Shown here one piece after another: positions 1-64,000 of a stretch of 64,000 nt of DNA; the stretch's first letter is position 1; the number at the start of each line of letters is the position of its first letter. The notes below the pieces were generated by a model that worked only from the letters and a program-made list of their open reading frames with translations, made no database searches and was not told the DNA's origin. The position numbers and the translations under genes are program-made. Source of the stretch: an uncultured Acidimicrobiales bacterium (GTDB lineage: Bacteria > Actinomycetota > Acidimicrobiia > Acidimicrobiales > SZUA-35); the NCBI GenBank assembly GCA_938021675.1, contig CALIFY010000001.1, positions 1 to 64,000 of the forward strand. The letters run 5' to 3'.

Positions 1-962
1 CCTCGCCCGCCGTCTTCATCGTCGCCGCCGCCTACTTGAGATGCGTCCACCTCGCCTCGGAAGCAGCCAATGACGTACGGGAATGTGTCGGTTGCGTAGT
101 ATGCGTAGTCGCCGTTTTCGTCGGTGAGGCCATTGCACTCATCAAGGTCGCCGAGGCCTTCGACGTAGCTGTGTGCGCTCATGGTGTCGCTGGCGAAGAG
201 GCTTTCATCGGTAAGTTCGTATGACGAGGTGAATGATGAGCCAGCGTAAATAGGGAAGCCATCCGCTGCGTAGCCGAACAGAACAGCTCCATCCTTGATG
301 TCGTCGTCAGAGAACAAACAAAAGTCACTACCAGTCGTCAAGAAGAGATGGAAGTGGTAGCCACCCGGCCCGTTGTGGCCTCCGCATTCGGTGAAACCGC
401 CAGGGCGTGAGTTGATATCGGCGCCCGCGCCTTCAACTGGGCCGAAGATAGGTATGCCATTGATCGCCACGGCGTTTGGTCCGTGGAACTGAGCAGCCGT
501 GGTCTCCTCAGCAATCGTAGGGTTGGCCGGAAATTCAAAAACGAAATCTCCCGCTGCTGGGGTTCCCGGCGAGAGAGCGAAATAGGGGAAATCGGGGATT
601 TGAGTCGATTCAACGACCACCGAGTCACCCACACAGGATGCACTCACCTCAGGATTGTCCAGCATGACCCCCTCGGAGCCCTCAGGGAGTTCGTATCCAG
701 CATTGTCCTTCACGACGAAGGCGGTGGTTATCTCCTCACACGACGCAGGATCGGCCGCGCTGGATTCGGTTTCGTCGGTGGAGTCCTCCGCAGCGTCGGC
801 GGTCACACTGGTTTCGGTTTCGTCGACGGAGTCCTCCGTCAAAGACGAGCCGTCCTCCGAGTCCGAGGAGCATGCTGCGGCGATGAGGGCCATTGCAGCC
901 ATGAAAGCGATGCCGGCCAGGTGTAGCCGACGACGAGGGGGGTTGTGAAACATGTGCGCCAT
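1..962 (-). CDS. YHYH-domain lipoprotein, 3' end cut off by the window edge
   Basis: The reading frame stays open from the ATG at 962 to the left edge, so the C-terminus is missing. A basic N-terminus (PPRRRLH) and a hydrophobic stretch lead to a lipobox ending at Cys31 (LIAAAC), followed by an acidic Ser/Asp/Glu linker, so the protein should be a surface lipoprotein. Around residue 202 it has GGYHFHLF, then DGFPIYAG, DLDECNGL and YVIGCFRG. This ordered set matches the YHYH domain family (YHYH motif, FPIYG-like turn, DECNG, PYxxGCF), whose biochemical role is not established. A second in-frame ATG at 953 is an equally possible start; neither has a clear ribosome binding site. The family call rests on several conserved motifs seen directly; function is unknown. 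Confidence 0.8.
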   Translation of the reverse strand, partial: MAHMFHNPPRRRLHLAGIAFMAAMALIAAACSSDSEDGSSLTEDSVDETETSVTADAAEDSTDETESSAADPASCEEITTAFVVKDNAGYELPEGSEGVMLDNPEVSASCVGDSVVVESTQIPDFPYFALSPGTPAAGDFVFEFPANPTIAEETTAAQFHGPNAVAINGIPIFGPVEGAGADINSRPGGFTECGGHNGPGGYHFHLFLTTGSDFCLFSDDDIKDGAVLFGYAADGFPIYAGSSFTSSYELTDESLFASDTMSAHSYVEGLGDLDECNGLTDENGDYAYYATDTFPYVIGCFRGEVDASQVGGGDDEDGGR

Positions 963-1097
963 CCAAAGTTTTCGCTAGCCGTGTGAACAGGCCAGGTTCA
1001 ATTGCGATTCGAACTAGCAGTCTACTGCCCACCCCGGACGCGTTGATCGCGGGCCGCACGACGGGCCCAAAACCCGACGTATCAGACATAAGTTTCA

Positions 1098-1580
1098 TTA
1101 TGCAGCACTCTTCGATGAGGTTCCACACTCGTCCGAAAGCGCCACGCCAGTGGCCTCCCAGCTCCAGGCCTTCCAGATAATGGCTACCAGTGCGAGCAAC
1201 TCCAGTCCTGAATGAAGGTAGTCGTCGAGGTCGCCAGGGACGGCGGTTACGACCGCTAGTGCGAATAGTGATGCGGTGGCGACGTTGGCCCGTCGATTCG
1301 CTGTGATTGGAAGTATCCAGGCCATCAGCATCATTACAATCGGCACCTCAACGATGAGGCCTCCGACAAGGAACATCACGTCGGTGACTTCTCGCCCGTC
1401 GTATATCCCGTTCAGCGCGTCCGTGAGGAACTCCGCTTTCACGATCTCGTGGATGTCCCGAAAGATCAGATTCAGGAGGACGAACAGCCACAGTCCCGAC
1501 AGCACGGCTCTCGTCTCAAGTTGGTCGATCCGGGCGTGCGGATCTGCGGCAGAGTCATCTTTGAGCGTGGTTGGGTTCAC
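1098..1580 (-). CDS. DUF6326-like four-helix membrane protein
   Basis: A 160-residue integral membrane protein with four predicted hydrophobic helices at about 29-44, 68-92, 100-115 and 126-140. The spacing of DIHEIVKAEFLTD, VGGLIVEVPIVMM and NRRANVATA resembles the DUF6326 family of small membrane proteins of unknown function; this assignment is from memory of the family pattern. It begins with GTG whose last two bases form the TGA stop of the upstream oxidoreductase (GTGA overlap at 1577-1580), so the two are translationally coupled and probably controlled together by the divergent TetR protein. No catalytic residues can be recognised. Confidence 0.75.
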   Translation of the reverse strand: MNPTTLKDDSAADPHARIDQLETRAVLSGLWLFVLLNLIFRDIHEIVKAEFLTDALNGIYDGREVTDVMFLVGGLIVEVPIVMMLMAWILPITANRRANVATASLFALAVVTAVPGDLDDYLHSGLELLALVAIIWKAWSWEATGVALSDECGTSSKSAA

Positions 1581-2590
1581 GATCGGGGCTCGTCCTCGCT
1601 GGTCATTTCGGTCAGTTCGGCGTTGGTTGCCGACGTGAGATCGACAGAGAGCTTGCCGACAGCGCGACCGCTCTCGATTCGTTCGTAACCTGCTCGAACG
1701 TCACCCACGGCAAAGGTCTCGCTCAGATGCGGGCGGACGTGACCTTCGTCAACAAGTCCAGCCAGGCCTGCAAGGTATCGGGAGTCCTCGCGTTGGACGA
1801 ACCAGTGACACGACTGCGACCCAAAGCGCCACCGCACCAGCCTCGCCACCACGCGAGGAAGTGGGCCGAGCAGTCCGTTCTTGTTGTGGTCGCCAACCAC
1901 AACCCATCGACCATCAGCTACGAGCGCCCGTCGAATCTCGGAACCGACGCGGTTTCCGATGCAGTCGATGACCACATCCCACCGCTCACCCGTGAAGTCG
2001 TCGAGGCGGTAGTCGATGACCTGGTCGGCTCCGAGGCCACGGACAAACGCTGCGTTCTTACTGGAACAGACTCCGGCGACCCACTGCGCCCCGCTCGCCT
2101 TGGCGATCTGCACGGCGTAGTGACCGACACCGCCAGATGCACCGTTCACGACAACTCGTTTCCCGGCGACATCGCCACGTTCGACGGCTTCCATCGCAGC
2201 CGCTCCGGCAACCGGCAGGGCGGCAGATTCGAAGTTGGTGATCCCTTTCGGGGCAAGCCACAGGCGATCAACCTCAGCGATGGCGTACTCAGCGAACGCA
2301 CCGATCACCCAGCCGAACACCGACTGGCCAATCTCGAAGTCGGTCACGCCAGGGCCAAGCTGGTCGACCACCCCACACACTTCACGGCCGAGGGTCTGGT
2401 GCTTCGGACGACCGAATCCCTCAACCAGCCGCACGAGACCGGGCCGACCAGTCGCAAGGTGCCAATCCATCGGATTGACCGTGCTGGCGGCGACCTTGAT
2501 CCGGAGTTGTCCCGGTCCCGCAGCTGGCACGGGGCGCTCACCAACCTCAATCCCATCGAGACCATAGGCCGATTGCACCACTGCGGTCAT
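1577..2590 (-). CDS. MDR-superfamily NAD(P)-dependent alcohol dehydrogenase / quinone oxidoreductase
   Basis: A 337-residue zinc-independent medium-chain reductase. The N-terminal GroES-like part runs to about residue 125 (NPMDWHLATGR near 39-49, GREVCGVVDQLG near 68-79), followed by a Rossmann fold with the nucleotide-binding turn NGASGGVGHYAV at 149-160. It lacks the structural zinc cysteine cluster of true alcohol dehydrogenases, which favours quinone or enone reduction with NAD(P)H. The ATG at 2590 is chosen because a GGGGGAG ribosome binding site precedes it and the family N-terminus (TAVVQSAYG) starts there; the frame extends further upstream only through the TetR operator and the TetR gene. 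It is co-transcribed with the DUF6326-like gene. The physiological substrate is unknown; control by the divergent TetR suggests a xenobiotic or reactive small molecule. Confidence 0.85.
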   Translation of the reverse strand: MTAVVQSAYGLDGIEVGERPVPAAGPGQLRIKVAASTVNPMDWHLATGRPGLVRLVEGFGRPKHQTLGREVCGVVDQLGPGVTDFEIGQSVFGWVIGAFAEYAIAEVDRLWLAPKGITNFESAALPVAGAAAMEAVERGDVAGKRVVVNGASGGVGHYAVQIAKASGAQWVAGVCSSKNAAFVRGLGADQVIDYRLDDFTGERWDVVIDCIGNRVGSEIRRALVADGRWVVVGDHNKNGLLGPLPRVVARLVRWRFGSQSCHWFVQREDSRYLAGLAGLVDEGHVRPHLSETFAVGDVRAGYERIESGRAVGKLSVDLTSATNAELTEMTSEDEPRS

Positions 2591-2693
2591 GGGCTCTCCC
2601 CCTGATGCCAGTACTTCACGTTCTCTTAGTTCTTTCACTTCTTCCACTACTCCACCTCTGTCTTGGTTGTACGAAGGCGCCCTGTAAGATGAA

Positions 2694-2730
2694 CCGTACA
2701 GTGTACCGACCATCAACGTACACTGTACGG
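2694..2730. promoter_or_regulatory. Twin palindromic TetR operator between divergent genes
   Basis: Two copies of an 11-bp palindrome, GTACAGTGTAC at 2696-2706 and GTACACTGTAC at 2718-2728, lie 22 bp apart centre to centre. They also form one larger perfect inverted repeat, with CCGTACAGTGTAC at 2694-2706 pairing with GTACACTGTACGG at 2718-2730. The spacing is about two helical turns, so two regulator dimers could bind the same DNA face. The sites lie between the oxidoreductase start (2590) and the TetR start (2754). Both palindromes contain TACAGT/TACACT, which resemble -10 boxes, so binding would block both promoters. Confidence 0.8.
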
Positions 2731-2753
2731 AAAATGTGGAGACGTAGCAAGCC

Positions 2754-3383
2754 ATGGCCACCAAACGCCGTCCCAAACTCACAAGAGACGCCATCGTGGA
2801 TGCCGCGATCCACGTCGCGGAACGGGACGGACTTCCCAAACTCTCTATGCGAAACCTGGCCAAGGAGCTCGGCTTTGAGGTCATGTCGCTCTACACACAT
2901 GTGAGCAACAAAGCCGACCTCCACACCGGGATGGTCGAATACTGCATCGACCAGATCGAGACCCCCGACATCGACGACACCTTCGACTGGCGTACCGCCT
3001 TACACAAACACGCGCTCGACCTCAAAGCGCTGTTCGAACGCCACCCGTGGTCGGTCGAGCTCTGGCTCCGGTCGATTCCTGGGCCGCGCCGATTCGATCT
3101 GATGGAGTGGCAACTCGCGGCCTTCGCGGCGTCAGGGCTCGGCGAACATGACGCACACCAGGCCTACCACGCATTCTTCAACCACACCGTGGGCTACATG
3201 CTCCAACGCCATGCAATGACCTTCGCCAGGGATGACATAGCAGTCCAAGAAATGATCAGCACGCTCGACCCCGACCGACATCCCAACGTGCTACATCACG
3301 TCGACCAACACCGAAACGGACACATGGACGACTCCTTCGAGCACACCCTCAACCTACTGCTCGATAGCTACCCCCGCGAATAA
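2754..3383 (+). CDS. TetR-family repressor with tetracycline-repressor-type C-terminus
   Basis: A 209-residue regulator. The N-terminal helix-turn-helix (about residues 10-55) includes AIVDAAIHVAERDG and MRNLAKELGFEVMSLYTHVSNKADL, the standard TetR recognition region. The ligand-binding half resembles the TetR_C_1 group (YHAFFNHTVGYML near 140-155). It starts 24 bp after a twin palindromic operator and is transcribed away from the oxidoreductase/DUF6326 operon, so autorepression and repression of the neighbour are the simplest reading. GGAG lies 12 bases before the ATG. The inducing ligand cannot be read from the sequence. Confidence 0.9.
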   Translation: MATKRRPKLTRDAIVDAAIHVAERDGLPKLSMRNLAKELGFEVMSLYTHVSNKADLHTGMVEYCIDQIETPDIDDTFDWRTALHKHALDLKALFERHPWSVELWLRSIPGPRRFDLMEWQLAAFAASGLGEHDAHQAYHAFFNHTVGYMLQRHAMTFARDDIAVQEMISTLDPDRHPNVLHHVDQHRNGHMDDSFEHTLNLLLDSYPRE

Positions 3384-3443
3384 CCTCCCCGCTGTCTGAA
3401 CTGCGCTCACCCCACGAAGCCTGTTTTGACCGATCGAAGTCGG

Positions 3444-3472
3444 TTGACGGTGACTGTTTCGGTTACTACTGT
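3444..3472 (+). promoter_or_regulatory. SigA-like promoter for the small secreted protein
   Basis: TTGACG at 3444-3449 and TACTGT at 3467-3472 are separated by 17 bp, a good housekeeping promoter. It would give a leader of about 35 bases before the ATG at 3514, containing AAGGGG. Confidence 0.5.
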
Positions 3473-3513
3473 CGACCGGGCCGGGCACTAAATTAAGGGG
3501 CGTTTAGCATCCC

Positions 3514-3765
3514 ATGAAGCGATTTCTTGCCTGTCTTGTTCTCTTCTTTGGATTTAGTACCTTCCTGCCTGGTGAGGCCAACGCTCATCCCAATAGCTGT
3601 ACCAGTCATGGATATTGTGGGTTTATCGCTCAGAGCATCTACCGTGGACTCTCAGTCTGTGGTCCGGGCCACAACCGGCATTTCTACAAGGTCTACGCCG
3701 TGAGCCCTGGACGTCCATCGGTGTATTCACACACAGATTACTGCGTCGGCCCATCACACAATTAG
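3514..3765 (+). CDS. Small secreted cysteine-containing protein
   Basis: An 83-residue protein with a textbook Sec signal peptide: MKRF, a hydrophobic core LACLVLFFGFSTFL and an ANA cleavage site before HPN (about residue 25). The mature part of roughly 58 residues has four cysteines (in NSCTSHG, GYCGF, SVCGPG and TDYCVGP), an even number that could form two disulfides, and is rich in Gly, His, Ser and Tyr. No known family is recognised. A good promoter (3444-3472) precedes it and the lipoprotein at 3781 follows after 15 bp on the same strand, so the two are probably co-transcribed and both act outside the membrane. Confidence 0.65.
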   Translation: MKRFLACLVLFFGFSTFLPGEANAHPNSCTSHGYCGFIAQSIYRGLSVCGPGHNRHFYKVYAVSPGRPSVYSHTDYCVGPSHN

Positions 3766-3780
3766 CGCCATCGAACATCG

Positions 3781-4656
3781 ATGAAGGACACGTTCGAATC
3801 GGTTCCGCTACTAGGTGGCGTGATCATTGCGATCGCTATGCTCGCGGCATGTGGCGATAGCGCTGATCGCCAATCTGGACCTCTGCTGGAAGAACTGACA
3901 CAAGCCGAGCGTGAGTACGCTCTGGCGGTCCCGTTGTACAACGACTTCATGGCCGAGTGCATGAAGTCGGAGGGTTTCGAATTTCGGGATCCAGCCGATT
4001 CACTTGAGCCTTCCGAATCCTTGCAAAGTATCGGTCCATCATTCGGGGTAGCGGCACTGGTGCCAGAACCAGATGGCTCCGACATCGACGGATACGGCTA
4101 CGCATCGGCCCACCTAGAACGAATGATGTCTATCGATGAGGCAATGCGAGCCGAAGACGATGCAGTCTCGCCAGACTACATAGAGGCGTACTCTGGGCGG
4201 TTTGACGACGCCAGCGACGGAGGGTGTCTCGGAAAGGCGTTCGACGAGTTCCCCGGATTCGTCAGGCTGACCGAATTGGGCTCTTCTCTCGATTCGCACC
4301 GCAGCGAAATTATTGCCAGCGTTGATGCTTCGCCCGAGTTTGCGTCGTGGCGTGACTGCATGAAGACCATGGGATACGGGTTCACGTCCGCCAGCGATCC
4401 GATCGAGGCGTTAGCCGACGCCCTCGATCGTGGCTTGGATTCAGGCGGGATCAAATTCGATGAGTTGCGGTCTGAGGGTTCGAAGGTGATCGCAGCACCG
4501 GGGTCCGCATCAGACACATTCCTCAAATCGGTATACGAAACCGAACGAGAGATCGCCGGGGCCGACTACGGATGCGATGAGGGTTCCAAACTTCGCAAAC
4601 AGGCACTGAAGATATTCGACGAGATCGGAAGGCACATCGATGCCGAACACAGCTGA
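3781..4656 (+). CDS. Lipoprotein of unknown function with paired CMK motifs
   Basis: A 291-residue lipoprotein: a hydrophobic segment GGVIIAIAMLAAC ends in a lipobox at Cys24. The mature protein is acidic and largely helical. It carries two similar segments, AECMKSEGFEF near residues 59-69 and RDCMKTMGYGF near 191-201, which suggest an internal duplication or a repeated cysteine-containing helix. Two further cysteines (GGCLGK near 147 and YGCDEG near 263) give four in the mature part. Similar Cys-Met/Lys-rich lipoproteins are common in high-GC actinobacteria, but I do not recognise a named family. It follows the small secreted protein on the same strand. Confidence 0.7.
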   Translation: MKDTFESVPLLGGVIIAIAMLAACGDSADRQSGPLLEELTQAEREYALAVPLYNDFMAECMKSEGFEFRDPADSLEPSESLQSIGPSFGVAALVPEPDGSDIDGYGYASAHLERMMSIDEAMRAEDDAVSPDYIEAYSGRFDDASDGGCLGKAFDEFPGFVRLTELGSSLDSHRSEIIASVDASPEFASWRDCMKTMGYGFTSASDPIEALADALDRGLDSGGIKFDELRSEGSKVIAAPGSASDTFLKSVYETEREIAGADYGCDEGSKLRKQALKIFDEIGRHIDAEHS

Positions 4657-4694
4657 CCGCTCCCCCACTCGGCGCCCCGGTCCCTGAGGGCTGA

Positions 4695-6830
4695 CTATCG
4701 GATGCTGGAGAAGTTCCGAAGGCGGAGACTGTTCGACACAACGAACAACGAGGACAAACCCATCGCCCCGGCGGCGATCATCGGATTCAAGACGCCGAAG
4801 GCAGCGAGCGGGATCGCCGCCGCATTGTAGGCAAACGCCCAGAAGAGGTTCCCTTTGATCGTGGCCAGTGTCCGCCTCGACAGCCCAATAGCATCGGCGA
4901 CGGCCCGAAGATCACCGGAGACGACGGTCAAATCTGATGCCTCAATAGCGACGTCGGTGCCGGTCCCGATCGCGATTCCGAGATCAGCTTGGACCAAGGC
5001 CGGCGCATCGTTGATCCCGTCGCCAACCATCGCTACTTTGCAACCCATGCCTTGCAGACGACCAATTTCGGCTGCCTTGTCTTGAGGGAGCACTTCGGCG
5101 ATTACGGTGTCAGCCCCGATGGCTTCTCCAACCGTGGCTGCGGTCCGCTCGTTGTCTCCGGTGAGCAGCGTCACCGACAGACCCTGAGCGTGCAGGGCGG
5201 CGACGGCCTCAGCCGACGAATCTTTGATCCGGTCGTCGACCACCAGAACCGCTTCGGCCCGGGGCCCACGACCGACGAACACCGCTGTCGACCCGGCTCG
5301 CTCGGCGCTGTCGGCGGCCTGTGCGACATCCTCGGGTACGTCGTCGAACAATATCGGTCTCCCGACTCGGACCTCCGACCCATCGACCATCCCGACCACC
5401 CCGAACCCCGGACGGTTCTCGAAGGCCTCGACGACAAGATGTTCGGCTGACGCCGCGCTGATGGCTGCAGCGATCGGGTGCTCGGATCGAGCCTCGATCG
5501 ATGCCGCCAAACGAAGCAAGAGGGACCCGTCGCCCCCGGGAGCTACAACGTCGCTCAGCTCCATTCGCCCCTCGGTAACCGTTCCGGTCTTGTCGAGGAC
5601 CACCACGTCGACCGCACGGGTGTCTTCGAGCACCTCACCACCTTTTATGATGACGCCGAGCTGGGCGCCACGGCCGGTACCGACCATGATCCCCAATGGG
5701 GTAGCCAAACCCAACGCACAAGGACAGGCGATGATCAGCACGGCTACCGCCGCGGTGAACGCCCGGTCGGCGTCGTTGCCGGTGGCCAACCACGCGAGGA
5801 GTGTGACTACCGCGGTGCCTATCGCAAGTGGTACGAACACAGCTGAGACGCGGTCAACCAGGCGCTGCACCTTGGCCCTTGTACCCTGCGCCTCATCGAC
5901 CAGCCGGATGATTTGAGCCAATGTTGTGTCAGCTCCTACCCGCTTGGCCTCGACAATCAGCGAACCATTGGCGTTGATAGTCGCCCCGATCACCTCATCG
6001 CCGGCCCCAACCTCGACCGGTACCGGTTCTCCCGTCACCATCGATGCGTCGATCGAAGAGTAGCCTTCGACCACCACCCCATCGGTAGCGATCCTCTCCC
6101 CCGGGCGGACAATAAAACGCATCCCAACTGCGAGTTCATCAGACGGGATCTCAGTGCCATCTTCAAGGCGAGCTGTTCGAGCTCCAACTTCGGCCAACGC
6201 TCGAATGGCGTCCCCCGAGCGGCGCTTGGCCCTGAGTTCGAAATACTTGCCAAGCAAGATCAACGCCACAATGACCGAACCGGTCTCGAAGTAGATGTGA
6301 CCGTCCTCAAGCCCGACGATCAACACCACCGCCGACCACAGCCACGCCGCCGTCGACCCCATCGAGACCAACGTGTCCATCGTTGTCGACCCGTGGCGGA
6401 TGTTCATGACCGCGGCCCGATGGAACGGCAACCCGGCCCAATAGATGACCGATGTGGACAGTGCCGCGACCAACCACTCCCATCCGCTGAATTGCAGCGG
6501 CGGGATCATTGATAGCAGCAAGGCGGGAGTCGTCAAGATGGCGGCAACGACGAAACGAGCACGCAAATCGCGTTCGCGACGGTCCTCGGCTTCGTCGGAC
6601 TCGCCATCCTCGATAACCTTGTACCCCAGTTCTTCGATGGCGGTTTGCAACACCTCAGGGCCGACGTTGCTGGTGTGGGTCACACTGGCCCGACCGGTCG
6701 CAATGTTGACCTGAGCATCGCTGACATCATCCAGTGTGGTGAGCCGTCGCTGAACACGGTTGGCGCAGGCGGCACACGTCATGCCATCCACCGTCAAATC
6801 CGAACGGATCTCGTCGTGCTCCACGGTCAC
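4695..6830 (-). CDS. copA: Heavy-metal P1B-type ATPase, copper exporter
   Basis: A 711-residue metal-pumping ATPase in the cytoplasmic membrane. It has one N-terminal HMA domain with GMTCAAC (Cys19 and Cys22), an actuator TGEPVP (about 270), the transmembrane [10 protein letters not shown] metal site (about 370), the phosphorylation motif DKTGT (about 415), and the hinge [10 protein letters not shown] near residue 600. CPC with a CAAC metal-binding domain is typical of Cu(I) transporters of the P1B-1 class. The GTG at 6830 is the start: a -10 box ends six bases upstream, so the message is probably leaderless. The gene lies 51 bp downstream of a MerR regulator and has its own MerR-type promoter. 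One HMA domain and a complete C-terminus indicate an intact gene. Confidence 0.93.
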
Positions 6831-6836
6831 CCCTTC

Positions 6837-6868
6837 ATCCTAGAGCTTCCAGTCGACTGGAAGGTCAA
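6837..6868 (-). promoter_or_regulatory. MerR-type metal-responsive promoter of copA, 20-bp spacer
   Basis: Read on the minus strand, TTGACC (6868-6863) and TAGGAT (6842-6837) are separated by 20 bp, the lengthened spacer that MerR-family activators need. The spacer overlaps an 18-bp perfect palindrome CTTCCAGTCGACTGGAAG (6846-6863), close to the known CueR/heavy-metal operator form ACCTTCC-N-GGAAGGT. The copA GTG begins six bases after the -10 box. Confidence 0.88.
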
Positions 6869-6881
6869 GAGGTGCTGTTGG

Positions 6882-7289
6882 TCAGGCAGACACCGAATCG
6901 GAAATCACTTGGCATCGATTCGGGTCCGTACACGTGGTCGGATCCAACGACCGGGCACGGTCAGCCAATTCCCGCATCGACTTCTCAGCGGTCTGCAACC
7001 GTTCAATCTGGGCCGCTACTTCTTCGAGATGGCGTTCCAACAACACACGAGTATGCGTGCAGGACCGCTCTCCGCTGTCCTTCAACTCCAACACGGATGC
7101 GATTTCTGACAACGTCAGACCGCTGGCCTGAGCATCACGGACGAACCGTAGACGTTCGACATCGGTCTCGCCGTAGTCGCGATACCCAGACGATGTTCGT
7201 TCAGGCTCGAACAGCAAGCCCAGCGATTCGTAGTACCGGATCGTTTTGGCAGACACTCCCGACCGTCTCCCCAGCTCTCCGATCCGCAT
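6882..7289 (-). CDS. MerR-family heavy-metal-responsive regulator
   Basis: A 135-residue regulator. The N-terminal winged helix-turn-helix (RIGELGRRSGVSAKTIRYYESLG, given here only as residues 2-24) is canonical MerR, followed by a dimerisation helix and a C-terminal metal loop with Cys120 and Cys126 (CTDPNRC). A third cysteine, Cys77 (ERSCTHTR), lies where monovalent-metal CueR proteins have serine and where zinc, lead and mercury sensors have cysteine. The gene lies just upstream of copA on the same strand and should activate the 20-bp-spacer promoter at 6837-6868 when metal binds. Which metal is sensed is therefore less certain than the ATPase suggests. Confidence 0.9.
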   Translation of the reverse strand: MRIGELGRRSGVSAKTIRYYESLGLLFEPERTSSGYRDYGETDVERLRFVRDAQASGLTLSEIASVLELKDSGERSCTHTRVLLERHLEEVAAQIERLQTAEKSMRELADRARSLDPTTCTDPNRCQVISDSVSA

Positions 7290-7446
7290 GTCACCAGCTT
7301 ACATTCAGCGGTCGCAGGCCCGCCTGGACGTCTACACCGATCACGTCGATACCCCGCCGAGAGGCTCGAAGCCAAGTACCGGCCCCAAGCCCCCGAGTTG
7401 GCCTCAAAGTTGCCGGCCACCACCGGCAGCCGGTAGACAACCGGCC

Positions 7447-8229
7447 ATGACGATCTCGTACTTCGATAGCTCCGACGGTGTTGTTGTTCCCACCAAAAAC
7501 GCTGCGGGGCCGTGGTCGCCCGACATGCTTCATGGTCGGCTTCTCGGCGGACTGGCCGCTCGGGCCGTCGAACGAGAGTATGTAGATGAACGCTGGCGGG
7601 TATCTCGGCTCACCGTCGACATGTTCCGACCGGCCGGTTTCGAACCCATCACTATCGTCACCCGCCAACTGCGACGCGGCCGACGGATCGTCGTGGTGGA
7701 CGTGTATTTGACCAGTGGCACCATTGAGGTCGGCGCGGTTCGAGCCGTCGTCCTCGCCGAGGGCAAGGTCCCGCCGGGAACGAGTTGGCAGGCCGAGCGG
7801 TGGGAGTCACCGGCACCCGATTCTCTTCCTCCGCCCGAACGGGTTGAAAGCGTCGATCATCTCGAACAGACGGCGTGGGATTTTCGCGTCCACCAGGGCG
7901 GCTTCGGCAGTGGTAACCGCTCCCGTATGTGGACAAACGAGTCGGGCCATTTGATCGACGATGAACCCCTCACTCCCCTGGTTCGCGCTGCGCTTACCGG
8001 TGACCTGGCCAGCCCCCTGGTAAACGGAGGCGATAAAGGCGTCGGATATATAAACGCCGACTATTCACTGGCTCTGGCTCGATACCCGACCGGCCCCTGG
8101 GTCGGATTGGAGGCAACCACCCACCTGGCGTCCGACGGAATCGCCATCGGCACCGCCACCATGTATGACCTGGTCGGGCCGTTCGCTACGAGCACGACGA
8201 CGGCGCTTTCGAATCCCCTTTTGACTTGA
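7447..8229 (+). CDS. Acyl-CoA thioesterase-like double hotdog protein
   Basis: A 260-residue cytoplasmic protein with the layout of TesB-type thioesterases: an N-terminal hotdog with HGRLLGGLAARAVER (about 29-43) and VSRLTVDMFRPAGFEPITI (about 51-69, split by strands), and a C-terminal half with YINADYSLALARYP and WVGLEATTHLASDGIAIGTATMYD. Such proteins hydrolyse or bind acyl-CoA esters. The ATG at 7447 is chosen because a TAGACA box lies seven bases upstream and no family sequence lies before it. It is divergent from the MerR-CopA unit and followed by a quinone oxidoreductase 68 bp downstream with its own promoter-like box. Substrate chain length cannot be predicted. Confidence 0.8.
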   Translation: MTISYFDSSDGVVVPTKNAAGPWSPDMLHGRLLGGLAARAVEREYVDERWRVSRLTVDMFRPAGFEPITIVTRQLRRGRRIVVVDVYLTSGTIEVGAVRAVVLAEGKVPPGTSWQAERWESPAPDSLPPPERVESVDHLEQTAWDFRVHQGGFGSGNRSRMWTNESGHLIDDEPLTPLVRAALTGDLASPLVNGGDKGVGYINADYSLALARYPTGPWVGLEATTHLASDGIAIGTATMYDLVGPFATSTTTALSNPLLT

Positions 8230-8285
8230 GTCCGGCAGTCGTTCGTCAAGAGGTGTAGTTCTCGGTGCATTGGTCGACGACCTGG

Positions 8286-8291
8286 TAGACA
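8286..8291 (+). promoter_or_regulatory. Candidate -10 box of a leaderless start
   Basis: TAGACA lies exactly six bases before the ATG at 8298, and the same TAGACA-like box lies seven bases before the ATG at 7447. Neither has a ribosome binding site. Confidence 0.35.
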
Positions 8292-8297
8292 AGGGCC

Positions 8298-9278
8298 ATG
8301 AAAGCAATCGTCGTGAGAGACTCGCAGCTCCATTGGCAGGACGTCCCCGACCCGGTAACCGGGCCCGGCGACGTGATGATCCGCGTCGAGGCCACCGCGG
8401 TCAATAGGGCCGACCTGATCCAAGCAGCCGGGCTCTATCCTCCCCCGCCGGGCGCGAGCGACATTCTCGGCCTCGAATGCGCCGGCGAAGTCGTCGATAT
8501 TGGACCGGACGTCGCTGGTTTCTCGGTTGGCGATCAGGTGTGCGCCCTCCTTGCCGGTGGCGGGTACGCCGAGTTCGTGGCCGCACCGGCGAGTCAGGTC
8601 CTACCCGTTCCAGCGGGTATGACTACTACCGAAGCGGCGGCAATTCCCGAAGTTTTTGCCACCGCCTACCTCAACCTATTCCGAGAGGCGGCGCTGCAGC
8701 CGGGAGAACTGGCACTGCTCCATGCCGGGGCAAGCGGAGTTGGGACGGCCGGTATCCAACTGTGCCGAGCATTCGACAACCCGGTATTCGTAACTGCCGG
8801 CGCAACGGAGAAGCTCGCTCGCTGTGTCCAACTCGGCGCAGCCGGCGGCCATAACCGTCACGATGGCTCGTTTGTCGACTCGGTGCTCGACTTCTCTGCG
8901 GGACGGGGTGTTGACGTTATCCTCGACCCGGTCGGAGCCGGCTACCTGGCCGACAATCTTGCGTCGCTTGCTGTCGACGGGCGTCTCGTGATCATCGGAC
9001 TGATGGGAGGAAACAAGGCGGAGCTACCCATCGGTGACCTGATGGTAAAGCGGCAGCGCGTCATCGGGTCGACACTGCGGGCTCGCAGTGTCGACGACAA
9101 GGGTTCGATCATGGATGCCCTTCACGAGAGGGTCTGGCCGTTGTTCGAACGAGGCGAGCTGTCGACGGTGATCGAAACCCAACTACCGGTCGCCCAAGCG
9201 GGGCGGGCCCACCAACTGGTATCCGATGACGGGACGGTAGGCAAGGTGGTACTCACCGTCCAGGGTTCTTCGATCTGA
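8298..9278 (+). CDS. NAD(P)H quinone oxidoreductase, PIG3-like
   Basis: A 326-residue zinc-independent medium-chain reductase of the PIG3/TP53I3-like quinone reductase group. Visible landmarks are NRADLIQAAGLYPPPPGASDILGLE (about residues 37-61, the PIG3 signature region), GGGYAEFVAAP (about 92-102), the cofactor turn HAGASGVGTAGIQL (about 141-154), and GLMGGNKAELPIGDLMVKR (about 234-252). It should transfer electrons from NADPH to quinones by a one- or two-electron route in the cytoplasm. It is full length compared with family members of about 325 residues. A putative -10 box six bases before the ATG suggests its own leaderless transcript. Confidence 0.9.
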   Translation: MKAIVVRDSQLHWQDVPDPVTGPGDVMIRVEATAVNRADLIQAAGLYPPPPGASDILGLECAGEVVDIGPDVAGFSVGDQVCALLAGGGYAEFVAAPASQVLPVPAGMTTTEAAAIPEVFATAYLNLFREAALQPGELALLHAGASGVGTAGIQLCRAFDNPVFVTAGATEKLARCVQLGAAGGHNRHDGSFVDSVLDFSAGRGVDVILDPVGAGYLADNLASLAVDGRLVIIGLMGGNKAELPIGDLMVKRQRVIGSTLRARSVDDKGSIMDALHERVWPLFERGELSTVIETQLPVAQAGRAHQLVSDDGTVGKVVLTVQGSSI

Positions 9279-9354
9279 CCGTCGCTCACCGACACCCTAC
9301 GATCGGTAACTGAGCCAAGCCTGGCCCGCTCGGCGACGGGCCCATCGTTCGTTC

Positions 9355-9799
9355 GTGTCGTATATCGACAAGTCTCGAGAGTTCTATGCCGCCCATGGCT
9401 ATGACACCTCCGTATGCTTGGGCGTCTCACGACCAGGTCCCGTTCACACCGTTACCCAAGCCGTTGGCCGAGTGCCGGATTGGCGTGGTAACGACGTCCT
9501 ATCTACCTCATGCTGAATCACCGGGACCCGCTTCGATCGATCTGGCGCTACGACCGGCGGCGGCTGAGCGTAGTCAGATTCGGCACCTTCGGACCGACGA
9601 CCCTGGAACATTCGTCCCGCTTGAACGGCTGGACGAGCTGGCGGTCTGCGGCCGCATCAAGGCGGTGTCAGATCGTCTGTACTGCCTCCCGACGCAGTTC
9701 AGCCAGCGCTCGACGATCGAGACCGACACCCCGCAGGTGTTGGAATGGATCGTCGAGGAGTCCAAGCACCATTCGTATGGGACGGGACCGATGACTTAG
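9355..9799 (+). pseudogene. Frameshifted, shortened glycine/betaine reductase selenoprotein B-like gene
   Basis: A GTG at 9355 opens a frame encoding SYIDKSREFYAAHGYD, which then loses similarity. One base later, from about 9406, the next frame continues as PPYAWASHDQVPFTPLPKPL, ECRIGVVTTS, VPLERLDELAVCGRIKAVSD, QFSQR and LEWIVEE. Together they read as one protein related to the glycine/sarcosine/betaine reductase selenoprotein B-like family, in which these segments occur in this order. Joining them needs the loss of one base around 9395-9406. The family normally continues with another domain, but the frame stops at 9797-9799, 19 bp before the end of galK on the other strand. It is either a decayed remnant of about 148 residues or a short homologue with a sequencing error or programmed frameshift. 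Confidence 0.45.
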
Positions 9800-9818
9800 A
9801 TCAGCGTCCGACAGTTGC

Positions 9819-11021
9819 TCAGTCGTCGAGCGACACCAACGCACCGCCGCTTGCCGCCACCTCTAACGCCGGCCCTCCACACGCAGCTTTCATGGCGTCA
9901 ACCACACCACCGACCCGACGTTCATCGGTGAGGGCAACCGCCCAGCCTCCAAACCCGGCACCGGTAACCCGAGCCCCGGCAGCGCCGGCGGCTCTCGCCG
10001 CACCGACGAGTCGATCGAGGTTGTCAGTCGTCGATCCGTACCGGCCGAGACTGGCGTGGGAATCGTTCATTAGACGACCCATCGTCTCCGCGTCACCGTC
10101 GATCAACGCCTGTGCCGCTTCGTCGACCCGCGTCGCCTCCGACAACACATGTTCGGCCGAGATCCGGAGGTCGAGAAGATGATCGGTCGATAGTCCCAGA
10201 CGTTCGCCCCCGGTCAGTTCTGCGGCCTCTTGTGCCGTCACCGTCGGTAGGTTCGCGACATGATCATCCGGTGCGTCCCGTACCGAGGACAATTGCATAC
10301 CGGGGTCGTAGGGCCGCCCAAGTCTTTTTGCCAATAACGCGGTCGCCGCCCTAGATGCCAAAACGAACGAGTTGTACGAATCAGCGGCAGCTGCACCCTT
10401 GGCCGCGGTGTCCCCCGAATAACCCGCCACCCAGTGAAACGTCGACGGAACCGGTATGTGGTGCAACGACGGAGGATCGAAGTCGATGCGAAGAGCGTGG
10501 CCTGGCCGGGCGTGGGCGATGACGGTTTGATCCATAGCCCCTCCGGCCACCGCCGCATTCCGCTCGGCGTCGAGCGCTATCTCAACATGTTGTTCCGGCT
10601 TGAGTTCGAGGTCCCAAAGTCGATTGAGGGCTGCGATGCAGCCGATGGTTAGCGCCGACGATGAGCTCAAGCCGCCGGTCGACGGTAGGTCCCCGTCCAA
10701 CGCCAGTTCGGCCCCGAGACCCTCAGCGCCCCGGCTGACAAGCTCATCGTGTACCGCAAGCACATATTTTGCCCAGCCGGTCCGGTGTCCTGGCCCCGCA
10801 CTGTCAACCGCTGTGTCATCCAGCGTCGACACGGCGCGAACGCCCGGCTCTGACGACTGGCGTCCGGCGAGTTGGATAGCCTGCTCGATGGCCATCGGAA
10901 GCACAGGCAGCCCGCAGTAGTCGGTATGGTCGCCGATGATATTGATGCGACCGGGGGAACGGAGCGCAAGCGATGGCTCCTGTCCGAAGCGGCTGACAAA
11001 CAGTGATTGAGCATCTACCAC
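9819..11021 (-). CDS. galK: Galactokinase-type GHMP kinase
   Basis: A 400-residue sugar kinase. It has the N-terminal galactose-binding signature in a variant form, PGRINIIGDHTDYCGLPVLPMAIE (residues 23-46), the GHMP ATP-binding loop GGLSSSSAL (about 116-124) and the C-terminal GHMP motif VTGAGFGGWAV (about 354-364). These place it in the galactokinase family, which phosphorylates galactose at C1. The usual GEHTDYN is GDHTDYC here, so the sugar specificity may differ. The GTG at 11021 has a TACTTT box seven bases upstream and no ribosome binding site, consistent with a leaderless message. It is divergent from a Gfo/Idh/MocA dehydrogenase; no galT or galE is beside it. Confidence 0.85.
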   Translation of the reverse strand: MVDAQSLFVSRFGQEPSLALRSPGRINIIGDHTDYCGLPVLPMAIEQAIQLAGRQSSEPGVRAVSTLDDTAVDSAGPGHRTGWAKYVLAVHDELVSRGAEGLGAELALDGDLPSTGGLSSSSALTIGCIAALNRLWDLELKPEQHVEIALDAERNAAVAGGAMDQTVIAHARPGHALRIDFDPPSLHHIPVPSTFHWVAGYSGDTAAKGAAAADSYNSFVLASRAATALLAKRLGRPYDPGMQLSSVRDAPDDHVANLPTVTAQEAAELTGGERLGLSTDHLLDLRISAEHVLSEATRVDEAAQALIDGDAETMGRLMNDSHASLGRYGSTTDNLDRLVGAARAAGAAGARVTGAGFGGWAVALTDERRVGGVVDAMKAACGGPALEVAASGGALVSLDD

Positions 11022-11099
11022 CAGCCGAAAAGTAGCAGCCAGATCGTCGAGTCACTCCAGACGGTTTCGGCCAGAACCCCTCCGTCCATCCGCAGCAGG

Positions 11100-11135
11100 C
11101 CAGATCTATAGCCAGATCGATAGCCAGATCGATTG
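11100..11135. repeat. Three tandem copies of a 12-bp repeat
   Basis: CCAGATCTATAG, CCAGATCGATAG and CCAGATCGATTG follow each other without gaps in the 208-bp region between the divergent galK and Gfo/Idh/MocA starts. The unit length is close to one helical turn. A related GATCGATAG lies at 11204-11212. Confidence 0.8.
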
Positions 11136-11217
11136 CAGGCTAGGAGTCTCGGCTTGGGCGATCGCTGATCTGATCTCCACAACCGCATGCCGTTCGTGGC
11201 CAAGATCGATAGCGGGC

Positions 11218-11223
11218 TACGAT
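11218..11223 (+). promoter_or_regulatory. -10 box of a leaderless start
   Basis: TACGAT is followed by six bases and the GTG at 11230; no ribosome binding site is present. It supports this GTG as the start. Confidence 0.5.
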
Positions 11224-11229
11224 CACAAC

Positions 11230-12513
11230 GTGGGCAGTAGACGACCGACTACCGCGGTCCTGATCGGAGCTGGTCAACGCGGACACTTTGTCTATGGTCG
11301 TTACGCGGTCGACAACCCCGATCGGCTTCGGTTCGTGGCCGTCGTCGACCCCGATCCAGCTCGTCGTTCCCGGTTCGTCGATACTCACCCGGCCGCTCGT
11401 GCATTCGAATCGGTTGCCGAGTGGCTGGCGTCCGACCATCGAGCGGACGTCTCGGTCGTGGCAAGCCCCGATCGCGCCCACCATGGCGCGGTCGTCGGTG
11501 CACTGCGGACCGGCCATCACGTCCTCGTCGAGAAGCCGATGGCTGCGACGTTGGCCGAGTCGGTCGAACTAGTCGACGCCGCCGAGGCGACGAAACGGAC
11601 GCTAGCCGTTTGTCACGTCCTCCGATATACACCCTTTTTCTCGACCCTTCACGACGTCGTGGCATCGGGCCGGCTGGGAGATCTCATCACGGTCGAGCAT
11701 CGGGAGAATCTGTGGGCGTTCCATATGGCCCACAGTTTCGTTCGTGGCAACTGGTCGAACGAAGCTGAGTCGACCCCGATGATCGTCCAAAAGTGCTGCC
11801 ACGACTTCGACATTCTCCAATGGAATCTGACGTCATCGGCAGGCGAGGTGGTCCGGCTCTCGTCAGTGGGTTCGTTGCTTGAATTCCGACCCGATCGGGC
11901 TCCTCATGGGGCGACCGAACGATGCATCGCCCCTTGTCCGATCGAGGCGTGCCCATACGACGCCCGCCGCTACCTCAACCCATCGTGGCGGGGATGGCCG
12001 GTCGAGGTGATCACCGACGACCTGAGTCAAGATGGCCGGCTGAAGGCGCTCCGGGACGGACCCTGGGGCCGGTGTGTCTACACCGCAGGGTCCGATGTTG
12101 TCGATCACCAGGTGGTGACGATGGAACTGGCGTCCGGCACGTCGGTCGTGTTGGTAATGCACGGTCATAGCGGACAGGAGGAACGAACGATGCGCTACGA
12201 CGGGACCCGGGCCACACTCCGAGCCCGGTTCGGGAAGGACGCTGCCATCGAGATCATCGACCACGCATCAGGACGGTCCGAAGACGTACCCATTCGCGCC
12301 TCGACCGGAGGCCACGGTGGTGGCGACACCGGCGTAGTCGAGGCTTTTCTCCATTCGATCGAATCGGGTTCACCGCCGCTGACCTCGGCCGCAGAGTCTC
12401 TGGAAAGCCACGTTCTGGCGTTCGGAGCCGAGCAGGCACGGCGCACCGGTGATGTGCTGGACGTCGCCAGCTATCGAGCAACCGTCGGGGCACGGTCGCC
12501 ATCGGCTGGCTGA
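11230..12513 (+). CDS. Gfo/Idh/MocA-family sugar dehydrogenase with cysteine cluster
   Basis: A 427-residue NAD(P)-dependent oxidoreductase. The N-terminal Rossmann fold has VLIGAGQRGH (about 10-19) and the conserved EKPMA (about 101-105) with the catalytic-site lysine; the C-terminal half carries the substrate domain with CCHDFDILQWN (about 182-192). It also contains CIAPCPIEACPY at about residues 233-244, a three-cysteine insert found in one subgroup of the family that could bind a metal. Members oxidise or reduce sugars, inositols or sugar acids. It is divergent from galK, so a shared role in sugar use is plausible but unproven. Its TGA stop touches the TGA stop of the convergent hydrolase, with no base between them. 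Confidence 0.87.
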   Translation: MGSRRPTTAVLIGAGQRGHFVYGRYAVDNPDRLRFVAVVDPDPARRSRFVDTHPAARAFESVAEWLASDHRADVSVVASPDRAHHGAVVGALRTGHHVLVEKPMAATLAESVELVDAAEATKRTLAVCHVLRYTPFFSTLHDVVASGRLGDLITVEHRENLWAFHMAHSFVRGNWSNEAESTPMIVQKCCHDFDILQWNLTSSAGEVVRLSSVGSLLEFRPDRAPHGATERCIAPCPIEACPYDARRYLNPSWRGWPVEVITDDLSQDGRLKALRDGPWGRCVYTAGSDVVDHQVVTMELASGTSVVLVMHGHSGQEERTMRYDGTRATLRARFGKDAAIEIIDHASGRSEDVPIRASTGGHGGGDTGVVEAFLHSIESGSPPLTSAAESLESHVLAFGAEQARRTGDVLDVASYRATVGARSPSAG

Positions 12514-14283
12514 TCAGCTGCCACCGGTCAGGATCGACTGGCACGCCCCGATTGCCGTCGCTGTCGCCGGATCGTTGATGTCGATGCGTTGGAACAACTC
12601 GTCGCCGGCCGGGTCGGCGAGAATGTCCGCTGTGTCGACCTCGCCAACGTCGATACCTTGCTCGTTCAAGCAGGCAAAGAATGCGATAACAAGATCGATT
12701 TCGCTCTCGCCTTCTGGCGGGAAGTAGTCGGCCGAGTCGTTCTCCGAACAGTTTGCGCCGTCTTCGGGAACCTCAAGGTCGATCAGGTACGCGTTCACCG
12801 TAGGGGTGACGCAATCGAACGAGCCATACGCGGTGTGGCCCTCGGCATCCACGCTGAACAACACGCCGTTATCCAGAAACTCAGCCATCGATACGCTCCA
12901 CTGGTATGGCGTCGCCGGGTCTCCGGTGTTTCCGATCACCAAGATCGGTGGTGAACCTTCGGCCGGTCCAATTATCAGAGGATCGATTGGATCGGGAGTG
13001 TTCAAACAGCGGCTCGTGGCCCGAAACGCGTCGGTAAAGTACTGCGACTTCTCGGCCGTGGCCTCGCCGAGGGCTCTGATCTCATCCGCGGTCGACCGCT
13101 TGGCGTCGTCGGCACAGTTGATGAACAGATTTGCCTCCGACTGGTTGGCGTAGGAGCCATCGGGCTGGCGATCATTGTATGAGTCGGTAAGGACCTGTAA
13201 GAGTGTGCCATCGCCAAGGGTTTCGGCGGTAAATAGGGCCTGGTCGAGGAAGGGCCAGCTCTCGACGTTGTAGAGCGAGGCGATAACGCCGAGGTAAAAC
13301 TCACCTGGGGTGAGCACCCGCCCCTCGTCGTCGGTGGACAGTTCGCCTTGCTCAAGAATTTCGGACTCTACGGCACGGAATACATCGATCGTTGGCCCGA
13401 TGTCTTGCAGTAGGCAATCGGAATCAGCATCGCATGCGGCCGCGAAGTTCTCGAACGCCAAATCAAAACCTTCTGCTTGTTGGAGGTTCAGCGCGTCGGC
13501 GTCGTCGCTCGGGTCGACGGCAGCGTCGAGCACCAAGGCTCGTACGTTCTCAGGAAATAGCTCGGCGTAGGTTGCGCCAAGACGGGTGCCATAGCTGTAC
13601 CCGACGTATGACAGCTTCTCGTCACCCAGGGCGGCCCGCAGCAGGTCGAGATCGCGTGCCGCATTGTTGGTGCCGACGTAGGCCGCGATCTCCATCGCTT
13701 CGTCGGGGCACCCATCGATTTCGGTTGCCGAGTCTTCGAGAATTGACTGCCAGGCGGCATCGTCATCGGCGGGGAGGAGGGCGATGGCATCGTCGAGGTC
13801 GAGATCGCAGTCGACGGCAGTGCTCGCTCCGACCCCTCGGGGGTCGAATCCAACCAGATCGAACTGCGCCGCGACCTCGGGCGGAATTACGATCGACGCC
13901 GTCTCGAGGAATTCAATCCCCGAACCGCCGGGGCCTCCTGGATTGAAGACCAGAGAACCGATGCGTTCCTCTGCTGGCCCGGAGGCTGGGAGGCGAGAAA
14001 CAGCAATCTCGATCTGTTGGCCGTCGGGGTCCTCGTGGTCGAGAGGCACGTCGAGACTGGCGCATTCGAAGGCCTCACAGGCCGACCAATCGAGGGTTGC
14101 CGGCGTGCCTTCCTGGTCGTCTTCAGTGTCGGAGGCACCGTCGGTCGATGTTGTTGTGTCGGGCGATGTGGACGTCGTTGTCTCGTCCGATGCTGCACTC
14201 TCGGTGTCTTCACCGGTGCATGCCGCTGCCAGAAGGGTGAACAACGCGACGACGGCAAAGGTCTTGGCCCGAGACAGATACAT
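12514..14283 (-). CDS. Secreted TAP-like alpha/beta hydrolase lipoprotein
   Basis: A 589-residue exported hydrolase of the tripeptidyl-aminopeptidase-like group known from Streptomyces and mycobacteria. The start ATG at 14283 gives a lipoprotein signal FAVVALFTLLAAAC, then a Thr/Ser/Asp-rich linker. The hydrolase part shows LVFNPGGPGGSG (oxyanion region), FDPRGVGAS, the nucleophile elbow GYSYGTRLGATYAELFP, and a C-terminal TAP-like domain with GNTGDPATPYQWS (acid) and GHTAYG (histidine), completing a Ser-Asp-His triad. Such enzymes trim peptides or esters outside the cell. A TACCGT box lies eight bases before the ATG. An ATG at 14364 would add 27 residues without signal character and is less likely. 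Confidence 0.87.
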   Translation of the reverse strand: MYLSRAKTFAVVALFTLLAAACTGEDTESAASDETTTSTSPDTTTSTDGASDTEDDQEGTPATLDWSACEAFECASLDVPLDHEDPDGQQIEIAVSRLPASGPAEERIGSLVFNPGGPGGSGIEFLETASIVIPPEVAAQFDLVGFDPRGVGASTAVDCDLDLDDAIALLPADDDAAWQSILEDSATEIDGCPDEAMEIAAYVGTNNAARDLDLLRAALGDEKLSYVGYSYGTRLGATYAELFPENVRALVLDAAVDPSDDADALNLQQAEGFDLAFENFAAACDADSDCLLQDIGPTIDVFRAVESEILEQGELSTDDEGRVLTPGEFYLGVIASLYNVESWPFLDQALFTAETLGDGTLLQVLTDSYNDRQPDGSYANQSEANLFINCADDAKRSTADEIRALGEATAEKSQYFTDAFRATSRCLNTPDPIDPLIIGPAEGSPPILVIGNTGDPATPYQWSVSMAEFLDNGVLFSVDAEGHTAYGSFDCVTPTVNAYLIDLEVPEDGANCSENDSADYFPPEGESEIDLVIAFFACLNEQGIDVGEVDTADILADPAGDELFQRIDINDPATATAIGACQSILTGGS

Positions 14284-14463
14284 AGCAGCGGACGGTATCA
14301 GGGATGTTGTACCACCCGGGTTCGGGAAGACATCTTCGAACCGCAGTGTGTTGGCCATAGTCATCGGGCTGCGCCGCCGCTCAACGCCCCCCGGCTCGAC
14401 GGTTCGCTGTCTCTTTTTGACGTGGCTCTGAGGTCACCTGGCGTTGGGCGCGGGTCCGGCCGG

Positions 14464-14469
14464 TAAACT
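14464..14469 (+). promoter_or_regulatory. Candidate -10 box for the DUF1707 gene
   Basis: TAAACT lies nine bases before the ATG at 14479, giving a very short or absent leader. No good -35 box is visible 16-18 bp upstream. Confidence 0.35.
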
Positions 14470-14478
14470 TCTGTCGAG

Positions 14479-15090
14479 ATGACGAGTTTGCCTCCACCTA
14501 CCCCCGGCGATCCGGTGACCGACGACGACCGGGCGGTCGTTGTGGCTCGTATCCAACGGGCGGTCGCCAATGATCAACTCGATTTTGATCAGCTCGATGA
14601 ACGTTTCGAATCGACGTACGCCGCGGTGACCAGGGCTCAGCTCGAGGCATCGGTCGCCGATCTTCCGACGGTGGCCGCGCCTGTGCCGGTCATCGGCCAC
14701 CCGGCACCGTCGTCCACGGTATCCCTGCTCGGCGATGTGAAACTCGGCGGTTGGATTGAAGTCGATGGTGACTTAGCCGTCTATTCGGCCGTTGGGGATG
14801 TCACAATCGACCTCTCCTCTGCTCGCCTCAAGAACGACGTGACGATCCGGATCTTTTCACTGATGGGTGATACGACCGTCATCGTTCCCGATGGAGTACG
14901 GGCAAACCAGTCCACGGTCGGACTACTGGGCAGCCGGCGGGTCGATCTCTCACCGGCGAGGGCCGGCATGCCCACGGTGCGGGTCGTCACAGTCTCGGCG
15001 CTTGGCGACAATCGTTTGTTCTCATTGTCGCTGCTGCCGGAAGGTCGGCTTCGAAAGCTGTGGCGTCAGTTCCGAACACCGGGAAGTTAA
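14479..15090 (+). CDS. DUF1707 protein with LiaF-like C-terminal domain
   Basis: A 203-residue protein. Residues 13-62 (VTDDDRAVVVARIQRAV, LDFDQLDERFESTYAAVTRAQLEASVADLP) match the DUF1707 domain common at the N-terminus of actinobacterial envelope-stress and cell-wall-associated proteins. After a Pro-rich linker, the C-terminal half is a beta-rich repeat with LLGDVKLGG, AVGDVTIDLSS, LMGDTTVIVPDGV and LLGSRRVDLSP, like the LiaF/cell-wall-active antibiotic response domain. No membrane segment separates the two, so it is probably cytoplasmic or peripheral. It is divergent from the TAP-like hydrolase and convergent with the DJ-1-like gene. Confidence 0.8.
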   Translation: MTSLPPPTPGDPVTDDDRAVVVARIQRAVANDQLDFDQLDERFESTYAAVTRAQLEASVADLPTVAAPVPVIGHPAPSSTVSLLGDVKLGGWIEVDGDLAVYSAVGDVTIDLSSARLKNDVTIRIFSLMGDTTVIVPDGVRANQSTVGLLGSRRVDLSPARAGMPTVRVVTVSALGDNRLFSLSLLPEGRLRKLWRQFRTPGS

Positions 15091-15127
15091 CGGACCTGGG
15101 CCGACGGCGGCGATGAGGATCGCTCCC

Positions 15128-15940
15128 TCATTCCAGGTCGGATTCCGACAAGTCGAGCACGAGTACCTCGGCCGCTCCGGTCGGATCGAGATCGTGAGAC
15201 GATGTGACTAACACCTGCTTTCGCCCCAGGCGGCGCCACCACGACACCGATGGCGGTGGCGCGAACCATGGCACGGTCGTCGGCATTCCCCAGTCGATCT
15301 GAGCTGGCTCGGCTTCGGCGTTGGCCGACACGGTCAACGTCGTGTTTTCTGGCTCGCTACCGACAGGCTGGCCGACCCCTTTGGGAGACGCCGGATGATA
15401 GGTAGCTCGGGCTTGGGCCTCAGCTTTAGTTCCGAGCGCCGCTCCGATCAATCGGAACGCCAACGCTGCCGTCGACGCCAGCCCACTGGCAGTGAGCAGC
15501 CGACCATGCTCGACAAAGGGCTGATCGACCACGACCACACCGTGGGCGGCGGCCAAATCGCTCGCCAGCCAGTGGGTCGTGACCCTCGCCCCATCGGCGA
15601 GGCCGGCTGCGGCGAGCAGAACCGAACCGGTGGAGGTAGCACCAAGCCAGATTGTGTGTTCGGCGAGTCGCTGAATGGCGGCCTGCAGGCGTCGATCGGA
15701 GGCGAGTCGGCCGACTCCCATCCCACCGGGAATGACGATAGCGCTCGACCGACCAATGTCGCCGGCAGCCCGTTGCGGAACAACTTGGCCGTGATAACTG
15801 GTAATCGGGGCCGCCTCGACACTGGCAATTATCACCGGCATCCCCGACGACATCAGGATTTCAATCAAGGCTCCGGCTTCGTCGGCCCCAACGCCGTCGT
15901 AGGCCAAGACGACTACCGGATCGGGGGTTTTCGCCGTCAT
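15128..15940 (-). CDS. DJ-1/PfpI-like protein lacking the usual nucleophile cysteine
   Basis: A 270-residue protein of the DJ-1/PfpI (GATase1-like) superfamily. VVLAYDGVGADEAGAL (about 9-24) and IVIPGGMGVGRLASD (about 69-83) mark the fold, and ATSTGSVLLAAAGLADGARVTTHW (about 102-125) corresponds to the nucleophile elbow, normally VCTGAxLLAAAGLLDG. The elbow cysteine is replaced by serine here, so hydrolase or glyoxalase chemistry is doubtful. After residue 190 there is a C-terminal extension of about 80 residues with tryptophans (PWFAPPPSVSWWRR) that is not part of the fold. Starts at 15979 (GTG) and 15940 (ATG) are possible; neither has a strong ribosome binding site and the fold begins right after 15940. 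Confidence 0.72.
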   Translation of the reverse strand: MTAKTPDPVVVLAYDGVGADEAGALIEILMSSGMPVIIASVEAAPITSYHGQVVPQRAAGDIGRSSAIVIPGGMGVGRLASDRRLQAAIQRLAEHTIWLGATSTGSVLLAAAGLADGARVTTHWLASDLAAAHGVVVVDQPFVEHGRLLTASGLASTAALAFRLIGAALGTKAEAQARATYHPASPKGVGQPVGSEPENTTLTVSANAEAEPAQIDWGMPTTVPWFAPPPSVSWWRRLGRKQVLVTSSHDLDPTGAAEVLVLDLSESDLE

Positions 15941-16077
15941 GTGGCAAGTCTCGCGTTCAACCCGGAGGCCGGCAACCACCCACGAGTTTCAGACATCGCC
16001 GGCAACCGGTTCGTCCGAATTGGCGCCGAGGCGGTCGGAGAGTCGACCCGACCGCCTCCTGGCTAACGAACCGGTGT

Positions 16078-16992
16078 CTAGCTGGCCTCTAGTCGGAGGC
16101 CGATCATCTGAATCTCCAAGCGACGATTGACTTGCCGGCCGTCGATGGTTTCGTTGTCGTTCACTGGCTCTGTGTCGCCCCGTCCCAGTGCCTCGACCCG
16201 AAACTCGTTGATCCCCCGTTCGATAATGTACGCGCGTGCCGCATCGGCTCGACGTTGGGATAGTGCCAGGTTGTTGACTTGGTTGCCTTGGCTGTCCGAG
16301 TGCCCCTCGATCAACAGTGAGATAGCCGGATCGTTGTCCATCAGCTCGATTATTCGATCGAGGAACGGGAAGAAACTTGCTTGAACCTCGTCGTCTCCTG
16401 GTTCGAACAATACGTTCTCCGAGAATCCGAGTGTTACCGAGTTTGGTTGGGCAACACTTGGATTGACGGTGAGCTCCGACTGCCAGTCGCGGGTGCCAAG
16501 GACCGTCTCCATGAATTCGATCACGGTGGGCTCCACCTCTGTACTCGGCACTTCGCCGCTGATGACCACCGTGTTGTCGATCAGCCGTGCGTCGAGCACG
16601 TTCGTGGCAGGCGGGGACGTGGGCGGTGCCGTCGTGGTCGTTGAGGGCTCCAAACCCGTTGCCAACTCCCGTTGCCCCTGTGCCGGCTCGGTGGCAACGG
16701 GACTAGTGGTATCGCTTTCACCGAACTCGTCGGCTTCATCCTGGCCACCAACTCCGTCGTCGACGGCAGAGGCAACCGACACTCTCGAACCGGACTGCAA
16801 AAGAGGGTCCGAGTTGTCCGAGACGACCACGTAAAACGCGGCAGCGACCGCGCCGAGCAGAAACATCGCGGCAACAGAAACCGAGATGAGCGAGAGGACG
16901 CCAGCCTTCTTCTTTCGGGGAACCTCTTCCAGTCGCCCCGTTTGTTTCGAGTTCGACGCTCGGTACTCGATCGGTGGTCGGTTTGAGGTCAT
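16078..16992 (-). CDS. OmpA-domain peptidoglycan-binding membrane protein
   Basis: A 304-residue protein with one membrane helix (VLSLISVSVAAMFLLGAVAAAFYVVV, about residues 31-56), a long Ser/Thr/Glu linker, a BON-like segment (LDARLIDNTVVISGEVPS, about 131-148) and a C-terminal OmpA domain: VLFEPGDDEV, LLIEGHSDSQGN, LALSQRRADAARAYIIERGI and RVEALGRGDTEPV. The OmpA domain should hold it to peptidoglycan outside the membrane. The ATG at 16992 overlaps the stop of the upstream binding-protein gene as ATGA, so the two are translationally coupled. It is the last gene of the Amt operon. Its presence with a transporter is unexpected and suggests anchoring of the exported partner. Confidence 0.85.
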   Translation of the reverse strand: MTSNRPPIEYRASNSKQTGRLEEVPRKKKAGVLSLISVSVAAMFLLGAVAAAFYVVVSDNSDPLLQSGSRVSVASAVDDGVGGQDEADEFGESDTTSPVATEPAQGQRELATGLEPSTTTTAPPTSPPATNVLDARLIDNTVVISGEVPSTEVEPTVIEFMETVLGTRDWQSELTVNPSVAQPNSVTLGFSENVLFEPGDDEVQASFFPFLDRIIELMDNDPAISLLIEGHSDSQGNQVNNLALSQRRADAARAYIIERGINEFRVEALGRGDTEPVNDNETIDGRQVNRRLEIQMIGLRLEAS

Positions 16993-18218
16993 TCGATGGA
17001 GCCCGCCTCTGCTAAGGAGAACCACGGTCCTACCTGGCGGCGGAATGAGCGCCACTGTTCCAAAATGTTCTTGAAGTCGGCGTCGCCTTCGGCTATCTCG
17101 TCGAGGAGCAGCCCCGCTGCCGCCTGACCAGCCTCGATGACATCGGCCGGGAACTCTCGCAGTTCGGTCCCGCCGGCTACCAGTTCATTGAGAGCTTGAC
17201 CGTTTCGAGCGTCGTATTCGGCGGTCACCCTCACGAGTGCCTCGAAGGCTGCCGACCGAAACGCTGTTTGGTATAGAGGTGGGAGGTCGTTCCACGCGTC
17301 CTGGTTGACGATCAAGTCCAGCGACGCTCCTGGTTCCCAAAACCCGGGGTGATAGTAGAACCCAGCGCTGTCTTGCAAACCGAGGTTGGAGTCGTCGTAT
17401 GGGCCGACGAACTCAGCGGCATCAACCTCGCCAGACTGGAGCGCTCCGAGGATGTCGGCTGCTCCAAGGTTTACTACTTCGGCGCCGAGGCGCTCCATCA
17501 CCTGTCCGCCGAGACCGGGGATCCGCATCCGCAGGCCCTGAATATCGTCGAGCGAGTTGATTTCGCGAGTGAACCAGCCTCCCATCTGGGCGCCGGTGTT
17601 TCCGGCCGGGAACTGGATCACGTTGAACCGATCGGCATAGAACTTCTGCAACAACTCCAACCCACCGCCGTAGTAGAGCCAGGAGGTCTGTTGCCTCATG
17701 GTCAGGCCGAAGGGCAGGGCAGTGCCGAAGGCCAGCACCGGGCTTTGCTCTATGTAGTAGTACGTTGCCGTCGAACCGATGGTGAAGTCTCCGGAGGTAA
17801 CGACATCGAGAACCTCGATCGGGCTCGACAGCTCCCCGGCTGGGAAGGGTGTAATCGTGAACCGGCCTCCGGTGAGTTCGGCGAGCCGTTCGGTGAACAA
17901 CCGGGTATTACCCCAGAGCACTGGAAGCGTTTCTGGCCAACTGGTTGGCATTTGCCATTCGACGATCGGCCCATCGGCTGATGGGTCTGTTGTCGCTGTC
18001 GCTAGGGACTCATCAGCGGCCGTAGTAGCGGTCGTTTCTTGACCCGTGATCTCATCGGAGGTCGTCGTAGCCTCTGGCCGATTACTAAGCGTCCGATAGC
18101 TGCTCGCGCCGGCAACGCCAAGAAACGCGCCGACACCGGCGGCGCGCAACAATAATCGCCGGCTTCGGCTCGGCGGATCGTGCTGTCCATCGGAGTATGG
18201 CTGTCTTTGTGCGGTCAC
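16989..18218 (-). CDS. Orphan TRAP-type (DctP) substrate-binding protein with Tat signal
   Basis: A 409-residue exported solute-binding protein. The N-terminus has SRSRRLLLRAAGVGAFLGVAGA (about residues 17-38), a twin-arginine signal. The mature part follows the DctP pattern: VEWQMPTSWPETLPV, FTERLAELTGGRFTITPFPAGEL, DIQGLRMRIPGLGGQVMERLGAEVV (with the conserved Arg of the ligand clamp) and DAAEFVGPYDD. TRAP transporters bind carboxylates or similar anions and need DctQ and DctM membrane subunits, and none is nearby. Instead the gene sits in an operon with an ammonium transporter, an unknown protein and an OmpA protein. It may work as a receptor rather than a transporter part. The GTG start lies two bases after the upstream stop. 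Confidence 0.85.
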   Translation of the reverse strand: MTAQRQPYSDGQHDPPSRSRRLLLRAAGVGAFLGVAGASSYRTLSNRPEATTTSDEITGQETTATTAADESLATATTDPSADGPIVEWQMPTSWPETLPVLWGNTRLFTERLAELTGGRFTITPFPAGELSSPIEVLDVVTSGDFTIGSTATYYYIEQSPVLAFGTALPFGLTMRQQTSWLYYGGGLELLQKFYADRFNVIQFPAGNTGAQMGGWFTREINSLDDIQGLRMRIPGLGGQVMERLGAEVVNLGAADILGALQSGEVDAAEFVGPYDDSNLGLQDSAGFYYHPGFWEPGASLDLIVNQDAWNDLPPLYQTAFRSAAFEALVRVTAEYDARNGQALNELVAGGTELREFPADVIEAGQAAAGLLLDEIAEGDADFKNILEQWRSFRRQVGPWFSLAEAGSIE

Positions 18219-18220
18219 CC

Positions 18221-18598
18221 TTACGCCTCTCGGGGTCGTCTTGGCGGCGGCGGATCGAAACCCAGTCGCTCGTCTGTCGGTGCGTATGCGGTCGATTCAG
18301 CCCGCTGTTGTGCAAGAGCTCGCAAAAAGAGGAGCGCTGAGCGAGTCGGAACCGGTTCTCCTTGGTTCAGGAACGTTACGAGCTCGCCTTTGATTAGCCT
18401 GGCTCGTTCTTCCCGGGGAAGTTCTACCCACTGCATTGGTGTAATGAAGTTGAATCCGCCGAGTTTGCGCACGGCGATCTGATCGACTGGTCGCGACTCT
18501 TGCCCCGGTGTCGGTGGAACCGGGTTCGACCGAGAACCGGGCAGGAGACCACCCGGCCGCGGTTCGTTTTCGTTAGTCGAGTAGTCGCGTGAGTTCAT
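18221..18598 (-). CDS. Unknown 125-residue protein in the Amt operon
   Basis: A soluble protein with a Pro/Gly/Asn-rich N-terminal third, a compact central part (GGFNFITPMQWVELPREER, then LIKGELVTFLNQGEPVPTRSALLFLRAL, about residues 47-95) and a Pro/Arg-rich tail. No signal peptide or membrane helix is present. It overlaps the end of the ammonium transporter gene by 26 bp in another frame and ends two bases before the TRAP binding-protein start, so it is certainly co-expressed with both. I do not recognise the family. A cytoplasmic adaptor or sensor for the transporter is possible, but there is no direct support. Confidence 0.65.
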   Translation of the reverse strand: MNSRDYSTNENEPRPGGLLPGSRSNPVPPTPGQESRPVDQIAVRKLGGFNFITPMQWVELPREERARLIKGELVTFLNQGEPVPTRSALLFLRALAQQRAESTAYAPTDERLGFDPPPPRRPREA

Positions 18599-19979
18599 CG
18601 TCGGTCATCCCATTGCCCGGCAACAGTGTCGATCCGGTCGGTAGGTCGTCGAGCTCAAGGTTCACGCCACGTTGTTCACGCAACGGAGAGACTCGCAGTC
18701 CTACGGTCGCCTTTAGGGCGAGAAAGACGATGTAGGAGGTCAGCACGACCCAGACCAGATTGACTAGCACGCCGAACGATTGGACCGCGAGTTGGTCGAG
18801 CCGTGCCCGAGGCAACGCGTCGGCCGGCGCGAAGATGGCAAGGGCGATCGCCCCCCAAGCCCCAGCGAAGCCATGGGCTGGCACAACGCCGAGTGCGTCA
18901 TCGATCTTGAGTCGAAGCAGCAGTTCGTATCCGATGTTGTAGAGCACACCGGCTACGAAACCGATGACGACCGAACCGAGGGGGCCAACGACGTCGGCGC
19001 CTGGGGTGATGGCCACCAAACCGCTCAGTGCGCCACCGATCATTTTGCCGATCAGGTCGACTCGATCCTCGATCAAGTACGCGTAAATGGCAGCACCAGC
19101 GAGTCCGGCGACGCCACTCAGGTTGGTAACAAGGATGATTCGAGGCACGTCGCTGGTGAGGCCTAGGGTCGAACCGCCGTTGAATCCGAACCAGCCGAAC
19201 CACAAAATTACGACTCCCAGCGCGGTCATAGGCACGCTTGACGACTCGAAGACGCGTATCGAACCGTTTGGTCGGAACCGCCCGATTCGGGGGCCGACGA
19301 GTACGACACCGACCAGCGCAGCCCAGGCACCGGTGGTATGGACCACGGTGCCGCCGGCGAAATCATGAAAGCCCAGTTCAGCCAACCAGCCCTCGTTGCC
19401 TGGGGTCAGCAGTCCAGACCAGACCCAGTGTCCGTACACCGGATAGATCACGAGCCCGACGACGGCCGAGAAGATCACGTAGGCCAGGAATGTCGTCCGC
19501 TCGACGAGCGAACCAGAGACGATCGTGATCGCAGTTCCGGCGAACGCCAGCTGAAAGAGAAAGAACGTCGGGCCGGAAATCGGGCTCGGTGGAAGATCGA
19601 ACAGCCCGTTCAACGCCCAGAACCCGGAGCCAAAGACTTTGCTCCCGGTGCCAAACATGAGGGAAAACCCAACGGTGAAGAACGCCAGAGAGCCGACGGT
19701 CCAATCGACCAAGTTCTTCATTGCAACGGCCCCGGTATGAACCTGTCGGGCCAAACCGACCTCGAACATCAGGAATCCGGCCTGCATGAAAAAGACCAAG
19801 GCGGTGGCGAACAGAATCCACAGTTCGTCCGCCGCGTTACCGAGTTGTGCCGTTGGCAGCGAATCATCTGACTTGGGCAGCGCAAGTGCGAACACAACTA
19901 CGAGGACACCGAGCACCAGGAATAGTGATGCCCGCCTCAGTTGCTTCGACCGATACCCAACGTCGACTACTCCACCCAT
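18573..19979 (-). CDS. amt: Ammonium transporter, Amt/Rh family
   Basis: A 468-residue polytopic membrane protein. Conserved Amt features are DELWILFATALVFFMQAGFLMFEVG (about 49-73, first channel helix), FFLFQLAFAGTAITIVSGSLVERTTF (about 139-164), the first pore histidine in FHDFAGGTVVHTTGAWAALVG (about 204-224) and the second in AHGFAGAWGAIALAIFA (about 369-385). It should conduct ammonium or ammonia across the cytoplasmic membrane. No GlnK (P-II) gene follows, which is unusual; instead three genes for an unknown protein, a TRAP binding protein and an OmpA protein follow without gaps. The C-terminal tail after residue 440 (LDDLPTGSTLLPGNG) is not the P-II-contact tail familiar from AmtB. Confidence 0.93.
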   Translation of the reverse strand: MGGVVDVGYRSKQLRRASLFLVLGVLVVVFALALPKSDDSLPTAQLGNAADELWILFATALVFFMQAGFLMFEVGLARQVHTGAVAMKNLVDWTVGSLAFFTVGFSLMFGTGSKVFGSGFWALNGLFDLPPSPISGPTFFLFQLAFAGTAITIVSGSLVERTTFLAYVIFSAVVGLVIYPVYGHWVWSGLLTPGNEGWLAELGFHDFAGGTVVHTTGAWAALVGVVLVGPRIGRFRPNGSIRVFESSSVPMTALGVVILWFGWFGFNGGSTLGLTSDVPRIILVTNLSGVAGLAGAAIYAYLIEDRVDLIGKMIGGALSGLVAITPGADVVGPLGSVVIGFVAGVLYNIGYELLLRLKIDDALGVVPAHGFAGAWGAIALAIFAPADALPRARLDQLAVQSFGVLVNLVWVVLTSYIVFLALKATVGLRVSPLREQRGVNLELDDLPTGSTLLPGNGMTDDELTRLLD

Positions 19980-20141
19980 CGCCTCTCCCTGAGGACCCGT
20001 TGATCCATCCGCTAGCTGTTGCCGGAAAAAAGGCCGGCAAAAACGGAACGGGGAAGGACAAGGCGTCCGCCGTAGACGCAGCCATCCCCAGGCCGCTGGT
20101 TGGACAGGCTACCGGGTAGAGTGGACACGTGTGCAATGAGG

Positions 20142-20226
20142 GGTCGAAGAAGGTACATCCGACCAGGCGCACATAGGTCCAGGTAAGGCAAGATACCTGG
20201 AGGTAGACCGCGCGGGTGGCGCGCGG
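20142..20226 (+). other. Structured leader with three stem-loops before the DivIVA-like gene
   Basis: Three perfect stems follow in order: GGTCG/CGACC (20142-20146 with 20160-20164), CCAGGTA/TACCTGG (20179-20185 with 20194-20200) and CCGCGCG/CGCGCGG (20208-20214 with 20220-20226). An 8-bp palindrome ACACGTGT lies at 20125-20132. The last stem ends 32 bases before the ATG at 20259. No known riboswitch consensus was recognised. Confidence 0.5.
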
Positions 20227-20258
20227 CGGCCAGCGAGTTGCAAGGAGTTGAGGCGGAC

Positions 20259-21287
20259 ATGACGAGTGTCGATCAGCAAACCTTCGATGTGGTCCGACGT
20301 GGCTACGACATCGATCAGGTCGACCAGTTCCTCATCATTCAGGCGAGAGCCTGGTCGGCGGAGCTCGATGCCGCTCGGGATCGGGTCGCTGAGTTGGAAC
20401 AAGAGGTTCAGGGGATCGGACGGCTGGAAGCCGAGCTGGACGAGGCTCGTCGGCAACAGGAAGCTCTCACCCTCACACTCCAAACTGCCGCTCAGGCCAG
20501 AGATGAGATGTTGGCGAAGACCGAACAGGAGATTGCCGATCTTCAAGCCAGCAACGATGCGGCGCTGACGTCGCTTCGTTCCGAAGCTGAAGAGCAGGCC
20601 ACCGCGCTGGTCTCCGAAGCTCGCAACGCGGCATCGGAGATTGAACAAGAGACCCAAGTTCGAAGCCTCGAGCTTCACCGGGAACAGGAAGACGATTTCG
20701 CTCGTCGACGGGCCGAATTGGAGCAGCAGCACATCGACGCCACCCAGCGTTACGCCGAAGCGGCGAAGGCGTTGAAAGCAAAAGTCGAAGACCTCAACTC
20801 GATGCGCGAAGCGTTGGTCGCCGGGTTGGAAGCGATCGCCGGGGGTGGCTTGTCGGCCATGCGTGGCTCCGAAGAACTCCTAGCTTCAGTCGGTATCGAA
20901 ATCAACACGACCAACGCCGACATCGAAGCTCGGTTCGATGGTTCGAGCAACGGGGAAGAGCCGGCAACGGACAAGGCAAAGACCGAGGCATCTGAGCCGC
21001 TGGATAAAGCGAGCCAGGAGCCTGTCGTCGAATCAGATGACGACGTCGAAGGTCAAGACGCTGATTCGAATGCCAATCTAGAACCCGACACCGATGCTGA
21101 CGCCGATCCCGACGCCGGCTCGATCGAGGGCATCGACGACGCCGATCAGGATCTCGACGAGGACCACAGCAGTAACGGCCAAAACGTTGCGGGGGATCCT
21201 GTGCCGCTACTAGAGCTCGATGCTGCCACCACGTCGGAACTTGATGATCCAACACCTCAGGCCAACGCCCACCACCCTGAAGACTGA
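20259..21287 (+). CDS. DivIVA-like coiled-coil protein
   Basis: A 342-residue cytoplasmic protein. The N-terminus (FDVVRRGYDIDQVDQFL, about residues 8-24) matches the DivIVA lipid-binding domain consensus F-x-x-x-x-RGYD-x-x-QVD-x-FL. A long heptad-rich coiled coil runs from about 35 to 200 with repeated Glu/Ala/Leu (ELEQEVQG, ARRQQEALTL, EQQHIDATQRYAEAAKALKAKVEDL). The last 110 residues are strongly acidic and low in complexity (DADADPDAG). DivIVA proteins bind curved membrane at poles and septa and recruit growth machinery. The ATG at 20259 is preceded by AAGGAG; a TTG at 20238 is also in frame but overlaps that site. The gene has a structured leader with three stem-loops. Confidence 0.8.
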   Translation: MTSVDQQTFDVVRRGYDIDQVDQFLIIQARAWSAELDAARDRVAELEQEVQGIGRLEAELDEARRQQEALTLTLQTAAQARDEMLAKTEQEIADLQASNDAALTSLRSEAEEQATALVSEARNAASEIEQETQVRSLELHREQEDDFARRRAELEQQHIDATQRYAEAAKALKAKVEDLNSMREALVAGLEAIAGGGLSAMRGSEELLASVGIEINTTNADIEARFDGSSNGEEPATDKAKTEASEPLDKASQEPVVESDDDVEGQDADSNANLEPDTDADADPDAGSIEGIDDADQDLDEDHSSNGQNVAGDPVPLLELDAATTSELDDPTPQANAHHPED

Positions 21288-21398
21288 TCGTATTCCTTGC
21301 GGCCGGGTGACTCCCGGCCGCCGAACCTAGCCGACGTCGCGGAATGGCTGGCCGCCAACCGGGTTACCCTCCAACAAGAGATTCTTGAGGAGTCCCCG

Positions 21399-22253
21399 AT
21401 GTCGCACCACCATCAACCTCATACGCACCCGAGTGGAACACACCGGGTCGCCGGTTTTGCGTCGCTGGCCCCGGCGAGGCGCGAAGTCCATCGTCTCGGC
21501 AGGCGACGGTTTCTGGCCGATCTCGGTAAAGGAACCTTCGCCGTCGCTGTCCTCGGCGCCGCCGCTGCATGTTCAAGCTCAGATTCGGCCTCTGGAGGCA
21601 CCACCGGTGACAGCGACCCCGAGGACGAATCCATCGGATCTGGATCCGATGCTGGTAGCGGCCTGGAATGGGCGCAAGTGTCCTTAGGGTTCGTGTCGGC
21701 CTATGTGCTCAGTCGTGGTTCGGAAGCAGCGGTTGTCGATACCGGGGTTCCTGGAAGCGCAAGCCAAATTGGCGACACGCTGGCCACCCTCGGTTTCGGA
21801 TGGGGGGATGTCGATCACGTAATCCTGACCCACCATCACGGCGACCACGTCGGTGGATTGAACGAGGTGCTGGCAGAAGTTCCAAACGCGACCGCATACG
21901 CCGGCGAAGCTGATATCGCCAACATCCAGTCGACAAATCCGCTGACCGCCGTCGGTGATGGCGACGAGATCCTCGGGCTTCAGGTGCTACACACCCCAGG
22001 GCATACGCCCGGTTCGATCTCGCTTCTCGACCCCGGAATCGGACTGCTCGTTGCGGGCGACGCTGTCCTGGCCAACGATGCCGGGACCGAGGTGTTAGCT
22101 CCGTCCGACCGGTTCTCCGAAGACATCGACCTGGCGTTCAGATCGGTCAAGGACCTTGCCGAACTCAACGTCGCCTCGGTGCTCCCGGGCCACGGTCAGC
22201 CAGTTGATGGAGAAGCTGGCGCGTTGTTGTCGGCTCTGGCCGAATCGCTGTAA
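21399..22253 (+). CDS. Exported metallo-beta-lactamase-fold hydrolase (Tat lipoprotein)
   Basis: A 284-residue exported enzyme. The N-terminus is His-rich (MSHHHQPHTHP), then a twin-arginine signal RRRFLADLGKGTFAVAVLGAAAAC with a lipobox-like cysteine. The mature part has the zinc-binding signature LTHHHGDHVGG (about 146-156), HTPGHTPGSISLL with the third metal histidine, VAGD (bridging aspartate) and LPGHGQPV. These define an MBL-fold hydrolase with two metal sites; the substrate class (lactone, thioester, phosphoester) cannot be told. GAGGAG stands seven bases before the ATG at 21399. The His-rich start may bind zinc or copper, an inference only. Confidence 0.88.
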   Translation: MSHHHQPHTHPSGTHRVAGFASLAPARREVHRLGRRRFLADLGKGTFAVAVLGAAAACSSSDSASGGTTGDSDPEDESIGSGSDAGSGLEWAQVSLGFVSAYVLSRGSEAAVVDTGVPGSASQIGDTLATLGFGWGDVDHVILTHHHGDHVGGLNEVLAEVPNATAYAGEADIANIQSTNPLTAVGDGDEILGLQVLHTPGHTPGSISLLDPGIGLLVAGDAVLANDAGTEVLAPSDRFSEDIDLAFRSVKDLAELNVASVLPGHGQPVDGEAGALLSALAESL

Positions 22254-22296
22254 GACGAAACTGCCGCCCGGCACCCGTGCTCGATCGCCGGTGAAC

Positions 22297-23895
22297 CTAC
22301 GGATCTGTCGTAGTCGAACCCTCGTCGGCCGTCGTTTCAGACGTCGAGTCGTCGGTCGATGATGAGGTGGTGTCAGACGCTTCGGTTGTCGTGCTAGACG
22401 GTTCGGTCGTCGGTGGCACTTCCGTCGTGCTGTCTTCAATCGTTGTTGTCGACTCGGGCTCGGTTGTGTCCGTAGTTTCCGGCGGTTCGCTGGTAGTCGA
22501 CTCAGGAGCTTCGGTTGTTTCGGTTGTCGTCGGCGCCACGGTGGTAGCCGTCGGTGGCGGTGCCGGTGGCTTCGCCTCGGCGTACCTAGGATCGATTCCC
22601 GGATCGGCCCAACAACCGCGACTCTCTGCCCAAGGGCTCGTTCCCTCGGATTGCAAGGTCGCTAACGCCGCTTCGTCCTGTTGAGCTGGTGTGGCCAAGT
22701 GGGCCTCTGCAACACCATAGGTAGCGGCGTGCCCGTACCAGTCCCAGCTCTTCGACAAGAACTGATAGGCACCCCGAGCGCTCGAACCATCATTGGCCGC
22801 CTGATAGTTGTTCGTTGACTCACAGAATCGAATACGCAATAGCACATCGGGCACCAGTACCCCATTGCCGCTGTCCACCCACGAACTCTCGGGTCCAATT
22901 TCGGGCTCAACGAGGCCGTCATCGACAGGTTCTTGGCTCGTCTCAGGTGTGTCAACCTGGCGGGACGCCTGTTGTCGTAGGTAGGCGAGATCATCGGCGG
23001 GAGATGAGACGATCGTCCAATCGTCGGTGGTGTTCTGTTCGCTGGCGGTCGTGGCGGGCGGGCCGCTCCCGAGGAGTCGAGGCGACACTTCGGCGCTTGC
23101 CTGAAGCGCAAACGGCTGCTCGTCTTCATCACCGATCGTGGACTGGACTATCACCACGCCGGCAGCCAAGGCGACGATGGCACCAAACGCCGCGATCGAG
23201 CGTTTGCCGATGCGCGTCCGGAGAAGGGACAGGGGCCACCGTCGTGGGAGAGGGTCGAAATGGTCGAGCGTGATCGGCAATGGACCGGCGAGAGTGTCGT
23301 CACCAGCCGCATCGTCGGTAATGCGGCGATGCCGTCCCGTCGTTGCCGGCGGTGGCAGCTGAAGCGACGAACCACGCTCGGCTACATCGAGTCGGCCCGG
23401 TACACCGGGGTCGAGATCTGGCCCGTCGCGAAGAATGGTTGTTCCGGTTTGACGACCTGAACTTTCCGACGAGCCGGGGCCAGGCCCAACGAGACCAGGG
23501 TCGTGGTCGGCTGTTGGCTTCGACGCGCTGGTACTGCGGTCGATTGGTGATCGCTCTTCTGTCGGCCAGTCGAACTGGTCTGATCGGCCGAAGGCTTCGG
23601 GCTGGAGATCGATTTCCAGCTCGGCCCGAACCGCAGCATCGAGGTCGATCTCATCGGTTACGGCTGGCCATTCGAAGCTGTCATCGGACCGCCGACTCTG
23701 CACCGCAGGTCGGGTGACCTCAACCGGGGCATTGGCGGGCTCGATAATTCGCGTCGACGACGTCAGCGGGATTGATTCCCGTAGCGGTGCTGTGTCGGTT
23801 CCTAGACCGGCCGGCCGCTCGCCACCACCATATGGTTGAGGTGGCCGAGGCACGCGACGCGGTGGTACACGAGTTCCGGTGGATTGTCTGGTCAT
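22297..23895 (-). CDS. Membrane-anchored Rpf-like transglycosylase
   Basis: A 532-residue protein with a long cytoplasmic N-terminal region (about 1-225, Arg/Pro-rich then acidic), one membrane helix (RSIAAFGAIVALAAGVVIVQ, about 232-251) and an external part. Residues around 355-430 (IRFCESTNNYQAANDGSSARGAYQFLSKSW and PAQQDEAALATLQSEGTSPW, in pieces) form the Rpf-type lysozyme-like domain, with the catalytic glutamate in CES and a C-terminal Cys in GCW. The last 95 residues are Thr/Ser/Glu/Pro-rich and likely cross the wall. Rpf proteins cleave peptidoglycan and promote resuscitation. AGGAG eight bases before the ATG at 23895 sets the start. A large intracellular N-terminal domain is unusual for Rpf. 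Confidence 0.85.
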   Translation of the reverse strand: MTRQSTGTRVPPRRVPRPPQPYGGGERPAGLGTDTAPLRESIPLTSSTRIIEPANAPVEVTRPAVQSRRSDDSFEWPAVTDEIDLDAAVRAELEIDLQPEAFGRSDQFDWPTEERSPIDRSTSASKPTADHDPGLVGPGPGSSESSGRQTGTTILRDGPDLDPGVPGRLDVAERGSSLQLPPPATTGRHRRITDDAAGDDTLAGPLPITLDHFDPLPRRWPLSLLRTRIGKRSIAAFGAIVALAAGVVIVQSTIGDEDEQPFALQASAEVSPRLLGSGPPATTASEQNTTDDWTIVSSPADDLAYLRQQASRQVDTPETSQEPVDDGLVEPEIGPESSWVDSGNGVLVPDVLLRIRFCESTNNYQAANDGSSARGAYQFLSKSWDWYGHAATYGVAEAHLATPAQQDEAALATLQSEGTSPWAESRGCWADPGIDPRYAEAKPPAPPPTATTVAPTTTETTEAPESTTSEPPETTDTTEPESTTTIEDSTTEVPPTTEPSSTTTEASDTTSSSTDDSTSETTADEGSTTTDP

Positions 23896-24060
23896 TCGCT
23901 TGACTCCTGCTCGACCTGTCGGCTGATTTGCCTTGGGATCGAGACCCGCCGTTGGGTCCATCGCCGGGACGCAATTGTCCTACTTCGAAAACTTCTTCCG
24001 AGCCAGACCTTAGCCACATTACGGACGCGTGACACGTCTTTCGACAACATCCATGTCAAT

Positions 24061-24097
24061 CCGTGAGCAAACCCTCTCAAATCAGCGGGTTTCACGG
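24061..24097. other. Imperfect stem-loop between divergent Rpf and esterase genes
   Basis: CCGTGA (24061-24066) pairs with TCACGG (24092-24097), and ACCC pairs with GGGT inside. The 297-bp intergenic region otherwise shows only promoter-like boxes. It lies in the leader on the Rpf side. Confidence 0.4.
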
Positions 24098-24179
24098 GAG
24101 TCAAGAAGCGGATTCGCTCAGGAAAAGTCAAACCGTCCGGGCGTGGGTCGTGGGTCCACCTACACGACCAGATACCGAC

Positions 24180-24185
24180 TACCGT
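24180..24185 (+). promoter_or_regulatory. -10 box of a leaderless start
   Basis: TACCGT is followed by seven bases and the GTG at 24193. No ribosome binding site precedes that GTG, so the box supports the start. Confidence 0.4.
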
Positions 24186-24192
24186 TTGCGAC

Positions 24193-25251
24193 GTGTCCGG
24201 GTTTTCGGTCACCCGAACGACGGCGGTGATCGGGCTTCTCGCACTGGTCGTTTCAGCGTGCACTGGCCGATCGCCCAAAGACGATGCCGCGCCCGCTACG
24301 ACCACCCCGGCCATCGACGCCAGATCAACGACCGCGACCGCTCCCCCATCGACGGTCGAGAGTGACGGCCGGGGCTGTTCGGAGGACGACGCCGAGCCAG
24401 GTCAAACTACGGTCGAACTGGACTTCGAGGGCCAGAACCGCACGTACGAACTCTACGTTCCCCAGGGTTATGACGGCGCAGAGCGCGCCCCATTGGTCTT
24501 GAACTGGCACGGGTTGGGCTCAACGGGTAAACAGCAGCTCGACTTCTCCGAATACCGGTTGACCGCTGATGCCGGCCAATTCTTTGTGGTTGCGCCCACC
24601 GGTCTACCGTCGCCTGGAGATACGAGGAACTCGTGGGAGCTTACCGACGACGCCGATCCCGGCAGAGATGATTTGGCCTTCGCTCACGCGCTCCTCGACG
24701 ACGTGTCCGACAGGGTGTGCGTCGACCCGGCTCGTATTTACACCACCGGCATGTCGAACGGAGGGTATTTCAGCGCTCGTCTGGTGTGCGAGATGGCCGA
24801 CCGAGTAGCGGCCGCAGCTTCGGTTGCGGGGATGACCCGTGAGGACGACTGCGAACCGTCTCGCCCGGTTCCGTACCTCGCCTTTCACGGGGTGGAGGAT
24901 GAGATTGTCCCCTATGCCGGCGGCGGCTACTCGTCGCTGGCTCCCGGCGTGTACCTCGAACTGATGGATCGATCGATCCCGGATGAATTCGCCGAGTTCG
25001 CCACCGAGTTCGGCTGTGATGTCGAACCAGCTTCGACAGAGGTCGCGGAGGGGGTAAGCAGCTCGACGTACGGCGGCTGCGAAGAAGACGTCGAACTGGT
25101 GCTCTACACCATCGCCGACGCCGGTCATACATGGCCGGGATCTCGAACATCGAAGTTGCTTTCCGAGGGAGCCGGGCTCGGGACGACCACCCTTGAGATC
25201 TCAGCCACCGAGTTGTCATGGGAATTCTTCAGTCGCCATCGGCTTCGGTGA
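24193..25251 (+). CDS. PHB-depolymerase/LpqC-like esterase lipoprotein
   Basis: A 352-residue lipoprotein esterase. The signal VIGLLALVVSAC ends in a lipobox at about residue 23. The alpha/beta hydrolase domain shows YELYVPQGYDGAERAPLVLNWHGLGSTG (about 76-103, in pieces), the nucleophile elbow TTGMSNGGYFSARL (about 190-203), the acid region FHGVEDEIVPYAGG and the histidine in DAGHTWPGS. This is the pattern of polyhydroxybutyrate depolymerase, feruloyl esterase and mycobacterial LpqC. It should hydrolyse polymer or aryl esters outside the membrane. It is divergent from the Rpf-like gene and followed on the same strand by another lipoprotein with a lysozyme-like domain. Confidence 0.87.
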   Translation: MSGFSVTRTTAVIGLLALVVSACTGRSPKDDAAPATTTPAIDARSTTATAPPSTVESDGRGCSEDDAEPGQTTVELDFEGQNRTYELYVPQGYDGAERAPLVLNWHGLGSTGKQQLDFSEYRLTADAGQFFVVAPTGLPSPGDTRNSWELTDDADPGRDDLAFAHALLDDVSDRVCVDPARIYTTGMSNGGYFSARLVCEMADRVAAAASVAGMTREDDCEPSRPVPYLAFHGVEDEIVPYAGGGYSSLAPGVYLELMDRSIPDEFAEFATEFGCDVEPASTEVAEGVSSSTYGGCEEDVELVLYTIADAGHTWPGSRTSKLLSEGAGLGTTTLEISATELSWEFFSRHRLR

Positions 25252-25379
25252 GCGATGCGGTAGCGCCCGATCAGGTCTACCCTTGCCATAACCTTTATTG
25301 GCGGCCCGTGGCGGAACGACGGTCGCTCGCTATCAGGAAACCACGGCGCGGCGGGCAATGGCGGAAGGCAGAACGTTCG

Positions 25380-26495
25380 ATGGGTTTGCAGTCTTCGATG
25401 GTAGGACCCCGTGTCGCCGCAATCACGCTGGCTATCGGCGTGACACTAGGCTTGGCTGGCTGCTCGTCAGATGGTGAGGTCGGCGCCGCCGACGACGATA
25501 ACCCCGCCGCCGCGGCCGAGAACCAGGGCTCAGATAGTGCGCCGACCGACGAATCAGACGGCGATCCGGAACGCCAATCTGTCTCAACGCTGCCTGTCCC
25601 CGACGCTGATCCGGTGGCGACTACCGACAGAGCTGTCGAGCCGGGTGATTCCGATCGGTCCGACGATGAACCGGCCGAAACCTCACCACCGAACACCGGT
25701 AGTCCTAGCGGGAACACTAGTGACGGTACACAAACGCCAAACACCGGCGCTGCAACACCGGCGGCGAGCGACGAGACCAGCCCGACGCAGCCTCCGACAA
25801 CCGGCGGGTCAACGACCGCAACGACGTCACCAACCGGTGAAGGCGATCGTTTCGCCACACTGCCGCCGGGATCAACGCTTCCCGATGGAGCCGACTGTGC
25901 AGCTAGAGTCCGCCCGGCTCCCGAGGTCCGTTCGGGAAACGCCACGGCTAACGCCACCCGCGGCGAGGGCAGCCACGACGTATACCCCCGGGTCGATGGC
26001 GATTTCACCGGTACCACCGACGAAATTCTTCAGTGGGTCGCTTGCAAGTGGGGTATCGACGAAGACATCGTGAGAGCACAAGCAGCCATCGAGTCCTGGT
26101 GGCACATGTCCACCGGTGGCGATAAAACCAGCGACCAGGCGCTGTGTCATCCTCGGCTGCGGACCCCTGCCGACGATTGTCCCGAGTCGATCGGCCTCCT
26201 CCAGGTTCGCTACCAGTACCACGGCGAAGCGTTCGAGAACGAAAACGCCATCCGATCGTCCGCATACAACGTCGACTACGCCTACGCGGTCTGGCGGGAG
26301 TGTTACGAAGGTCGGGTCGGTTGGCTCAATACGGTCGATCGTGGCCGCGAGTATGAGGCCGGCGACGTCCAAGGGTGCCTCGGGGCCTGGTTTGCCGGCC
26401 GGTGGTACACCGGCGGCGCCTCCGACTACATCGAACGGCTCACCGACTACCTCGACCGCCGGGTGTGGGAGCAAAGCGATTTCCTAAACGGATAA
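25380..26495 (+). CDS. Lipoprotein with lysozyme-like (SLT-type) domain
   Basis: A 371-residue protein starting with a lipoprotein signal (VAAITLAIGVTLGLAGC, Cys27). A Ser/Thr/Pro/Asp-rich linker of about 165 residues follows. The C-terminal 180 residues form a transglycosylase-like fold: WVACKWGIDEDIVRAQAAIESWWH with the likely catalytic glutamate (about 221-244, in pieces), SIGLLQVRYQYHG, YNVDYAYAVWRECYEG and GCLGAWFAGRWYTGG. It should cut or bind glycan strands of peptidoglycan. GGAAGG upstream supports the ATG at 25380, while the frame is open from 25218 without signal-like sequence. Four conserved cysteines in the domain may form disulfides. It is the second muralytic candidate within 5 kb. 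Confidence 0.78.
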   Translation: MGLQSSMVGPRVAAITLAIGVTLGLAGCSSDGEVGAADDDNPAAAAENQGSDSAPTDESDGDPERQSVSTLPVPDADPVATTDRAVEPGDSDRSDDEPAETSPPNTGSPSGNTSDGTQTPNTGAATPAASDETSPTQPPTTGGSTTATTSPTGEGDRFATLPPGSTLPDGADCAARVRPAPEVRSGNATANATRGEGSHDVYPRVDGDFTGTTDEILQWVACKWGIDEDIVRAQAAIESWWHMSTGGDKTSDQALCHPRLRTPADDCPESIGLLQVRYQYHGEAFENENAIRSSAYNVDYAYAVWRECYEGRVGWLNTVDRGREYEAGDVQGCLGAWFAGRWYTGGASDYIERLTDYLDRRVWEQSDFLNG

Positions 26496-26583
26496 CGCAC
26501 GGCTTGTCCTGTTCCACACATCCGGGGCCGAAGCGAGTGTTACGCTCCGCCGACGACGATCGGCATCTGACCGTCACCGTAGA

Positions 26584-27546
26584 TTATGGAGTGGCTGGCC
26601 GGTCCCCGAACCCCTTGAACGTGTCACCGATGCTCGTAGCGACAGACGCCAAGTCGTTTTTGCCTTCGATCAGCTTCGAGGCTTTGGCCTGCAGATCGGC
26701 CACAGTCCACCGACCGTCGGTGGCGATAATGTCGGATTCGGCTAGTGACCAGCCGCCGTAGAGCCCAATTTCATTCCCGCCGACGTGGAAGACACCGCCG
26801 GTGAACGGACAGTCGGCGGTCGATAGATAGGCCACGAGAGGTGAGATGTTGGCCGGGTCCCATTTGTCGAAATCGGATGGGTCCTCGGGGGGAGCGACGA
26901 TGTCTTCAAGGCCAGGTGTTTGTAGCGTCATCCGGGTACGGGCGATCGGGGCCAAGCAGTTGACCCGCACGCCGTAGCGGCCAAGTTCTCCCGCTCCGAC
27001 CAGCGTCATGGCTGCGATTGCCGCCTTCGCCGCTGCGTAGTTGAACTGTCCGAGATTGCCGAGCATCGCCCCCGACGCGGTGTTGACGATCGCTCGTGGC
27101 GCTTCGTTGCCTGCCTTCGCCTGTTCACGCCAATAGGCGGCAGCCCAATGGGTAGGCACGAAGTGGCCCTTCATGTGAACGTCGATCACGCCGTCCCATT
27201 CGGCCTCGGTCATGTTGACCACGACCCGGTCGCGAAGGATGCCGGCATTGTTGACCAGGATGTGGAGGTCGCCAAACGATTCAACCGCCTGGTTGACCAT
27301 CCCTTGCACGCCCTCCCAGTCTGTGACGTTTGCGCCGTTAGCGACAGCCTCACCACCCATCGCTTCAATTTCGCTCACGACGGATTGGGCTGGAGTCACA
27401 TCGGCATCGCCAGACCCATCGGTAGCACCACCGAGGTCGTTGACAACGATCTTTGCCCCCTCGGATGCCATCATGAGTGCGTGTTCCCTGCCGATGCCTC
27501 GACCGGCACCGGTGATTATCGCAACTCGTCCATCCAGCGAACCCAT
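26584..27546 (-). CDS. Short-chain dehydrogenase of the multifunctional beta-oxidation type
   Basis: A 320-residue SDR enzyme. The cofactor loop TGAGRGIGREHALMMASEGAKIVVNDLGG (about 12-40, in pieces) with the VNDLGG acid end indicates NAD preference. NNAGILRD (about 98-105) and the catalytic Ser-Tyr-Lys set (NTASGAMLGNLGQFNYAAAKA, about 157-177) are present. The long insertion after the first strand (ATDGSGDADVTPAQSVV) is characteristic of 17-beta-HSD type 4/peroxisomal hydroxyacyl-CoA dehydrogenase-like enzymes. It probably oxidises a 3-hydroxyacyl-CoA or steroid. GGGAG precedes the ATG at 27546. The AhpD-like gene lies upstream on the same strand. Confidence 0.9.
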   Translation of the reverse strand: MGSLDGRVAIITGAGRGIGREHALMMASEGAKIVVNDLGGATDGSGDADVTPAQSVVSEIEAMGGEAVANGANVTDWEGVQGMVNQAVESFGDLHILVNNAGILRDRVVVNMTEAEWDGVIDVHMKGHFVPTHWAAAYWREQAKAGNEAPRAIVNTASGAMLGNLGQFNYAAAKAAIAAMTLVGAGELGRYGVRVNCLAPIARTRMTLQTPGLEDIVAPPEDPSDFDKWDPANISPLVAYLSTADCPFTGGVFHVGGNEIGLYGGWSLAESDIIATDGRWTVADLQAKASKLIEGKNDLASVATSIGDTFKGFGDRPATP

Positions 27547-27666
27547 ATTCTGTCTCCCGTTGTTCGTCCCCGTGGCTCCGTTGTTTGGCCACGCCGGCTC
27601 GCACAAGATAGCCAGTTACGACCCGTGGCCCCAAGACGATCATTTCAGCAGACCGAAATTGGCCCG

Positions 27667-29046
27667 TCAGTTGCCTGAATGACCGTTGTCAACGTCGTAG
27701 AACACGTAGAGCCGGTGCAGTAACTGCTGGACCGAAATCCATACGACGGCTTCGACTATCTGATCGGGATCCAACGCATCCATTGTGCTCGCCACCGTGA
27801 TCTGGTTCACCTCGGAGGGGCTGGGAGCCGCCGCCTTTGCCAATATCACAGCGGCTGCCTCGGCCGATGACAACCCGGGGGGAATGCTGGCTGACGTCGC
27901 ATCGGCGGTGGCAAACCGTCCGACCGAAGCGAGGACCCGTTGATCGAGCTGAGGGGCGACCCGCTCAGCGATCTGGATCGCCTCGGCCGTCAGAACGTCG
28001 TTTCCGACAACCCGTGCGTAGACGAGAGCGATGAGACACTTAGCCGACAGACCGATCGATGTGTTCTGTTCATCCAGGTTGTCTCGAAGGACGGTGGCGA
28101 TGGCTCGTACCGCCCGGTTCTGGTTCAAGCTGGCAAGCGTTCCGTAGGCGTACCCGAGGTGGTCTTCGAGCATCATGAGAGCGGGGCCGATCCTGCCGGA
28201 AACGCCCTTGGTCCAAGCCCGTTCCTTTCGCATGGCACCGGGAGCCCGGCGGAGCACACGAAGGTACGTCGACGCTGAGTCGGTCGGAACGTTTGCGTAA
28301 CCGGTTGCCCCGATCGGTCCCCCGGCGTCTCCATCACCAGGAGTGTGTCCGTCGCCATTCCGGTTCGAGATGGACTTGCGGACCAACGGTCGCCCTTCGG
28401 CTTGCCCGTCTGCACCATTGTCGACGTCCTCCACCGACCAGACGTGCTGACCAGGCGTCCAGCCGGTCTCGGAGATCAGATCTGATACATCATCGATGGA
28501 CTCCGCTTCCAGTTCGATACCCATCGTGTCCATGAACTTGTTGAGGAAGCCCATGAGGCAAACGCTGAGGACCACCCACTCGATTTCGGTCTCGTTGAGA
28601 TGTTTGCGAACGTCGGTGATATGGCCTTTGACGAGACTGGCAGGAACGCGACCCAGCCCGTCGGCCACCGCCGCGACCGCGGCCTCGCGGTCGGAGAAAT
28701 TCCCGAGGATCGCCTCTGGGGTTGTTCCTCGCCGCAATGCGTATGAGCATGTGTGAGCCGAGCAATACATGCATTCGGCGGCCCGGCTCGACAGGTACAT
28801 CGCTAGGCCGACCAAATCCTTCGGTGCGCCCTGACCGATGAGCGAACCAGGAAGGTTGAGCAGGTTGGGGACGAGCAAGTTATACGTTCGGAAACCTGTT
28901 GGCCAAATGTCGAGCACCGGATCACAGTTCGGGATGACGCCGATCAGTTCTTTGACCAACTTCAGTATCGGTCGATGCTCTCGCTCGACGTCTTCGTAGT
29001 TGGAGAATGCCCCTTCGAGATGCTCGGCCAGGGTCGTTGCTGTCAT
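27667..29046 (-). CDS. Carboxymuconolactone decarboxylase/AhpD-like two-domain protein
   Basis: A 459-residue cytoplasmic protein, about twice the length of a single AhpD-like unit. The first half holds the redox signature AAECMYCSAHTCSYALRRG (about 112-130), with the CxxC plus nearby His of AhpD and alkylhydroperoxidase-like proteins. The second half (about 270-440) repeats the helical pattern (LEDHLGYAYGTLASLNQNRAVRAIATVLRD, CLIALVYARVVGNDVLTAEAIQIAERV, in pieces) but has no CxxC. It may reduce peroxides or act as a thiol-dependent decarboxylase-like enzyme. It lies 120 bp upstream of the SDR gene on the same strand. Only the first domain keeps active-site cysteines. Confidence 0.75.
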   Translation of the reverse strand: MTATTLAEHLEGAFSNYEDVEREHRPILKLVKELIGVIPNCDPVLDIWPTGFRTYNLLVPNLLNLPGSLIGQGAPKDLVGLAMYLSSRAAECMYCSAHTCSYALRRGTTPEAILGNFSDREAAVAAVADGLGRVPASLVKGHITDVRKHLNETEIEWVVLSVCLMGFLNKFMDTMGIELEAESIDDVSDLISETGWTPGQHVWSVEDVDNGADGQAEGRPLVRKSISNRNGDGHTPGDGDAGGPIGATGYANVPTDSASTYLRVLRRAPGAMRKERAWTKGVSGRIGPALMMLEDHLGYAYGTLASLNQNRAVRAIATVLRDNLDEQNTSIGLSAKCLIALVYARVVGNDVLTAEAIQIAERVAPQLDQRVLASVGRFATADATSASIPPGLSSAEAAAVILAKAAAPSPSEVNQITVASTMDALDPDQIVEAVVWISVQQLLHRLYVFYDVDNGHSGN

Positions 29047-29279
29047 GGGATGATGTTCCTCATCTCACCTTTCGCCGATGACCCGGAGCCACCGGCCCTC
29101 GCGACGCCGCCACGTCCTGCGCAGAGAGCTTGCCACACCTCAGGAGTAACCATATCCGTCGCGCTGCATCAACAATGTTCGCGCCTGGCACCTTCTCGCT
29201 GCGGTTCGACGCCGGAGGTGCGCCCGACGAACGATGACGTGGGCCAGCCAGGGTTGAGATCGAACGAGACTCGGCCGGA

Positions 29280-29432
29280 TTAGTCGAGGATCGAGAGGTC
29301 CATCCCGAGCTGGAGATGTGGTGGCAACTCGCGTAGCTCCTCCACGGTCAGGTCGTGGAAGTCTTCTGTCCAGCCGAGTGCGGTCGAACGGTCATAGTCG
29401 ATGGTTTCCTCGCCACTTGTCGATCGAGTCAT
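29280..29432 (-). CDS. Small 50-residue acidic protein
   Basis: A 50-residue frame starts with ATG at 29432, with GGAAGG at the correct distance upstream. The protein is acidic (EETIDYD, HDLTVEELRELPPHLQLGMDLSILD) and would form a short amphipathic helical hairpin. No homologue is recognised. The region has no other gene on either strand between 29047 and 29654. The good ribosome binding site and helix-like C-terminal half favour a real gene. Confidence 0.45.
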   Translation of the reverse strand: MTRSTSGEETIDYDRSTALGWTEDFHDLTVEELRELPPHLQLGMDLSILD

Positions 29433-29654
29433 TGTTCGCCTTCCACATCGGGTAGAGACACGATGACCGGATTCACGTCGGTAGCGCCAGGCCCTCGCTG
29501 GCCGAATATTCGTTGAACTTGCGCTCAAGGCAATATTTCTGCTTCTTCGAGCCAGATGGATCGGATTTATTCCCCTAGAGAGCGGAACGCATGGCGTGAG
29601 AAGCACCGCCTATCGGTGCCGGCACCACCGGCTACGGTGAACGAGGTGGAGAAC

Positions 29655-30539
29655 ATGGGCGAAACAGTCCTACGCGTCGGTTGTGCCATGTGGGCCGACC
29701 GATCTTGGGTCGGCCCGTTTTTCCCGGCCGACACCCCGAACGGCCACGAGCTTGCTTCGTACGCGACCTGGTGCTCGGCAGTCGAGGGCAACACAACGTT
29801 CTACGGACTCCCTACGCCAAAAGCCGTTGCTCGATGGGCCGAGGATGCACCATCGGACTTCCGGTTCATGTTCAAACTGCCCCGGACCATCACCCACGAA
29901 CGACGGCTCCGCAATGCCGACGTCGAACTCGATGAGACCCTCGATCGCCTGGCCCCGCTGGGCCCTCGAGCCCGCCCACTGGCCATCCAACTGCCGGCGT
30001 CGTTCGAACCAGCCGACGTCGACGTACTCGACCGTTTCCTGCGAGCGCTTCCCACCGCGGACGGCCAGACCTGGGGAGTTGAGGTCCGACACCCTGCCTT
30101 TTGCCAAGGAGGCGATGATGAACGCCGGCTCAACGATCTGCTTGCTATCCATCGCGTCGAACGAATCATCATCGATACGCGAGCGGTGTTCGCCGGACCT
30201 CGACAGACCGCCGCCGAACGAGAAGCGTTCGAACGCAAACCACGGCTCCCGGTCAGACCGGTTGCGATCGGCCCGAATCCGATCGTCCGGTTCATCGGCC
30301 AAACGGAGGCTACGGCAAACCCGCACTGGTGGCAAAAATGGGTGCCGAGAGTCGTCTCTTGGTTAGTGGAAGGGCGGTCGCCGACCGTATTCATCCACAC
30401 GCCAGACAACGCAGTAGCGCTACCGCTGGCCCGACGCTTCCATGCCGAAGTGGTAGAAGCAGCATCTGCACTACACCGACTCCCCGTCGCTCCCCTACCG
30501 ACTCCGGTGACCGCCGCCGCCCAACTTCGCCTGGTCTGA
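29655..30539 (+). CDS. DUF72 family protein
   Basis: A 294-residue protein of the DUF72 TIM-barrel family. Landmarks are RVGCAMWADRSWVGPFFP (about 6-23), YATWCSAVEGNTTFYGLPTPKAVARW (about 33-58, in pieces; the VEGN/TTFY core is diagnostic), FRFMFKLPRTITHERRL (about 67-83), LAIQLPASF and WGVEVRHPAF (about 132-160), and RFIGQTEATANP. The biochemical role of DUF72 is unknown; the barrel resembles sugar isomerases and endonuclease IV. The ATG at 29655 is preceded by GGTGGAG and begins just before the conserved core. It stands alone on the plus strand. Confidence 0.9.
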   Translation: MGETVLRVGCAMWADRSWVGPFFPADTPNGHELASYATWCSAVEGNTTFYGLPTPKAVARWAEDAPSDFRFMFKLPRTITHERRLRNADVELDETLDRLAPLGPRARPLAIQLPASFEPADVDVLDRFLRALPTADGQTWGVEVRHPAFCQGGDDERRLNDLLAIHRVERIIIDTRAVFAGPRQTAAEREAFERKPRLPVRPVAIGPNPIVRFIGQTEATANPHWWQKWVPRVVSWLVEGRSPTVFIHTPDNAVALPLARRFHAEVVEAASALHRLPVAPLPTPVTAAAQLRLV

Positions 30540-30572
30540 CCGACGGCAGCGTCGTCAGAGAACGCCCACACC

Positions 30573-30578
30573 TAGGCT
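30573..30578 (+). promoter_or_regulatory. -10 box of a leaderless start (tesB-like)
   Basis: TAGGCT is followed by exactly six bases and the ATG at 30585. There is no ribosome binding site before that ATG. Confidence 0.45.
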
Positions 30579-30584
30579 GTCGCC

Positions 30585-31397
30585 ATGGATGCTCCAACCG
30601 ACTTTCTCTCCGTCATGAACCTAGAACAACACGGACAGGACACCTGGGTGGGGCTGAGCGCCGACTACTCGTGGGGTCGGATCTTCGGTGGTCAAGTCAT
30701 CGCTCAAGGACTCATGGCCGCGCTCCACACCACAGAAGACGGGTTCAACCCTCATTCGGTTCACGCCTACTTCATCCGAGCCGGCGAACCGAGCGAACCG
30801 GTGCGCTTCGAGGTCGACCGATTGCGCGACGGTCGAAGTTTTTGTACCCGGGCGGTCGTGGCCCGTCAATCCGGCGGGGCGATTCTCCACTTGTCGTGCT
30901 CGTTCCAACGGAGAGAAGACGAGGCCGAGGTACAGACCGCTCGAATGCCGCTCGCACCGGATCCCCAAGACTGCCAGCCTCGCGAAAAAGACTGGCCATG
31001 GATAATGGAACGCCGGTTGATGACCAGCTATCCCGGCGCCGGTCAATCGATGGGATGGGTTCGGATTAGAGGTCCAATCACCGACGACCCAAAACTGCAT
31101 GTGTGCGGTCTCGCCTTCACTTCAGACGCGGTGCAGTTCGATGCCGCCAGAAGCATCCATCCGCTGCAGGTTCCAACCGACGATTATCACGACTCGTTTA
31201 TGGCGGCCAGCCTCGACCATGCCATGTGGTTCCACCGCCCGACCAGAGCCGACGAATGGCACCTGTATCAATGGAACTGCCACGGCCTCACCGGCGGACG
31301 TGGTATGACCCTCGGAAACCTATTCGCCGCCGATGGCACCCACGTGGCCACCGTGGCTCAGGAAGTCCTGCTCCGGGAACGACGCCCGACGTCGTAG
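30585..31397 (+). CDS. tesB: Acyl-CoA thioesterase II
   Basis: A 270-residue double-hotdog thioesterase that hydrolyses acyl-CoA to free fatty acid and CoA. The first domain has GRIFGGQVIAQGLMAAL (about 26-43), PHSVHAYFIRAGEPSEPV (about 57-74) and DGRSFCTRAVVARQSGGAILHLSCSFQ (about 82-109, in pieces). The second has the catalytic aspartate in SLDHAMWFHRP (about 209-219), then QWNCHGLTGGRGMTLGNLF and VATVAQEVLLRER. These are the known TesB landmarks and the length is typical (about 285). It probably has its own leaderless promoter. It is convergent with the DUF1330 gene. Confidence 0.9.
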   Translation: MDAPTDFLSVMNLEQHGQDTWVGLSADYSWGRIFGGQVIAQGLMAALHTTEDGFNPHSVHAYFIRAGEPSEPVRFEVDRLRDGRSFCTRAVVARQSGGAILHLSCSFQRREDEAEVQTARMPLAPDPQDCQPREKDWPWIMERRLMTSYPGAGQSMGWVRIRGPITDDPKLHVCGLAFTSDAVQFDAARSIHPLQVPTDDYHDSFMAASLDHAMWFHRPTRADEWHLYQWNCHGLTGGRGMTLGNLFAADGTHVATVAQEVLLRERRPTS

Positions 31398-31431
31398 TCG
31401 ACATCGGCGCTGCCGGCCGAACCCATCGACC

Positions 31432-31737
31432 CTACGACGGCATGACGAACCCATCCACGAGAACTGCGAAATGGTTCGAGGTTGCCCCAAGCCGGGTCGG
31501 GAGCGCGGCCTGGTACTCAGCCGACTCGTAGATCTCCCTCGCCCGCTCCTTCGATTCGAACTCGATCACGACGGTCTGTGAACCTTTCTCGCCACCTTCG
31601 ACACTCACGCTGGCCGGATCGAGTGCGAGCAACTTGCCTCCCCCTTCGATTATCGCCGTCGGACCTGCACCCTTTTGGTAGCTCTGGTAGGCATCGGCGT
31701 CGTCAATTGTGTAGTTAACGATCAGATAAGCAGGCAT
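31432..31737 (-). CDS. DUF1330 protein
   Basis: A 101-residue dimeric ferredoxin-like fold protein of the DUF1330 family: MPAYLIVNYTIDDADAYQSYQKG (start, in pieces), ARE and SAEYQAALPTRLGATSNHFAVLVDGF at the C-terminus. The family is small, cytoplasmic and of unknown function; some members are related to antibiotic-biosynthesis monooxygenase-like folds. GGTGGAG five bases before the ATG at 31737 fixes the start. Confidence 0.85.
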   Translation of the reverse strand: MPAYLIVNYTIDDADAYQSYQKGAGPTAIIEGGGKLLALDPASVSVEGGEKGSQTVVIEFESKERAREIYESAEYQAALPTRLGATSNHFAVLVDGFVMPS

Positions 31738-31934
31738 CGAGTCTCCACCAAGTCGCTGGGCCGGTACCCGCAAATGGCGGGCTTCAAAGGTGTAGCAGGC
31801 GGGATACTCGCCGAGCAACCCGTCGACAGCGCCCCGAGGCACGCGGTGCCAAGCCAACGGCCATCGACCTGAGCCGGCTTCGATTTGTGCCACCACTGTG
31901 CACCGCCAGAGCATCCGCTTGCCACAATGGTCGG

Positions 31935-32633
31935 ATGGACGGCCGACCGTCGCTCACCCACTACCAGTTGCTCGAAGTGGCGCCGGATTGCACCCTCGAC
32001 GAGCTGCGTTCGGCCTATCGCCGACTCGCTCGCCGACACCACCCCGACGTGGCAGACCCGTCGACCATCGGATCGATGGCAGCACTAAATGAGGCGTGGA
32101 GGATCCTGTCGGACGAACAGCTTCGTCGTCGCTATGACAACTCAATGTCCGAAGCTCGCGTCCCGGCCGTCGTCGTGCGATCTTCGCCGAGGTCCCAACC
32201 ACCGGGCGCTCGCCGCCAAGCATGGTCTGCCGGTGTTCAAGCTCAGATGGCCCGTCTGGCTCGACAGGCTGGCCGTAGCGCAACACAGACGCTATTGATT
32301 CGGGCCCCCCGCGGGAATCGGTCGGCCTACGAAGCGGTTGTCGATGGATTGGTCGTCGACCTGAGCGAGGACGTCGAATCGAGAATCCGTTCTGCGCGAG
32401 CGGCCGGAGCGGCCCCGCTCGACCTCGGGGTCGCTGCCACGTTGGTCGGTATCCGAATCGTAGCCGACCGGATGCGACGGGCGGCCCCACTCGGGGTCTC
32501 AACCGAGGCTCTGATGGCGGCTGAGCTACTCGATCGAATGTGGGATGTACTAGCCCATGAACTCCCGAGTCAGCTGAGCGGCGCGCTCGGCGGCAACCCT
32601 CAAGTGGCGCGAGCCATTATCGCCAGCCAATAA
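31935..32633 (+). CDS. J-domain protein with unknown C-terminal domain
   Basis: A 232-residue protein. Residues 7-72 form a J domain: THYQLLEVAPDCTLDELRSAYRRLARRHHPDV with the invariant HPD, then ALNEAWRILSDEQLRRRYD. It should stimulate an Hsp70 (DnaK). The remainder lacks the Gly/Phe and zinc-finger parts of DnaJ. It has a short basic linker and a 120-residue C-terminal region (RAPRGNRSAYEAVVDGLVVDL, GVAATLVGIRIVADRMRRAA, AELLDRMWDVLAHELPSQL) that looks like an Ala/Leu-rich helical bundle I do not recognise. The ATG at 31935 has CACAAT six bases upstream and begins right at the J domain. Confidence 0.8.
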   Translation: MDGRPSLTHYQLLEVAPDCTLDELRSAYRRLARRHHPDVADPSTIGSMAALNEAWRILSDEQLRRRYDNSMSEARVPAVVVRSSPRSQPPGARRQAWSAGVQAQMARLARQAGRSATQTLLIRAPRGNRSAYEAVVDGLVVDLSEDVESRIRSARAAGAAPLDLGVAATLVGIRIVADRMRRAAPLGVSTEALMAAELLDRMWDVLAHELPSQLSGALGGNPQVARAIIASQ

Positions 32634-32682
32634 CCTCAGTCCGTTACCTCGGACGCCCCAAAATCGTCGAACGGCCCAATAA

Positions 32683-33873
32683 TCAAGGTGGCGTGAGTTG
32701 GATTTCGACGTATCGATTCCGGGAACCGAGAGAACCGGCTCCTTGTACCCGAATTTCAGAAGTAACCCCGAGTTCTCCAAGTAGCTCCCTGATCGAATTC
32801 GCCCGGTCGAGCGAAAGTTCTAGGTTGTCGAGTTCGGTGCCGGAACCATCCGTTCGGCCAACCGCAGTCAGTTCCCACTCTGGATGCAAGTCAAGGAGCG
32901 ATCGCAGCGCCGTCACGTCATCGTCTGTCACATCGATCATGGTGGAACTGTCGACGGCGAACTCGGCGGCGGCGAGCACGATACGGCCGGAAGGTGCGGG
33001 GGCATCAGAGACGATGGTTGTCGTGTCGACGACCGTGATACCAGCGTTCATATCGGTGAACAACCCAATCAGGGCATCGGCGGTGGCTTTGTCGGGCACC
33101 GGACCGACCAGAGCGACCGTCGCACCCTCTATTTGGAGATAGGCGCCTTCGGACCCTGGATCGAAGGCGACAGTCGCAGAGTCTGTGCTGTCGATGCCTT
33201 CCACCATCTGAGCTCGGATCGTCCACGCTTCGCTGAGATCGTGTAGCTCGGCGTAGTGCCCCTCGAGATCGGCGAGAATCGAATTGGTATCGATCGGGAG
33301 AACGTCTAGGCAAGAACTATCGCCAGAGGAGAGCGGTCCGAGATCGACAACGATCCCGCCGTCTTCGCCGACAGGGCCAACGTGGATATGGGATCGAAAT
33401 GGCCCAGCAATCTCTACCGCACCTACGGCGTAACAGACTTCGCCGGTCACCGTATTGAACTCAAAGGCAATGGTGCCGGCTGCCGATCGCTCCTGGTTCT
33501 CGACGTCGCGCATCGATACGGTCAACGACACGAGCTCATCGCTCGCCTCAGGAGACGTATCTCGCTCCGGAGCGGTTGTCGGTTCGGGGACCGTGGTCGG
33601 TTCAGCGTTGCCCGTTTCGTCGGTCGCTGCATCGATGCTGGCCGCCGGTGCGCCTGGTTCGATGTCATCAGAACCGGGCCGAGCGAGGAACCCAGCCAGC
33701 AACACGGCGACCACCGCGCCACCCAAAACGACCAACAAAAGCACTCGAACCCGATCGTCTCGGCCGAACCCTCCCGGCTGAGGAGCGATATCTACGGCCG
33801 ACGAAATCGTCGGCGGAGTCCGATGGGTCGGGGGTGGATACTCCCCCTGACGATCATTGCCAACACCGGCCAA
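32683..33873 (-). CDS. Membrane protein with CHRD-like and OmpA-like domains
   Basis: A 396-residue protein. A single membrane helix (VRVLLLVVLGGAVVAVLLAGFLA, about residues 41-63) is followed by a Thr/Glu/Pro linker. A CHRD-like beta domain spans about 110-235 (LTVSMRDVENQERSAAGTIAFEFN, CYAVGAVEIAGPFRSHIHVGPVGEDGGIVVDLG, in pieces). A C-terminal OmpA-type domain follows (LHPEWELTAVGRTDGSGTELDNLELSLDRANSIRELL, in pieces). The TTG at 33873 is chosen because GGGAGG lies five bases before it; an ATG at 33939 would add an implausible Cys/Arg-rich leader. It should sit outside the membrane and bind the wall. The CHRD family has no fixed function. Confidence 0.75.
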   Translation of the reverse strand: MAGVGNDRQGEYPPPTHRTPPTISSAVDIAPQPGGFGRDDRVRVLLLVVLGGAVVAVLLAGFLARPGSDDIEPGAPAASIDAATDETGNAEPTTVPEPTTAPERDTSPEASDELVSLTVSMRDVENQERSAAGTIAFEFNTVTGEVCYAVGAVEIAGPFRSHIHVGPVGEDGGIVVDLGPLSSGDSSCLDVLPIDTNSILADLEGHYAELHDLSEAWTIRAQMVEGIDSTDSATVAFDPGSEGAYLQIEGATVALVGPVPDKATADALIGLFTDMNAGITVVDTTTIVSDAPAPSGRIVLAAAEFAVDSSTMIDVTDDDVTALRSLLDLHPEWELTAVGRTDGSGTELDNLELSLDRANSIRELLGELGVTSEIRVQGAGSLGSRNRYVEIQLTPP

Positions 33874-34077
33874 CCTATCCTCCCACCTACGTCTAGTCGC
33901 CCCCCACGAAAAACTCAATCGCAAAGATAAACAGCACACCCGACATGCGACGACACCTACCTGAGTATCGCACCGAACGCACCGTTAGGTAAATCAACAA
34001 TCAGGATTGAGGTGATAGTACCACCGATGTCTGTACCGCCCCCAGCCGGTGGCGGGACAGCGTTGGGGTGACGCTGC

Positions 34078-35004
34078 TCAGATAGAGAGTACGTCTGTGC
34101 GGTTTCCGCCGCTTGAGGCCGCTCGGGTAGCCGCTGAATCGAGCAAGGCGAGAATTCGCTCGACCGACGGACTTTTGGCGTCGACCGAACCGACGATCAC
34201 GCTGGCGGTAAACGACACGAGCCGATCGTCCAGTTCGACGGGAAAAGCCACCTCATCACGAAGGCGGCCGGCGATCTCGGTCAACTGGGTCGGGTCGGCA
34301 TCGGTCGACATGAGAACCAGAAAACCGGCCTCGTCGAATCGGCCGATGATGTCAGGGGCCCGGAGCCGAACTTGAAGTCGCTGTCCGACGTCTCGCACGA
34401 CTCGCTGCACGGCGCGCTTTCCGAACTTGTCCCCGAGTTCGGAAAGCTCGTCGACCCACAGGCCGACCAGCGCCAGCGGCTTGTTGCCCGGAGCGTCAAG
34501 CCGTTCTTTCAATTGAGCTAACACGTGGTAGCGGTTTGGGAAGCCGGTAAGTAGATCATGGGTCAGCGGCCCACCCGCTTGCGCTGAGTATCGGGTCTCA
34601 TCAGCCATAGAACGCACGCCGACCATGGTCAGATCGCCGTCGATCGGTTTGGCCGCTATTTCGATCGGGGTCAAACCGCGCGCCAAACGGACCGCCCGTC
34701 GTCCGACCGTCTGTCGATCCTGCTGCTCTGCTTCTGGCTCACCATCGGCCTTGTGGAGCGCTTGTCGGCAGTCCTGCTCGAATTCGGGGAGCAGTAACTC
34801 GACCAACGGGGTACCGACCAATCGATGATGGGGAATCCCCATCGTTTCGACCGCCTCGTGGTTGGCACTCCGGATGACTTCTCCCTCCAGAATTAGACAG
34901 CCACCCGGCGACAGTTGAACCAGCTCAGAAAGCTGGGCCAGTCGGCCGCCGTGGCCGGGGTCAGGAGAAGATGGAATCTCGTTCTCGTGCTCACGTTCAG
35001 CCAT
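34078..35004 (-). CDS. PAS plus degenerate GGDEF protein
   Basis: A 308-residue cytoplasmic protein. A PAS-like region lies at about 22-130 (LILEGEVIRSANHEAVETMGIPHHRLVGTPLVELL, in pieces), followed by a GGDEF-type domain from about 145 (LTHDLLTGFPNRYHVLAQLKERL, the usual DxLTGLxNR start). The active-site loop that should read GGDEF is DEAGF (IGRFDEAGFLVLM), so cyclic-di-GMP synthesis is very unlikely. The domain may bind GTP or another partner as a sensor. The last segment (SVERILALLDSAATRAASSGGNRTDVL) matches the normal end of GGDEF domains. GAGG stands upstream of the ATG at 35004. No EAL domain is present nearby. Confidence 0.82.
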   Translation of the reverse strand: MAEREHENEIPSSPDPGHGGRLAQLSELVQLSPGGCLILEGEVIRSANHEAVETMGIPHHRLVGTPLVELLLPEFEQDCRQALHKADGEPEAEQQDRQTVGRRAVRLARGLTPIEIAAKPIDGDLTMVGVRSMADETRYSAQAGGPLTHDLLTGFPNRYHVLAQLKERLDAPGNKPLALVGLWVDELSELGDKFGKRAVQRVVRDVGQRLQVRLRAPDIIGRFDEAGFLVLMSTDADPTQLTEIAGRLRDEVAFPVELDDRLVSFTASVIVGSVDAKSPSVERILALLDSAATRAASSGGNRTDVLSI

Positions 35005-35089
35005 GCCCGCACCTCATGTGTTCTCTTTGTATCGGTGGAACTGGTGTTCACTGAAGAGCGGGCTCACCCATTCGTCTAGGGCCGGCGGT

Positions 35090-36469
35090 TTATCCTTGGC
35101 GAAGTTGCTCTACCCCATCGAGTAGTGCGTTCTCTACCACCTCGGTCAAGGCCGGATGAATGTAGAACACCTGCTCGGCCACCGACTCCGCTGTTTGCTC
35201 GAACTGCATCGCCTGGATCAATGGCTGGATGAGCGTCGCCGCTTGTGGACCGAGGATGTGGGCGCCAATCAACAGCCCGGTCGATCGGTCGAGGAGAACC
35301 TTGGCAAACGAGTCACCGTCTTCGAGAGCCCAACCGTATGCCGTTGCTCCGTAGTCCCGCCGACCTACGACGTAGTCGATGTCTTGTTCGATCGCATCGG
35401 CCTCGGTCAAACCGACCGTCGCCACTTGTGGGTCACCGAACACGGCATGGGGAACGGTCCGGTAGTCGACGCGCCGGAGATCGTCGGGGTGGGTCATGTT
35501 CCAGAACGCCGCTTTGGCTTCGGCGTTTGCGAGGTGCTTGAGCTGGTAGCTGTTGGTCACATCGCCGATAGCCCACACCCCATCAACCGATGTGGCCATG
35601 GTGCGGTCGACGGCGATACGACCGTCGGCGTGGAGGGTCAACCCGCCGGCCTCGGCGTCGATCAGATCGGAGTTCGGGGTGCGGCCGGTTGCCACCAGCA
35701 GCTCGTCAACCTCGGTCTCGTCGCCATCGTGGTAGATAACGATCGGTGCGTCCGGGTCGCCGCCCTTGCGTTCAACTCGGTCCGGTACCTGGCCGAGGCG
35801 AAGCTCAACCCGGCGGCCGAATATTTCCGTGAACCGGGTCGAGATTTCAGCGTCTTCGGTTCGCAGCAGACGTTCGGAACGGTTGAACAACGTGACCGCA
35901 GCCCCGTACCCACTGAACACGTGCCCGAGTTCGGCGGCGATAAAGCCGCCGCCGATAATGCCAAGCCTGGCCGGAAACCGATCGAGTCGCATGATGGTGT
36001 CCGACGTGTGGGCCCCGGCCTCGCCAAGTCCGGCGATCGGCGGAAAACTGGCGCGAGAACCGGTAGCGACGAGTATCTGTGGAGCCGTCATTCTTCGGCC
36101 GTCGACCTCGAGTTCCTTTGGAGCGACAAACCGGGCCGTGCCCTGAATGAGTTCGAGATTGGCGTTGCCGTTCCGCCGGTATTCCTCGCCCCCCGATGCT
36201 ATGGGGTCAATCCGGCCAAAGACACGGTCGCGAATAGCGATCCAGTCGACACCGTCGACTCGGGAGTCGACGCCGAGTCGCTCACCATGGCGGGCAGATT
36301 CGGCGACGTCGGCCGGCAGCACGAACATCTTCGAAGGGATGCAGCCGACGTTGAGACAGGTCCCACCGAATACGCCTCGCTCGATCAATGCGATTCGAAG
36401 ACCGGCCATCTCTTCGGGAATAGCGTTTCCTGAACCGCTACCGACGATGATCAGGTCGAACGTTTCCAT
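35090..36469 (-). CDS. mtr: Mycothione reductase
   Basis: A 459-residue FAD and NADPH-dependent disulfide reductase that keeps mycothiol reduced. DLIIVGSGSGN (5-15) binds FAD, GGTCLNVGCIPSKMF (35-49) holds the redox-active Cys pair, and LGIIGGGFIAAELGHVFSG (about 168-186) binds NADPH. The C-terminal HPALTEVVENAL (about 440-451) has the His-Glu pair of the active site. The GSGSGN motif and CIPSKMFV region favour mycothione reductase over lipoamide dehydrogenase, which usually has GGGPGG. Mycothiol is restricted to Actinobacteria, which supports the lineage inference. The DUF983 gene lies 66 bp upstream. Confidence 0.85.
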   Translation of the reverse strand: METFDLIIVGSGSGNAIPEEMAGLRIALIERGVFGGTCLNVGCIPSKMFVLPADVAESARHGERLGVDSRVDGVDWIAIRDRVFGRIDPIASGGEEYRRNGNANLELIQGTARFVAPKELEVDGRRMTAPQILVATGSRASFPPIAGLGEAGAHTSDTIMRLDRFPARLGIIGGGFIAAELGHVFSGYGAAVTLFNRSERLLRTEDAEISTRFTEIFGRRVELRLGQVPDRVERKGGDPDAPIVIYHDGDETEVDELLVATGRTPNSDLIDAEAGGLTLHADGRIAVDRTMATSVDGVWAIGDVTNSYQLKHLANAEAKAAFWNMTHPDDLRRVDYRTVPHAVFGDPQVATVGLTEADAIEQDIDYVVGRRDYGATAYGWALEDGDSFAKVLLDRSTGLLIGAHILGPQAATLIQPLIQAMQFEQTAESVAEQVFYIHPALTEVVENALLDGVEQLRQG

Positions 36470-36535
36470 GGTTTGGTATCTCGTTTCTTTCGTCGGTTCG
36501 GGACTGGTTTACGGCGACGATGTGGCTTGTCCCCG

Positions 36536-36949
36536 CTAGTTCTCGCGACCGGTGGCGGTCCAGTCGACTTCGTGTGCTTCCAGAGGCCTGAGCGCCACGT
36601 CGATCGCGGTCCACACCATACGGCTAACCGGGAAGAGCACGACGGGAGCACACAGCGCAAGTAGTACGTTCCCGATCATAAGCGGTACGACGGGGAAGTC
36701 AGGGAAGGTAAAGATCAGGCCGGCGATCAGGCTGCCGAGCAGAATTCCGAAGGTCGCTATGGTGTTGATGCCGATGGCCCCAACCCAATGTCCTTCGATT
36801 CGCTCAAATCGGAGCCCACATCGATGGCAGGCCTCGGACATCTTGACCCAGTACCGAAAGTGTCCGCGGCGCCCGCAGGCCGCACAAGCGAGGGATATGC
36901 CCCGCCAGAGCAACGTAGGGGTTGAGGGCTGTGCTCGTCTGCTGGTCAA
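36536..36949 (-). CDS. DUF983 membrane protein
   Basis: A 137-residue protein with a zinc-ribbon-like N-terminus (CAACGRRGHFRYWVKMSEACHRCG, in pieces; two CxxC pairs, about residues 22-44) and two membrane helices (IATFGILLGSLIAGLIF, about 63-79; MIGNVLLALCAPVVLFPV, about 91-108). This is the DUF983 layout; the family is often found with cytochrome-oxidase or metal-related genes but has no set function. It begins with TTG ten bases after the stop of the aminotransferase gene, so it is probably translated by coupling. Four cysteines are in place for metal binding. Confidence 0.83.
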   Translation of the reverse strand: MTSRRAQPSTPTLLWRGISLACAACGRRGHFRYWVKMSEACHRCGLRFERIEGHWVGAIGINTIATFGILLGSLIAGLIFTFPDFPVVPLMIGNVLLALCAPVVLFPVSRMVWTAIDVALRPLEAHEVDWTATGREN

Positions 36950-36959
36950 CGGTTACTGA

Positions 36960-38123
36960 TCAACGGTTGGCGGTCGTCCACGTGGCGATTCTGGACATCG
37001 CCTCGCCGATCTCAGCGATATCGCCTGCGTACGAGAGGCGGACGAAGTCTCGGCCCCGACGTCGGTCGAAGTCGATACCGGGGGTCGTGGCAACACCCAA
37101 CTCGTCAAGCCAGCGGCTGCACAGCGCCGGGCTGTCGAGCTGGCGCCCACCGATACGCAATGCTGAAACGTCGACCCAAGCGTAGAAGGCTCCGTCGGCC
37201 GGAGCGATCCGGTCGAACCCAGCGGCGGCGAGGCCATCGAGGACGACGGACCGATTTTGGCGGTACCGGGCGACGTTGTCTTCAAGTTCGTCGATGCAGT
37301 CGAACGCGGCGAGAGCGGCCAGCTGGCTGATCGTTGGTGGGGCGATGGTCAGGCTCTGCGCCAACCGGACGGCGGCTTCTGCAACCGGCGGCGGGGCCAC
37401 GATCCATCCGAGCCGCCAGCCGGTCATCGAAAAATACTTCGAGAAGCTGTTGAGGATCAGCACGTCATCGGTGAATGCGAGCGCCGACGGAGTCGTCACG
37501 CCGAACGAAATACCGTGGTAGATCTCGTCCACTACGAGTCGGACGTCGTGTGCGGTTGCCCAATCGATCACGTTCCGCAGAACGGTTTCTGGAAGGACTG
37601 TTCCGGTCGGATTCGATGGACTGGCGATCACCAACCCATCGACGGGTCCGACCGCTTCCAACTGTTGGATGGTCGGTCGAAAGTCGGACTCGTGGCCGAC
37701 CGCCAGCGGCAGTACGTCGACGCCAAAGGCCTGCAGATCATTTCGGTAACACGGGTAGCCCGGTTCGAGGACCACCACACGGTCGCCGGCATCGAACACT
37801 GAGAGAAACCCCAGGACACAACTCCCAGACGCTCCCGTGGTGACGACGATCCGCTCCATTGGAATCCCAAGGCCATATCGTTCCTGGTACCAATCCGAGA
37901 TTCGTTGCCGAAGTTCCGGTATCCCTGCGGCGCCGGTATAACCGAGCCGATCTTCGCCTAGTGCCCGGGACGCGGCGGCCAGGGCCCCTGACGGGGCCGG
38001 GGTACTCGGTTGACCGACCTCGAGGTGTAGCACCTCTAACCCGGCCGCCTCTCGCTGTGAGGCGGCCTGCATGACCTCCATCACGTAGAACGGAGGAACG
38101 TCGCTTCGGCCCGACGGTTTCAT
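36960..38123 (-). CDS. Class I/II PLP-dependent aminotransferase
   Basis: A 387-residue pyridoxal-phosphate enzyme of fold type I. LGYTGAAGIPELRQRIS (about 57-73) and TTGASGSCVLGFLSVFDAGD (about 92-111) mark the cofactor-phosphate region, SPSNPTG (about 166-172) and RLVVDEIYHG (about 193-202) bind the ring, and LNSFSKYFSMTGWRLGW (about 224-240) contains the Schiff-base lysine. The C-terminal arginine for the substrate carboxylate is in DFVRLSYAG. It is like aspartate or alanine aminotransferases; the amino donor cannot be fixed. A CATACT box seven bases before the ATG suggests a leaderless message. DUF983 and mtr follow on the same strand. Confidence 0.9.
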   Translation of the reverse strand: MKPSGRSDVPPFYVMEVMQAASQREAAGLEVLHLEVGQPSTPAPSGALAAASRALGEDRLGYTGAAGIPELRQRISDWYQERYGLGIPMERIVVTTGASGSCVLGFLSVFDAGDRVVVLEPGYPCYRNDLQAFGVDVLPLAVGHESDFRPTIQQLEAVGPVDGLVIASPSNPTGTVLPETVLRNVIDWATAHDVRLVVDEIYHGISFGVTTPSALAFTDDVLILNSFSKYFSMTGWRLGWIVAPPPVAEAAVRLAQSLTIAPPTISQLAALAAFDCIDELEDNVARYRQNRSVVLDGLAAAGFDRIAPADGAFYAWVDVSALRIGGRQLDSPALCSRWLDELGVATTPGIDFDRRRGRDFVRLSYAGDIAEIGEAMSRIATWTTANR

Positions 38124-38130
38124 AGCGGTC

Positions 38131-38136
38131 AGTATG
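38131..38136 (-). promoter_or_regulatory. -10 box of a leaderless start (aminotransferase)
   Basis: On the minus strand, CATACT is followed by seven bases and the ATG at 38123. It directly adjoins the terminator hairpin of the ABC operon. Confidence 0.4.
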
Positions 38137-38170
38137 CCGTGGGCTCTGCACTAGCGGCGGAGCCCACGGC
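38136..38170 (-). terminator. Terminator hairpin after the ABC operon
   Basis: GCCGTGGGCTC (38136-38146) and GAGCCCACGGC (38160-38170) form a perfect 11-bp stem with a 13-base loop, 33 bases after the permease stop. There is no T-tract, as is common in actinobacteria. Confidence 0.65.
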
Positions 38171-38202
38171 AGAGCCGATGGTGGTCGGATGGACCGTGAT
38201 CG

Positions 38203-40743
38203 TTACTGCCCAGACGAGATGGCGGCCAGGATGTTGAGGCGGCTGGCCCTGATCGACGGGATGATCGAAGCCAACAGGCCGACGATGGCGGCCAGGATGA
38301 CGACCGTGGTCAACGCTCGGAACGGGATGGTGAGGCTTATCTCACCCTGGTCCCGCAATGCCAGCACAATTGCGTAGCCAAAGAACAAGCCGAGAGCCAC
38401 GCCGAGCATGGCGCCGAACAGGGCGGTGATAACCGCTTCCCACCGGACGGTCGATCGGACTTGGCTTCTCGTCATGCCAACCGCTCGGAGTAGTCCGATT
38501 TCTCTGGTCCGTTCGATAGTTGAAAGTCGCAAGGTGTTTGCGATGCCGAACGCAGCGATGATGATGGCCAGCCCGAGCAACCCGAAGATCAAGTTCAGGA
38601 TGTTGTCGAGCTGGGCGGATTGGGAGTCGATGAATTCCTGTCGGTCCTGCACCTCGGCGTTCGGGTAAGCGGCGGTCACGCTATCGATCGCCGCCCGACC
38701 ATCTTCGATATCGACCCCATCGGCCAACCGCACGTAGGCGGCGAAATCGAGTTGCTCGGCTGCGGTCGATTGGTACAGATCTTGTCCGACCAGCTGATTC
38801 CCAGCGAACGATGCGTCTTCGTAGATGCCGACGACGGTAAGGTCCCGATCGATACCGTCGGTGAATTGCACCGCTATCGAATCTCCGATGCCGACTCCTA
38901 AGTCTTCGGCGTTGTTGTCGAGGAGCATGATGGTCTCACCGACGAGGTCTGTCGGGGAACCCTCGACGATGCCGACATCGAGTATCTCGAACGCGACCGG
39001 TTCAACGGCGATAATGAAGTCCCCAGATCCCTCGACCTCCCCAACGCCAACCCTCAGCGATGTGGCGACGTCGACTTCGTCGAGGGCTTCAACATCGGCG
39101 GCGAGCTGCGGACTAAATCCGCCGCCCGGTCCAAACGAGCCGGAGTCGATCACAACGTCACCGGCGAAGTTCTCGGCCACGGTTCCTTCGATAGACGACT
39201 TAAGCGACGCGGCAAGGACGGTCACTCCGGCCACCAGAGCCACCCCGATCGTGAGGGCCGAAGCGGTTCGAGCGGTCCGTTTCGGGTTCCGCATCGAGTT
39301 GTCTCTCGCCAGGTTGCCCGTCGTTCCACGGAATGCGGCAATGGGGGCCCCGAGCACTCGGGCCACCGGTTTCGCTATCGTCGGACCGAGAACGAACACG
39401 CCGATGAACATAAACCCGGCACCAAGCCCGGCCAGGGCGATCTCGGGTGCGAGTAGACCGAACAGAATCGAAACGCCACCGAGCGCGGTGACGACAAGGC
39501 CGATCGCCAACCGGATGTTGTTGCGTTTCCAGGTCTCGGCCGAAGCTTCCCGCAGCGCCTCGATGGGGGTGATGCGAGCGGCCCTGATGGCCGGGAACAG
39601 TGCGGAACCGACCGTCACAATCGTACCGATTACGAGGCTGACGATTACCGTCCTCGGGAGCAGGACGAGACCTTCGGATGGAAGCTCCAATCCGGCCAGC
39701 CTGAGCAGTGCCTGAAGGGCGTATGACAGCGCAGCCCCGAAGAGGACGCCAAGCAACGAGCCGACCACTCCGATCACAACAGCTTCGAGAATGACCGACC
39801 GTAAGATCTGGCCTCGCGCTGCGCCGAGAGCGCGGAACAACGCCAGTTCTCGGGTTCTCTGAGCAATCAGAATCGAGAACGTGTTTGCGATAACAAAGGC
39901 CGACACAAAGATGGCGATCACCGCGAATGCGGTCAAAAATATGTTGAAGAAGCTGAGCCCATCGGCAATCGCGGACTGGGCCTCTTCGGTGGCCTCAGAG
40001 CCGGTGATGACCTCGGCACCGGCCGGCAGGATCTCACCGATCCTGGCTGCGATATCCGCCTCATCGATACCTTCGTCAGCTCGCACGCCGATCGCGTCGA
40101 GCGTGCCCTCGGCCCCCAGTACCCGCTGGGCCTCGCTCAGCTCGAACAGGGCGCTGGAGGCACCACCGATCGAATTGGACGTCCCGAATCGGGCGATGCC
40201 GACGAGTTCGAACCGTTCCGACCCGGCGCTCGACAGGATCTGGACCTGCTCACCCACCTGTAAGGTTCCGGTGGTGGCGGTGTTTTCGTCGAGTACGACT
40301 TCACCTGGGCCCACCGGTTCTCGCCCATCGATCACGTTGAACTGCGAGAGTTGGTCGTCTTCGGTCCACGAGAATCCAAAGGTCGGTGGACCTTGGCCGG
40401 GATTTCCGATCGGCTCACCGTCGTTGCCAACGACGGTGGCCGTCCCTTGGACAAAGCCGTCGACACCAGAAACGCCATCTACGGCTGCGACGTCGTCGAC
40501 GAGCGATTCGTCGATGCGAGATCGGACCTGAATCCCGAATCCGGCGTCGACCACTTCCGATGACCGGACTTGAGCATCTGTCGTCTCGAAGACGGTGGCG
40601 AAGAGATTGTCAAACGCTCTCTGGACCGAGTCGGTGAAAATGAGGGTTCCGGCGAGAAACGAGATGCCGATAATGACGGCTGCCGCGGTGGCGATGGTGC
40701 GGCCGATGTGACCGCGAATCGATTTCAGAGTTGCCCGATACAT
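38203..40743 (-). CDS. FtsX/MacB-type ABC transporter permease
   Basis: An 846-residue permease with the FtsX duplication: an N-terminal helix (about 15-37), a large external domain, three helices around 260-400 (FFNIFLTAFAVIAIFVSAFVIANTFSILIAQRTRELALFRALGAARGQI, in pieces), and a second copy with the same motif (GLAIIIAAFGIANTLRLSTIERTREIGLLRAVGMTRSQVR, near 725) and final helices. The R(E)xALxRALG motif in both copies is diagnostic. It works with the ATPase encoded 18 bp upstream. A GGGAGG ribosome binding site precedes the ATG at 40743. Such permeases move lipids, lipoproteins or antimicrobial peptides out of the membrane. The terminator at 38136-38170 follows. Confidence 0.92.
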   Translation of the reverse strand: MYRATLKSIRGHIGRTIATAAAVIIGISFLAGTLIFTDSVQRAFDNLFATVFETTDAQVRSSEVVDAGFGIQVRSRIDESLVDDVAAVDGVSGVDGFVQGTATVVGNDGEPIGNPGQGPPTFGFSWTEDDQLSQFNVIDGREPVGPGEVVLDENTATTGTLQVGEQVQILSSAGSERFELVGIARFGTSNSIGGASSALFELSEAQRVLGAEGTLDAIGVRADEGIDEADIAARIGEILPAGAEVITGSEATEEAQSAIADGLSFFNIFLTAFAVIAIFVSAFVIANTFSILIAQRTRELALFRALGAARGQILRSVILEAVVIGVVGSLLGVLFGAALSYALQALLRLAGLELPSEGLVLLPRTVIVSLVIGTIVTVGSALFPAIRAARITPIEALREASAETWKRNNIRLAIGLVVTALGGVSILFGLLAPEIALAGLGAGFMFIGVFVLGPTIAKPVARVLGAPIAAFRGTTGNLARDNSMRNPKRTARTASALTIGVALVAGVTVLAASLKSSIEGTVAENFAGDVVIDSGSFGPGGGFSPQLAADVEALDEVDVATSLRVGVGEVEGSGDFIIAVEPVAFEILDVGIVEGSPTDLVGETIMLLDNNAEDLGVGIGDSIAVQFTDGIDRDLTVVGIYEDASFAGNQLVGQDLYQSTAAEQLDFAAYVRLADGVDIEDGRAAIDSVTAAYPNAEVQDRQEFIDSQSAQLDNILNLIFGLLGLAIIIAAFGIANTLRLSTIERTREIGLLRAVGMTRSQVRSTVRWEAVITALFGAMLGVALGLFFGYAIVLALRDQGEISLTIPFRALTTVVILAAIVGLLASIIPSIRASRLNILAAISSGQ

Positions 40744-40761
40744 GTGGCGTGGTCCTCCCGC

Positions 40762-41565
40762 TCAGTCACCGAGGCTGCGCATGGTGTCGAACACCAGGTC
40801 AGCCGTCGGGTCGAGAAGTTCGTGAACGATCCGACCGTCGGCCAGGAACAGGACACGATCTGAGTAGGCGGCGGACACGGGGTCGTGGGTGACCATCACG
40901 ATCGTCTGTGACAGGTCGTCGACGGCCCGACGCATGAAGTCGAGGATTTCCGCTCCGGTTCGGGAGTCGAGGTTTCCGGTCGGCTCGTCTCCGAAGATAA
41001 TCTCCGGTCGACTGGCCAGGGCGCGGGCCACTGCCACCCGCTGTTGTTGCCCGCCGGAGAGTTCGGTCGGCCGATGTGTTTGACGATCGCTCAAACCGAC
41101 CGTCTCGATGACTTCGTCGATCCAGTCCGATTCGCCTTTCCTCCCCGCGAGGTCGAGAGGCAGGGTGATGTTCTCCCTTGTCGTCAGGGTGGGGATCAGG
41201 TTGTAGGCCTGGAATATGAATCCGATCTTGTCCCGCCGAAGGGTGGTAAGCGCCTTGTCACCGAGGGCCGATAGAGCCTGAGGTCCGATAAACGCTTCGC
41301 CTGAGCTCAGTCTGTCCAGCCCGGCCATGCACTGCATCAGCGTCGATTTCCCCGAACCCGATGGGCCCATGATGGCGGTGAACCGGCCCGCTTCGAACGA
41401 CACATCGACGTCGCGAAGGGCGTGAACTTCGGTATCGCCCATGCCGTAGACCTTGCTGGCCGAACGAGCGCTGGCTGCCGATCCGTTCGGTGCTCCGGTC
41501 GATACCGGTGGCCCAAGGTCGTCCGCCGCCGGGCGCGGGGGTAAGTTGTCGGTCGTTTTTGACAT
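40762..41565 (-). CDS. ABC transporter ATPase of the MacB/LolD type
   Basis: A 267-residue ATP-binding subunit. Walker A is GPSGSGKST (about 68-76), the Q-loop lies in FIFQAYNLIPTLT, the ABC signature is LSGGQQQRVAVARAL (about 169-183), Walker B is IIFGDEPTGNLDS (about 189-201), and the switch histidine is in VMVTHD. These define a LolD/MacB-like ATPase that drives the permease encoded next to it. The N-terminal 30 residues are a Pro/Ser-rich extension. GGGAG stands at the right distance before the ATG at 41565. The two-component pair lies directly upstream on the same strand and probably controls it. Confidence 0.95.
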   Translation of the reverse strand: MSKTTDNLPPRPAADDLGPPVSTGAPNGSAASARSASKVYGMGDTEVHALRDVDVSFEAGRFTAIMGPSGSGKSTLMQCMAGLDRLSSGEAFIGPQALSALGDKALTTLRRDKIGFIFQAYNLIPTLTTRENITLPLDLAGRKGESDWIDEVIETVGLSDRQTHRPTELSGGQQQRVAVARALASRPEIIFGDEPTGNLDSRTGAEILDFMRRAVDDLSQTIVMVTHDPVSAAYSDRVLFLADGRIVHELLDPTADLVFDTMRSLGD

Positions 41566-41714
41566 TGTCGGTCTCCCTCGACATTCGTACCCTGGAATCT
41601 ACGCCAAACTTGAGGTCACCCACGTCGGTCGAAGTGAGGATTTCGGGATCATCCTTACGGCGGATCCACACCGCGTCCCCAACCGATGGGCTCGCCGAGC
41701 CGTTGAGCCGGGTG

Positions 41715-42395
41715 TCAGTTTTGACCGGGGCGCACGATACCCGATTCGTAGGCTTGGACGACCGCTTGGACCCGGTCGCGCACCTGTAGCTTGGCCAGGA
41801 CTCTCCCGACGTGTGTCTTTACGGTGGTCTCGCTGACAAAGAGTTTCTCTCCAATCTCTGAGTTCGAGAGGCCCCGGGCCATCTGGACGAGGACCTCGGC
41901 CTCGCGGTCGGTCAAAGAGGAGAATGGTTCGGTGGGTCGGTCGACATCGTCGGCCTCGGACCGTGGCCCGGCGGCAGCCGCTATTTGGAATCGCTCGATG
42001 AGACGCCGGGTCACCGATGGTGACAACAACGCCTCCCCTGAGGCGACAACCCGGACCGCTGACACGAGTTGCTCCGCCGGCGCGTCCTTTAGAAGGAAAC
42101 CGCTCGCCCCGTTCCGGAGAGCCTCGAACACGTACTCGTCGAGTTCGAACGTCGTGACGATGATGACTCTCGTATGTTTGTTTGTCGACAGCCGTCGTGT
42201 TGCCTCGACACCGTCCATGATCGGCATGCGAATATCCATGAGAACGACGTCCGGCTTGGTCGTGCGAACGAGCGTCAGTCCTTGAGCACCGTCCCCCGCC
42301 TCTCCGATCACTTCGATATCCGACTCGGAGTCGAGGATCATGCGAAATCCGGTTCTCACCAACTCCTGATCGTCGACGATGGCTACGCGAATCAT
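41715..42395 (-). CDS. NarL/LuxR-type response regulator
   Basis: A 226-residue regulator. The receiver domain has the acidic pair (VDDQE, residues 7-11), the phosphoacceptor aspartate in VVLMDIRMPIMDG (about 49-61), the switch Thr in IVTTFELDEYVF and the Lys in FLLKDAP (about 105-111). The C-terminal LuxR helix-turn-helix shows LTDREAEVLVQMARGLSNSEIGEKLFVSETTVKTHVGRVLAKL (in pieces, about 166-208). It is activated by the kinase encoded upstream, whose stop overlaps its ATG by four bases. It probably controls the ABC exporter genes 149 bp downstream. Confidence 0.95.
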   Translation of the reverse strand: MIRVAIVDDQELVRTGFRMILDSESDIEVIGEAGDGAQGLTLVRTTKPDVVLMDIRMPIMDGVEATRRLSTNKHTRVIIVTTFELDEYVFEALRNGASGFLLKDAPAEQLVSAVRVVASGEALLSPSVTRRLIERFQIAAAAGPRSEADDVDRPTEPFSSLTDREAEVLVQMARGLSNSEIGEKLFVSETTVKTHVGRVLAKLQVRDRVQAVVQAYESGIVRPGQN

Positions 42396-43654
42396 GGCTC
42401 GATGCGGCTGCTGTCGCGTGGCGACCCGACCCCGCGGTCACGGTCGAAGGGCAACGTAGCTGATACCGAAAACCCGCCGCCCGGTTGTGGTCCGGCCACC
42501 AAACGACCGCCGAATATCTCAACCCGCTCCTGGATGCCTCGAAGGCCGTGTCCGCCCATGTCATCAGCATCGCTGCCCCGGCCGTTGTCGACGATTCGGA
42601 GGTCGAGCGATTGCTGCCGTTGCACGATGTCGACGAAGGCCCGCGCTCCAGGGCCACCATGTTTGAGGACGTTTGTCAGGGATTCCTGCACGATCCGGTA
42701 CGCAGTCATGTCGACAGTCGCTGGCAACTGTGTGGCCGTGTCGCCGGAGGGAGCGTCAACCGGTTCATTGGTGACGTCGAGTCGGACGTCGAGGCCTGTG
42801 GTCGCCAGTTCGGATATCAAGTTCTCCAATGCCCCAAGACCGGGAGCCGGTTGCCAGCTCTCCGATGGCTCGGTCCGAATGGCTGACAGTACATGGCGCA
42901 TCTCGTTCAGGGCGTTCCGGCCCGTTTTCTCGATCTGTTCAAGCGCAGTCGTTGCGCCGTTGGGATCCCGATCGATGATCCGTTGGGCGGCCGCTGCTTG
43001 AACGACGATGACCGAGATCCCGTGCGCCACCACGTCGTGGAGCTCTCTGGCGATTCGGGCCCGCTCCTCGACGACGGCCCGCGCCCGGTCGGAGGAAAGT
43101 GAACGCTCGGCGTGTCGGGCGCGGTCGAGAGCGGCTTCGGTGAATGCCTGGCGGTCTGCGGCTGCGATCCCGATCGCTGCGGTGGCGGCACTGAAGAATC
43201 CGACCAGGGGCAACGCGTATGGTGGAGCCTCGCCGACGAGCACACCTAAACCGGTGTAGGCGGTGAGCATCGCCGCGACAGCGATACTGGACCAACGACC
43301 GCGGCGTCCGCCGTGGGCTGCTGCCGAGTAAATCATGAACCCCGCGGCTAGGAAACTGTTCGGAAGCGGCACCGACCATACGATGGCCTGGATTGGCACA
43401 CTGGCCAGAACAGCGGTCGACGGCGCAAGCCGGCGGAATGGCACGACGAGCGTCGGGCCGATCAAGACTAGCCAATGCCAGGTCTCGGTCGGAACCGTGA
43501 CCTCTGACGACATCTCGGCATCATCAAACCCGATGCCGACAACGATGGCCTCGAACGCGAAAAGGACGGCAACGATCGAGTCGACGAGATGCGGATGGCC
43601 GCGAATCCACCGATGAAGGGTCGTGCCACTGAAGACTCGGACCGGCCAAACCAC
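42392..43654 (-). CDS. HisKA_3-type sensor histidine kinase
   Basis: A 420-residue membrane sensor kinase of the NarX/DesK class. Several hydrophobic helices fill residues 20-165 (VDSIVAVLFAFEAIVVGIGF, WHWLVLIGPTLVVPF, LPNSFLAAGFMIYSAAAHGG and AVAAMLTAYTGLGVLVG), with almost no external loop. The dimerisation helix carries the phosphorylated histidine in ARIARELHDVVAHGISVIVVQ (about 205-225), and the ATPase has VQESLTNVLKHG, VDNGRGSDADDMGGHGLRGIQERVE (in pieces). The GTG at 43654 is chosen because TACCGT lies exactly six bases upstream. An ATG further up at 43807 would add 51 Cys/Arg-rich residues unlike the family. Confidence 0.9.
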   Translation of the reverse strand: MVWPVRVFSGTTLHRWIRGHPHLVDSIVAVLFAFEAIVVGIGFDDAEMSSEVTVPTETWHWLVLIGPTLVVPFRRLAPSTAVLASVPIQAIVWSVPLPNSFLAAGFMIYSAAAHGGRRGRWSSIAVAAMLTAYTGLGVLVGEAPPYALPLVGFFSAATAAIGIAAADRQAFTEAALDRARHAERSLSSDRARAVVEERARIARELHDVVAHGISVIVVQAAAAQRIIDRDPNGATTALEQIEKTGRNALNEMRHVLSAIRTEPSESWQPAPGLGALENLISELATTGLDVRLDVTNEPVDAPSGDTATQLPATVDMTAYRIVQESLTNVLKHGGPGARAFVDIVQRQQSLDLRIVDNGRGSDADDMGGHGLRGIQERVEIFGGRLVAGPQPGGGFSVSATLPFDRDRGVGSPRDSSRIEP

Positions 43655-43660
43655 GTTTCT

Positions 43661-43666
43661 ACGGTA
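43661..43666 (-). promoter_or_regulatory. -10 box of a leaderless start (histidine kinase)
   Basis: On the minus strand, TACCGT is followed by six bases (AGAAAC) and the GTG at 43654. ACGACA, a GACA-type -35 element, lies 17 bp upstream of the box. Confidence 0.5.
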
Positions 43667-43810
43667 TCGACTACCACGGTTGCTGTCGTCAGCCCACTGG
43701 ATGACCGGGTCATCCTCGGGGATGACCCGAGTCCCGGCGCCGCAAGTAATCCGCCGTCGACCTAGTACCCGTGGGCAAACCGAACACCAAGAGTTTCGGC
43801 CGAGCACGAA

Positions 43811-43839
43811 CTGAAGGCGACCGGTTTGGCCGCCTTCAG
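43811..43839 (-). terminator. Terminator-like hairpin between coaA and the kinase gene
   Basis: CTGAAGGCG (43811-43819) and CGCCTTCAG (43831-43839) form a perfect 9-bp stem with an 11-base loop. It lies 165 bases after the coaA stop and before the kinase promoter. The 164 bases between hairpin and coaA hold nothing I can recognise. Confidence 0.5.
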
Positions 43840-44003
43840 TCGTTGCGGAAGCGTGTCGGCACCGGCTCCGCCGAACCAGGTACTTGATCGCTTCCGACTA
43901 CCCGCTCGATTTAGTGAACCGCGTGCCTCGGGTGTCAACAATGGGCCATCCGGTCCAACGATGCTGCGGTGCCGGCAACAGTGCCCGGAAACGCCGTCGG
44001 TGC

Positions 44004-44972
44004 CTAGAGCCGCCGGAGCCGAACCTCAGAGACCGAATGATCTGCTTCCTTGATCAGGATCAGGTCGGCCCGTTCCCTGGTTGGGCGGATATTCTCCACC
44101 AAGTTCTTCTCGTTGATCCTGACCCAAATGTCGGTGGCGGTGGACATGGCGTCTTCGTCGCTCAACTCCGAATAACGCTGAAAGTAGGAGCGTGGGTCGC
44201 GAAACGCCGTCTCCCGTAGGGTGAAAAACCGTTCGACGTACCAGTCTCGGATGTACTCGACCTCGGCATCGACGTAGATGGAGAAGTCGAAATAGTCCGA
44301 AACGAACAATGGCCGTTCGTCATCGAGAGACGCTGACTGCAACACGGTGAGCCCTTCGACAATCAATATGTCTGGTTGCCGTACGACGGTCTCTTTGTCG
44401 GGGAGTACGTCGTATGTCAGGTGGGAGTAGATCGGTGCCATCACTTCCGGTTGACCCGATTTGACCTCGGCTAAGAACTGCAGAAGCCGGCGCCGGTCGT
44501 AGCTTTCTGGGAACCCCTTGCGTTCCATCAGCCCTCGTTCCGACAGCACGGCGTTGGGATACAAGAAGCCATCGGTGGTTACAAGATCTACTTGCGGGTG
44601 GTTGGGCCAACGAGCCAGCACGGTCTGCAACACACGAGACGTCGTCGACTTTCCGACAGCCACCGAACCGGCGATGCCGATGACAAACGGCACCTTGGCT
44701 GGGAGTTTTCCGAGAAAGGTGTCGCTGGCGCGGTACAGGTCTTGCGAGGCTCCGACATACAGGTTGAGGAGCCGGGACAGCGGAAGATAGATCTTGGCTA
44801 CCTCATCAAGACTGAGAGTGACGTTTAGACCGCGCAACTTCTGCAAGTCTTCCTCGGACAGGCTCAGCGGCGTCGATGCCCGAAGCGCACCCCAATCTGC
44901 GTCGGAGAAGATCATGTATGGCTGCAGCTTTAGCTCATCAGACGAACCGGTCACCGCTCCGCATCGTGCCAT
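44004..44972 (-). CDS. coaA: Type I pantothenate kinase
   Basis: A 322-residue enzyme that phosphorylates pantothenate, the first step of coenzyme A synthesis. It has [14 protein letters not shown] at the N-terminus, Walker [19 protein letters not shown] (about 98-115), [12 protein letters not shown] (about 131-142), RKGFPESYD (about 151-159), YSHLTYDV (about 181-188) and [11 protein letters not shown] (about 204-214), all typical of the prokaryotic type I enzyme. The length matches E. coli CoaA (316). It is divergent from the Nudix gene. The ATG at 44972 gives a 19-residue N-terminal extension before the conserved PY-x-x-F; no ribosome binding site is visible. Confidence 0.94.
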
Positions 44973-45076
44973 GCGATGCGTCGTTGGGCAACCAGGCGGT
45001 CACCGTTGGATCTTGGCCAGGCGAACCGGTTCACCTGCCGGCGGGATCTTGGAGCCGTCGAGACCAATGCCGAGCT

Positions 45077-45589
45077 ATGGTTCGTGCCGTGAACCCATGG
45101 GGACTCCGGCGCACGGCGGCACGGGTAGTGTTGCTCAACGATCTCGATGAGGTGTTCTTGATTCACGCCCGGGATCCGGCTGATGGTTCGAAACCGACGT
45201 GGTGGGAGATCCCCGGTGGTGGATTGGAAACCGGTGAACCATCGGCCGATTGCGCGGCCCGAGAGCTGTACGAAGAGGCCGGTTTCGAAGAGGTCGAGAT
45301 CGGTCCTGTCGTCTGGGTGCAACACGTCGAGTTCGACTTTGGCGGATATCACTTCGATCAGGATGAGGTGATTCACGTCGCCAGAACTCGCCAACGGGCC
45401 ATCGGCCGGCCACAGGGTTTGGAACTGTTGGAATCGTTGGCTTTCCTGGACGCCAAGTGGTGGTCTCTCAGCGATGTTGTAGCGGCCAGCGGCACATCGT
45501 TTCTGCCACCGCGGCTTCCTGAACTGCTCCCGCAGCTGATCGATGGCCCACTCCCCGACCCACCGATCGACATTTCCCCTCCTGGGTAA
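45077..45589 (+). CDS. Nudix hydrolase
   Basis: A 170-residue Nudix-fold hydrolase. RTAARVVLLNDLDEVFLIHARDP opens the fold, and the Nudix box reads GGGLETGEPSADCAARELYEEAGFE (about 54-78, in pieces), matching G-x5-E-x7-R-E-[LIV]-x-E-E-x-G. It hydrolyses a nucleoside diphosphate linked to another moiety; substrate not predictable. The ATG at 45077 starts just before the fold. It is divergent from coaA, with 104 bp between the starts, and convergent with the LytR_C gene. Confidence 0.9.
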   Translation: MVRAVNPWGLRRTAARVVLLNDLDEVFLIHARDPADGSKPTWWEIPGGGLETGEPSADCAARELYEEAGFEEVEIGPVVWVQHVEFDFGGYHFDQDEVIHVARTRQRAIGRPQGLELLESLAFLDAKWWSLSDVVAASGTSFLPPRLPELLPQLIDGPLPDPPIDISPPG

Positions 45590-45611
45590 CGTCGGTTGGG
45601 CCCACGGTGTA

Positions 45612-46106
45612 CTAGAAGTCTGAATTCTGGCCGAGGACGACGATGACGTCAGCGCCATCGGTCACGACACCCGGGTTGTCGAGGAGGGGTCGCACCCTTG
45701 TCTCCTCTATACCGAGTTGGCTTGCCACCTCGACCGCATCTGCCTTATACCCGTCGATGTAGTACACGGCGCCATCATCGATTGGTTCGCCTTCTTTATT
45801 CTGCGGATCGAGCGTGCCGTACCCCAGACCTTCGAGTCGTCTGGTGGCCCGCCCGGCGAGACCTTGCCGCCCGTCCGACCCGTTACCGACACGAATCGTG
45901 ACCTCATTGGCAGGCCGGAGGCCGAGCCCTGGGGCGATCGGGTCGACAACCGGTTCCTCTTCTCGGCCTTCAGCCTCCCAGAGCCCGTCGTCGACGCTTT
46001 CCGATAAAAATCCGAACGCCCTGATCAGCCCAAACCCGAACACCAGGAGTGCAACGGCCAGGGCGACGGCGTTGAGCACGTCATTTCGTTCGACCCTGTC
46101 TAGCAC
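45612..46106 (-). CDS. LytR_C-domain membrane protein
   Basis: A 164-residue membrane-anchored protein. One helix (VLNAVALAVALLVFGFGLIRAFGFL, about residues 10-34) is followed by an acidic linker and a LytR C-terminal domain (VTIRVGNGSDGRQGLAGRATRRLEGLGY, about 69-96 in pieces, then VYYIDGYKADAVEVASQLGI and VIVVLGQN). The domain often follows LytR-CpsA-Psr ligases, and alone occurs as small actinobacterial envelope proteins. The GTG at 46106 has GGAG seven bases upstream. It lies downstream of trmI, 163 bp away, on the same strand. Confidence 0.85.
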   Translation of the reverse strand: MLDRVERNDVLNAVALAVALLVFGFGLIRAFGFLSESVDDGLWEAEGREEEPVVDPIAPGLGLRPANEVTIRVGNGSDGRQGLAGRATRRLEGLGYGTLDPQNKEGEPIDDGAVYYIDGYKADAVEVASQLGIEETRVRPLLDNPGVVTDGADVIVVLGQNSDF

Positions 46107-46269
46107 TACTTACTCCGTGTTCCTTTCCTTGCCGCCCGAGCCGTTCAGCCTAGAGCACCAGCGCAGCCAATTGGTGGCAAGACGGCCGCGATCCTCGTAT
46201 CGCAACGTGGATTGATGGAGCGATGATCCGAACCGGCTCGCCCACGAGGCGTTTGGGATGGAATCTCGC

Positions 46270-47076
46270 TCAGGTGGCTAGCAACCTGGCCCTGGTCAGG
46301 AAACCGGTATGAGCTACCATCCGATGATCGGGGCGGACTGCCGCACCTTCGATGTGCCAGGTGCGATGCATGACCTCGGTGGTCGAAAGTTCGGAGAAAC
46401 CGGCCGACTCGAGCGCGGTCCTGACCTTCATCACCTGAGTAATCGACGGGCTGTATGACACGAGGATCCCTCCGGGCCGCAACGCCGATCTGATGTGGGG
46501 AACCACCCGCCACGGTTCGGGGATATCGAGAACGGCCCGATCGAATTGGCCGTCGGCGTGTTCGGGGGCGAACCCCTCGTAACTATCGCGGCTATGAACG
46601 TCGTAGCGATCGAGGGCTTCGACGCCAAGAAACTCCGACACGTTTTTCTTGGCTTTCGCTGCGAAGTCGTCTCGCAGCTCGTAGCCGACGATGTCGGCGC
46701 CGGCCCGCAACATGCCCATCGAAAGTGCCCCGGATCCAACTCCGGATTCGAAGACTCGGATCCCTGGTTCGATGTCGGCGAGGAGAAGCAGTGGGCCGAT
46801 GTCCTTCGGATAGATGACCTGCGCTCCTCGGGGCATGGCCAGTATGTAGTCGCTTAGCGTTGGCCGATAGGCCGTAAACTTCTGCCCCCGTGTCGTCGCT
46901 ATGGCGGCCCCTTCGGCCTGGCCGATGATTTCACCGTGGGGCGCGACTCCGGCATGGGTCTGGAACTCGTCTCCGTCGGCCAGTCGGACGAGGTATCGGC
47001 GCTGTTTGTGATCGATGAGCAATACCAGATCGCCCTCGGCGAGCGGCTTTGCCACTGTGGTTTCACTGTCGCTCAT
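46270..47076 (-). CDS. trmI: tRNA (adenine-58-N1)-methyltransferase
   Basis: A 268-residue SAM-dependent enzyme that makes m1A at position 58 in the T-loop of tRNA. The N-terminal beta domain (LAEGDLVLLIDHKQRRYLVRL, then GEIIGQAEG) guides tRNA binding. The methyltransferase core has DYILAMPRGAQVIYPKDIGPLLLLADIEPGIRVFESGVGSGALSMGML (in pieces, motif I at about 103-116), VGYELRDDFA, and DRAVLDIPEPWRVV (about 172-185). The ATG at 47076 overlaps the TGA of the TtuA-like gene. In Actinobacteria trmI usually lies near proteasome genes; here it is linked to T54 thiolation genes instead. Confidence 0.93.
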   Translation of the reverse strand: MSDSETTVAKPLAEGDLVLLIDHKQRRYLVRLADGDEFQTHAGVAPHGEIIGQAEGAAIATTRGQKFTAYRPTLSDYILAMPRGAQVIYPKDIGPLLLLADIEPGIRVFESGVGSGALSMGMLRAGADIVGYELRDDFAAKAKKNVSEFLGVEALDRYDVHSRDSYEGFAPEHADGQFDRAVLDIPEPWRVVPHIRSALRPGGILVSYSPSITQVMKVRTALESAGFSELSTTEVMHRTWHIEGAAVRPDHRMVAHTGFLTRARLLAT

Positions 47077-48056
47077 CGGGTCGCCTTCGCTCGGGTGGAG
47101 AGTACATGCACTGGAACCGGTTCGGCGCCGGCGGTCCGGTCGACGAGCCGACAAAAACTACAGATCTCCCCGTCGCATGGGCTGCCGCACCGCCCGCACG
47201 GAGTCGGCCCGTCTCGCCGGGCACCGGTATCGCTTGTGTCGCTTGAGTCGTTGGTCGGCTCATCCTCGAGCCGGTCGGCCATCCGGGCCAGGAACCCAAA
47301 GTAGAACTCGGTTTTTGATCCCGGTGATTGGACCTCCAAACCGTTGAGTGCCTCTTTGTATGCCACATGCTTGTTGCCGGCCGCCATCGGACACTCGTCT
47401 ACGAGGTAGTCGATGCCCCGCAGTACGCAATACGCCGCCGTCTCGCGCTCGGTAAGCCGGACCAGTGGCTTGACCTTTCGAGGAAAGCCGCGCCCCGCTG
47501 GTAGCACCGGCCGCTGGCGTTGCAGATAGTCGACTTGCCAGCGCAACGTGTTGCCGTAGAGTACCGCCGCCTCGTCGTCGAGATTGTGGCCGGTCACGAG
47601 CGCGTCGTAGTTGCCGTCGACGGCGGCCCGGTCGAACAGGTGGCGTTTCGACAGTCCACATGCCGAGCAGGGAACTCGACCGGTCGTGGCCGCCGCGGTG
47701 GGGATGTCGTAGTCATACCGCTGGCGTAGGTCGACTTCGACCAGTCGAAGTCCGCGATCGCTGGCGAAACGCCTGGCGTAGTGTCCGGCCTGGTCCGAGT
47801 AGTCACCGATGCCGAGACCGACGTATAGCCCGTCGGTGTCGTATCCCAGTTCGACGAGGAGATCCCACATCGCAAGGCTGTCCTTGCCCCCAGATACCGC
47901 GAGAAGGGGTCGTTCACCGGGCGACAACATCTCGAATTGGTCAATCGTTCGCTCGACCTGCTGTCGGCAGTATCGCACGAAATGGTCGGCACAGAAGTTG
48001 GCGTTATGTCGACGGAGGTCGATGACGGCCCCGTCGCCGCAGACACGGCACTTCAA
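47073..48056 (-). CDS. ttuA: TtuA-like tRNA 2-thiouridine synthetase
   Basis: A 327-residue PP-loop ATPase of the TtuA/TtcA class that puts sulfur onto tRNA. It has an N-terminal zinc site (CRVCG, with FCADH later), the adenylating loop LAVSGGKDSLAMWD (about 52-65), the catalytic and cluster cysteines in CSACGLSKRH (about 131-140) and CPMA (about 222), TGHNLDDEAAVLYGNTL (about 155-171), and a C-terminal zinc finger CGRCGSPCDGEICSFCR (about 291-307). This is nearly segment-for-segment the layout of Thermus TtuA, which makes 2-thioribothymidine at position 54. It starts with TTG overlapping the stop of the TtuB-like gene by four bases and overlaps trmI at its end. Confidence 0.88.
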   Translation of the reverse strand: MKCRVCGDGAVIDLRRHNANFCADHFVRYCRQQVERTIDQFEMLSPGERPLLAVSGGKDSLAMWDLLVELGYDTDGLYVGLGIGDYSDQAGHYARRFASDRGLRLVEVDLRQRYDYDIPTAAATTGRVPCSACGLSKRHLFDRAAVDGNYDALVTGHNLDDEAAVLYGNTLRWQVDYLQRQRPVLPAGRGFPRKVKPLVRLTERETAAYCVLRGIDYLVDECPMAAGNKHVAYKEALNGLEVQSPGSKTEFYFGFLARMADRLEDEPTNDSSDTSDTGARRDGPTPCGRCGSPCDGEICSFCRLVDRTAGAEPVPVHVLSTRAKATR

Positions 48057-48277
48057 CCTACGACCTCGGTTCCAACCGCAACCGCGCCGCCGCTGATGAC
48101 CGGACGGATCTCGACCTCTTGATCATCGGCCAGAATGGCATCTCCTGGCACCAGCGTGCCGGCGCTGATAACCAGAACCGATTCCCGGTGTAGCTCCAAT
48201 TGTCGCAGCAACTTAACCACCGACATCGGGCCGCGAAATTCGAGTTCGCGGTTGGGGTTTCGCAGAATTACTTTCAT
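48053..48277 (-). CDS. ttuB: TtuB-like ubiquitin-fold sulfur carrier with C-terminal extension
   Basis: A 74-residue beta-grasp protein of the ThiS/MoaD/TtuB class. VILRNPNRELEFRG, VVKLLRQLEL, ESVLVISAGTLVPGDAILADDQEVEIRPVISGG follow the TtuB sequence layout in order, ending in the Ile-Ser-Gly-Gly motif that is activated as a thiocarboxylate. The Gly-Gly (codons at 48086-48091) is not terminal: ten more residues (AVAVGTEVVG) follow. A carrier of this kind would need proteolytic trimming to expose Gly-Gly. It is translationally coupled to the TtuA-like gene, its expected sulfur acceptor. ThiS or a protein-modifying role are alternatives, but the neighbour makes TtuB the best reading. Confidence 0.82.
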   Translation of the reverse strand: MKVILRNPNRELEFRGPMSVVKLLRQLELHRESVLVISAGTLVPGDAILADDQEVEIRPVISGGAVAVGTEVVG

Positions 48278-48289
48278 CGTCGACCTGCT

Positions 48290-48556
48290 TCAGCCGGTCG
48301 ATGCGTTGCGCCGGCTTCGGCGGGCGGCGCGCTTCTCTCGCCGGAAGTCTTTGAGCTGACGCTTGTGGGAGATGGGAAGGTGCTCGATGAGGACCGTCTG
48401 GCCTGGCTTGATCGGCGAAATGTCTATCAGTTCTCGACGGCCTGTCGATCGTTGGACGAGTCGGAACAACAGCATTGCCGCCGACGTGAAGACCCACGAG
48501 CGCGCCGGGCCACCGATGTATGACCGAACGGCCCAAAAAATCGCGCGTTTTACCAT
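48290..48556 (-). CDS. Small basic membrane-associated protein of unknown function
   Basis: An 88-residue protein. The first half has a hydrophobic stretch of moderate strength (AIFWAVRSYIGGP, then VFTSAAMLLFRLVQ, about residues 5-34), and the tail is strongly basic (HKRQLKDFRREKRAARRSRR). It lies 12 bp upstream of the TtuB-like gene and touches the stop of the preceding small gene, so it belongs to the same run of genes. The family is not recognised. One membrane segment with a cytoplasmic basic tail is the likely arrangement. Confidence 0.6.
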   Translation of the reverse strand: MVKRAIFWAVRSYIGGPARSWVFTSAAMLLFRLVQRSTGRRELIDISPIKPGQTVLIEHLPISHKRQLKDFRREKRAARRSRRNASTG

Positions 48557-48765
48557 CAGAACCGGCGAATCTCCAACACAGAACTCTTCTTCTTCCCTGC
48601 TCGTCGGCCGAATACGTAGACGAGGAGGAGGATGAGCACGGCGGCCGCAGCGCCGCCGACCGCCAGCTTTTTCTTGCTGTCTTCTGCGACGACATCGACC
48701 TGTCCCTGGATATCTCTGAACTTGGCCTCTATGTCGGCGGGGGTGATGCCTGCGGTTTCGGTCAT
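48556..48765 (-). CDS. Small single-helix membrane protein
   Basis: A 69-residue protein with a soluble N-terminal helix (ITPADIEAKFRDIQGQVDVVAEDSKKK, in pieces), one strong membrane helix (LAVGGAAAAVLILLLVYVFG, about 33-52) and a basic tail (RRAGKKK). The layout is frequent in actinobacteria beside holin-like proteins. The ATG at 48765 is chosen (AGAAAGAG upstream); a GTG at 48783 would add six residues. It sits between the holin-like gene and the 88-residue gene on the same strand. Confidence 0.65.
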   Translation of the reverse strand: MTETAGITPADIEAKFRDIQGQVDVVAEDSKKKLAVGGAAAAVLILLLVYVFGRRAGKKKSSVLEIRRF

Positions 48766-48806
48766 AGCAACTCTTTCTCTCACTCAGTTCAAACTCGGTG
48801 GGCGTG

Positions 48807-49136
48807 CTAGGCGATCTTCTTTTTTGCGTTGGACAGGGAGAGGTAGATCAACGCGATAGCGACACCCAACACCACGATGGTGATCAGGTATGGCAGCATC
48901 GACATCCACGACGAGCCTCCGAACGCATCTATTGACTGCAGCAACCTGAGCGAGGCCAGGCCGACGAAGAAACATCCTAAGAACATCAAGATCGAACCGC
49001 CGAAGCCTAGGCCTAGATAGCGTCCAAGGCGTTTGAGCGGTTCGACAGTCTCTTGCTTTGCGTAGCTGATCAGGAGTTGTTGCATCTCCTGGGCGCCCTC
49101 AAGCGGGCTGGTTCTCGACACCGGTGGTCCCTTCAT
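48807..49136 (-). CDS. Actinobacterial holin-X/phage-holin-superfamily-like membrane protein
   Basis: A 109-residue protein with a soluble N-terminal helix (EMQQLLISYAKQETVEPLKRLGRYLG) and two membrane helices (LGFGGSILMFLGCFFVGLASLRLL, about 42-65; LPYLITIVVLGVAIALIYLSL, about 82-102). The first-helix pattern of Q-E-T-V-x-P-L-K-x-L-x-x-x-x-G resembles the actinobacterial Holin-X group; these proteins are chromosomal and not part of a prophage. It is the first of three consecutive small membrane-protein genes upstream of the TtuB/TtuA/TrmI set. Confidence 0.7.
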   Translation of the reverse strand: MKGPPVSRTSPLEGAQEMQQLLISYAKQETVEPLKRLGRYLGLGFGGSILMFLGCFFVGLASLRLLQSIDAFGGSSWMSMLPYLITIVVLGVAIALIYLSLSNAKKKIA

Positions 49137-49228
49137 CCGTCACCCGTAGTGTGGACCTTGAGTGTAGATGGTCGCTGCCTCGCTGTTGCTCGACCGGCCA
49201 ACGAATCCGGCCGATTCCGGCTGCGAGG

Positions 49229-49846
49229 TCAGTCTCCCCGTAGTTTGAGCTCGATCAGCTCGAGCGTGTCATCGATGGCGATGTCGAGAAGGTCGAGTCG
49301 TTCGGCCGTCGTCGGCGCCCCGAGAAGCTTCTGTTTGTCGAACTGACCGACTGGAAGGGTCGCCGCCATCTGCATGGTGGCGATACTTGCATCGTCGGCT
49401 GGCTGCGGCACGGTCCCGACGTCCACTCCGGCCTCCGACACCAGGGCCATGCACCGGCGGAATTTGGTCGACACCTCGTCAAGTCTGCCTTCGGAGACGA
49501 GATCGCCGTCTTGGTCCGGCCAGAGGTCGATCTCTGCCATTGGGTACGGCGAATCGGGCAACCACCGGTTGATTCGGAACCGATCGATTCCGACGGTGAT
49601 GATGGCCCATCGGCCATCTGGCAAGGGTTCGGCCTCGATAATGCGGGCAATCGTTCCGAGCGAGGATCGCTGATCTTGACCTCCGGTATCGAGGCCCCGT
49701 TCGATCATGACCACACCAAAGCAGCGGTCGCTGTCCAGCAGATCGTCGACCAGGGTGCGGTATCGGAGTTCGAAGACGTGCAGTGGCAAGACCATCGACG
49801 GAAACAGCACGGTCCGTAGCGGAAACTGGGGTAGCACGCGAGTCAT
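49229..49846 (-). CDS. LON substrate-binding (N-terminal) domain protein
   Basis: A 205-residue stand-alone LON N-domain protein. LPQFPLRTVLFPSMVLPLHVFELRYRTLVDDLL (in pieces, about 5-37) is the classic LON start, followed by FGVVMIERG, GTIARIIEAEPLPDGRWAIITVGIDRFRI (in pieces). It lacks the AAA+ and protease domains of Lon, so it may bind unfolded protein or regulate a partner. Such short LON proteins are common in actinobacteria. A TAGCGT box nine bases before the ATG at 49846 could give a near-leaderless transcript. Confidence 0.88.
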   Translation of the reverse strand: MTRVLPQFPLRTVLFPSMVLPLHVFELRYRTLVDDLLDSDRCFGVVMIERGLDTGGQDQRSSLGTIARIIEAEPLPDGRWAIITVGIDRFRINRWLPDSPYPMAEIDLWPDQDGDLVSEGRLDEVSTKFRRCMALVSEAGVDVGTVPQPADDASIATMQMAATLPVGQFDKQKLLGAPTTAERLDLLDIAIDDTLELIELKLRGD

Positions 49847-49905
49847 CTAGACACGACGCTAGCGATCGAGGCCAAGTGACGGCTGGTCAGGCGTCAGATT
49901 GCCCG

Positions 49906-49929
49906 CCCGACCAGGTGTTGGTGGGTCGG
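49906..49929 (-). terminator. Terminator hairpin after the carboxypeptidase gene
   Basis: CCCGACC (49906-49912) and GGGTCGG (49923-49929) form a perfect 7-bp stem with a ten-base loop, 17 bases after the stop of the dacB-like gene. It lacks a T-tract. Confidence 0.45.
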
Positions 49930-49945
49930 TGCTAAAGGCGGTCGA

Positions 49946-51415
49946 CTAGTTCGGCGTGATCGGAAGCGGACTCAGCTCTTCGATGGCGGGCCCCGACGGG
50001 TACTGGGCCAACGAGGCCATGAACGTGTCCTGAATCGCCAGGATCTGATCGGTCTCGATGACGTCGTCGTTGACGATGTATGCAAAGGAGACAAATTCGT
50101 CATCGTTGCCAGCAACCCCCGACGCCACATAGCCCGTTAGTGCCAAAACCTGGCGAAGAGTCCCCGTCTTCGCCATCACCCGGCCATCGGCCGGCGAATC
50201 AACAAACCGGTTGGCCAACGAGCCCCGGTTGCCGCCGATCGAAAGCGACTGTCCGAGCTCGTCATCTGGACTGCCTGATGTAAGAATCGACGCCAGCGCA
50301 TCGCATGTGACGCGGTTGGTCTCGGCCAGGCCGGATCCGTCGAAGATCTGGACGTCGGTCATCGGAATCCCCTGGTCGATGAGATAATTCGTAACCGCTG
50401 ACGCTCCGGCCGCCGTCGTTCCTTGACCGGTGGTCTCCAGCCCGAGTCGCTTAAGGATGAGTTCGGCGCCGATGTTTGAGCTGAAGCTATTTACGTGAGT
50501 GAGGAGGTCGCGTAGCGGTGGTGAGTCGACTGCCCCAAGCTCTACCACATTGGCTGGCGCCACGGCTGAACCTGCCGGACCGGCGACGGTCACGCCCCGT
50601 TCTGCCAACAGTTCGGCGAACACCGCCGCAGAATGAACTGGTGGATTGTCGGTCTCGGACCGGTTGCGAGATGCTCCCGGGAAGGTCTCCGGCCACTGGG
50701 TAAAGCCTTCGTTGACCGTCATTGCCGACAACGGTCCCGATTGTTTTTGGTCGATGAGCCGCTGATCCCATGGGCCGGTTCGCTCGGTGTCGAGCAATGA
50801 CTCGTCACCGACAACCGATCCGGTGATCGACGTGATGCCGGCCGCGACAACTTCGTCAGCGAGGTCCTCCAGCCGGGTATGAAACCGTCCATCAACGTCT
50901 TCGAACTGCGTGAGCCAGTTCTCGGTGATGAGGAACGGGTCGCCATCACCGATGAGGATGAGGTCGCCGTCGAGCACTCCGTCTTGAGGTGCACCAAGGG
51001 CCACCGCCCGGGTCGTGAACGCGAAATCGGCACCGAGAATGCCGAGGGCAGCGTAGGAGGTGAGAACCTTCTGATTCGAGGCGGGGATCAACCCGCCGGG
51101 GATATCGGTCGGCTGTCCGAGGATTCGATCACCGTTGCGAACGACGACACACGCTTGACCGGGCGAACCGGCGGACACCGTCTCGATCTGCGGTGCTATC
51201 AAGTCGTCGCTGATCGGCGCTCGCAGGGTCCGCGGAACGCGACGGGCCGACAACATCGGCGTGCCTAACGAGGCGTCGTAACTCTCCGGCACCGGCGTGA
51301 CTCGATCGAAGTCCGCTCGACCGGCTGTCTGCCACGCAATGAGAGCAACGATGACAAGCAACGTGGGGGGTAGCCATCGGAGAAAAGGTCTCAGGCGTAG
51401 TACGGAAGCCATCAC
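49946..51415 (-). CDS. dacB: PBP4-type D-alanyl-D-alanine carboxypeptidase/endopeptidase
   Basis: A 489-residue exported penicillin-binding protein of the S13 family. A membrane anchor or signal lies at residues 9-28 (FLRWLPPTLLVIVALIAWQTAG, in pieces). The active-site serine is in ASNQKVLTSYAALG (SxxK), the SxN motif in NSFSSNIGAELILKRLG, and the KTG motif in MAKTGTLRQV, in the normal order and with the long insert between SxxK and SxN typical of PBP4. It trims and cuts peptide stems of peptidoglycan. The GTG at 51415 or ATG at 51412 follow TAGTTT by five or eight bases. Confidence 0.9.
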   Translation of the reverse strand: MMASVLRLRPFLRWLPPTLLVIVALIAWQTAGRADFDRVTPVPESYDASLGTPMLSARRVPRTLRAPISDDLIAPQIETVSAGSPGQACVVVRNGDRILGQPTDIPGGLIPASNQKVLTSYAALGILGADFAFTTRAVALGAPQDGVLDGDLILIGDGDPFLITENWLTQFEDVDGRFHTRLEDLADEVVAAGITSITGSVVGDESLLDTERTGPWDQRLIDQKQSGPLSAMTVNEGFTQWPETFPGASRNRSETDNPPVHSAAVFAELLAERGVTVAGPAGSAVAPANVVELGAVDSPPLRDLLTHVNSFSSNIGAELILKRLGLETTGQGTTAAGASAVTNYLIDQGIPMTDVQIFDGSGLAETNRVTCDALASILTSGSPDDELGQSLSIGGNRGSLANRFVDSPADGRVMAKTGTLRQVLALTGYVASGVAGNDDEFVSFAYIVNDDVIETDQILAIQDTFMASLAQYPSGPAIEELSPLPITPN

Positions 51416-51470
51416 CGATCAAACTAGCTGGAACACACCGATTCGGGGCCAGGGTCGTTCGAATGCCCCA

Positions 51471-52115
51471 TCAACGGGCGCTGTCAACGGGCCCATTCGG
51501 AGGTTCCAGTGCAGACCGCACAAAGGCCCGAATATGCTCGAATCTCGCTTCCAGCGCCTCGGGCGAGAACGGGTCGCGGTTGAGTAACCCGTTCAACATC
51601 CAGTGATCAGAGAAATAGCTAAGCAGTGCGCCATACCCGGTCACGACGAGATGCTCGGGATCGTGACGGCGAAAGTTTCCTGCGTCCATTTCGCGCTCGA
51701 AGAACGCTACGGCCCGAAGAAAGTACGGCCGAAGCGCAGCTCCGAGATCGAACCCGAGATGACCCTTTTCGGTCAGCGCTTCTCGGCGAACGATGGTGAC
51801 AAGTTCGGGGTTGGCTCGGAAGAATTCGAAACTGACTTCGAGGATGTCTTCGACAAGTTCCCACCCACCGAGCGTCGGCAGCCGGGCCTGAGTGATCCGA
51901 AGATCCCAGTCTTCTAGCGCGTCGAGTAAGACCTGCTGATAGATGGCCTCCTTCGACGCGAAGTAGTGGAGCAAGCTCGGCCTGCGAATTCCAACACCAG
52001 CAGCGATGTCGTTAAGGGACGTACCTTCGTAACCCTGGTTGGCGAAGCAACGGCGCGCCTCGTGGAGTATCAAATCTCTCGTCGATGGGTCGGGCACGTC
52101 ACAGAACATACTCAT
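51471..52115 (-). CDS. TetR-family transcriptional regulator
   Basis: A 214-residue regulator. The helix-turn-helix (DLILHEARRCFANQGYEGTSLNDIAAGVGIRRPSLLHYFASKEAIYQQVL, in pieces, about 13-62) is a clear TetR N-terminus. The C-terminal part has FEFFRANPELVTIVRREALTEKG and is helical. It is divergent from the 137-residue gene at 52307, and the 191 bp between them hold the likely operator, though I see no strong palindrome. The ligand and target are unknown; the closest candidate is the neighbour itself. Confidence 0.9.
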   Translation of the reverse strand: MSMFCDVPDPSTRDLILHEARRCFANQGYEGTSLNDIAAGVGIRRPSLLHYFASKEAIYQQVLLDALEDWDLRITQARLPTLGGWELVEDILEVSFEFFRANPELVTIVRREALTEKGHLGFDLGAALRPYFLRAVAFFEREMDAGNFRRHDPEHLVVTGYGALLSYFSDHWMLNGLLNRDPFSPEALEARFEHIRAFVRSALEPPNGPVDSAR

Positions 52116-52306
52116 TCATTCCGTGGTCTCCAGGTGTTGGTAGCAAGTTGTCTCTTTACCTGGTTGTGGCATGGTGTTCTCGCTCTACGACTTCCTGACC
52201 GACGAGACCTCGGCGTGACTCGATACGGTTTGTACTCGAATCGGTTGGTCTGCCGTGAGTCTTCTTCCGAAACGTCGCCACGGCTCGTAGAAAGGCTGGA
52301 TGAGTC

Positions 52307-52720
52307 ATGGAGATCATTGCTGCGTTGTTCCTGGATGACATTGAGGCTCGTCAGGTGCCGGGTCCGTCGACCAGGCTCGACCTCTCTGGCGTTCAGTTCT
52401 CGGCGCCGGCACCCGCACCGGTTCCGGTAACGGTCGCCCCCCACCTCGTCGTCCTCGTATGGAACCCACCAGATGGCAACGACACCGGGGCCCTCGAAGT
52501 CGTATTCACCTCCGACGATGCCACCGAGGCGCCGTCAACAATGGAAGAGCCGATGGCTCGCAACGTACAACTGATGCAGATCGAACCCGGTAAGTTCAAC
52601 TACCGACTGGTTCGCGCCGAGCTCGCCTTCGAAAAGTACGGCACGGTACTCGCCCGGTGTCGAATCGATGGAGGACCGGAGTCTCTGGTGCCTTACACCC
52701 TCCTCCCCCCTGTCGAATAG
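52307..52720 (+). CDS. Conserved hypothetical protein, DUF6941-like
   Basis: A 137-residue soluble protein, mostly beta-strand. The centre is FSAPAPAPVPVTVAPHLVVLVWNPPDG (in pieces), then LEVVFTSDDA, RNVQLMQIEPGKFNYRLVRAELAFEKYGTVLARCRIDGG (in pieces). The Ala/Pro run followed by VVLVWNPPD and the final beta-hairpin resemble small actinobacterial proteins of the DUF6941 kind, judged from memory. It has AAAGG upstream of the ATG. It is divergent from TetR and 75 bp upstream of the FIST gene. Confidence 0.6.
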   Translation: MEIIAALFLDDIEARQVPGPSTRLDLSGVQFSAPAPAPVPVTVAPHLVVLVWNPPDGNDTGALEVVFTSDDATEAPSTMEEPMARNVQLMQIEPGKFNYRLVRAELAFEKYGTVLARCRIDGGPESLVPYTLLPPVE

Positions 52721-52795
52721 CTACCGATTCGATCGTCGGCCGAACTCCGATGCGCTGGTGATGTCTGAACCATCTCGCGTTGTCGCTGTGAAGCG

Positions 52796-53938
52796 ATGAC
52801 GGAGACCACCCGCTGCGCGGCAGCTCTGTCTACCCACCTCGATCCGGCGGTTGCAACCGGCGAAGCGGTCGGATCGATCGGGGATCAGCTTGGGAACACC
52901 CCGGAGATAGTTGTCGTGCTCGTCTCCGGCGCCCATCGTGCCAGGACCGATGACATCTTCTCCACCATCCGGTCGCTGTTGTCTCCGGGACTGCTCATCG
53001 GGTCGACGGCCACCGGAGTTCTCGGCGGTTCACAAGAGGTGGAAACCGGGCCTGGACTCTCGGTCTGGGCCGCTACCGGTCCGGGGGTGGCCAGGGCACA
53101 ACCGTTCCGAATCGAGGCCGACCCGATAGATGCGACGAGAACGATCGGCTTTCCCCAAGCGGTTGAGCCGGGGAGCCTCGCGGTGGTTCTGGCCGATCCG
53201 TTCACCACGCCGATCGACGGGCTGATCACTCAGCTCGACCATGCCGATGCCGACGTCTCGCTTGTGGGTGGGCTGGCCTCGGCGGCGAGAGCGCCCGGTG
53301 GTACTACGATGCTGCTCGACAACCGGTCATTCGATTCCGCCGGTGTCGGGTTCGTTCTGCCGCCCGGGGTTGCCCGTCCCGTCGTCAGCCAGGGTTGCCG
53401 TCCCGTCGGCTCTCCGTGGGTGGTGACAGAGGCGAACGGAAATCTGATTACCGAGTTGGCCAGTCGACCGGCGATCGAACGTCTGAACGAGCTCCTCGAA
53501 TCGTTTGACGCTCAGGATCGGATCGTCGCATCTCGAGGGCTCAATATCGGGATAGTGGCCGAAGATCGTAACGACCATTTCGGCCAAGGTGACTTCCTTA
53601 TCCGGACCGTGTTGGGCATCGACAAGCGTTCAGCTGCCATCGCGATCGGCGACCACATCGAGGTCGGACAAGTTGTCCAATTCCAGCTCCGTGATGGGGA
53701 GTCGGCCCACGCCGATCTAGAGAGAACCCTCGAAGGCGTCACGGGCGGCGGTGCCATCGTCTTCACCTGCAACGGGCGTGGGGCACAGATGTTCGGTGAA
53801 GCGAACCATGACGCGACGATAATTCACGGTGAGGTAGCAGGCGCCGTCGGCGGCATGTTCTGTGCCGGTGAGATCGGTCCGATCGCCGGACGCAATGCAA
53901 TCCATAACTACACGGCGACGCTGGCGGTGTTCGAGTAG
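52796..53938 (+). CDS. FIST-domain signal-sensing protein
   Basis: A 380-residue protein with the FIST_N and FIST_C domains. The N-terminal half has VVVLVSGAHRARTDDIFSTIRSLLSPGLLIGSTATGVLGG (in pieces, about 39-78) and LVGGLASAARAPGGTTMLLDNRSFDSAGVGFVLP (in pieces, about 160-193). The C-terminal half has FLIRTVLGIDKRSAAIAIGDHIEVGQVVQFQLRD (in pieces) and ends with VAGAVGGMFCAGEIGPIAGRNAIHNYTATLAVF (in pieces), where GFxxxGEIGP-like is diagnostic. FIST domains are thought to sense amino acids or other small ligands in signalling proteins. No output domain is fused here. Confidence 0.9.
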   Translation: MTETTRCAAALSTHLDPAVATGEAVGSIGDQLGNTPEIVVVLVSGAHRARTDDIFSTIRSLLSPGLLIGSTATGVLGGSQEVETGPGLSVWAATGPGVARAQPFRIEADPIDATRTIGFPQAVEPGSLAVVLADPFTTPIDGLITQLDHADADVSLVGGLASAARAPGGTTMLLDNRSFDSAGVGFVLPPGVARPVVSQGCRPVGSPWVVTEANGNLITELASRPAIERLNELLESFDAQDRIVASRGLNIGIVAEDRNDHFGQGDFLIRTVLGIDKRSAAIAIGDHIEVGQVVQFQLRDGESAHADLERTLEGVTGGGAIVFTCNGRGAQMFGEANHDATIIHGEVAGAVGGMFCAGEIGPIAGRNAIHNYTATLAVFE

Positions 53939-54035
53939 CGCGTGGCCCTCGGCGAACCCGTGTCGGCCGGTCTCGGCCAATGGCAGGGCTCAGCATGTTC
54001 ATCATCTGAGCGGCGGACGGCCCGAACCTGCCCGG

Positions 54036-54041
54036 TACGGT
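54036..54041 (+). promoter_or_regulatory. -10 box of a leaderless start (transketolase)
   Basis: TACGGT is followed by six bases (AGGTTT) and the ATG at 54048. No ribosome binding site is present. The box fixes the start in a frame that is open further upstream. Confidence 0.5.
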
Positions 54042-54047
54042 AGGTTT

Positions 54048-56024
54048 ATGAGCCAAGAGCCATCGTCGCCTGCCGCCTCCGCTACCGAGCTGACCGGTAT
54101 TCACACAGTTCGAGCTCTCGCTCTCGATGCGCCCCGGGCCGCGAACTCCGGCCACCAGGGAACGGCGATGGCGTTGGCTCCGCTGGCGCATGTGTTGTTC
54201 ACCCGGGTCATGACCTACGACGCTGCCGAGCCTGGTTGGCCGGACCGCGATCGCTTCATCCTGTCGGCTGGCCACGCTTCGATCCTGCAGTACTCCATGC
54301 TCTATCTCACCGGTCACGGCCTCACGTTGGATGACCTTCGCCAATTCCGCCAGTGGGGCTCGGCTACCCCTGGCCACCCCGAAGCGGGCCATACCGCAGG
54401 AGTCGAGGTTACTACTGGCCCGCTCGGTCAAGGGTTTGCCAATGCGGTGGGGATGGCGCTGGCCGAGCGGTACCTACGTTCGGTGTACGGCGAAGAGTTA
54501 TGTAATCACTTCACCTACGTCATTGCCGGCGACGGTGATCTGTCCGAGGGCGTCAGCCATGAGGCCGCATCGTTGGCCGGCCACCTTGGACTCGGAAAGC
54601 TGATCGCGGTCTACGACGACAACCACATATCCATCGATGGACCGACCGATCTGGCGCTGTCCGACAACGCCCCCGAACGGTTTTCTGCCTATGGCTGGGA
54701 TGTACTCGAGCTCGGACGGGCATCGGAAGATCTCGATGCCCTAACCGACGCCTTTACCGAGGCCAAGGCGACCACCGACCGCCCGTCCCTCATCGTGTTG
54801 CGGACCGAGATCGGATTCCCCTCCCCCACGCTTACCGGTCATCACAGCGCCCACGGTTTGGCTTTCGGGGACGACGAGATCGCAGCCACAAAGACGGTGA
54901 TGAATCTTCCCGCCAATGAAAGCTTTCACGTACCGGACGACGTCCTGTCGATGTACCGTACCGCCGGGTCTCGCGGCGCAGAGGCTCGGGCCGCCTGGAA
55001 CGATCGACTGGCGGCATCACCATCGGCCGACTCGTGGCGCCAGGCATTGCGCCAACAGTTGACCTTCGATGACGCCGAGGTCGCCGCTCGGTTCGAGGTT
55101 GGCGCATCGGTGGCTACCAGGAAAGCGTCGCAGGCCTGTGTGTCGGCATTGGCCGACGCCAACCCCAACCTGATCGGCGGGTCGGCGGACCTTACCGGCA
55201 ACACCGGGACAGAAATTGACGATGTGCGCCAGTCCGCAGAACAGGGCACGGGGCGACAGATATATTTTGGCATTCGGGAACACGGCATGGCGGCTGCCCT
55301 GGTCGGCGCGGCGAACCACGGCGGTGTCGTACCCATCGGAGGAACGTTCCTGGTCTTTGCCGACTACATGCGGCCATCGGTGCGGTTGGCGGCGATGTCG
55401 GGAGCCCGTTGTGTGTTCGTGTGGACCCACGACTCGGTGGGCGTCGGTGAAGACGGTCCAACTCATCAACCGATAGAGCAGGTGATGAGCCTTCGGGCCA
55501 TCCCTGGTCTTCGGGTGATTCGTCCCGCCGACGCGGTGGAAACCGTCGGAGCCTGGCGCTACATAGCCGAGACCGATGGCGCGGTCGGGCTCGTGTTGAG
55601 TCGGCAAGGTCTTCCGGTTCTCGCCGGCAGCCGTGTCGATGGGGTTGGCGATGGAGCATATGCCGTCGTAGACGTTGAAAATCCTGAGCTGATCCTCATC
55701 GGTACCGGCAGCGAGGTATCGGTTTGTGTGGACGCCGCGAAGCGTCTCGCCACCGATGGCACTGCGGTGCGGGTCATCTCGATGCCATGCTGGGAAACCT
55801 TCGAGGAGCGGCCCCAGCACGAGCGGGACGCATTGCTCGATCCTGCCGTTCCCCGTATCTCACTGGAAGCGGGGGTTACCCTGGGCTGGGACCGATACGC
55901 CGATGTGACCATCGGAATCGACCGATTTGGGGCATCTGCTCCGGGGGGCACGGTGCTGGACAAACTCGGAGTCAATGTCGAGAACGTCTGCGGGGCAGCC
56001 AAGAATCTGCTTGCCGATCGATGA
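54048..56024 (+). CDS. tkt: Transketolase
   Basis: A 658-residue thiamine-diphosphate enzyme of the non-oxidative pentose phosphate pathway. Conserved parts are RALALDAPRAANSGHQGTAMALAPLAHVLF (in pieces, about 22-51), DRDRFILSAGHASILQYSMLYLTG (about 66-89), GHPEAGHTAGVEVTTGPLGQGFANAVGMA (about 108-136), the diphosphate-binding GDGDLSEGVSHEAASLAGHLGLGKLIAVYDDN (in pieces, about 162-193) and THDSVGVGEDGPTHQPIEQ (about 462-480). It swaps two-carbon units between sugar phosphates. The length matches the family (about 660). Transaldolase follows 37 bp downstream, forming a pathway operon. Confidence 0.95.
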   Translation: MSQEPSSPAASATELTGIHTVRALALDAPRAANSGHQGTAMALAPLAHVLFTRVMTYDAAEPGWPDRDRFILSAGHASILQYSMLYLTGHGLTLDDLRQFRQWGSATPGHPEAGHTAGVEVTTGPLGQGFANAVGMALAERYLRSVYGEELCNHFTYVIAGDGDLSEGVSHEAASLAGHLGLGKLIAVYDDNHISIDGPTDLALSDNAPERFSAYGWDVLELGRASEDLDALTDAFTEAKATTDRPSLIVLRTEIGFPSPTLTGHHSAHGLAFGDDEIAATKTVMNLPANESFHVPDDVLSMYRTAGSRGAEARAAWNDRLAASPSADSWRQALRQQLTFDDAEVAARFEVGASVATRKASQACVSALADANPNLIGGSADLTGNTGTEIDDVRQSAEQGTGRQIYFGIREHGMAAALVGAANHGGVVPIGGTFLVFADYMRPSVRLAAMSGARCVFVWTHDSVGVGEDGPTHQPIEQVMSLRAIPGLRVIRPADAVETVGAWRYIAETDGAVGLVLSRQGLPVLAGSRVDGVGDGAYAVVDVENPELILIGTGSEVSVCVDAAKRLATDGTAVRVISMPCWETFEERPQHERDALLDPAVPRISLEAGVTLGWDRYADVTIGIDRFGASAPGGTVLDKLGVNVENVCGAAKNLLADR

Positions 56025-56061
56025 CCTCTTCCCTTTCCGCCAATCTTCAAAGGAGCGATTG

Positions 56062-57171
56062 ATGGGCCGCCTACACGACCTGCACGATGACCACGGGCAG
56101 AGCCCCTGGCTCGACAATCTTCGACGGGGTTGGATTGCCTCCGGCGAACTTCAGGCTTGGCTCGACCGCGGTGTGCGTGGTCTGACGTCGAACCCTTCGA
56201 TCTTCGCTAAGGCGATGATCGAGACCGATGATTACGATGATGAGTTCGGCCGCTTGATCGCCGATGGGACGTCTATCGAGGACGCGTACTGGGAGCTGGT
56301 GGTTGGCGACATCAACCAGGCGCTCGAGTTACTCAGCCCAGTCCACGCATCATCGAGCGGCGAGGATGGGTACGTCTCGGTGGAGGTTTCGCCCACTCTG
56401 GCCCACGACGAGCCAGGCACGGTCGCCGCGGCCCGGGTGCTCGACGATCGAATCGAAGCGCCGAACCTTTATATTAAGGTGCCGGCGACGGCCGAGGGCG
56501 TACCGGCTATCGAGACGCTCACCGGTGAGCAACGCTCGATAAATGTCACCCTCATCTTCGGCCTCGAACGATACGCCGAAGTGATGGAAGCCTACCTTTC
56601 GGGTCTTGAGGCGGTCGTCGCTTCCGGCGGCACCGATCTTTCGTCGATCTCATCGGTTGCATCGTTTTTTATCAGCCGGGTCGACGTCGAAGTCGATCGT
56701 CGGCTCGATGAAATCGGCTCCGATCACGCCCTGGCCCTTCGCGGTAAGGCGGCTATTGCCCAGGCTCAGCTGGCCTACCAGCGGTTCAACGAAACGTTCT
56801 CTGGACCGCGGTGGGAGGCGTTGACGGCTATGGGAGCCAGAGCACAACGACCGTTGTGGGCATCGACCTCCACCAAAAATCCGGCGTACCCCGACACGTT
56901 GTACGTCGACTCGCTCATTGGGCCGAACACCGTCAATACACTGCCCGACGCCACCCTTACCGCCTTCGACAACCACGGTTCGCTAGCTCGCACGATCGAT
57001 GGGGACCCGGGAGCAGCGGCAAAGGTCGTCGAGGAGTTAGCATCTGTGGGTATCGATCTTGAGGAGGTCGCGACCAAGCTAGAGGTCGAGGGCGTCGCCA
57101 GTTTCGCCAAAAGCTTCGAGGAGGTCCTCGCCTCGCTTGAGGCCAGGGCCCGCGACATGACAAAAGAATGA
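56062..57171 (+). CDS. tal: Transaldolase
   Basis: A 369-residue transaldolase of the longer actinobacterial type. LDNLRRGWIASGELQAWLDRGVRGLTSNPSIFAKAM (in pieces, about 16-51) contains the TSNP motif, VSVEVSPTLAHDE is conserved, and IKVPATAEGVPAIE (about 141-154) has the Schiff-base lysine of the KxPAT motif. Later RPLWASTSTKNPAY (about 261-274) and VNTLPDATLTAF complete the fold. It transfers dihydroxyacetone units. AAAGGAG before the ATG at 56062 sets the start. It works with the transketolase encoded just upstream. Confidence 0.95.
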   Translation: MGRLHDLHDDHGQSPWLDNLRRGWIASGELQAWLDRGVRGLTSNPSIFAKAMIETDDYDDEFGRLIADGTSIEDAYWELVVGDINQALELLSPVHASSSGEDGYVSVEVSPTLAHDEPGTVAAARVLDDRIEAPNLYIKVPATAEGVPAIETLTGEQRSINVTLIFGLERYAEVMEAYLSGLEAVVASGGTDLSSISSVASFFISRVDVEVDRRLDEIGSDHALALRGKAAIAQAQLAYQRFNETFSGPRWEALTAMGARAQRPLWASTSTKNPAYPDTLYVDSLIGPNTVNTLPDATLTAFDNHGSLARTIDGDPGAAAKVVEELASVGIDLEEVATKLEVEGVASFAKSFEEVLASLEARARDMTKE

Positions 57172-57252
57172 CGAGGAAACCCGCGTAAGTAGGCGGATCC
57201 GAGGCCTGCCGACATCACAACGGAATATCCAGGTGAAAGGATCGGTTCCTAT

Positions 57253-57265
57253 CACTCAGGGAGTG
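57253..57265 (+). promoter_or_regulatory. Short inverted repeat at the start of egtB
   Basis: CACTC and GAGTG flank AGG, and ATCAC/GTGAT extend the symmetry with a two-base bulge. It overlaps the GTG at 57265, so it could be an operator or a start-region hairpin. Confidence 0.35.
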
Positions 57266-58608
57266 TGATCCTATTGCCAACTGAAATATCCGTATCTTCG
57301 GGTCTGGGCGACCTCGGAGATGTCGATCGGAATTCTGAGTCCACCGCACTATCGCGCGCCGATGCAGGACTGGTCGAACGGTACCTTGACGTCCGCGGCA
57401 CGACCGAACGTCTGGCCGCGCCGCTATCGGCCGAAGACCAGGTGGTCCAGTCGATGGACGATGTAAGCCCAACCAAATGGCATAGGGCGCACGTTACCTG
57501 GTTCTTTGAGACGTTTCTCCTGGCCCCCTACCTCGAACGGTGGGATGCCGACCCGACCCTTGGCTATTTGTACAACTCGTACTACGAGGCCGTCGGTGAT
57601 CGACATCCGCGCCCCAAAAGAGGGCTAGTGACGAGACCATCACTTGAGGAAATCGTCGACTACCGCGCCCGCGTCGATGAGGCGATGGTGGAACTGCTCG
57701 GCGGCTCAGCGATGGAGCAACCCGGTGTTGCCGACCTCGTCGTTCTTGGACTCAACCATGAGCAACAGCATCAGGAACTGCTGCTCATGGACATCAAACA
57801 CGTGCTGTCCTCCTCGATCGTACGCTCGGCCTATCGGGGTCCCGCCGAGACGGACGACCGATCGAACCCGGCGTGGAGCTGGGTCGATTTCGATGGTGGG
57901 ATAGGCAAGATCGGATACGAGGGCAACGGCTTTTCGTTCGACAACGAACGACCTCGCCACGAACTACTTATTCAGCCGTACCGGATGGCCGATCGCCTTG
58001 TTACCGCTGGCGACTGGTCGCTGTTTATAGATGACGGTGGCTACGAAACAGCAGAACTCTGGTTGTCCGACGGCTGGCATCATGTTCAAGCCACCGGCTG
58101 GAACGCACCAGATCATTGGAGGCGAGCCGACGACGGCAGTTGGCTGATCTACACCCTCGACGGTGAACGGCCGGTGTCGCCGGCCGAACCGGTGGTCCAC
58201 GTCTCGTTCTATGAGGCAGATGCCTTCGCCCGATGGGCCGGCGCCCGTTTGCCGAGCGAGGCAGAGTGGGAGAGAGCGGCCACCGGCGAACCCGTCGCCG
58301 GTAATCTGTTGGCCGCCGACAACCTTCATCCCACCGCAGCCGATGAGTACGTCGAAACCTGCTCACTTCGCCAGTTGTATGGCGATGTGTGGGAGTGGAC
58401 CTCAAGCCCGTATATCGCCTTCCCCGGTTTCAGTCCGGCCGCCGGGGCGGTCGGCGAGTACAACGGCAAGTTCATGATCGACCAACAGGTTCTTCGCGGT
58501 GGGAGCGCCATCACCCCCGGGGGGCACGTCAGGCCCTCGTACCGGAACTTCTTTCCGGCTCGGGCACGGTGGCAGTTTGGTGGGCTCCGGCTCGCCTCCG
58601 ACCAATAG
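57265..58608 (+). CDS. egtB: Ergothioneine biosynthesis sulfoxide synthase EgtB
   Basis: A 447-residue non-heme iron enzyme that joins trimethylhistidine (hercynine) to a thiol with oxygen. The N-terminal DinB-like domain has VSPTKWHRAHVTWFFETFLL (about 68-87) with one iron histidine and GLNHEQQHQELLLMDIKH (about 158-175) with the other two (HxxxHxE arrangement). The C-terminal FGE-like domain has HVSFYEADAFARWAGARLPSEAEWERAA (in pieces, about 312-339) and RGGSAITPGGHVRPSYRNFFPARARWQFGGLRLA (in pieces). SPTKWH with WFFETF is typical of the two-gene egtBD type, not the SPLVWDLAHIG of mycobacteria. Starts at GTG 57265 and TTG 57274 are both possible. EgtD follows. Confidence 0.9.
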   Translation: MILLPTEISVSSGLGDLGDVDRNSESTALSRADAGLVERYLDVRGTTERLAAPLSAEDQVVQSMDDVSPTKWHRAHVTWFFETFLLAPYLERWDADPTLGYLYNSYYEAVGDRHPRPKRGLVTRPSLEEIVDYRARVDEAMVELLGGSAMEQPGVADLVVLGLNHEQQHQELLLMDIKHVLSSSIVRSAYRGPAETDDRSNPAWSWVDFDGGIGKIGYEGNGFSFDNERPRHELLIQPYRMADRLVTAGDWSLFIDDGGYETAELWLSDGWHHVQATGWNAPDHWRRADDGSWLIYTLDGERPVSPAEPVVHVSFYEADAFARWAGARLPSEAEWERAATGEPVAGNLLAADNLHPTAADEYVETCSLRQLYGDVWEWTSSPYIAFPGFSPAAGAVGEYNGKFMIDQQVLRGGSAITPGGHVRPSYRNFFPARARWQFGGLRLASDQ

Positions 58609-58655
58609 CCGTCCGCCCGTAACCCTCCGACCGATACCAGAGAACGGAGCGATTC

Positions 58656-59651
58656 TTGAACGATCGATCTACCGACACTGTGCTGGCCCCCACGATCGAC
58701 GTCCACCTTGGATCGGACGACGCATCGAAGGCGCTCCGCGAGGATGTCACCGCCGGCCTCACGACCCAGCCGAAAGAGCTCCCTCCGAAGTGGTTTTACG
58801 ACGAGCGAGGAAGTGCACTATTCGACGAGATCACCAGGCTGGATGAGTATTATCCCACCGAGGCCGAACGGGAGATCCTCCTGCAACGAGCACCGGAGAT
58901 CATCGATCTCGTCGCCCCGGAGACGATCGTCGAACTTGGTTCTGGCACATCGGACAAGACCAAAGCCGTACTCGACGCTGCCAGGGTGCGGGGAACGATG
59001 CGCCGATTCGTTCCCTTCGATGTGTCCGAAGCGTTCCTCCGAACCTCGGCTATAGACCTGGCGGAGCGATATCCGGGTCTTGTCGTCCATGGGGTCGTCG
59101 GTGATTTCGACCACCATCTCCCCTACCTCCCGACCGGTGACCGGCAACTTCTCATGCTGTTGGGTGGCACGCTCGGCAACTATCGACCAGACGACCGATT
59201 GGCGTTCTTGTCGGCTATCGCCAGCCGCCAGTCGGCCGGCGACCATGTACTCATCGGCATCGATCTGGTGAAAGACGTCGGTCGTTTGGAACGGGCGTAC
59301 GATGATGCCAGCGGGGTAACGGCGGCGTTCAACAAGAACGTGTTGCATGTCGTGAATCGCGAGCTGCAGGCGAACTTCGACATCGACCGGTTCCAGCACG
59401 TGGCCCGGTTCGACCTTGAAAACGAATGGATCGAGATGCTGCTTCGATCCGATGGCGAGCAGGTGGTCGAGGTTTCAGATCTCAACCTGGCGGTGACGTT
59501 TTCCGATGGCGAACTGATGCGGACCGAAGTATCGGCCAAGTTCCGACAGCCAGCGTTCGAGGCCGAACTTTCTCAAGTGGGGCTAGATCCGGTGGCTTGG
59601 TGGACCGACCAGGCCGGTGACTTCGCCGTCAGCTTGTCCCGTCAGTCCTAA
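58656..59651 (+). CDS. egtD: L-histidine N-alpha-methyltransferase EgtD
   Basis: A 331-residue SAM-dependent enzyme that trimethylates histidine to hercynine, the substrate of EgtB. The N-terminal PPKWFYDERGSALFDEITRLDEYYPTEAEREIL (in pieces, about 45-76), the SAM loop ETIVELGSGTSDKTKAVLDA (about 88-107), FVPFDVS (about 117-123), MLLGGTLGNY (about 167-176) and FNKNVLHVVNRELQANFD (about 225-242) are all characteristic. It begins with TTG, with ACGGAG seven bases upstream. egtB lies 47 bp before it, so the two form an operon for ergothioneine; egtA, egtC and egtE are not adjacent. Confidence 0.94.
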   Translation: MNDRSTDTVLAPTIDVHLGSDDASKALREDVTAGLTTQPKELPPKWFYDERGSALFDEITRLDEYYPTEAEREILLQRAPEIIDLVAPETIVELGSGTSDKTKAVLDAARVRGTMRRFVPFDVSEAFLRTSAIDLAERYPGLVVHGVVGDFDHHLPYLPTGDRQLLMLLGGTLGNYRPDDRLAFLSAIASRQSAGDHVLIGIDLVKDVGRLERAYDDASGVTAAFNKNVLHVVNRELQANFDIDRFQHVARFDLENEWIEMLLRSDGEQVVEVSDLNLAVTFSDGELMRTEVSAKFRQPAFEAELSQVGLDPVAWWTDQAGDFAVSLSRQS

Positions 59652-59656
59652 CCGGT

Positions 59657-60652
59657 TCACGTCGCTACAACCAGCATCGCCGCCAGCGGGATGTTCGGAA
59701 AGATCGGCGACCCTGGAGTCGGCGACTCCATCCGAACGATCGAGCCATCGAGATACAACGCATTCGGCGCTGCGTGAGCCAGAAAGAACTGCGCGAATTC
59801 CCAGAATGTGACCGGGCCCGTCGATTGGGCGAAGAGCACAGAGCCGTCCGTCCGAACCCCGACCCCATTCCGAACGAATCGTGACGTCGATGCTGGATCG
59901 AATGCTGGGTGGACGTCGCCGTCGATGAGCAGCATCGGACCTGATTGGACCGCCAAACGTGGTTGAATATCGGCCGCACCGAACGCCGTGGTTTCGGTAA
60001 CGGCCGCCACGCCATCGACGACAGAAAACACACCGTTTGGAAGAAGGTGGAAATTGCCCGGTGCGTCATTGAGGTTCAACGGGCGGGCCTCGGCTCCGTT
60101 CTCAACATGCAGACCGGCCGGTGCTAACCCTGGGGTATAGATCCCGGCATTGAGAATGAGGTGGACGGTCCGGCCATCTGATTCCACCGCTTGCCTGGCC
60201 CGTTCGAGCTGGCCGTACGGCTGCTGATCAGCGTTGCGCCAGACGAGGTCGATCTCGTCTGGCTCGGCCACAAACATCCGAAATTCGCCATCGTCGACGA
60301 TCTCTCGTTCGCCAGCACCGACCCGCTGGTCGCTTTCGGAGGTGTCGGTTTGGACGGCGTCTTCCCGTTGACTGGTGTCCTGGCCGTGGCGACCTTGCGC
60401 TGCACCATCTTCATCCGGTTGCTCGTTCAGTGGAATGCTCGTCACAACGGTTGTATCAGCCGCAACATCGGTGTCATCGACATCGGTGTTACGGGCTGAA
60501 AGACCGCCGCAGGCGGACAAGATGATCGCCCCGCAGAAGAGCACCCAGCACACCACCACCGGTGGATGGCGTCGGCCAACCGACGATCGCTTGTCGCACA
60601 GCAGTAACCGACTCGGACGACTCGGGGTTGTTCGGGAGTACTCGGCGATCAT
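59657..60652 (-). CDS. Phosphodiester glycosidase (NAGPA-like) lipoprotein
   Basis: A 331-residue exported protein. A signal sequence (VVVCWVLFCGAIILSAC, lipobox Cys near residue 48) leads to an acidic linker and then a NAGPA-like domain: RTVHLILNAGIYTPGLAPAGLHVENG (in pieces), NFHLLPNGVFSVVDG, RLAVQSGPMLLIDGDVHP (about 246-263), RNGVGVRTDGSVLFAQS and LYLDGSIV. This follows the pattern of the phosphodiester glycosidase family that hydrolyses GlcNAc-1-phosphodiester or related wall sugars. The ATG at 60652 gives a signal peptide with a long basic n-region. Convergent with egtD, with five bases between stops. Confidence 0.8.
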   Translation of the reverse strand: MIAEYSRTTPSRPSRLLLCDKRSSVGRRHPPVVVCWVLFCGAIILSACGGLSARNTDVDDTDVAADTTVVTSIPLNEQPDEDGAAQGRHGQDTSQREDAVQTDTSESDQRVGAGEREIVDDGEFRMFVAEPDEIDLVWRNADQQPYGQLERARQAVESDGRTVHLILNAGIYTPGLAPAGLHVENGAEARPLNLNDAPGNFHLLPNGVFSVVDGVAAVTETTAFGAADIQPRLAVQSGPMLLIDGDVHPAFDPASTSRFVRNGVGVRTDGSVLFAQSTGPVTFWEFAQFFLAHAAPNALYLDGSIVRMESPTPGSPIFPNIPLAAMLVVAT

Positions 60653-60753
60653 CGTGAAGATAGTGGATCCCCGGCGGTGGCGGTGGCCACTCTGGCCCAC
60701 TACAAGGTTTTGTGGTTGAGCCGTGTGGCCCGGAACCCCTGAGAACCGCTGAG

Positions 60754-60782
60754 TTGCAAAAATAAACCCACTCTCCTAAGTT
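60754..60782 (+). promoter_or_regulatory. SigA-like promoter of hxlR-fbiC
   Basis: TTGCAA (60754-60759) and TAAGTT (60777-60782) are separated by 17 bp. Transcription would start about four bases before the ATG at 60793, giving an almost leaderless message for the operon. Confidence 0.55.
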
Positions 60783-60792
60783 GTTGCCCGTT

Positions 60793-61371
60793 ATGACTAT
60801 CGATCATCGAGAGCGGCCGGCGACGGATCTGTCCGCACCGAACACCAGCACGTCTGGCGATACCACCGCTATGGATCGGTGTTCAATCGAGGTAACCCTC
60901 GATGTGATCGGAGACCGCTGGTCGTTGCTCGTTCTGCGAAACGTTTTTCGCGGCCGCCACCGATTCTCGGAGATCCAGGCCGACCTCGGAATCGCCAAGA
61001 ACCTCTTGTCCGATCGGTTATCGAAACTCGTGACTCATGACGTCTTGGAGCGGGTGCCCTATCAGGATCGCCCCGTGCGCCACGACTACCGCCTCACCGC
61101 CAAGGGCGCCGACCTTTCGCCGGCCTTGATCGCCTTGATGGGGTGGGGAGACCGTTGGTATGCGACCCAGGGCGCGCCAACGGTGCTGGTTCACCAGAGC
61201 TGCGGTGAACCACTTGAGCAGGCCGTCCGCTGTCCGGCCTGTGACGAGATTGTTTCCCCCGGCAAGATCAGGAGCCGTCCCGGCCCAGGGAATAGTTCGA
61301 TACGACCATCGAGCGATCGACAAGAGATAGATAGCGATCGACAAGAGATAGATGAGGACGTCGATGACTGA
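60793..61371 (+). CDS. HxlR-family transcriptional regulator
   Basis: A 192-residue winged-helix regulator. CSIEVTLDVIGDRWSLLVLRNVFRGRHRFSEIQADLGIAKNLLSDRLSKLVTHDVLERVPY (in pieces, about 31-90) is the HxlR DNA-binding domain, followed by a helical dimerisation part and a CPACDEIV zinc-like cysteine pair (about 152-159). The last residues are a low-complexity repeat, SDRQEID twice, encoded by two tandem 21-bp units that run into the fbiC start. HxlR proteins often sense aldehydes or redox stress. It overlaps fbiC by eight bases, so the two are expressed together; autoregulation with F420 level is an inference. Confidence 0.88.
   Translation: MTIDHRERPATDLSAPNTSTSGDTTAMDRCSIEVTLDVIGDRWSLLVLRNVFRGRHRFSEIQADLGIAKNLLSDRLSKLVTHDVLERVPYQDRPVRHDYRLTAKGADLSPALIALMGWGDRWYATQGAPTVLVHQSCGEPLEQAVRCPACDEIVSPGKIRSRPGPGNSSIRPSSDRQEIDSDRQEIDEDVDD
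61313..61354. repeat. Two tandem 21-bp repeats at the hxlR-fbiC junction
   Basis: The unit GCGATCGACAAGAGATAGAT plus one base is present twice, at 61313-61333 and 61334-61354, differing only in the last base. It encodes the duplicated SDRQEID end of HxlR and ends ten bases before the fbiC ATG. Confidence 0.85.
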
Positions 61372-63733
61372 CACCGCGAAGCTGCTCTCCGAACAATCGA
61401 CAGGCGAGCTGCTCGCCGCGGCCACCGCCAAGCGATCGACTTCCTTTGGGACGCGGGTCACCTATTCACCCAAAGTCTTCATTCCCCTAACCGCGCTATG
61501 CCAAGACAAATGCGGCTACTGCACCTTCGCCCAACCTCCGGCCCGGCTTGAGAGCCCCTATCTGACACCCGAAGAGGTGTTGGCCATCGCTCGACGTGGG
61601 GCACGGGCCGGCTGCCATGAAGCCCTGTTCACGCTCGGCGAACGGCCGGAGCTGCGATACCCCGCGGCGGGGGAATGGCTAGCAGAGCGAGGCTTTGCAT
61701 CCACGGTCGACTACCTGGCGGCAATGTGTGAGCTTGTCATCACCGAAACCGGCCTCCTCCCCCACGCCAACGCCGGTGCCCTCTACCACGATGAACTGGC
61801 CAAACTCCGAGCGGTGGCCCCGAGCCAAGGGATGATGCTCGAAACGCTCCGAGCCGACCTCGACTGCCACCGTGGGGCGCCCGACAAGGAGCCAGCCCGG
61901 CGGCTGGCGACCATCGACACCGCAGGTGAACTGGCCATTCCCTTCACTACCGGCATTCTTGTAGGAATTGGTGAGAACGAGCTGGACCGGATCGCGGCCC
62001 TGGAATCCATCGCCGACGCACACCGGCGACACGGCCACATCCAAGAGGTCATCGTTCAGAACTTCCTACCAAAACCAGGTACGGCGATGTGGCGCCACGA
62101 CCCATGCCCCGACGAGTCGTTTCACCGAGCGATCGCCATCGCTCGCCTCGTTCTGCCCACCGACGTTCACCTCCAAGCACCGCCAAACCTCAGCGAGGAC
62201 TTCGGGGCCCTTCTCGACGCCGGCATCGACGACTGGGGTGGAGTTTCCCCGGTCACCGCTGATCACGTGAACCCCGAACGGCCATGGCCCGATCTCGATC
62301 GACTCCGATCGGTGACCGAAGCATCAGGCTTTTGTCTTGCGCCCCGGCTCACCGTGTACCCCGAGTTCGCCACGAACCCTGACCGATGGTTGTCGGAAGA
62401 GACCCGGTTCCCGGTTCTCGATAGGTCTGATGCCGAAGGGCTCGGCCGGGACGACCCGGGGGCGGTATTCCCTGAGAAAACGAACCTCGTCACCAAGGGC
62501 GACGATGGCGCCGACGTCATTCTCATCGGTGATCGTTCTACCCAGTGGTATTCGGGCGCAGCGACCGACCCAATCGACCTGATCGATCCCGACGCGGTGT
62601 GCGGAGGGGCGGTCGGCGAGGTGATCGACGGGGTTCGCCTCGGTCAAGAACCCGGCTTTGACGAGCTGTTGACCCTGTTGCGCTCCAGAGGGCCAGAGGT
62701 TTCGGCGGTGGCCAACCTGGCAGATGAGTTGCGGGCCGAGATCGTCGGCGACTCCGTGACGTACGTGGTTAATCGGAATATCAACTACACCAACGTGTGC
62801 ACATTTAAATGCAGATTCTGCGGATTTTCGAAAGGGCCGTTGAGCCTCAACCTTCGGGGCAAGCCGTATCTGCTAACGCTTGAAGACATGCAGGCTCGGG
62901 TTCGAGAGGCCGAGGAACTCGGAGCGACGGAAGTCTGTCTCCAGGGCGGGATTCATCCCGACTTCGATGGCGACTACTACATCGACGTCTGTCGCGCCGT
63001 CAAAGAGGCGTCGCCCAATATCCACGTTCACGGTTTTACCGCCCTCGAAGTCACCGAGGGAGCGAAGCGGTTAGGTGAGCCACTCGCTGACTACCTTCGA
63101 CGCTGCATGGCAGCCGGGCTTAAGTCGCTCCCGGGAACGGCGGCAGAAATCCTCGACGATCCGATCCGGGACGTACTCTGTCCTGACAAAATTACAACCG
63201 AGGAGTGGCTTGAAGCTCACCGAACAGCCCACGCGGTCGGGCTTCGGTCAAACGTGACCATGATGTTCGGAGCGGTCGAGCACCCCGAGAGCTGGGTCAA
63301 GCATCTGTTGGTGACCCGCCAGCTCCAAGCCGAAACCGGCGGATTCACCGAGTTCGTTGGCTTGCCATTCGTTCACATGGCCTCGCCGATCTACCTGCAG
63401 CGCAACGCCAGACGAGGACCGACGTTTCGGGAAAACCTACTCGTGCATGCGGTAGCCCGAATCGCGTACCGCGGATACATCGACAATATCCAGTCTGGTT
63501 GGGTCAAGATCGGGTTTGCCAGTGTACGTCAGCTGCTGCAGGCCGGGTGTAACGATGTCGGCGGCACGTTGATGGACGAAAACATCTCCCGCGCTGCTGG
63601 AGCCAAACATGGTCAGGTCGTCACCGCCGACGACTTCCAAGCGGTGGCGGACTCGATCGGTCGGCCGCTTGTCCAACGAACGACCCTCTACCGGCCGGTC
63701 GCCGGCCAACCGGTCGGCGTGCACGGAGGCTAA
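61364..63733 (+). CDS. fbiC: FbiC, fused CofG/CofH 7,8-didemethyl-8-hydroxy-5-deazariboflavin synthase
   Basis: A 789-residue bifunctional radical SAM enzyme that makes the F0 chromophore of coenzyme F420 from tyrosine and 5-amino-6-ribitylaminouracil. The N-terminal CofG half has the cluster motif CQDKCGYCTFAQPPA (about 44-58). The C-terminal CofH half has NYTNVCTFKCRFCGFSK (about 469-485), then EVCLQGGIHPDFDGDYY and GLRSNVTMMFGAVEH. Both CxxxCxxC sites are intact. FbiC fusions are the rule in Actinobacteria. The ATG at 61364 has GAGG six bases upstream; an ATG at 61352 is also in frame. The gene overlaps hxlR and no other fbi gene is nearby. Confidence 0.96.
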   Translation: MTDTAKLLSEQSTGELLAAATAKRSTSFGTRVTYSPKVFIPLTALCQDKCGYCTFAQPPARLESPYLTPEEVLAIARRGARAGCHEALFTLGERPELRYPAAGEWLAERGFASTVDYLAAMCELVITETGLLPHANAGALYHDELAKLRAVAPSQGMMLETLRADLDCHRGAPDKEPARRLATIDTAGELAIPFTTGILVGIGENELDRIAALESIADAHRRHGHIQEVIVQNFLPKPGTAMWRHDPCPDESFHRAIAIARLVLPTDVHLQAPPNLSEDFGALLDAGIDDWGGVSPVTADHVNPERPWPDLDRLRSVTEASGFCLAPRLTVYPEFATNPDRWLSEETRFPVLDRSDAEGLGRDDPGAVFPEKTNLVTKGDDGADVILIGDRSTQWYSGAATDPIDLIDPDAVCGGAVGEVIDGVRLGQEPGFDELLTLLRSRGPEVSAVANLADELRAEIVGDSVTYVVNRNINYTNVCTFKCRFCGFSKGPLSLNLRGKPYLLTLEDMQARVREAEELGATEVCLQGGIHPDFDGDYYIDVCRAVKEASPNIHVHGFTALEVTEGAKRLGEPLADYLRRCMAAGLKSLPGTAAEILDDPIRDVLCPDKITTEEWLEAHRTAHAVGLRSNVTMMFGAVEHPESWVKHLLVTRQLQAETGGFTEFVGLPFVHMASPIYLQRNARRGPTFRENLLVHAVARIAYRGYIDNIQSGWVKIGFASVRQLLQAGCNDVGGTLMDENISRAAGAKHGQVVTADDFQAVADSIGRPLVQRTTLYRPVAGQPVGVHGG

Positions 63734-63755
63734 CAAGATCGATCGCTCCGGTCGA

Positions 63756-63761
63756 TACGAT
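63756..63761 (+). promoter_or_regulatory. -10 box of a leaderless start (LOG-family gene)
   Basis: TACGAT is followed by six bases and the GTG at 63768, or by three bases and an ATG at 63765. The spacing favours GTG, in frame with that ATG. Confidence 0.4.
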
Positions 63762-63764
63762 CAG

Positions 63765-64000
63765 ATGGTGAATGCTCCACGCGCTCGCTCCCACTACGGA
63801 AACGAAGACGTCGACAGGCTGTTGACCGAGATCGTCACCGCCGTCGGGCACGATGCAAACGATGATCTTGTCCGCTCACTGATGGTGACAGCTCTTGAGA
63901 TGGACGGTGCCGACATCGATCGGCTTGAGCTTAAGATCGCCAATCAGTCACTGGCGGAGATGCTTAACGCCTGGCGTGTGTTCTCTCCATATAGCGACAA
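63765..64000 (+). CDS. LOG-family protein (nucleotide phosphoribohydrolase-like), 3' end cut off
   Basis: Only the first 78 residues lie in the window. HYGNEDVDRLLTEIVTAV, DDLVRSLMVTALEMDGADIDRLELKIANQSLAEMLNAWRVFSPYSD (in pieces) match the N-terminal helical region of actinobacterial LOG (lysine decarboxylase-like Rossmann) proteins, where the WRVFxPY motif precedes the nucleotide-binding fold. The LOG motif itself (PGGxGTxxE) would come later and is not visible. GTG at 63768, six bases after TACGAT, is the preferred start; ATG at 63765 is possible. The role is likely nucleotide 5'-monophosphate hydrolysis. Confidence 0.7.
   Translation, partial: MVNAPRARSHYGNEDVDRLLTEIVTAVGHDANDDLVRSLMVTALEMDGADIDRLELKIANQSLAEMLNAWRVFSPYSD

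Follow-up and report, generated by a model that had tools for sequence, protein, structure and literature searches.

Tailed and fused TtuB carriers and a predicted tRNA T-loop modification operon in Acidimicrobiia and related Actinomycetota

In reviews, in the parts available, TtuA and TtuB figure as a pathway of thermophiles, one that makes tRNA more rigid at high temperature. A 64-kb window (the whole stretch of DNA analyzed, 64,000 nucleotides from an uncultured Acidimicrobiales bacterium) encodes a TtuB-like sulfur carrier, a TtuA-like thiolase, and the methyltransferase TrmI in close succession (Table 1), and the carrier does not end at its Gly-Gly. The first-pass annotation saw no sign of a thermophile, and that view stands as judged from the partial 16S G+C content (54.8%) and from those few named relatives for which a setting appears in the title.

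Table 1. Positions of the operon genes, the TtuB tail, and the upstream neighbors in the window
Feature	Position	Strand	Remarks
ttuB (ThiS/TtuB-like ubiquitin-fold sulfur carrier)	48053..48277	-	74 aa, ATG start
ttuA (PP-loop, [4Fe-4S] tRNA 2-thiouridine synthase)	47073..48056	-	327 aa, TTG start
trmI (tRNA m1A58 methyltransferase)	46270..47076	-	268 aa from ATG
Codons of the 10-residue TtuB tail AVAVGTEVVG	48056..48085	-	3' of the Gly-Gly codons
88-aa small protein	48290..48556	-	0 Pfam matches; 12 bases upstream of ttuB
75-aa small membrane-type protein	48556..48783	-	0 Pfam matches; membrane character by eye
109-aa holin-X-like membrane protein (PF07332)	48807..49136	-	conserved neighbor upstream of ttuB

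The ttuB-ttuA-trmI Operon and the Type of TtuA

The identities first proposed for the three genes hold against both Pfam and solved structures. TtuB matches PF02597 ThiS (27.8 bits; cut-off 22.5), and its residues 1-64 align up to the final residue of SAMP2 (chain 5lda_B; E = 1e-5); residues 2-64 likewise reach the final residue of TtuB chain 5ztb_E in a weak match (E = 0.025). TtuA matches PF22082 TtuA_LIM_N (36.7 bits). TrmI matches PF08704 GCD14 (100.7 bits) and PF14801 TrmI-like_N (53.4 bits), as well as Rv2118c (185 bits, E = 1e-53), the tRNA adenine-N1-methyltransferase 2pwy (145 bits), and TrmI 5c0o (141 bits). The four-base overlaps reported earlier, TTGA between ttuB and ttuA (48053-48056) and ATGA between ttuA and trmI (47073-47076), were confirmed. 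Three small genes on the same strand (49136-48290) precede ttuB; the nearest of them, which encodes the 88-aa protein, is probably a member of the operon, judged by position only. No tRNA genes were found within the window; two lie in other stretches of the genome.

This gene order recurs across relatives, and the proposal of a single operon is supported. The arrangement is not a chance one, because ttuB lies upstream of ttuA in 58/60 fetched class loci (from 62 matches; the other two contigs start inside ttuA) and trmI adjoins in nearly all: it directly follows in 104/109 TtuB-bearing loci of a first set and in 76/80 of a named set, the two sets partly overlapping. Fourteen first-set loci without a TtuB match were dropped from the former count (none was dropped for a missing Gly-Gly), and trmI is present in five of these. 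Among separate-gene loci with enough flank, homologs of the 75-aa protein and of the holin-X-like protein are each found upstream of ttuB in 110/143 (E ≤ 0.05), as against 0/35 fused loci for the latter. TtuA is encoded by 60/148 genomes of the class and 84/396 of the phylum, and the notion that the pathway is a peculiarity of this bacterium was not borne out.

TtuA scores 289 bits against Thermus TtuA 5gha (E = 6e-85), 217 against PH0300, and 80 against NcsA 6scy; profile models give 243 bits for TtuA, 101 for NcsA, and 55 for TtcA. By these scores the protein is of TtuA type rather than NcsA or TtcA, and they do not point to the grouping with TtcA (position 32) that had been raised as a check. 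The curated equivalog cut-off of 450 bits is nevertheless reached neither by this protein nor by any match from the class (60 genomes) or the phylum (84 genomes). The SGGKDS motif, the zinc-binding N- and C-terminal CxxC pairs, and C130, C133, and C222 are invariant in 22/22 aligned sequences. We take positions 130, 133, and 222 to be the cluster cysteines; the [4Fe-4S] cluster of TtuA is described as held by three cysteines in the part of the source available. From homology we infer position 54 as the target. Action at another tRNA position, U34 as for NcsA or C32 as for TtcA, would be in keeping with the shared superfamily and the matches to both of those models, but we consider it most improbable: TtuA-type scores are higher by factors of 2.4 to 4.4 (models) and 3.6 (structures), MnmA for U34 is encoded elsewhere in the genome (296 bits), and ttuA is coupled to the gene for a T-loop enzyme, trmI.

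Residues behind the Gly-Gly of TtuB

The Gly-Gly of TtuB (in ISGG) occupies residues 63-64, and 10 further residues follow. A sequencing or frame error was rejected as the source of this tail, since tails are present in 117/139 distinct separate ttuB genes of relatives, with exactly two residues in 70; Gly-Gly is the exact end of the other 22/139. (Loci identical around the Gly-Gly were counted once, reducing 189 to 173; the window itself is outside the 139; and these tail counts, like those for fusions and JAMM proteins below, treat related genomes as independent.) SGG is present in 189/189 loci with a TtuB match. Tails are not special to TtuB: CysO is tailed in 18/43 loci, although in this genome both CysO and MoaD end at GG.

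At 34 distinct loci the carrier continues in a single frame, SGG-linker-TtuA, and both the Pfam ThiS and PP-loop domains were found in 5/5 fusions scanned. On a TtuA tree (176 sequences, each 280 residues or longer and truncated at 340; a quick method with SH-aLRT support only) the fused state requires six changes, at least four of them forced by the starred branches. The predicted structure of one fusion was poor (mean pLDDT 51.9) and was set aside. The residue directly behind the Gly-Gly (P1') is Ala in 31 fusions, Ser in two, and Gln in one; in tailed separate carriers it is Ala in 65/117 and Ser in 28/117, whereas Ala or Ser stands at P2' in only 24/105 (Fisher p 9e-18, related sequences being counted as independent). 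This pattern, mostly Ala or Ser behind the Gly-Gly while the remainder drifts, as in a cleaved propeptide, suggests selection at P1'. Tails of 55 and 120 residues carry tandem repeats (by eye), which would fit a discarded peptide. The first-pass annotation was right on the genes and the operon. It overlooked the three small upstream genes, as well as the carrier's tail, its fusion to TtuA in relatives, and the processing that tail and fusion imply.

A tail that is never removed is an alternative to trimming. TtuB would then be a relic or have a structural part only, with sulfur reaching TtuA from another donor, for example from a persulfide or from sulfide onto its Fe-S cluster. TtuA is reported to operate without TtuB in other organisms (maritima; PMC7138817, in the part available), and TtuA/NcsA-like genes of two families in the same phylum (f52 and f65, 15 genomes) have no TtuB nearby in 8/8 loci examined. 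These 15 genomes also lack JAMM, however, which is present in 67/69 other TtuA-encoding genomes, few families being compared. Retention of SGG at every locus is hardly expected in a carrier needing no free end, 22 distinct carriers stop there, and the residue behind it looks selected; we therefore think a permanent tail unlikely.

A further explanation, compatible with trimming, concerns the two-residue tails, which may be forced by the overlap if ttuA has its ribosome-binding site in the two Gly codons; an ATGA or GTGA overlap after those codons would leave two codons. A -4 overlap is seen in 54/70 of these genes, and in exploratory comparisons with uncorrected p values their first Gly codon is GGA or GGG in 41/70, as against 62/204 other Gly codons there (p 5e-5) and 9/34 first Gly codons in fusions (p 0.003). 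Exact GGAGG, on the other hand, occurs in just 19/70, tail-less genes show GGA or GGG as the first Gly codon in 11/22 too, and forced overlap leaves unexplained the Ala or Ser behind the Gly-Gly, the longer tails, and the fusions, in which translation does not have to begin anew at ttuA. We regard it as a serious candidate, though we lean slightly against it. In the window itself GAGG lies within the tail codons, seven bases 5' of the ttuA TTG, and is probably the ribosome-binding site of ttuA.

Predicted Maturation, Sulfur Activation, and Product

The reading that we prefer combines trimming with thiolation at position 54. TtuB would be translated as a precursor whose short tail covers the Gly-Gly; a JAMM metallopeptidase, for which the likeliest candidate is the Mec encoded beside cysO and cysM, would cut between GG and AVAVGTEVVG; and an E1-rhodanese would adenylate and thiocarboxylate the freed glycine. 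TtuA ([4Fe-4S], PP-loop) would then adenylate U54 and take sulfur from TtuB-COSH, while TrmI would make m1A58, which in Thermus speeds thiolation. The product would be s2U54, or s2T54 if a RumA-type methyltransferase acts on tRNA. Judged from sequence, the scheme as a whole is probable, its cleavage, protease, target base, and product being the parts that we infer, and the linked T-loop modification proposed earlier remains the best reading of the operon. The pathway may have another role, as had also been suggested; no observation here calls for one.

Several precedents bear on the cleavage step, each reported in the available part of its source: MoaX of M. tuberculosis requires a cut between Gly82 and Ser83 (PMC4326299), a Deinococcus JAMM cleaves MoaD-MoaE and leaves a C-terminal Gly (PMC8832034), and T. 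thermophilus that has lost a JAMM contains only about half as much thiouridine in its tRNA (PMC3980101). The Mec of this genome (with cysO and cysM on C43) carries the HxHx7SxxD motif, found in 33/33 JAMM loci checked. JAMM is present in 58/60 TtuA-encoding genomes of the class versus 48/88 others, and in 30/30 genomes with fusions versus 234/366 others; it was not detected in two tailed genomes (G100 and G358), both fragmented drafts. Two finer associations failed. Within class TtuB genomes JAMM does not track the tail (tailed 45/46, tail-less 11/12), and JAMM without a neighboring cysO, which should mark TtuA-encoding genomes if JAMM were retained for TtuB, occurs at 28/40 loci of genomes lacking TtuA versus 21/52 of those with it (53 of the latter fetched, 52 with a Mec match). 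JAMM is also common regardless of TtuB fusions.

The search proposed earlier for TtuC and TtuD homologs yielded a single ThiF/E1 match over the cut-off in the genome, fused N-terminally to a rhodanese domain. We propose that this E1-rhodanese combines TtuC and TtuD in one protein and could serve TtuB.

Methylation of U54 is less clear-cut. In the parts of the source available, TrmFO makes m5U54 in Thermus and m1A58 promotes thiolation (PMC6418473). TrmFO and PF05958 each gave no match in this genome, which is about 95% complete, so that absences in it are not proof; 16 class genomes with weak matches to TIGR00137 (17 stretches) were not counted as having TrmFO, these matches spanning short N-terminal parts only (positions 1 to 77 of 433). 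The idea of a genome without an m5U methyltransferase, drawn from the PF05958 result, was weakened when TIGR00479 identified a RumA-type enzyme (C43, 31606-32691; 185.7 bits; cut-off 183.55). Because of this enzyme, and because the TrmA family is listed for 68/74 Actinobacteria (PMC5954106, part available), s2T54 is possible, and the thiolated product may be either s2U54 or s2T54. According to the available part of a Thermus review, s2U54 had not been seen in wild-type T. thermophilus tRNA.

It could also be that TtuB and TtuA act mainly in protein modification of a urmylation-like kind, tRNA thiolation being minor or absent. Thermus TtuB is conjugated to K137 of TtuA and to other lysines (PMC3980101, part available), and K137 is invariant in the 22 aligned TtuA sequences. 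Such a role would not account for the retained PP-loop and cluster cysteines or for the adjoining trmI, and we rate it very unlikely; conjugation, moreover, likewise requires a free GG end, and the need for trimming would remain.

Less probable than the preferred scheme, though still a fair possibility, is the general statement that Acidimicrobiia and related Actinomycetota thiolate tRNA position 54 by means of a pro-TtuB (tail or polyprotein, with several independent fusions or splits) matured by JAMM, that its Gly-Gly codons often serve as the ttuA ribosome-binding site, and that s2U54, lacking the 5-methyl group, is what results.

Comparison with Known Systems

In the open-access literature searched, neither titles nor the opening lines of abstracts mention a TtuB with a tail or one fused to TtuA, and a search on TtuA, actinobacteria, and tRNA returned a single paper, on Thermococcus. 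As the pathway is common in lineages without a sign of thermophily, its purpose may be wider than heat. The tails and repeated fusions allow JAMM maturation of a tRNA-thiolation carrier to be tested; if true, such maturation would resemble, in bacteria, the way ubiquitin precursors are processed. The tailed and fused system also bears on whether natural s2U54 exists.

With the TtuA/TtuB/TtuC/TtuD and TrmI system of T. thermophilus the locus shares the carrier, thiolase, and m1A58 methyltransferase families, together with one E1, rhodanese function, the invariant cysteines, and the PP-loop. It differs in the lack of any sign of thermophily, in a carrier that is tailed or fused rather than ending at GG, in the joining of E1 and rhodanese in one protein, and in that TrmFO was not found. 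The actinobacterial CysO-Mec-CysM system, which reportedly makes cysteine (work attributed to Burns et al.), likewise pairs a carrier, sometimes tailed, with a JAMM enzyme; the CysO of this genome, unlike its TtuB, has no tail. Makarova and Koonin (2010; PMC2948915) describe archaeal Ubl genes that lie beside those of PP-loop ATPases acting in tRNA modification; there the genes are neighbors, and in the part of that source available the partner in the new Ubl fusion is Cgi121 rather than TtuA. Close parallels to the fusions are MoaX of M. tuberculosis and MoaD-MoaE of D. radiodurans, in which a carrier is fused ahead of an enzyme with an internal Gly-Gly for cutting; these are molybdopterin synthase proteins with no TtuA partner, and the P1' residue is Ser in MoaX and mostly Ala or Ser in the TtuB proteins described here.

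The ttuB-ttuA-trmI block and its distribution

Three genes in the window, overlapping by four bases at both the ttuB/ttuA and the ttuA/trmI junction on the minus strand, encode a carrier, a tRNA thiolase and a tRNA methyltransferase; their Pfam families and the TtuA and TrmI scores bear out the gene calls of a first-pass annotation made from the sequence alone, and the overlaps bear out its single operon. The TtuA scores 289 bits against the T. thermophilus TtuA structure (5gha), 217 against PH0300 and 80 against NcsA, and the TtuA, NcsA and TtcA models score 243, 101 and 55 bits on it; all 22 aligned sequences keep cysteines 130, 133 and 222, the SGGKDS loop and both cysteine pairs, N-terminal and C-terminal. 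Rv2118c matches the TrmI at 185 bits. The earlier interpretation as linked T-loop modification was mostly right but incomplete. The block belongs with the Ttu/TrmI systems, the carrier, tailed or fused, being the new feature. Thiolation at position 54 is predicted from sequence; the final nucleoside and the responsible protease are likewise named here as candidates. No earlier description of a tailed or fused TtuB was found in searches of the open (PMC) literature.

Features of the block, its neighbors and a candidate methyltransferase gene
Feature	Coordinates	Strand	Remarks
Holin-X-like protein, 75-aa membrane-type protein, 88-aa protein	48290-49136	-	ahead of ttuB
ttuB	48277-48053	-	Pfam ThiS
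ttuA	48056-47073	-	TTG start; Pfam TtuA_LIM_N
trmI	47076-46270	-	Pfam GCD14/TrmI-like_N
LytR_C-domain protein	45612-46106	-	downstream of trmI
Type I pantothenate kinase	44004-44972	-	downstream of trmI
RumA-type m5U methyltransferase (L232)	G000:C43:31606-32691		contig 43 of the window's genome (G000); about 5 kb from mec-cysO-cysM

The three small genes directly upstream of ttuB lie on the same strand, the closest 12 bases away. Of the 143 separate-gene loci with sufficient flank, 109 carry homologs (E<=0.05) of both the Holin-X-like and the 75-aa protein ahead of ttuB (one further locus has the first alone, another the second alone); neither was found ahead of TtuB-TtuA fusions (0/35 fused loci), these counts drawing on two partly overlapping locus sets. 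No link was seen between the block and the LytR_C-domain protein or the pantothenate kinase.

TtuA was found in 60 of 148 Acidimicrobiia genomes (NF049949, E<=1e-20) and 84 of 396 Actinomycetota genomes (E<=1e-40); no match in class or phylum passes the 450-bit equivalog cut-off of that model. Of the 60 class loci fetched, 58 have TtuB upstream of TtuA; the contigs of the other two start inside ttuA. Among loci with TtuB, TrmI is directly downstream in 104 of 109 in one set and 76 of 80 in the other; contig ends account for five of the nine misses. The named loci (80 kept of at least 587 confirmed) are nearly all metagenome-assembled genomes of Acidimicrobiia, Ilumatobacteraceae, Microthrixaceae, Nitriliruptorales and others, and the rows nearest to the window TtuA in the TtuA tree are Ilumatobacteraceae and Acidimicrobiales. 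Eight settings are plain from record titles, and each seems a cool one: groundwater (in two titles), pasture, Lac Pavin, two water-depth samples, fen and bog. Against this, Ferrithrix thermotolerans stands in two titles, and one record (L178) comes from 'Centralia', presumably fire-heated soil. The partial 16S gene of G000 (849 bases) has 54.8% G+C, which by the 16S G+C rule speaks against thermophily.

Some titles are at odds with actinobacterial-type ttu genes: Bacillota (L178), Chloroflexota (L182), Rokuibacteriota (L187) and Nitrospirae (L220) may reflect genuine spread or wrongly labelled bins, and three Bifidobacterium breve titles (L165, L171 and L188) look mislabelled. Loci L137-L143 and L146, in phylum families f52 and f65, hold TtuA/NcsA-like genes (about 153-169 bits) in genomes without a detected JAMM metallopeptidase; no TtuB or TrmI match lies close to them, and they are perhaps of a carrier-free type.

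Residues behind the Gly-Gly of TtuB

The window TtuB ends in IRPVISGG-AVAVGTEVVG-stop, its alignment reaching the last residue of both the TtuB chain 5ztb_E and the SAMP2 chain; the other two carriers of G000, CysO and MoaD, terminate at GG. SGG is present in all 189 loci with a TtuB match. Counting each distinct sequence around GG once leaves 173 loci: in 139 the genes are separate, and in 34 a single frame reads TtuB-SGG-linker-TtuA. Among the separate genes 22 lack a tail; it is one residue long in 12, two in 70 and at least three in 35, with a maximum of 120. The tails of L007 and L221, 55 and 120 residues long, contain tandem repeats by eye, as if free to grow; at L022 a second RPVISGG lies within a stretch of 64 residues that follows the first GG.

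The first residue behind GG in tailed separate genes is Ala in 65 and Ser in 28 of 117, versus Ala or Ser in 24 of 105 at the next position (p 9e-18, uncorrected); in the 34 fusions it is Ala in 31, Ser in 2 and Gln in 1. A kept first residue with drift beyond suggests, at the level of sequence, a cut site. Pfam finds ThiS and PP-loop domains in all five fusions scanned, and the fused state requires six changes on a tree of 176 TtuA, at least four forced by starred branches (quick method). In one genome (G185) a TtuB-TtuA fusion occurs alongside an unfused TtuA that has a TtuB of its own (L082 and L107).

The frequent two-residue tail may have a translational origin. Of 70 such genes, 41 use GGA or GGG for the first Gly; among the remaining Gly codons of these genes the share is 62 of 204 (p 5e-5), and in fusions the first Gly is so encoded in 9 of 34 (p 0.003; both exploratory). 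Of the 70, 19 have exact GGAGG, and 54 overlap ttuA by ATGA, GTGA or TTGA. Codon and overlap together put a GG site rich in purines about six bases ahead of the ttuA start, so the Gly-Gly codons may double as its ribosome-binding site. The codon signal is not confined to these genes (11 of 22 tail-less genes have it), and in the window GAGG lies inside the tail itself, seven bases ahead of TTG. Such a role would account for how long the tail is, but not for the need to remove it.

Other pathway functions in the genome

G000 (about 95% complete) has three ThiS-family genes. The search for TtuC and TtuD that the first-pass annotation had proposed gave one ThiF match over cut-off. In this protein of 428 aa the rhodanese domain is N-terminal and the E1 domain C-terminal, so that both functions are on hand. 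The genome also encodes MnmA (295.9 bits), and TtuA is therefore not needed for U34 thiolation. TrmFO was not found in G000, nor over cut-off in any of the 148 class genomes; it occurs in 78 of 396 phylum genomes, only one (G312) also listed for TtuA (p 4e-8, without correction for kinship). PF05958 has no match in G000 and is present in 46 of 148 class genomes; a RumA-type methyltransferase of G000 is barely over the TIGR00479 cut-off (185.7 versus 183.55 bits). Archaeal m5U54 enzymes might derive from RumA-type enzymes (PMC6418473), and the TrmA family is listed for 68 of 74 Actinobacteria and TrmFO for 8 (PMC5954106); s2T54 is thus a possible product. The former paper states that s2U54 had not been seen in wild-type T. 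thermophilus, and a third gives tRNA signals (not amounts) in M. bovis BCG of 30 for m5U and 500,000 for m1A (PMC6264175).

Proposed trimming of the carrier

Because a covered Gly-Gly blocks thiocarboxylation in the known way, TtuB is either trimmed or not acting as a carrier. The candidate protease of G000, the JAMM metallopeptidase Mec, has an HxHx7SxxD motif and adjoins cysO and cysM. JAMM occurs in 58 of 60 TtuA-positive class genomes versus 48 of 88 without TtuA, in 30 of 30 fused genomes (weakly in G157) versus 234 of 366 others and, in the phylum sample, in 67 of 69 other TtuA-positive genomes versus 0 of 15 from f52 and f65 (no nearby TtuB in the eight of these where it was looked for), memberships being matched by eye from full positive listings. 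The JAMM-less genomes with a TtuB-TtuA pair are two without a tail (G062 and G312) and two fragmented drafts with a two-residue tail (G100 and G358). Within the class, JAMM is present in 11 of 12 genomes with tail-less TtuB and 45 of 46 with tailed TtuB; since its presence fails to separate the two, confidence in trimming by JAMM is slightly lower.

Were JAMM kept for TtuB, a JAMM lacking an adjacent cysO would be expected to distinguish TtuA-positive genomes. Among 93 fetched JAMM loci (53 TtuA-positive, one without a Mec match, and 40 TtuA-negative; contig ends cut a few of the flanks), cysO is absent in 21 of 52 TtuA-positive versus 28 of 40 TtuA-negative loci. The prediction failed; JAMM therefore serves other purposes, and a JAMM reserved for TtuB is unsupported. 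In 18 of 43 loci CysO itself has a tail. Neighboring mec and cysM with no cysO detected were seen at 12 TtuA-positive and 5 TtuA-negative loci (L235, L236, L246, L248-L251, L254, L261, L269, L273-L275, L287, L288, L290 and L291).

Trimming of TtuB, by JAMM or another protease, would have close precedents. Release of ThiS/MoaD from fusions by JAB peptidases is a proposal of Iyer et al. (2006; PMC1779556), a Deinococcus JAMM cuts MoaD-MoaE (PMC8832034), and MoaX of M. tuberculosis is functional only once a protease, which the paper leaves unnamed, has cut it between Gly82 and Ser83 (PMC4326299).
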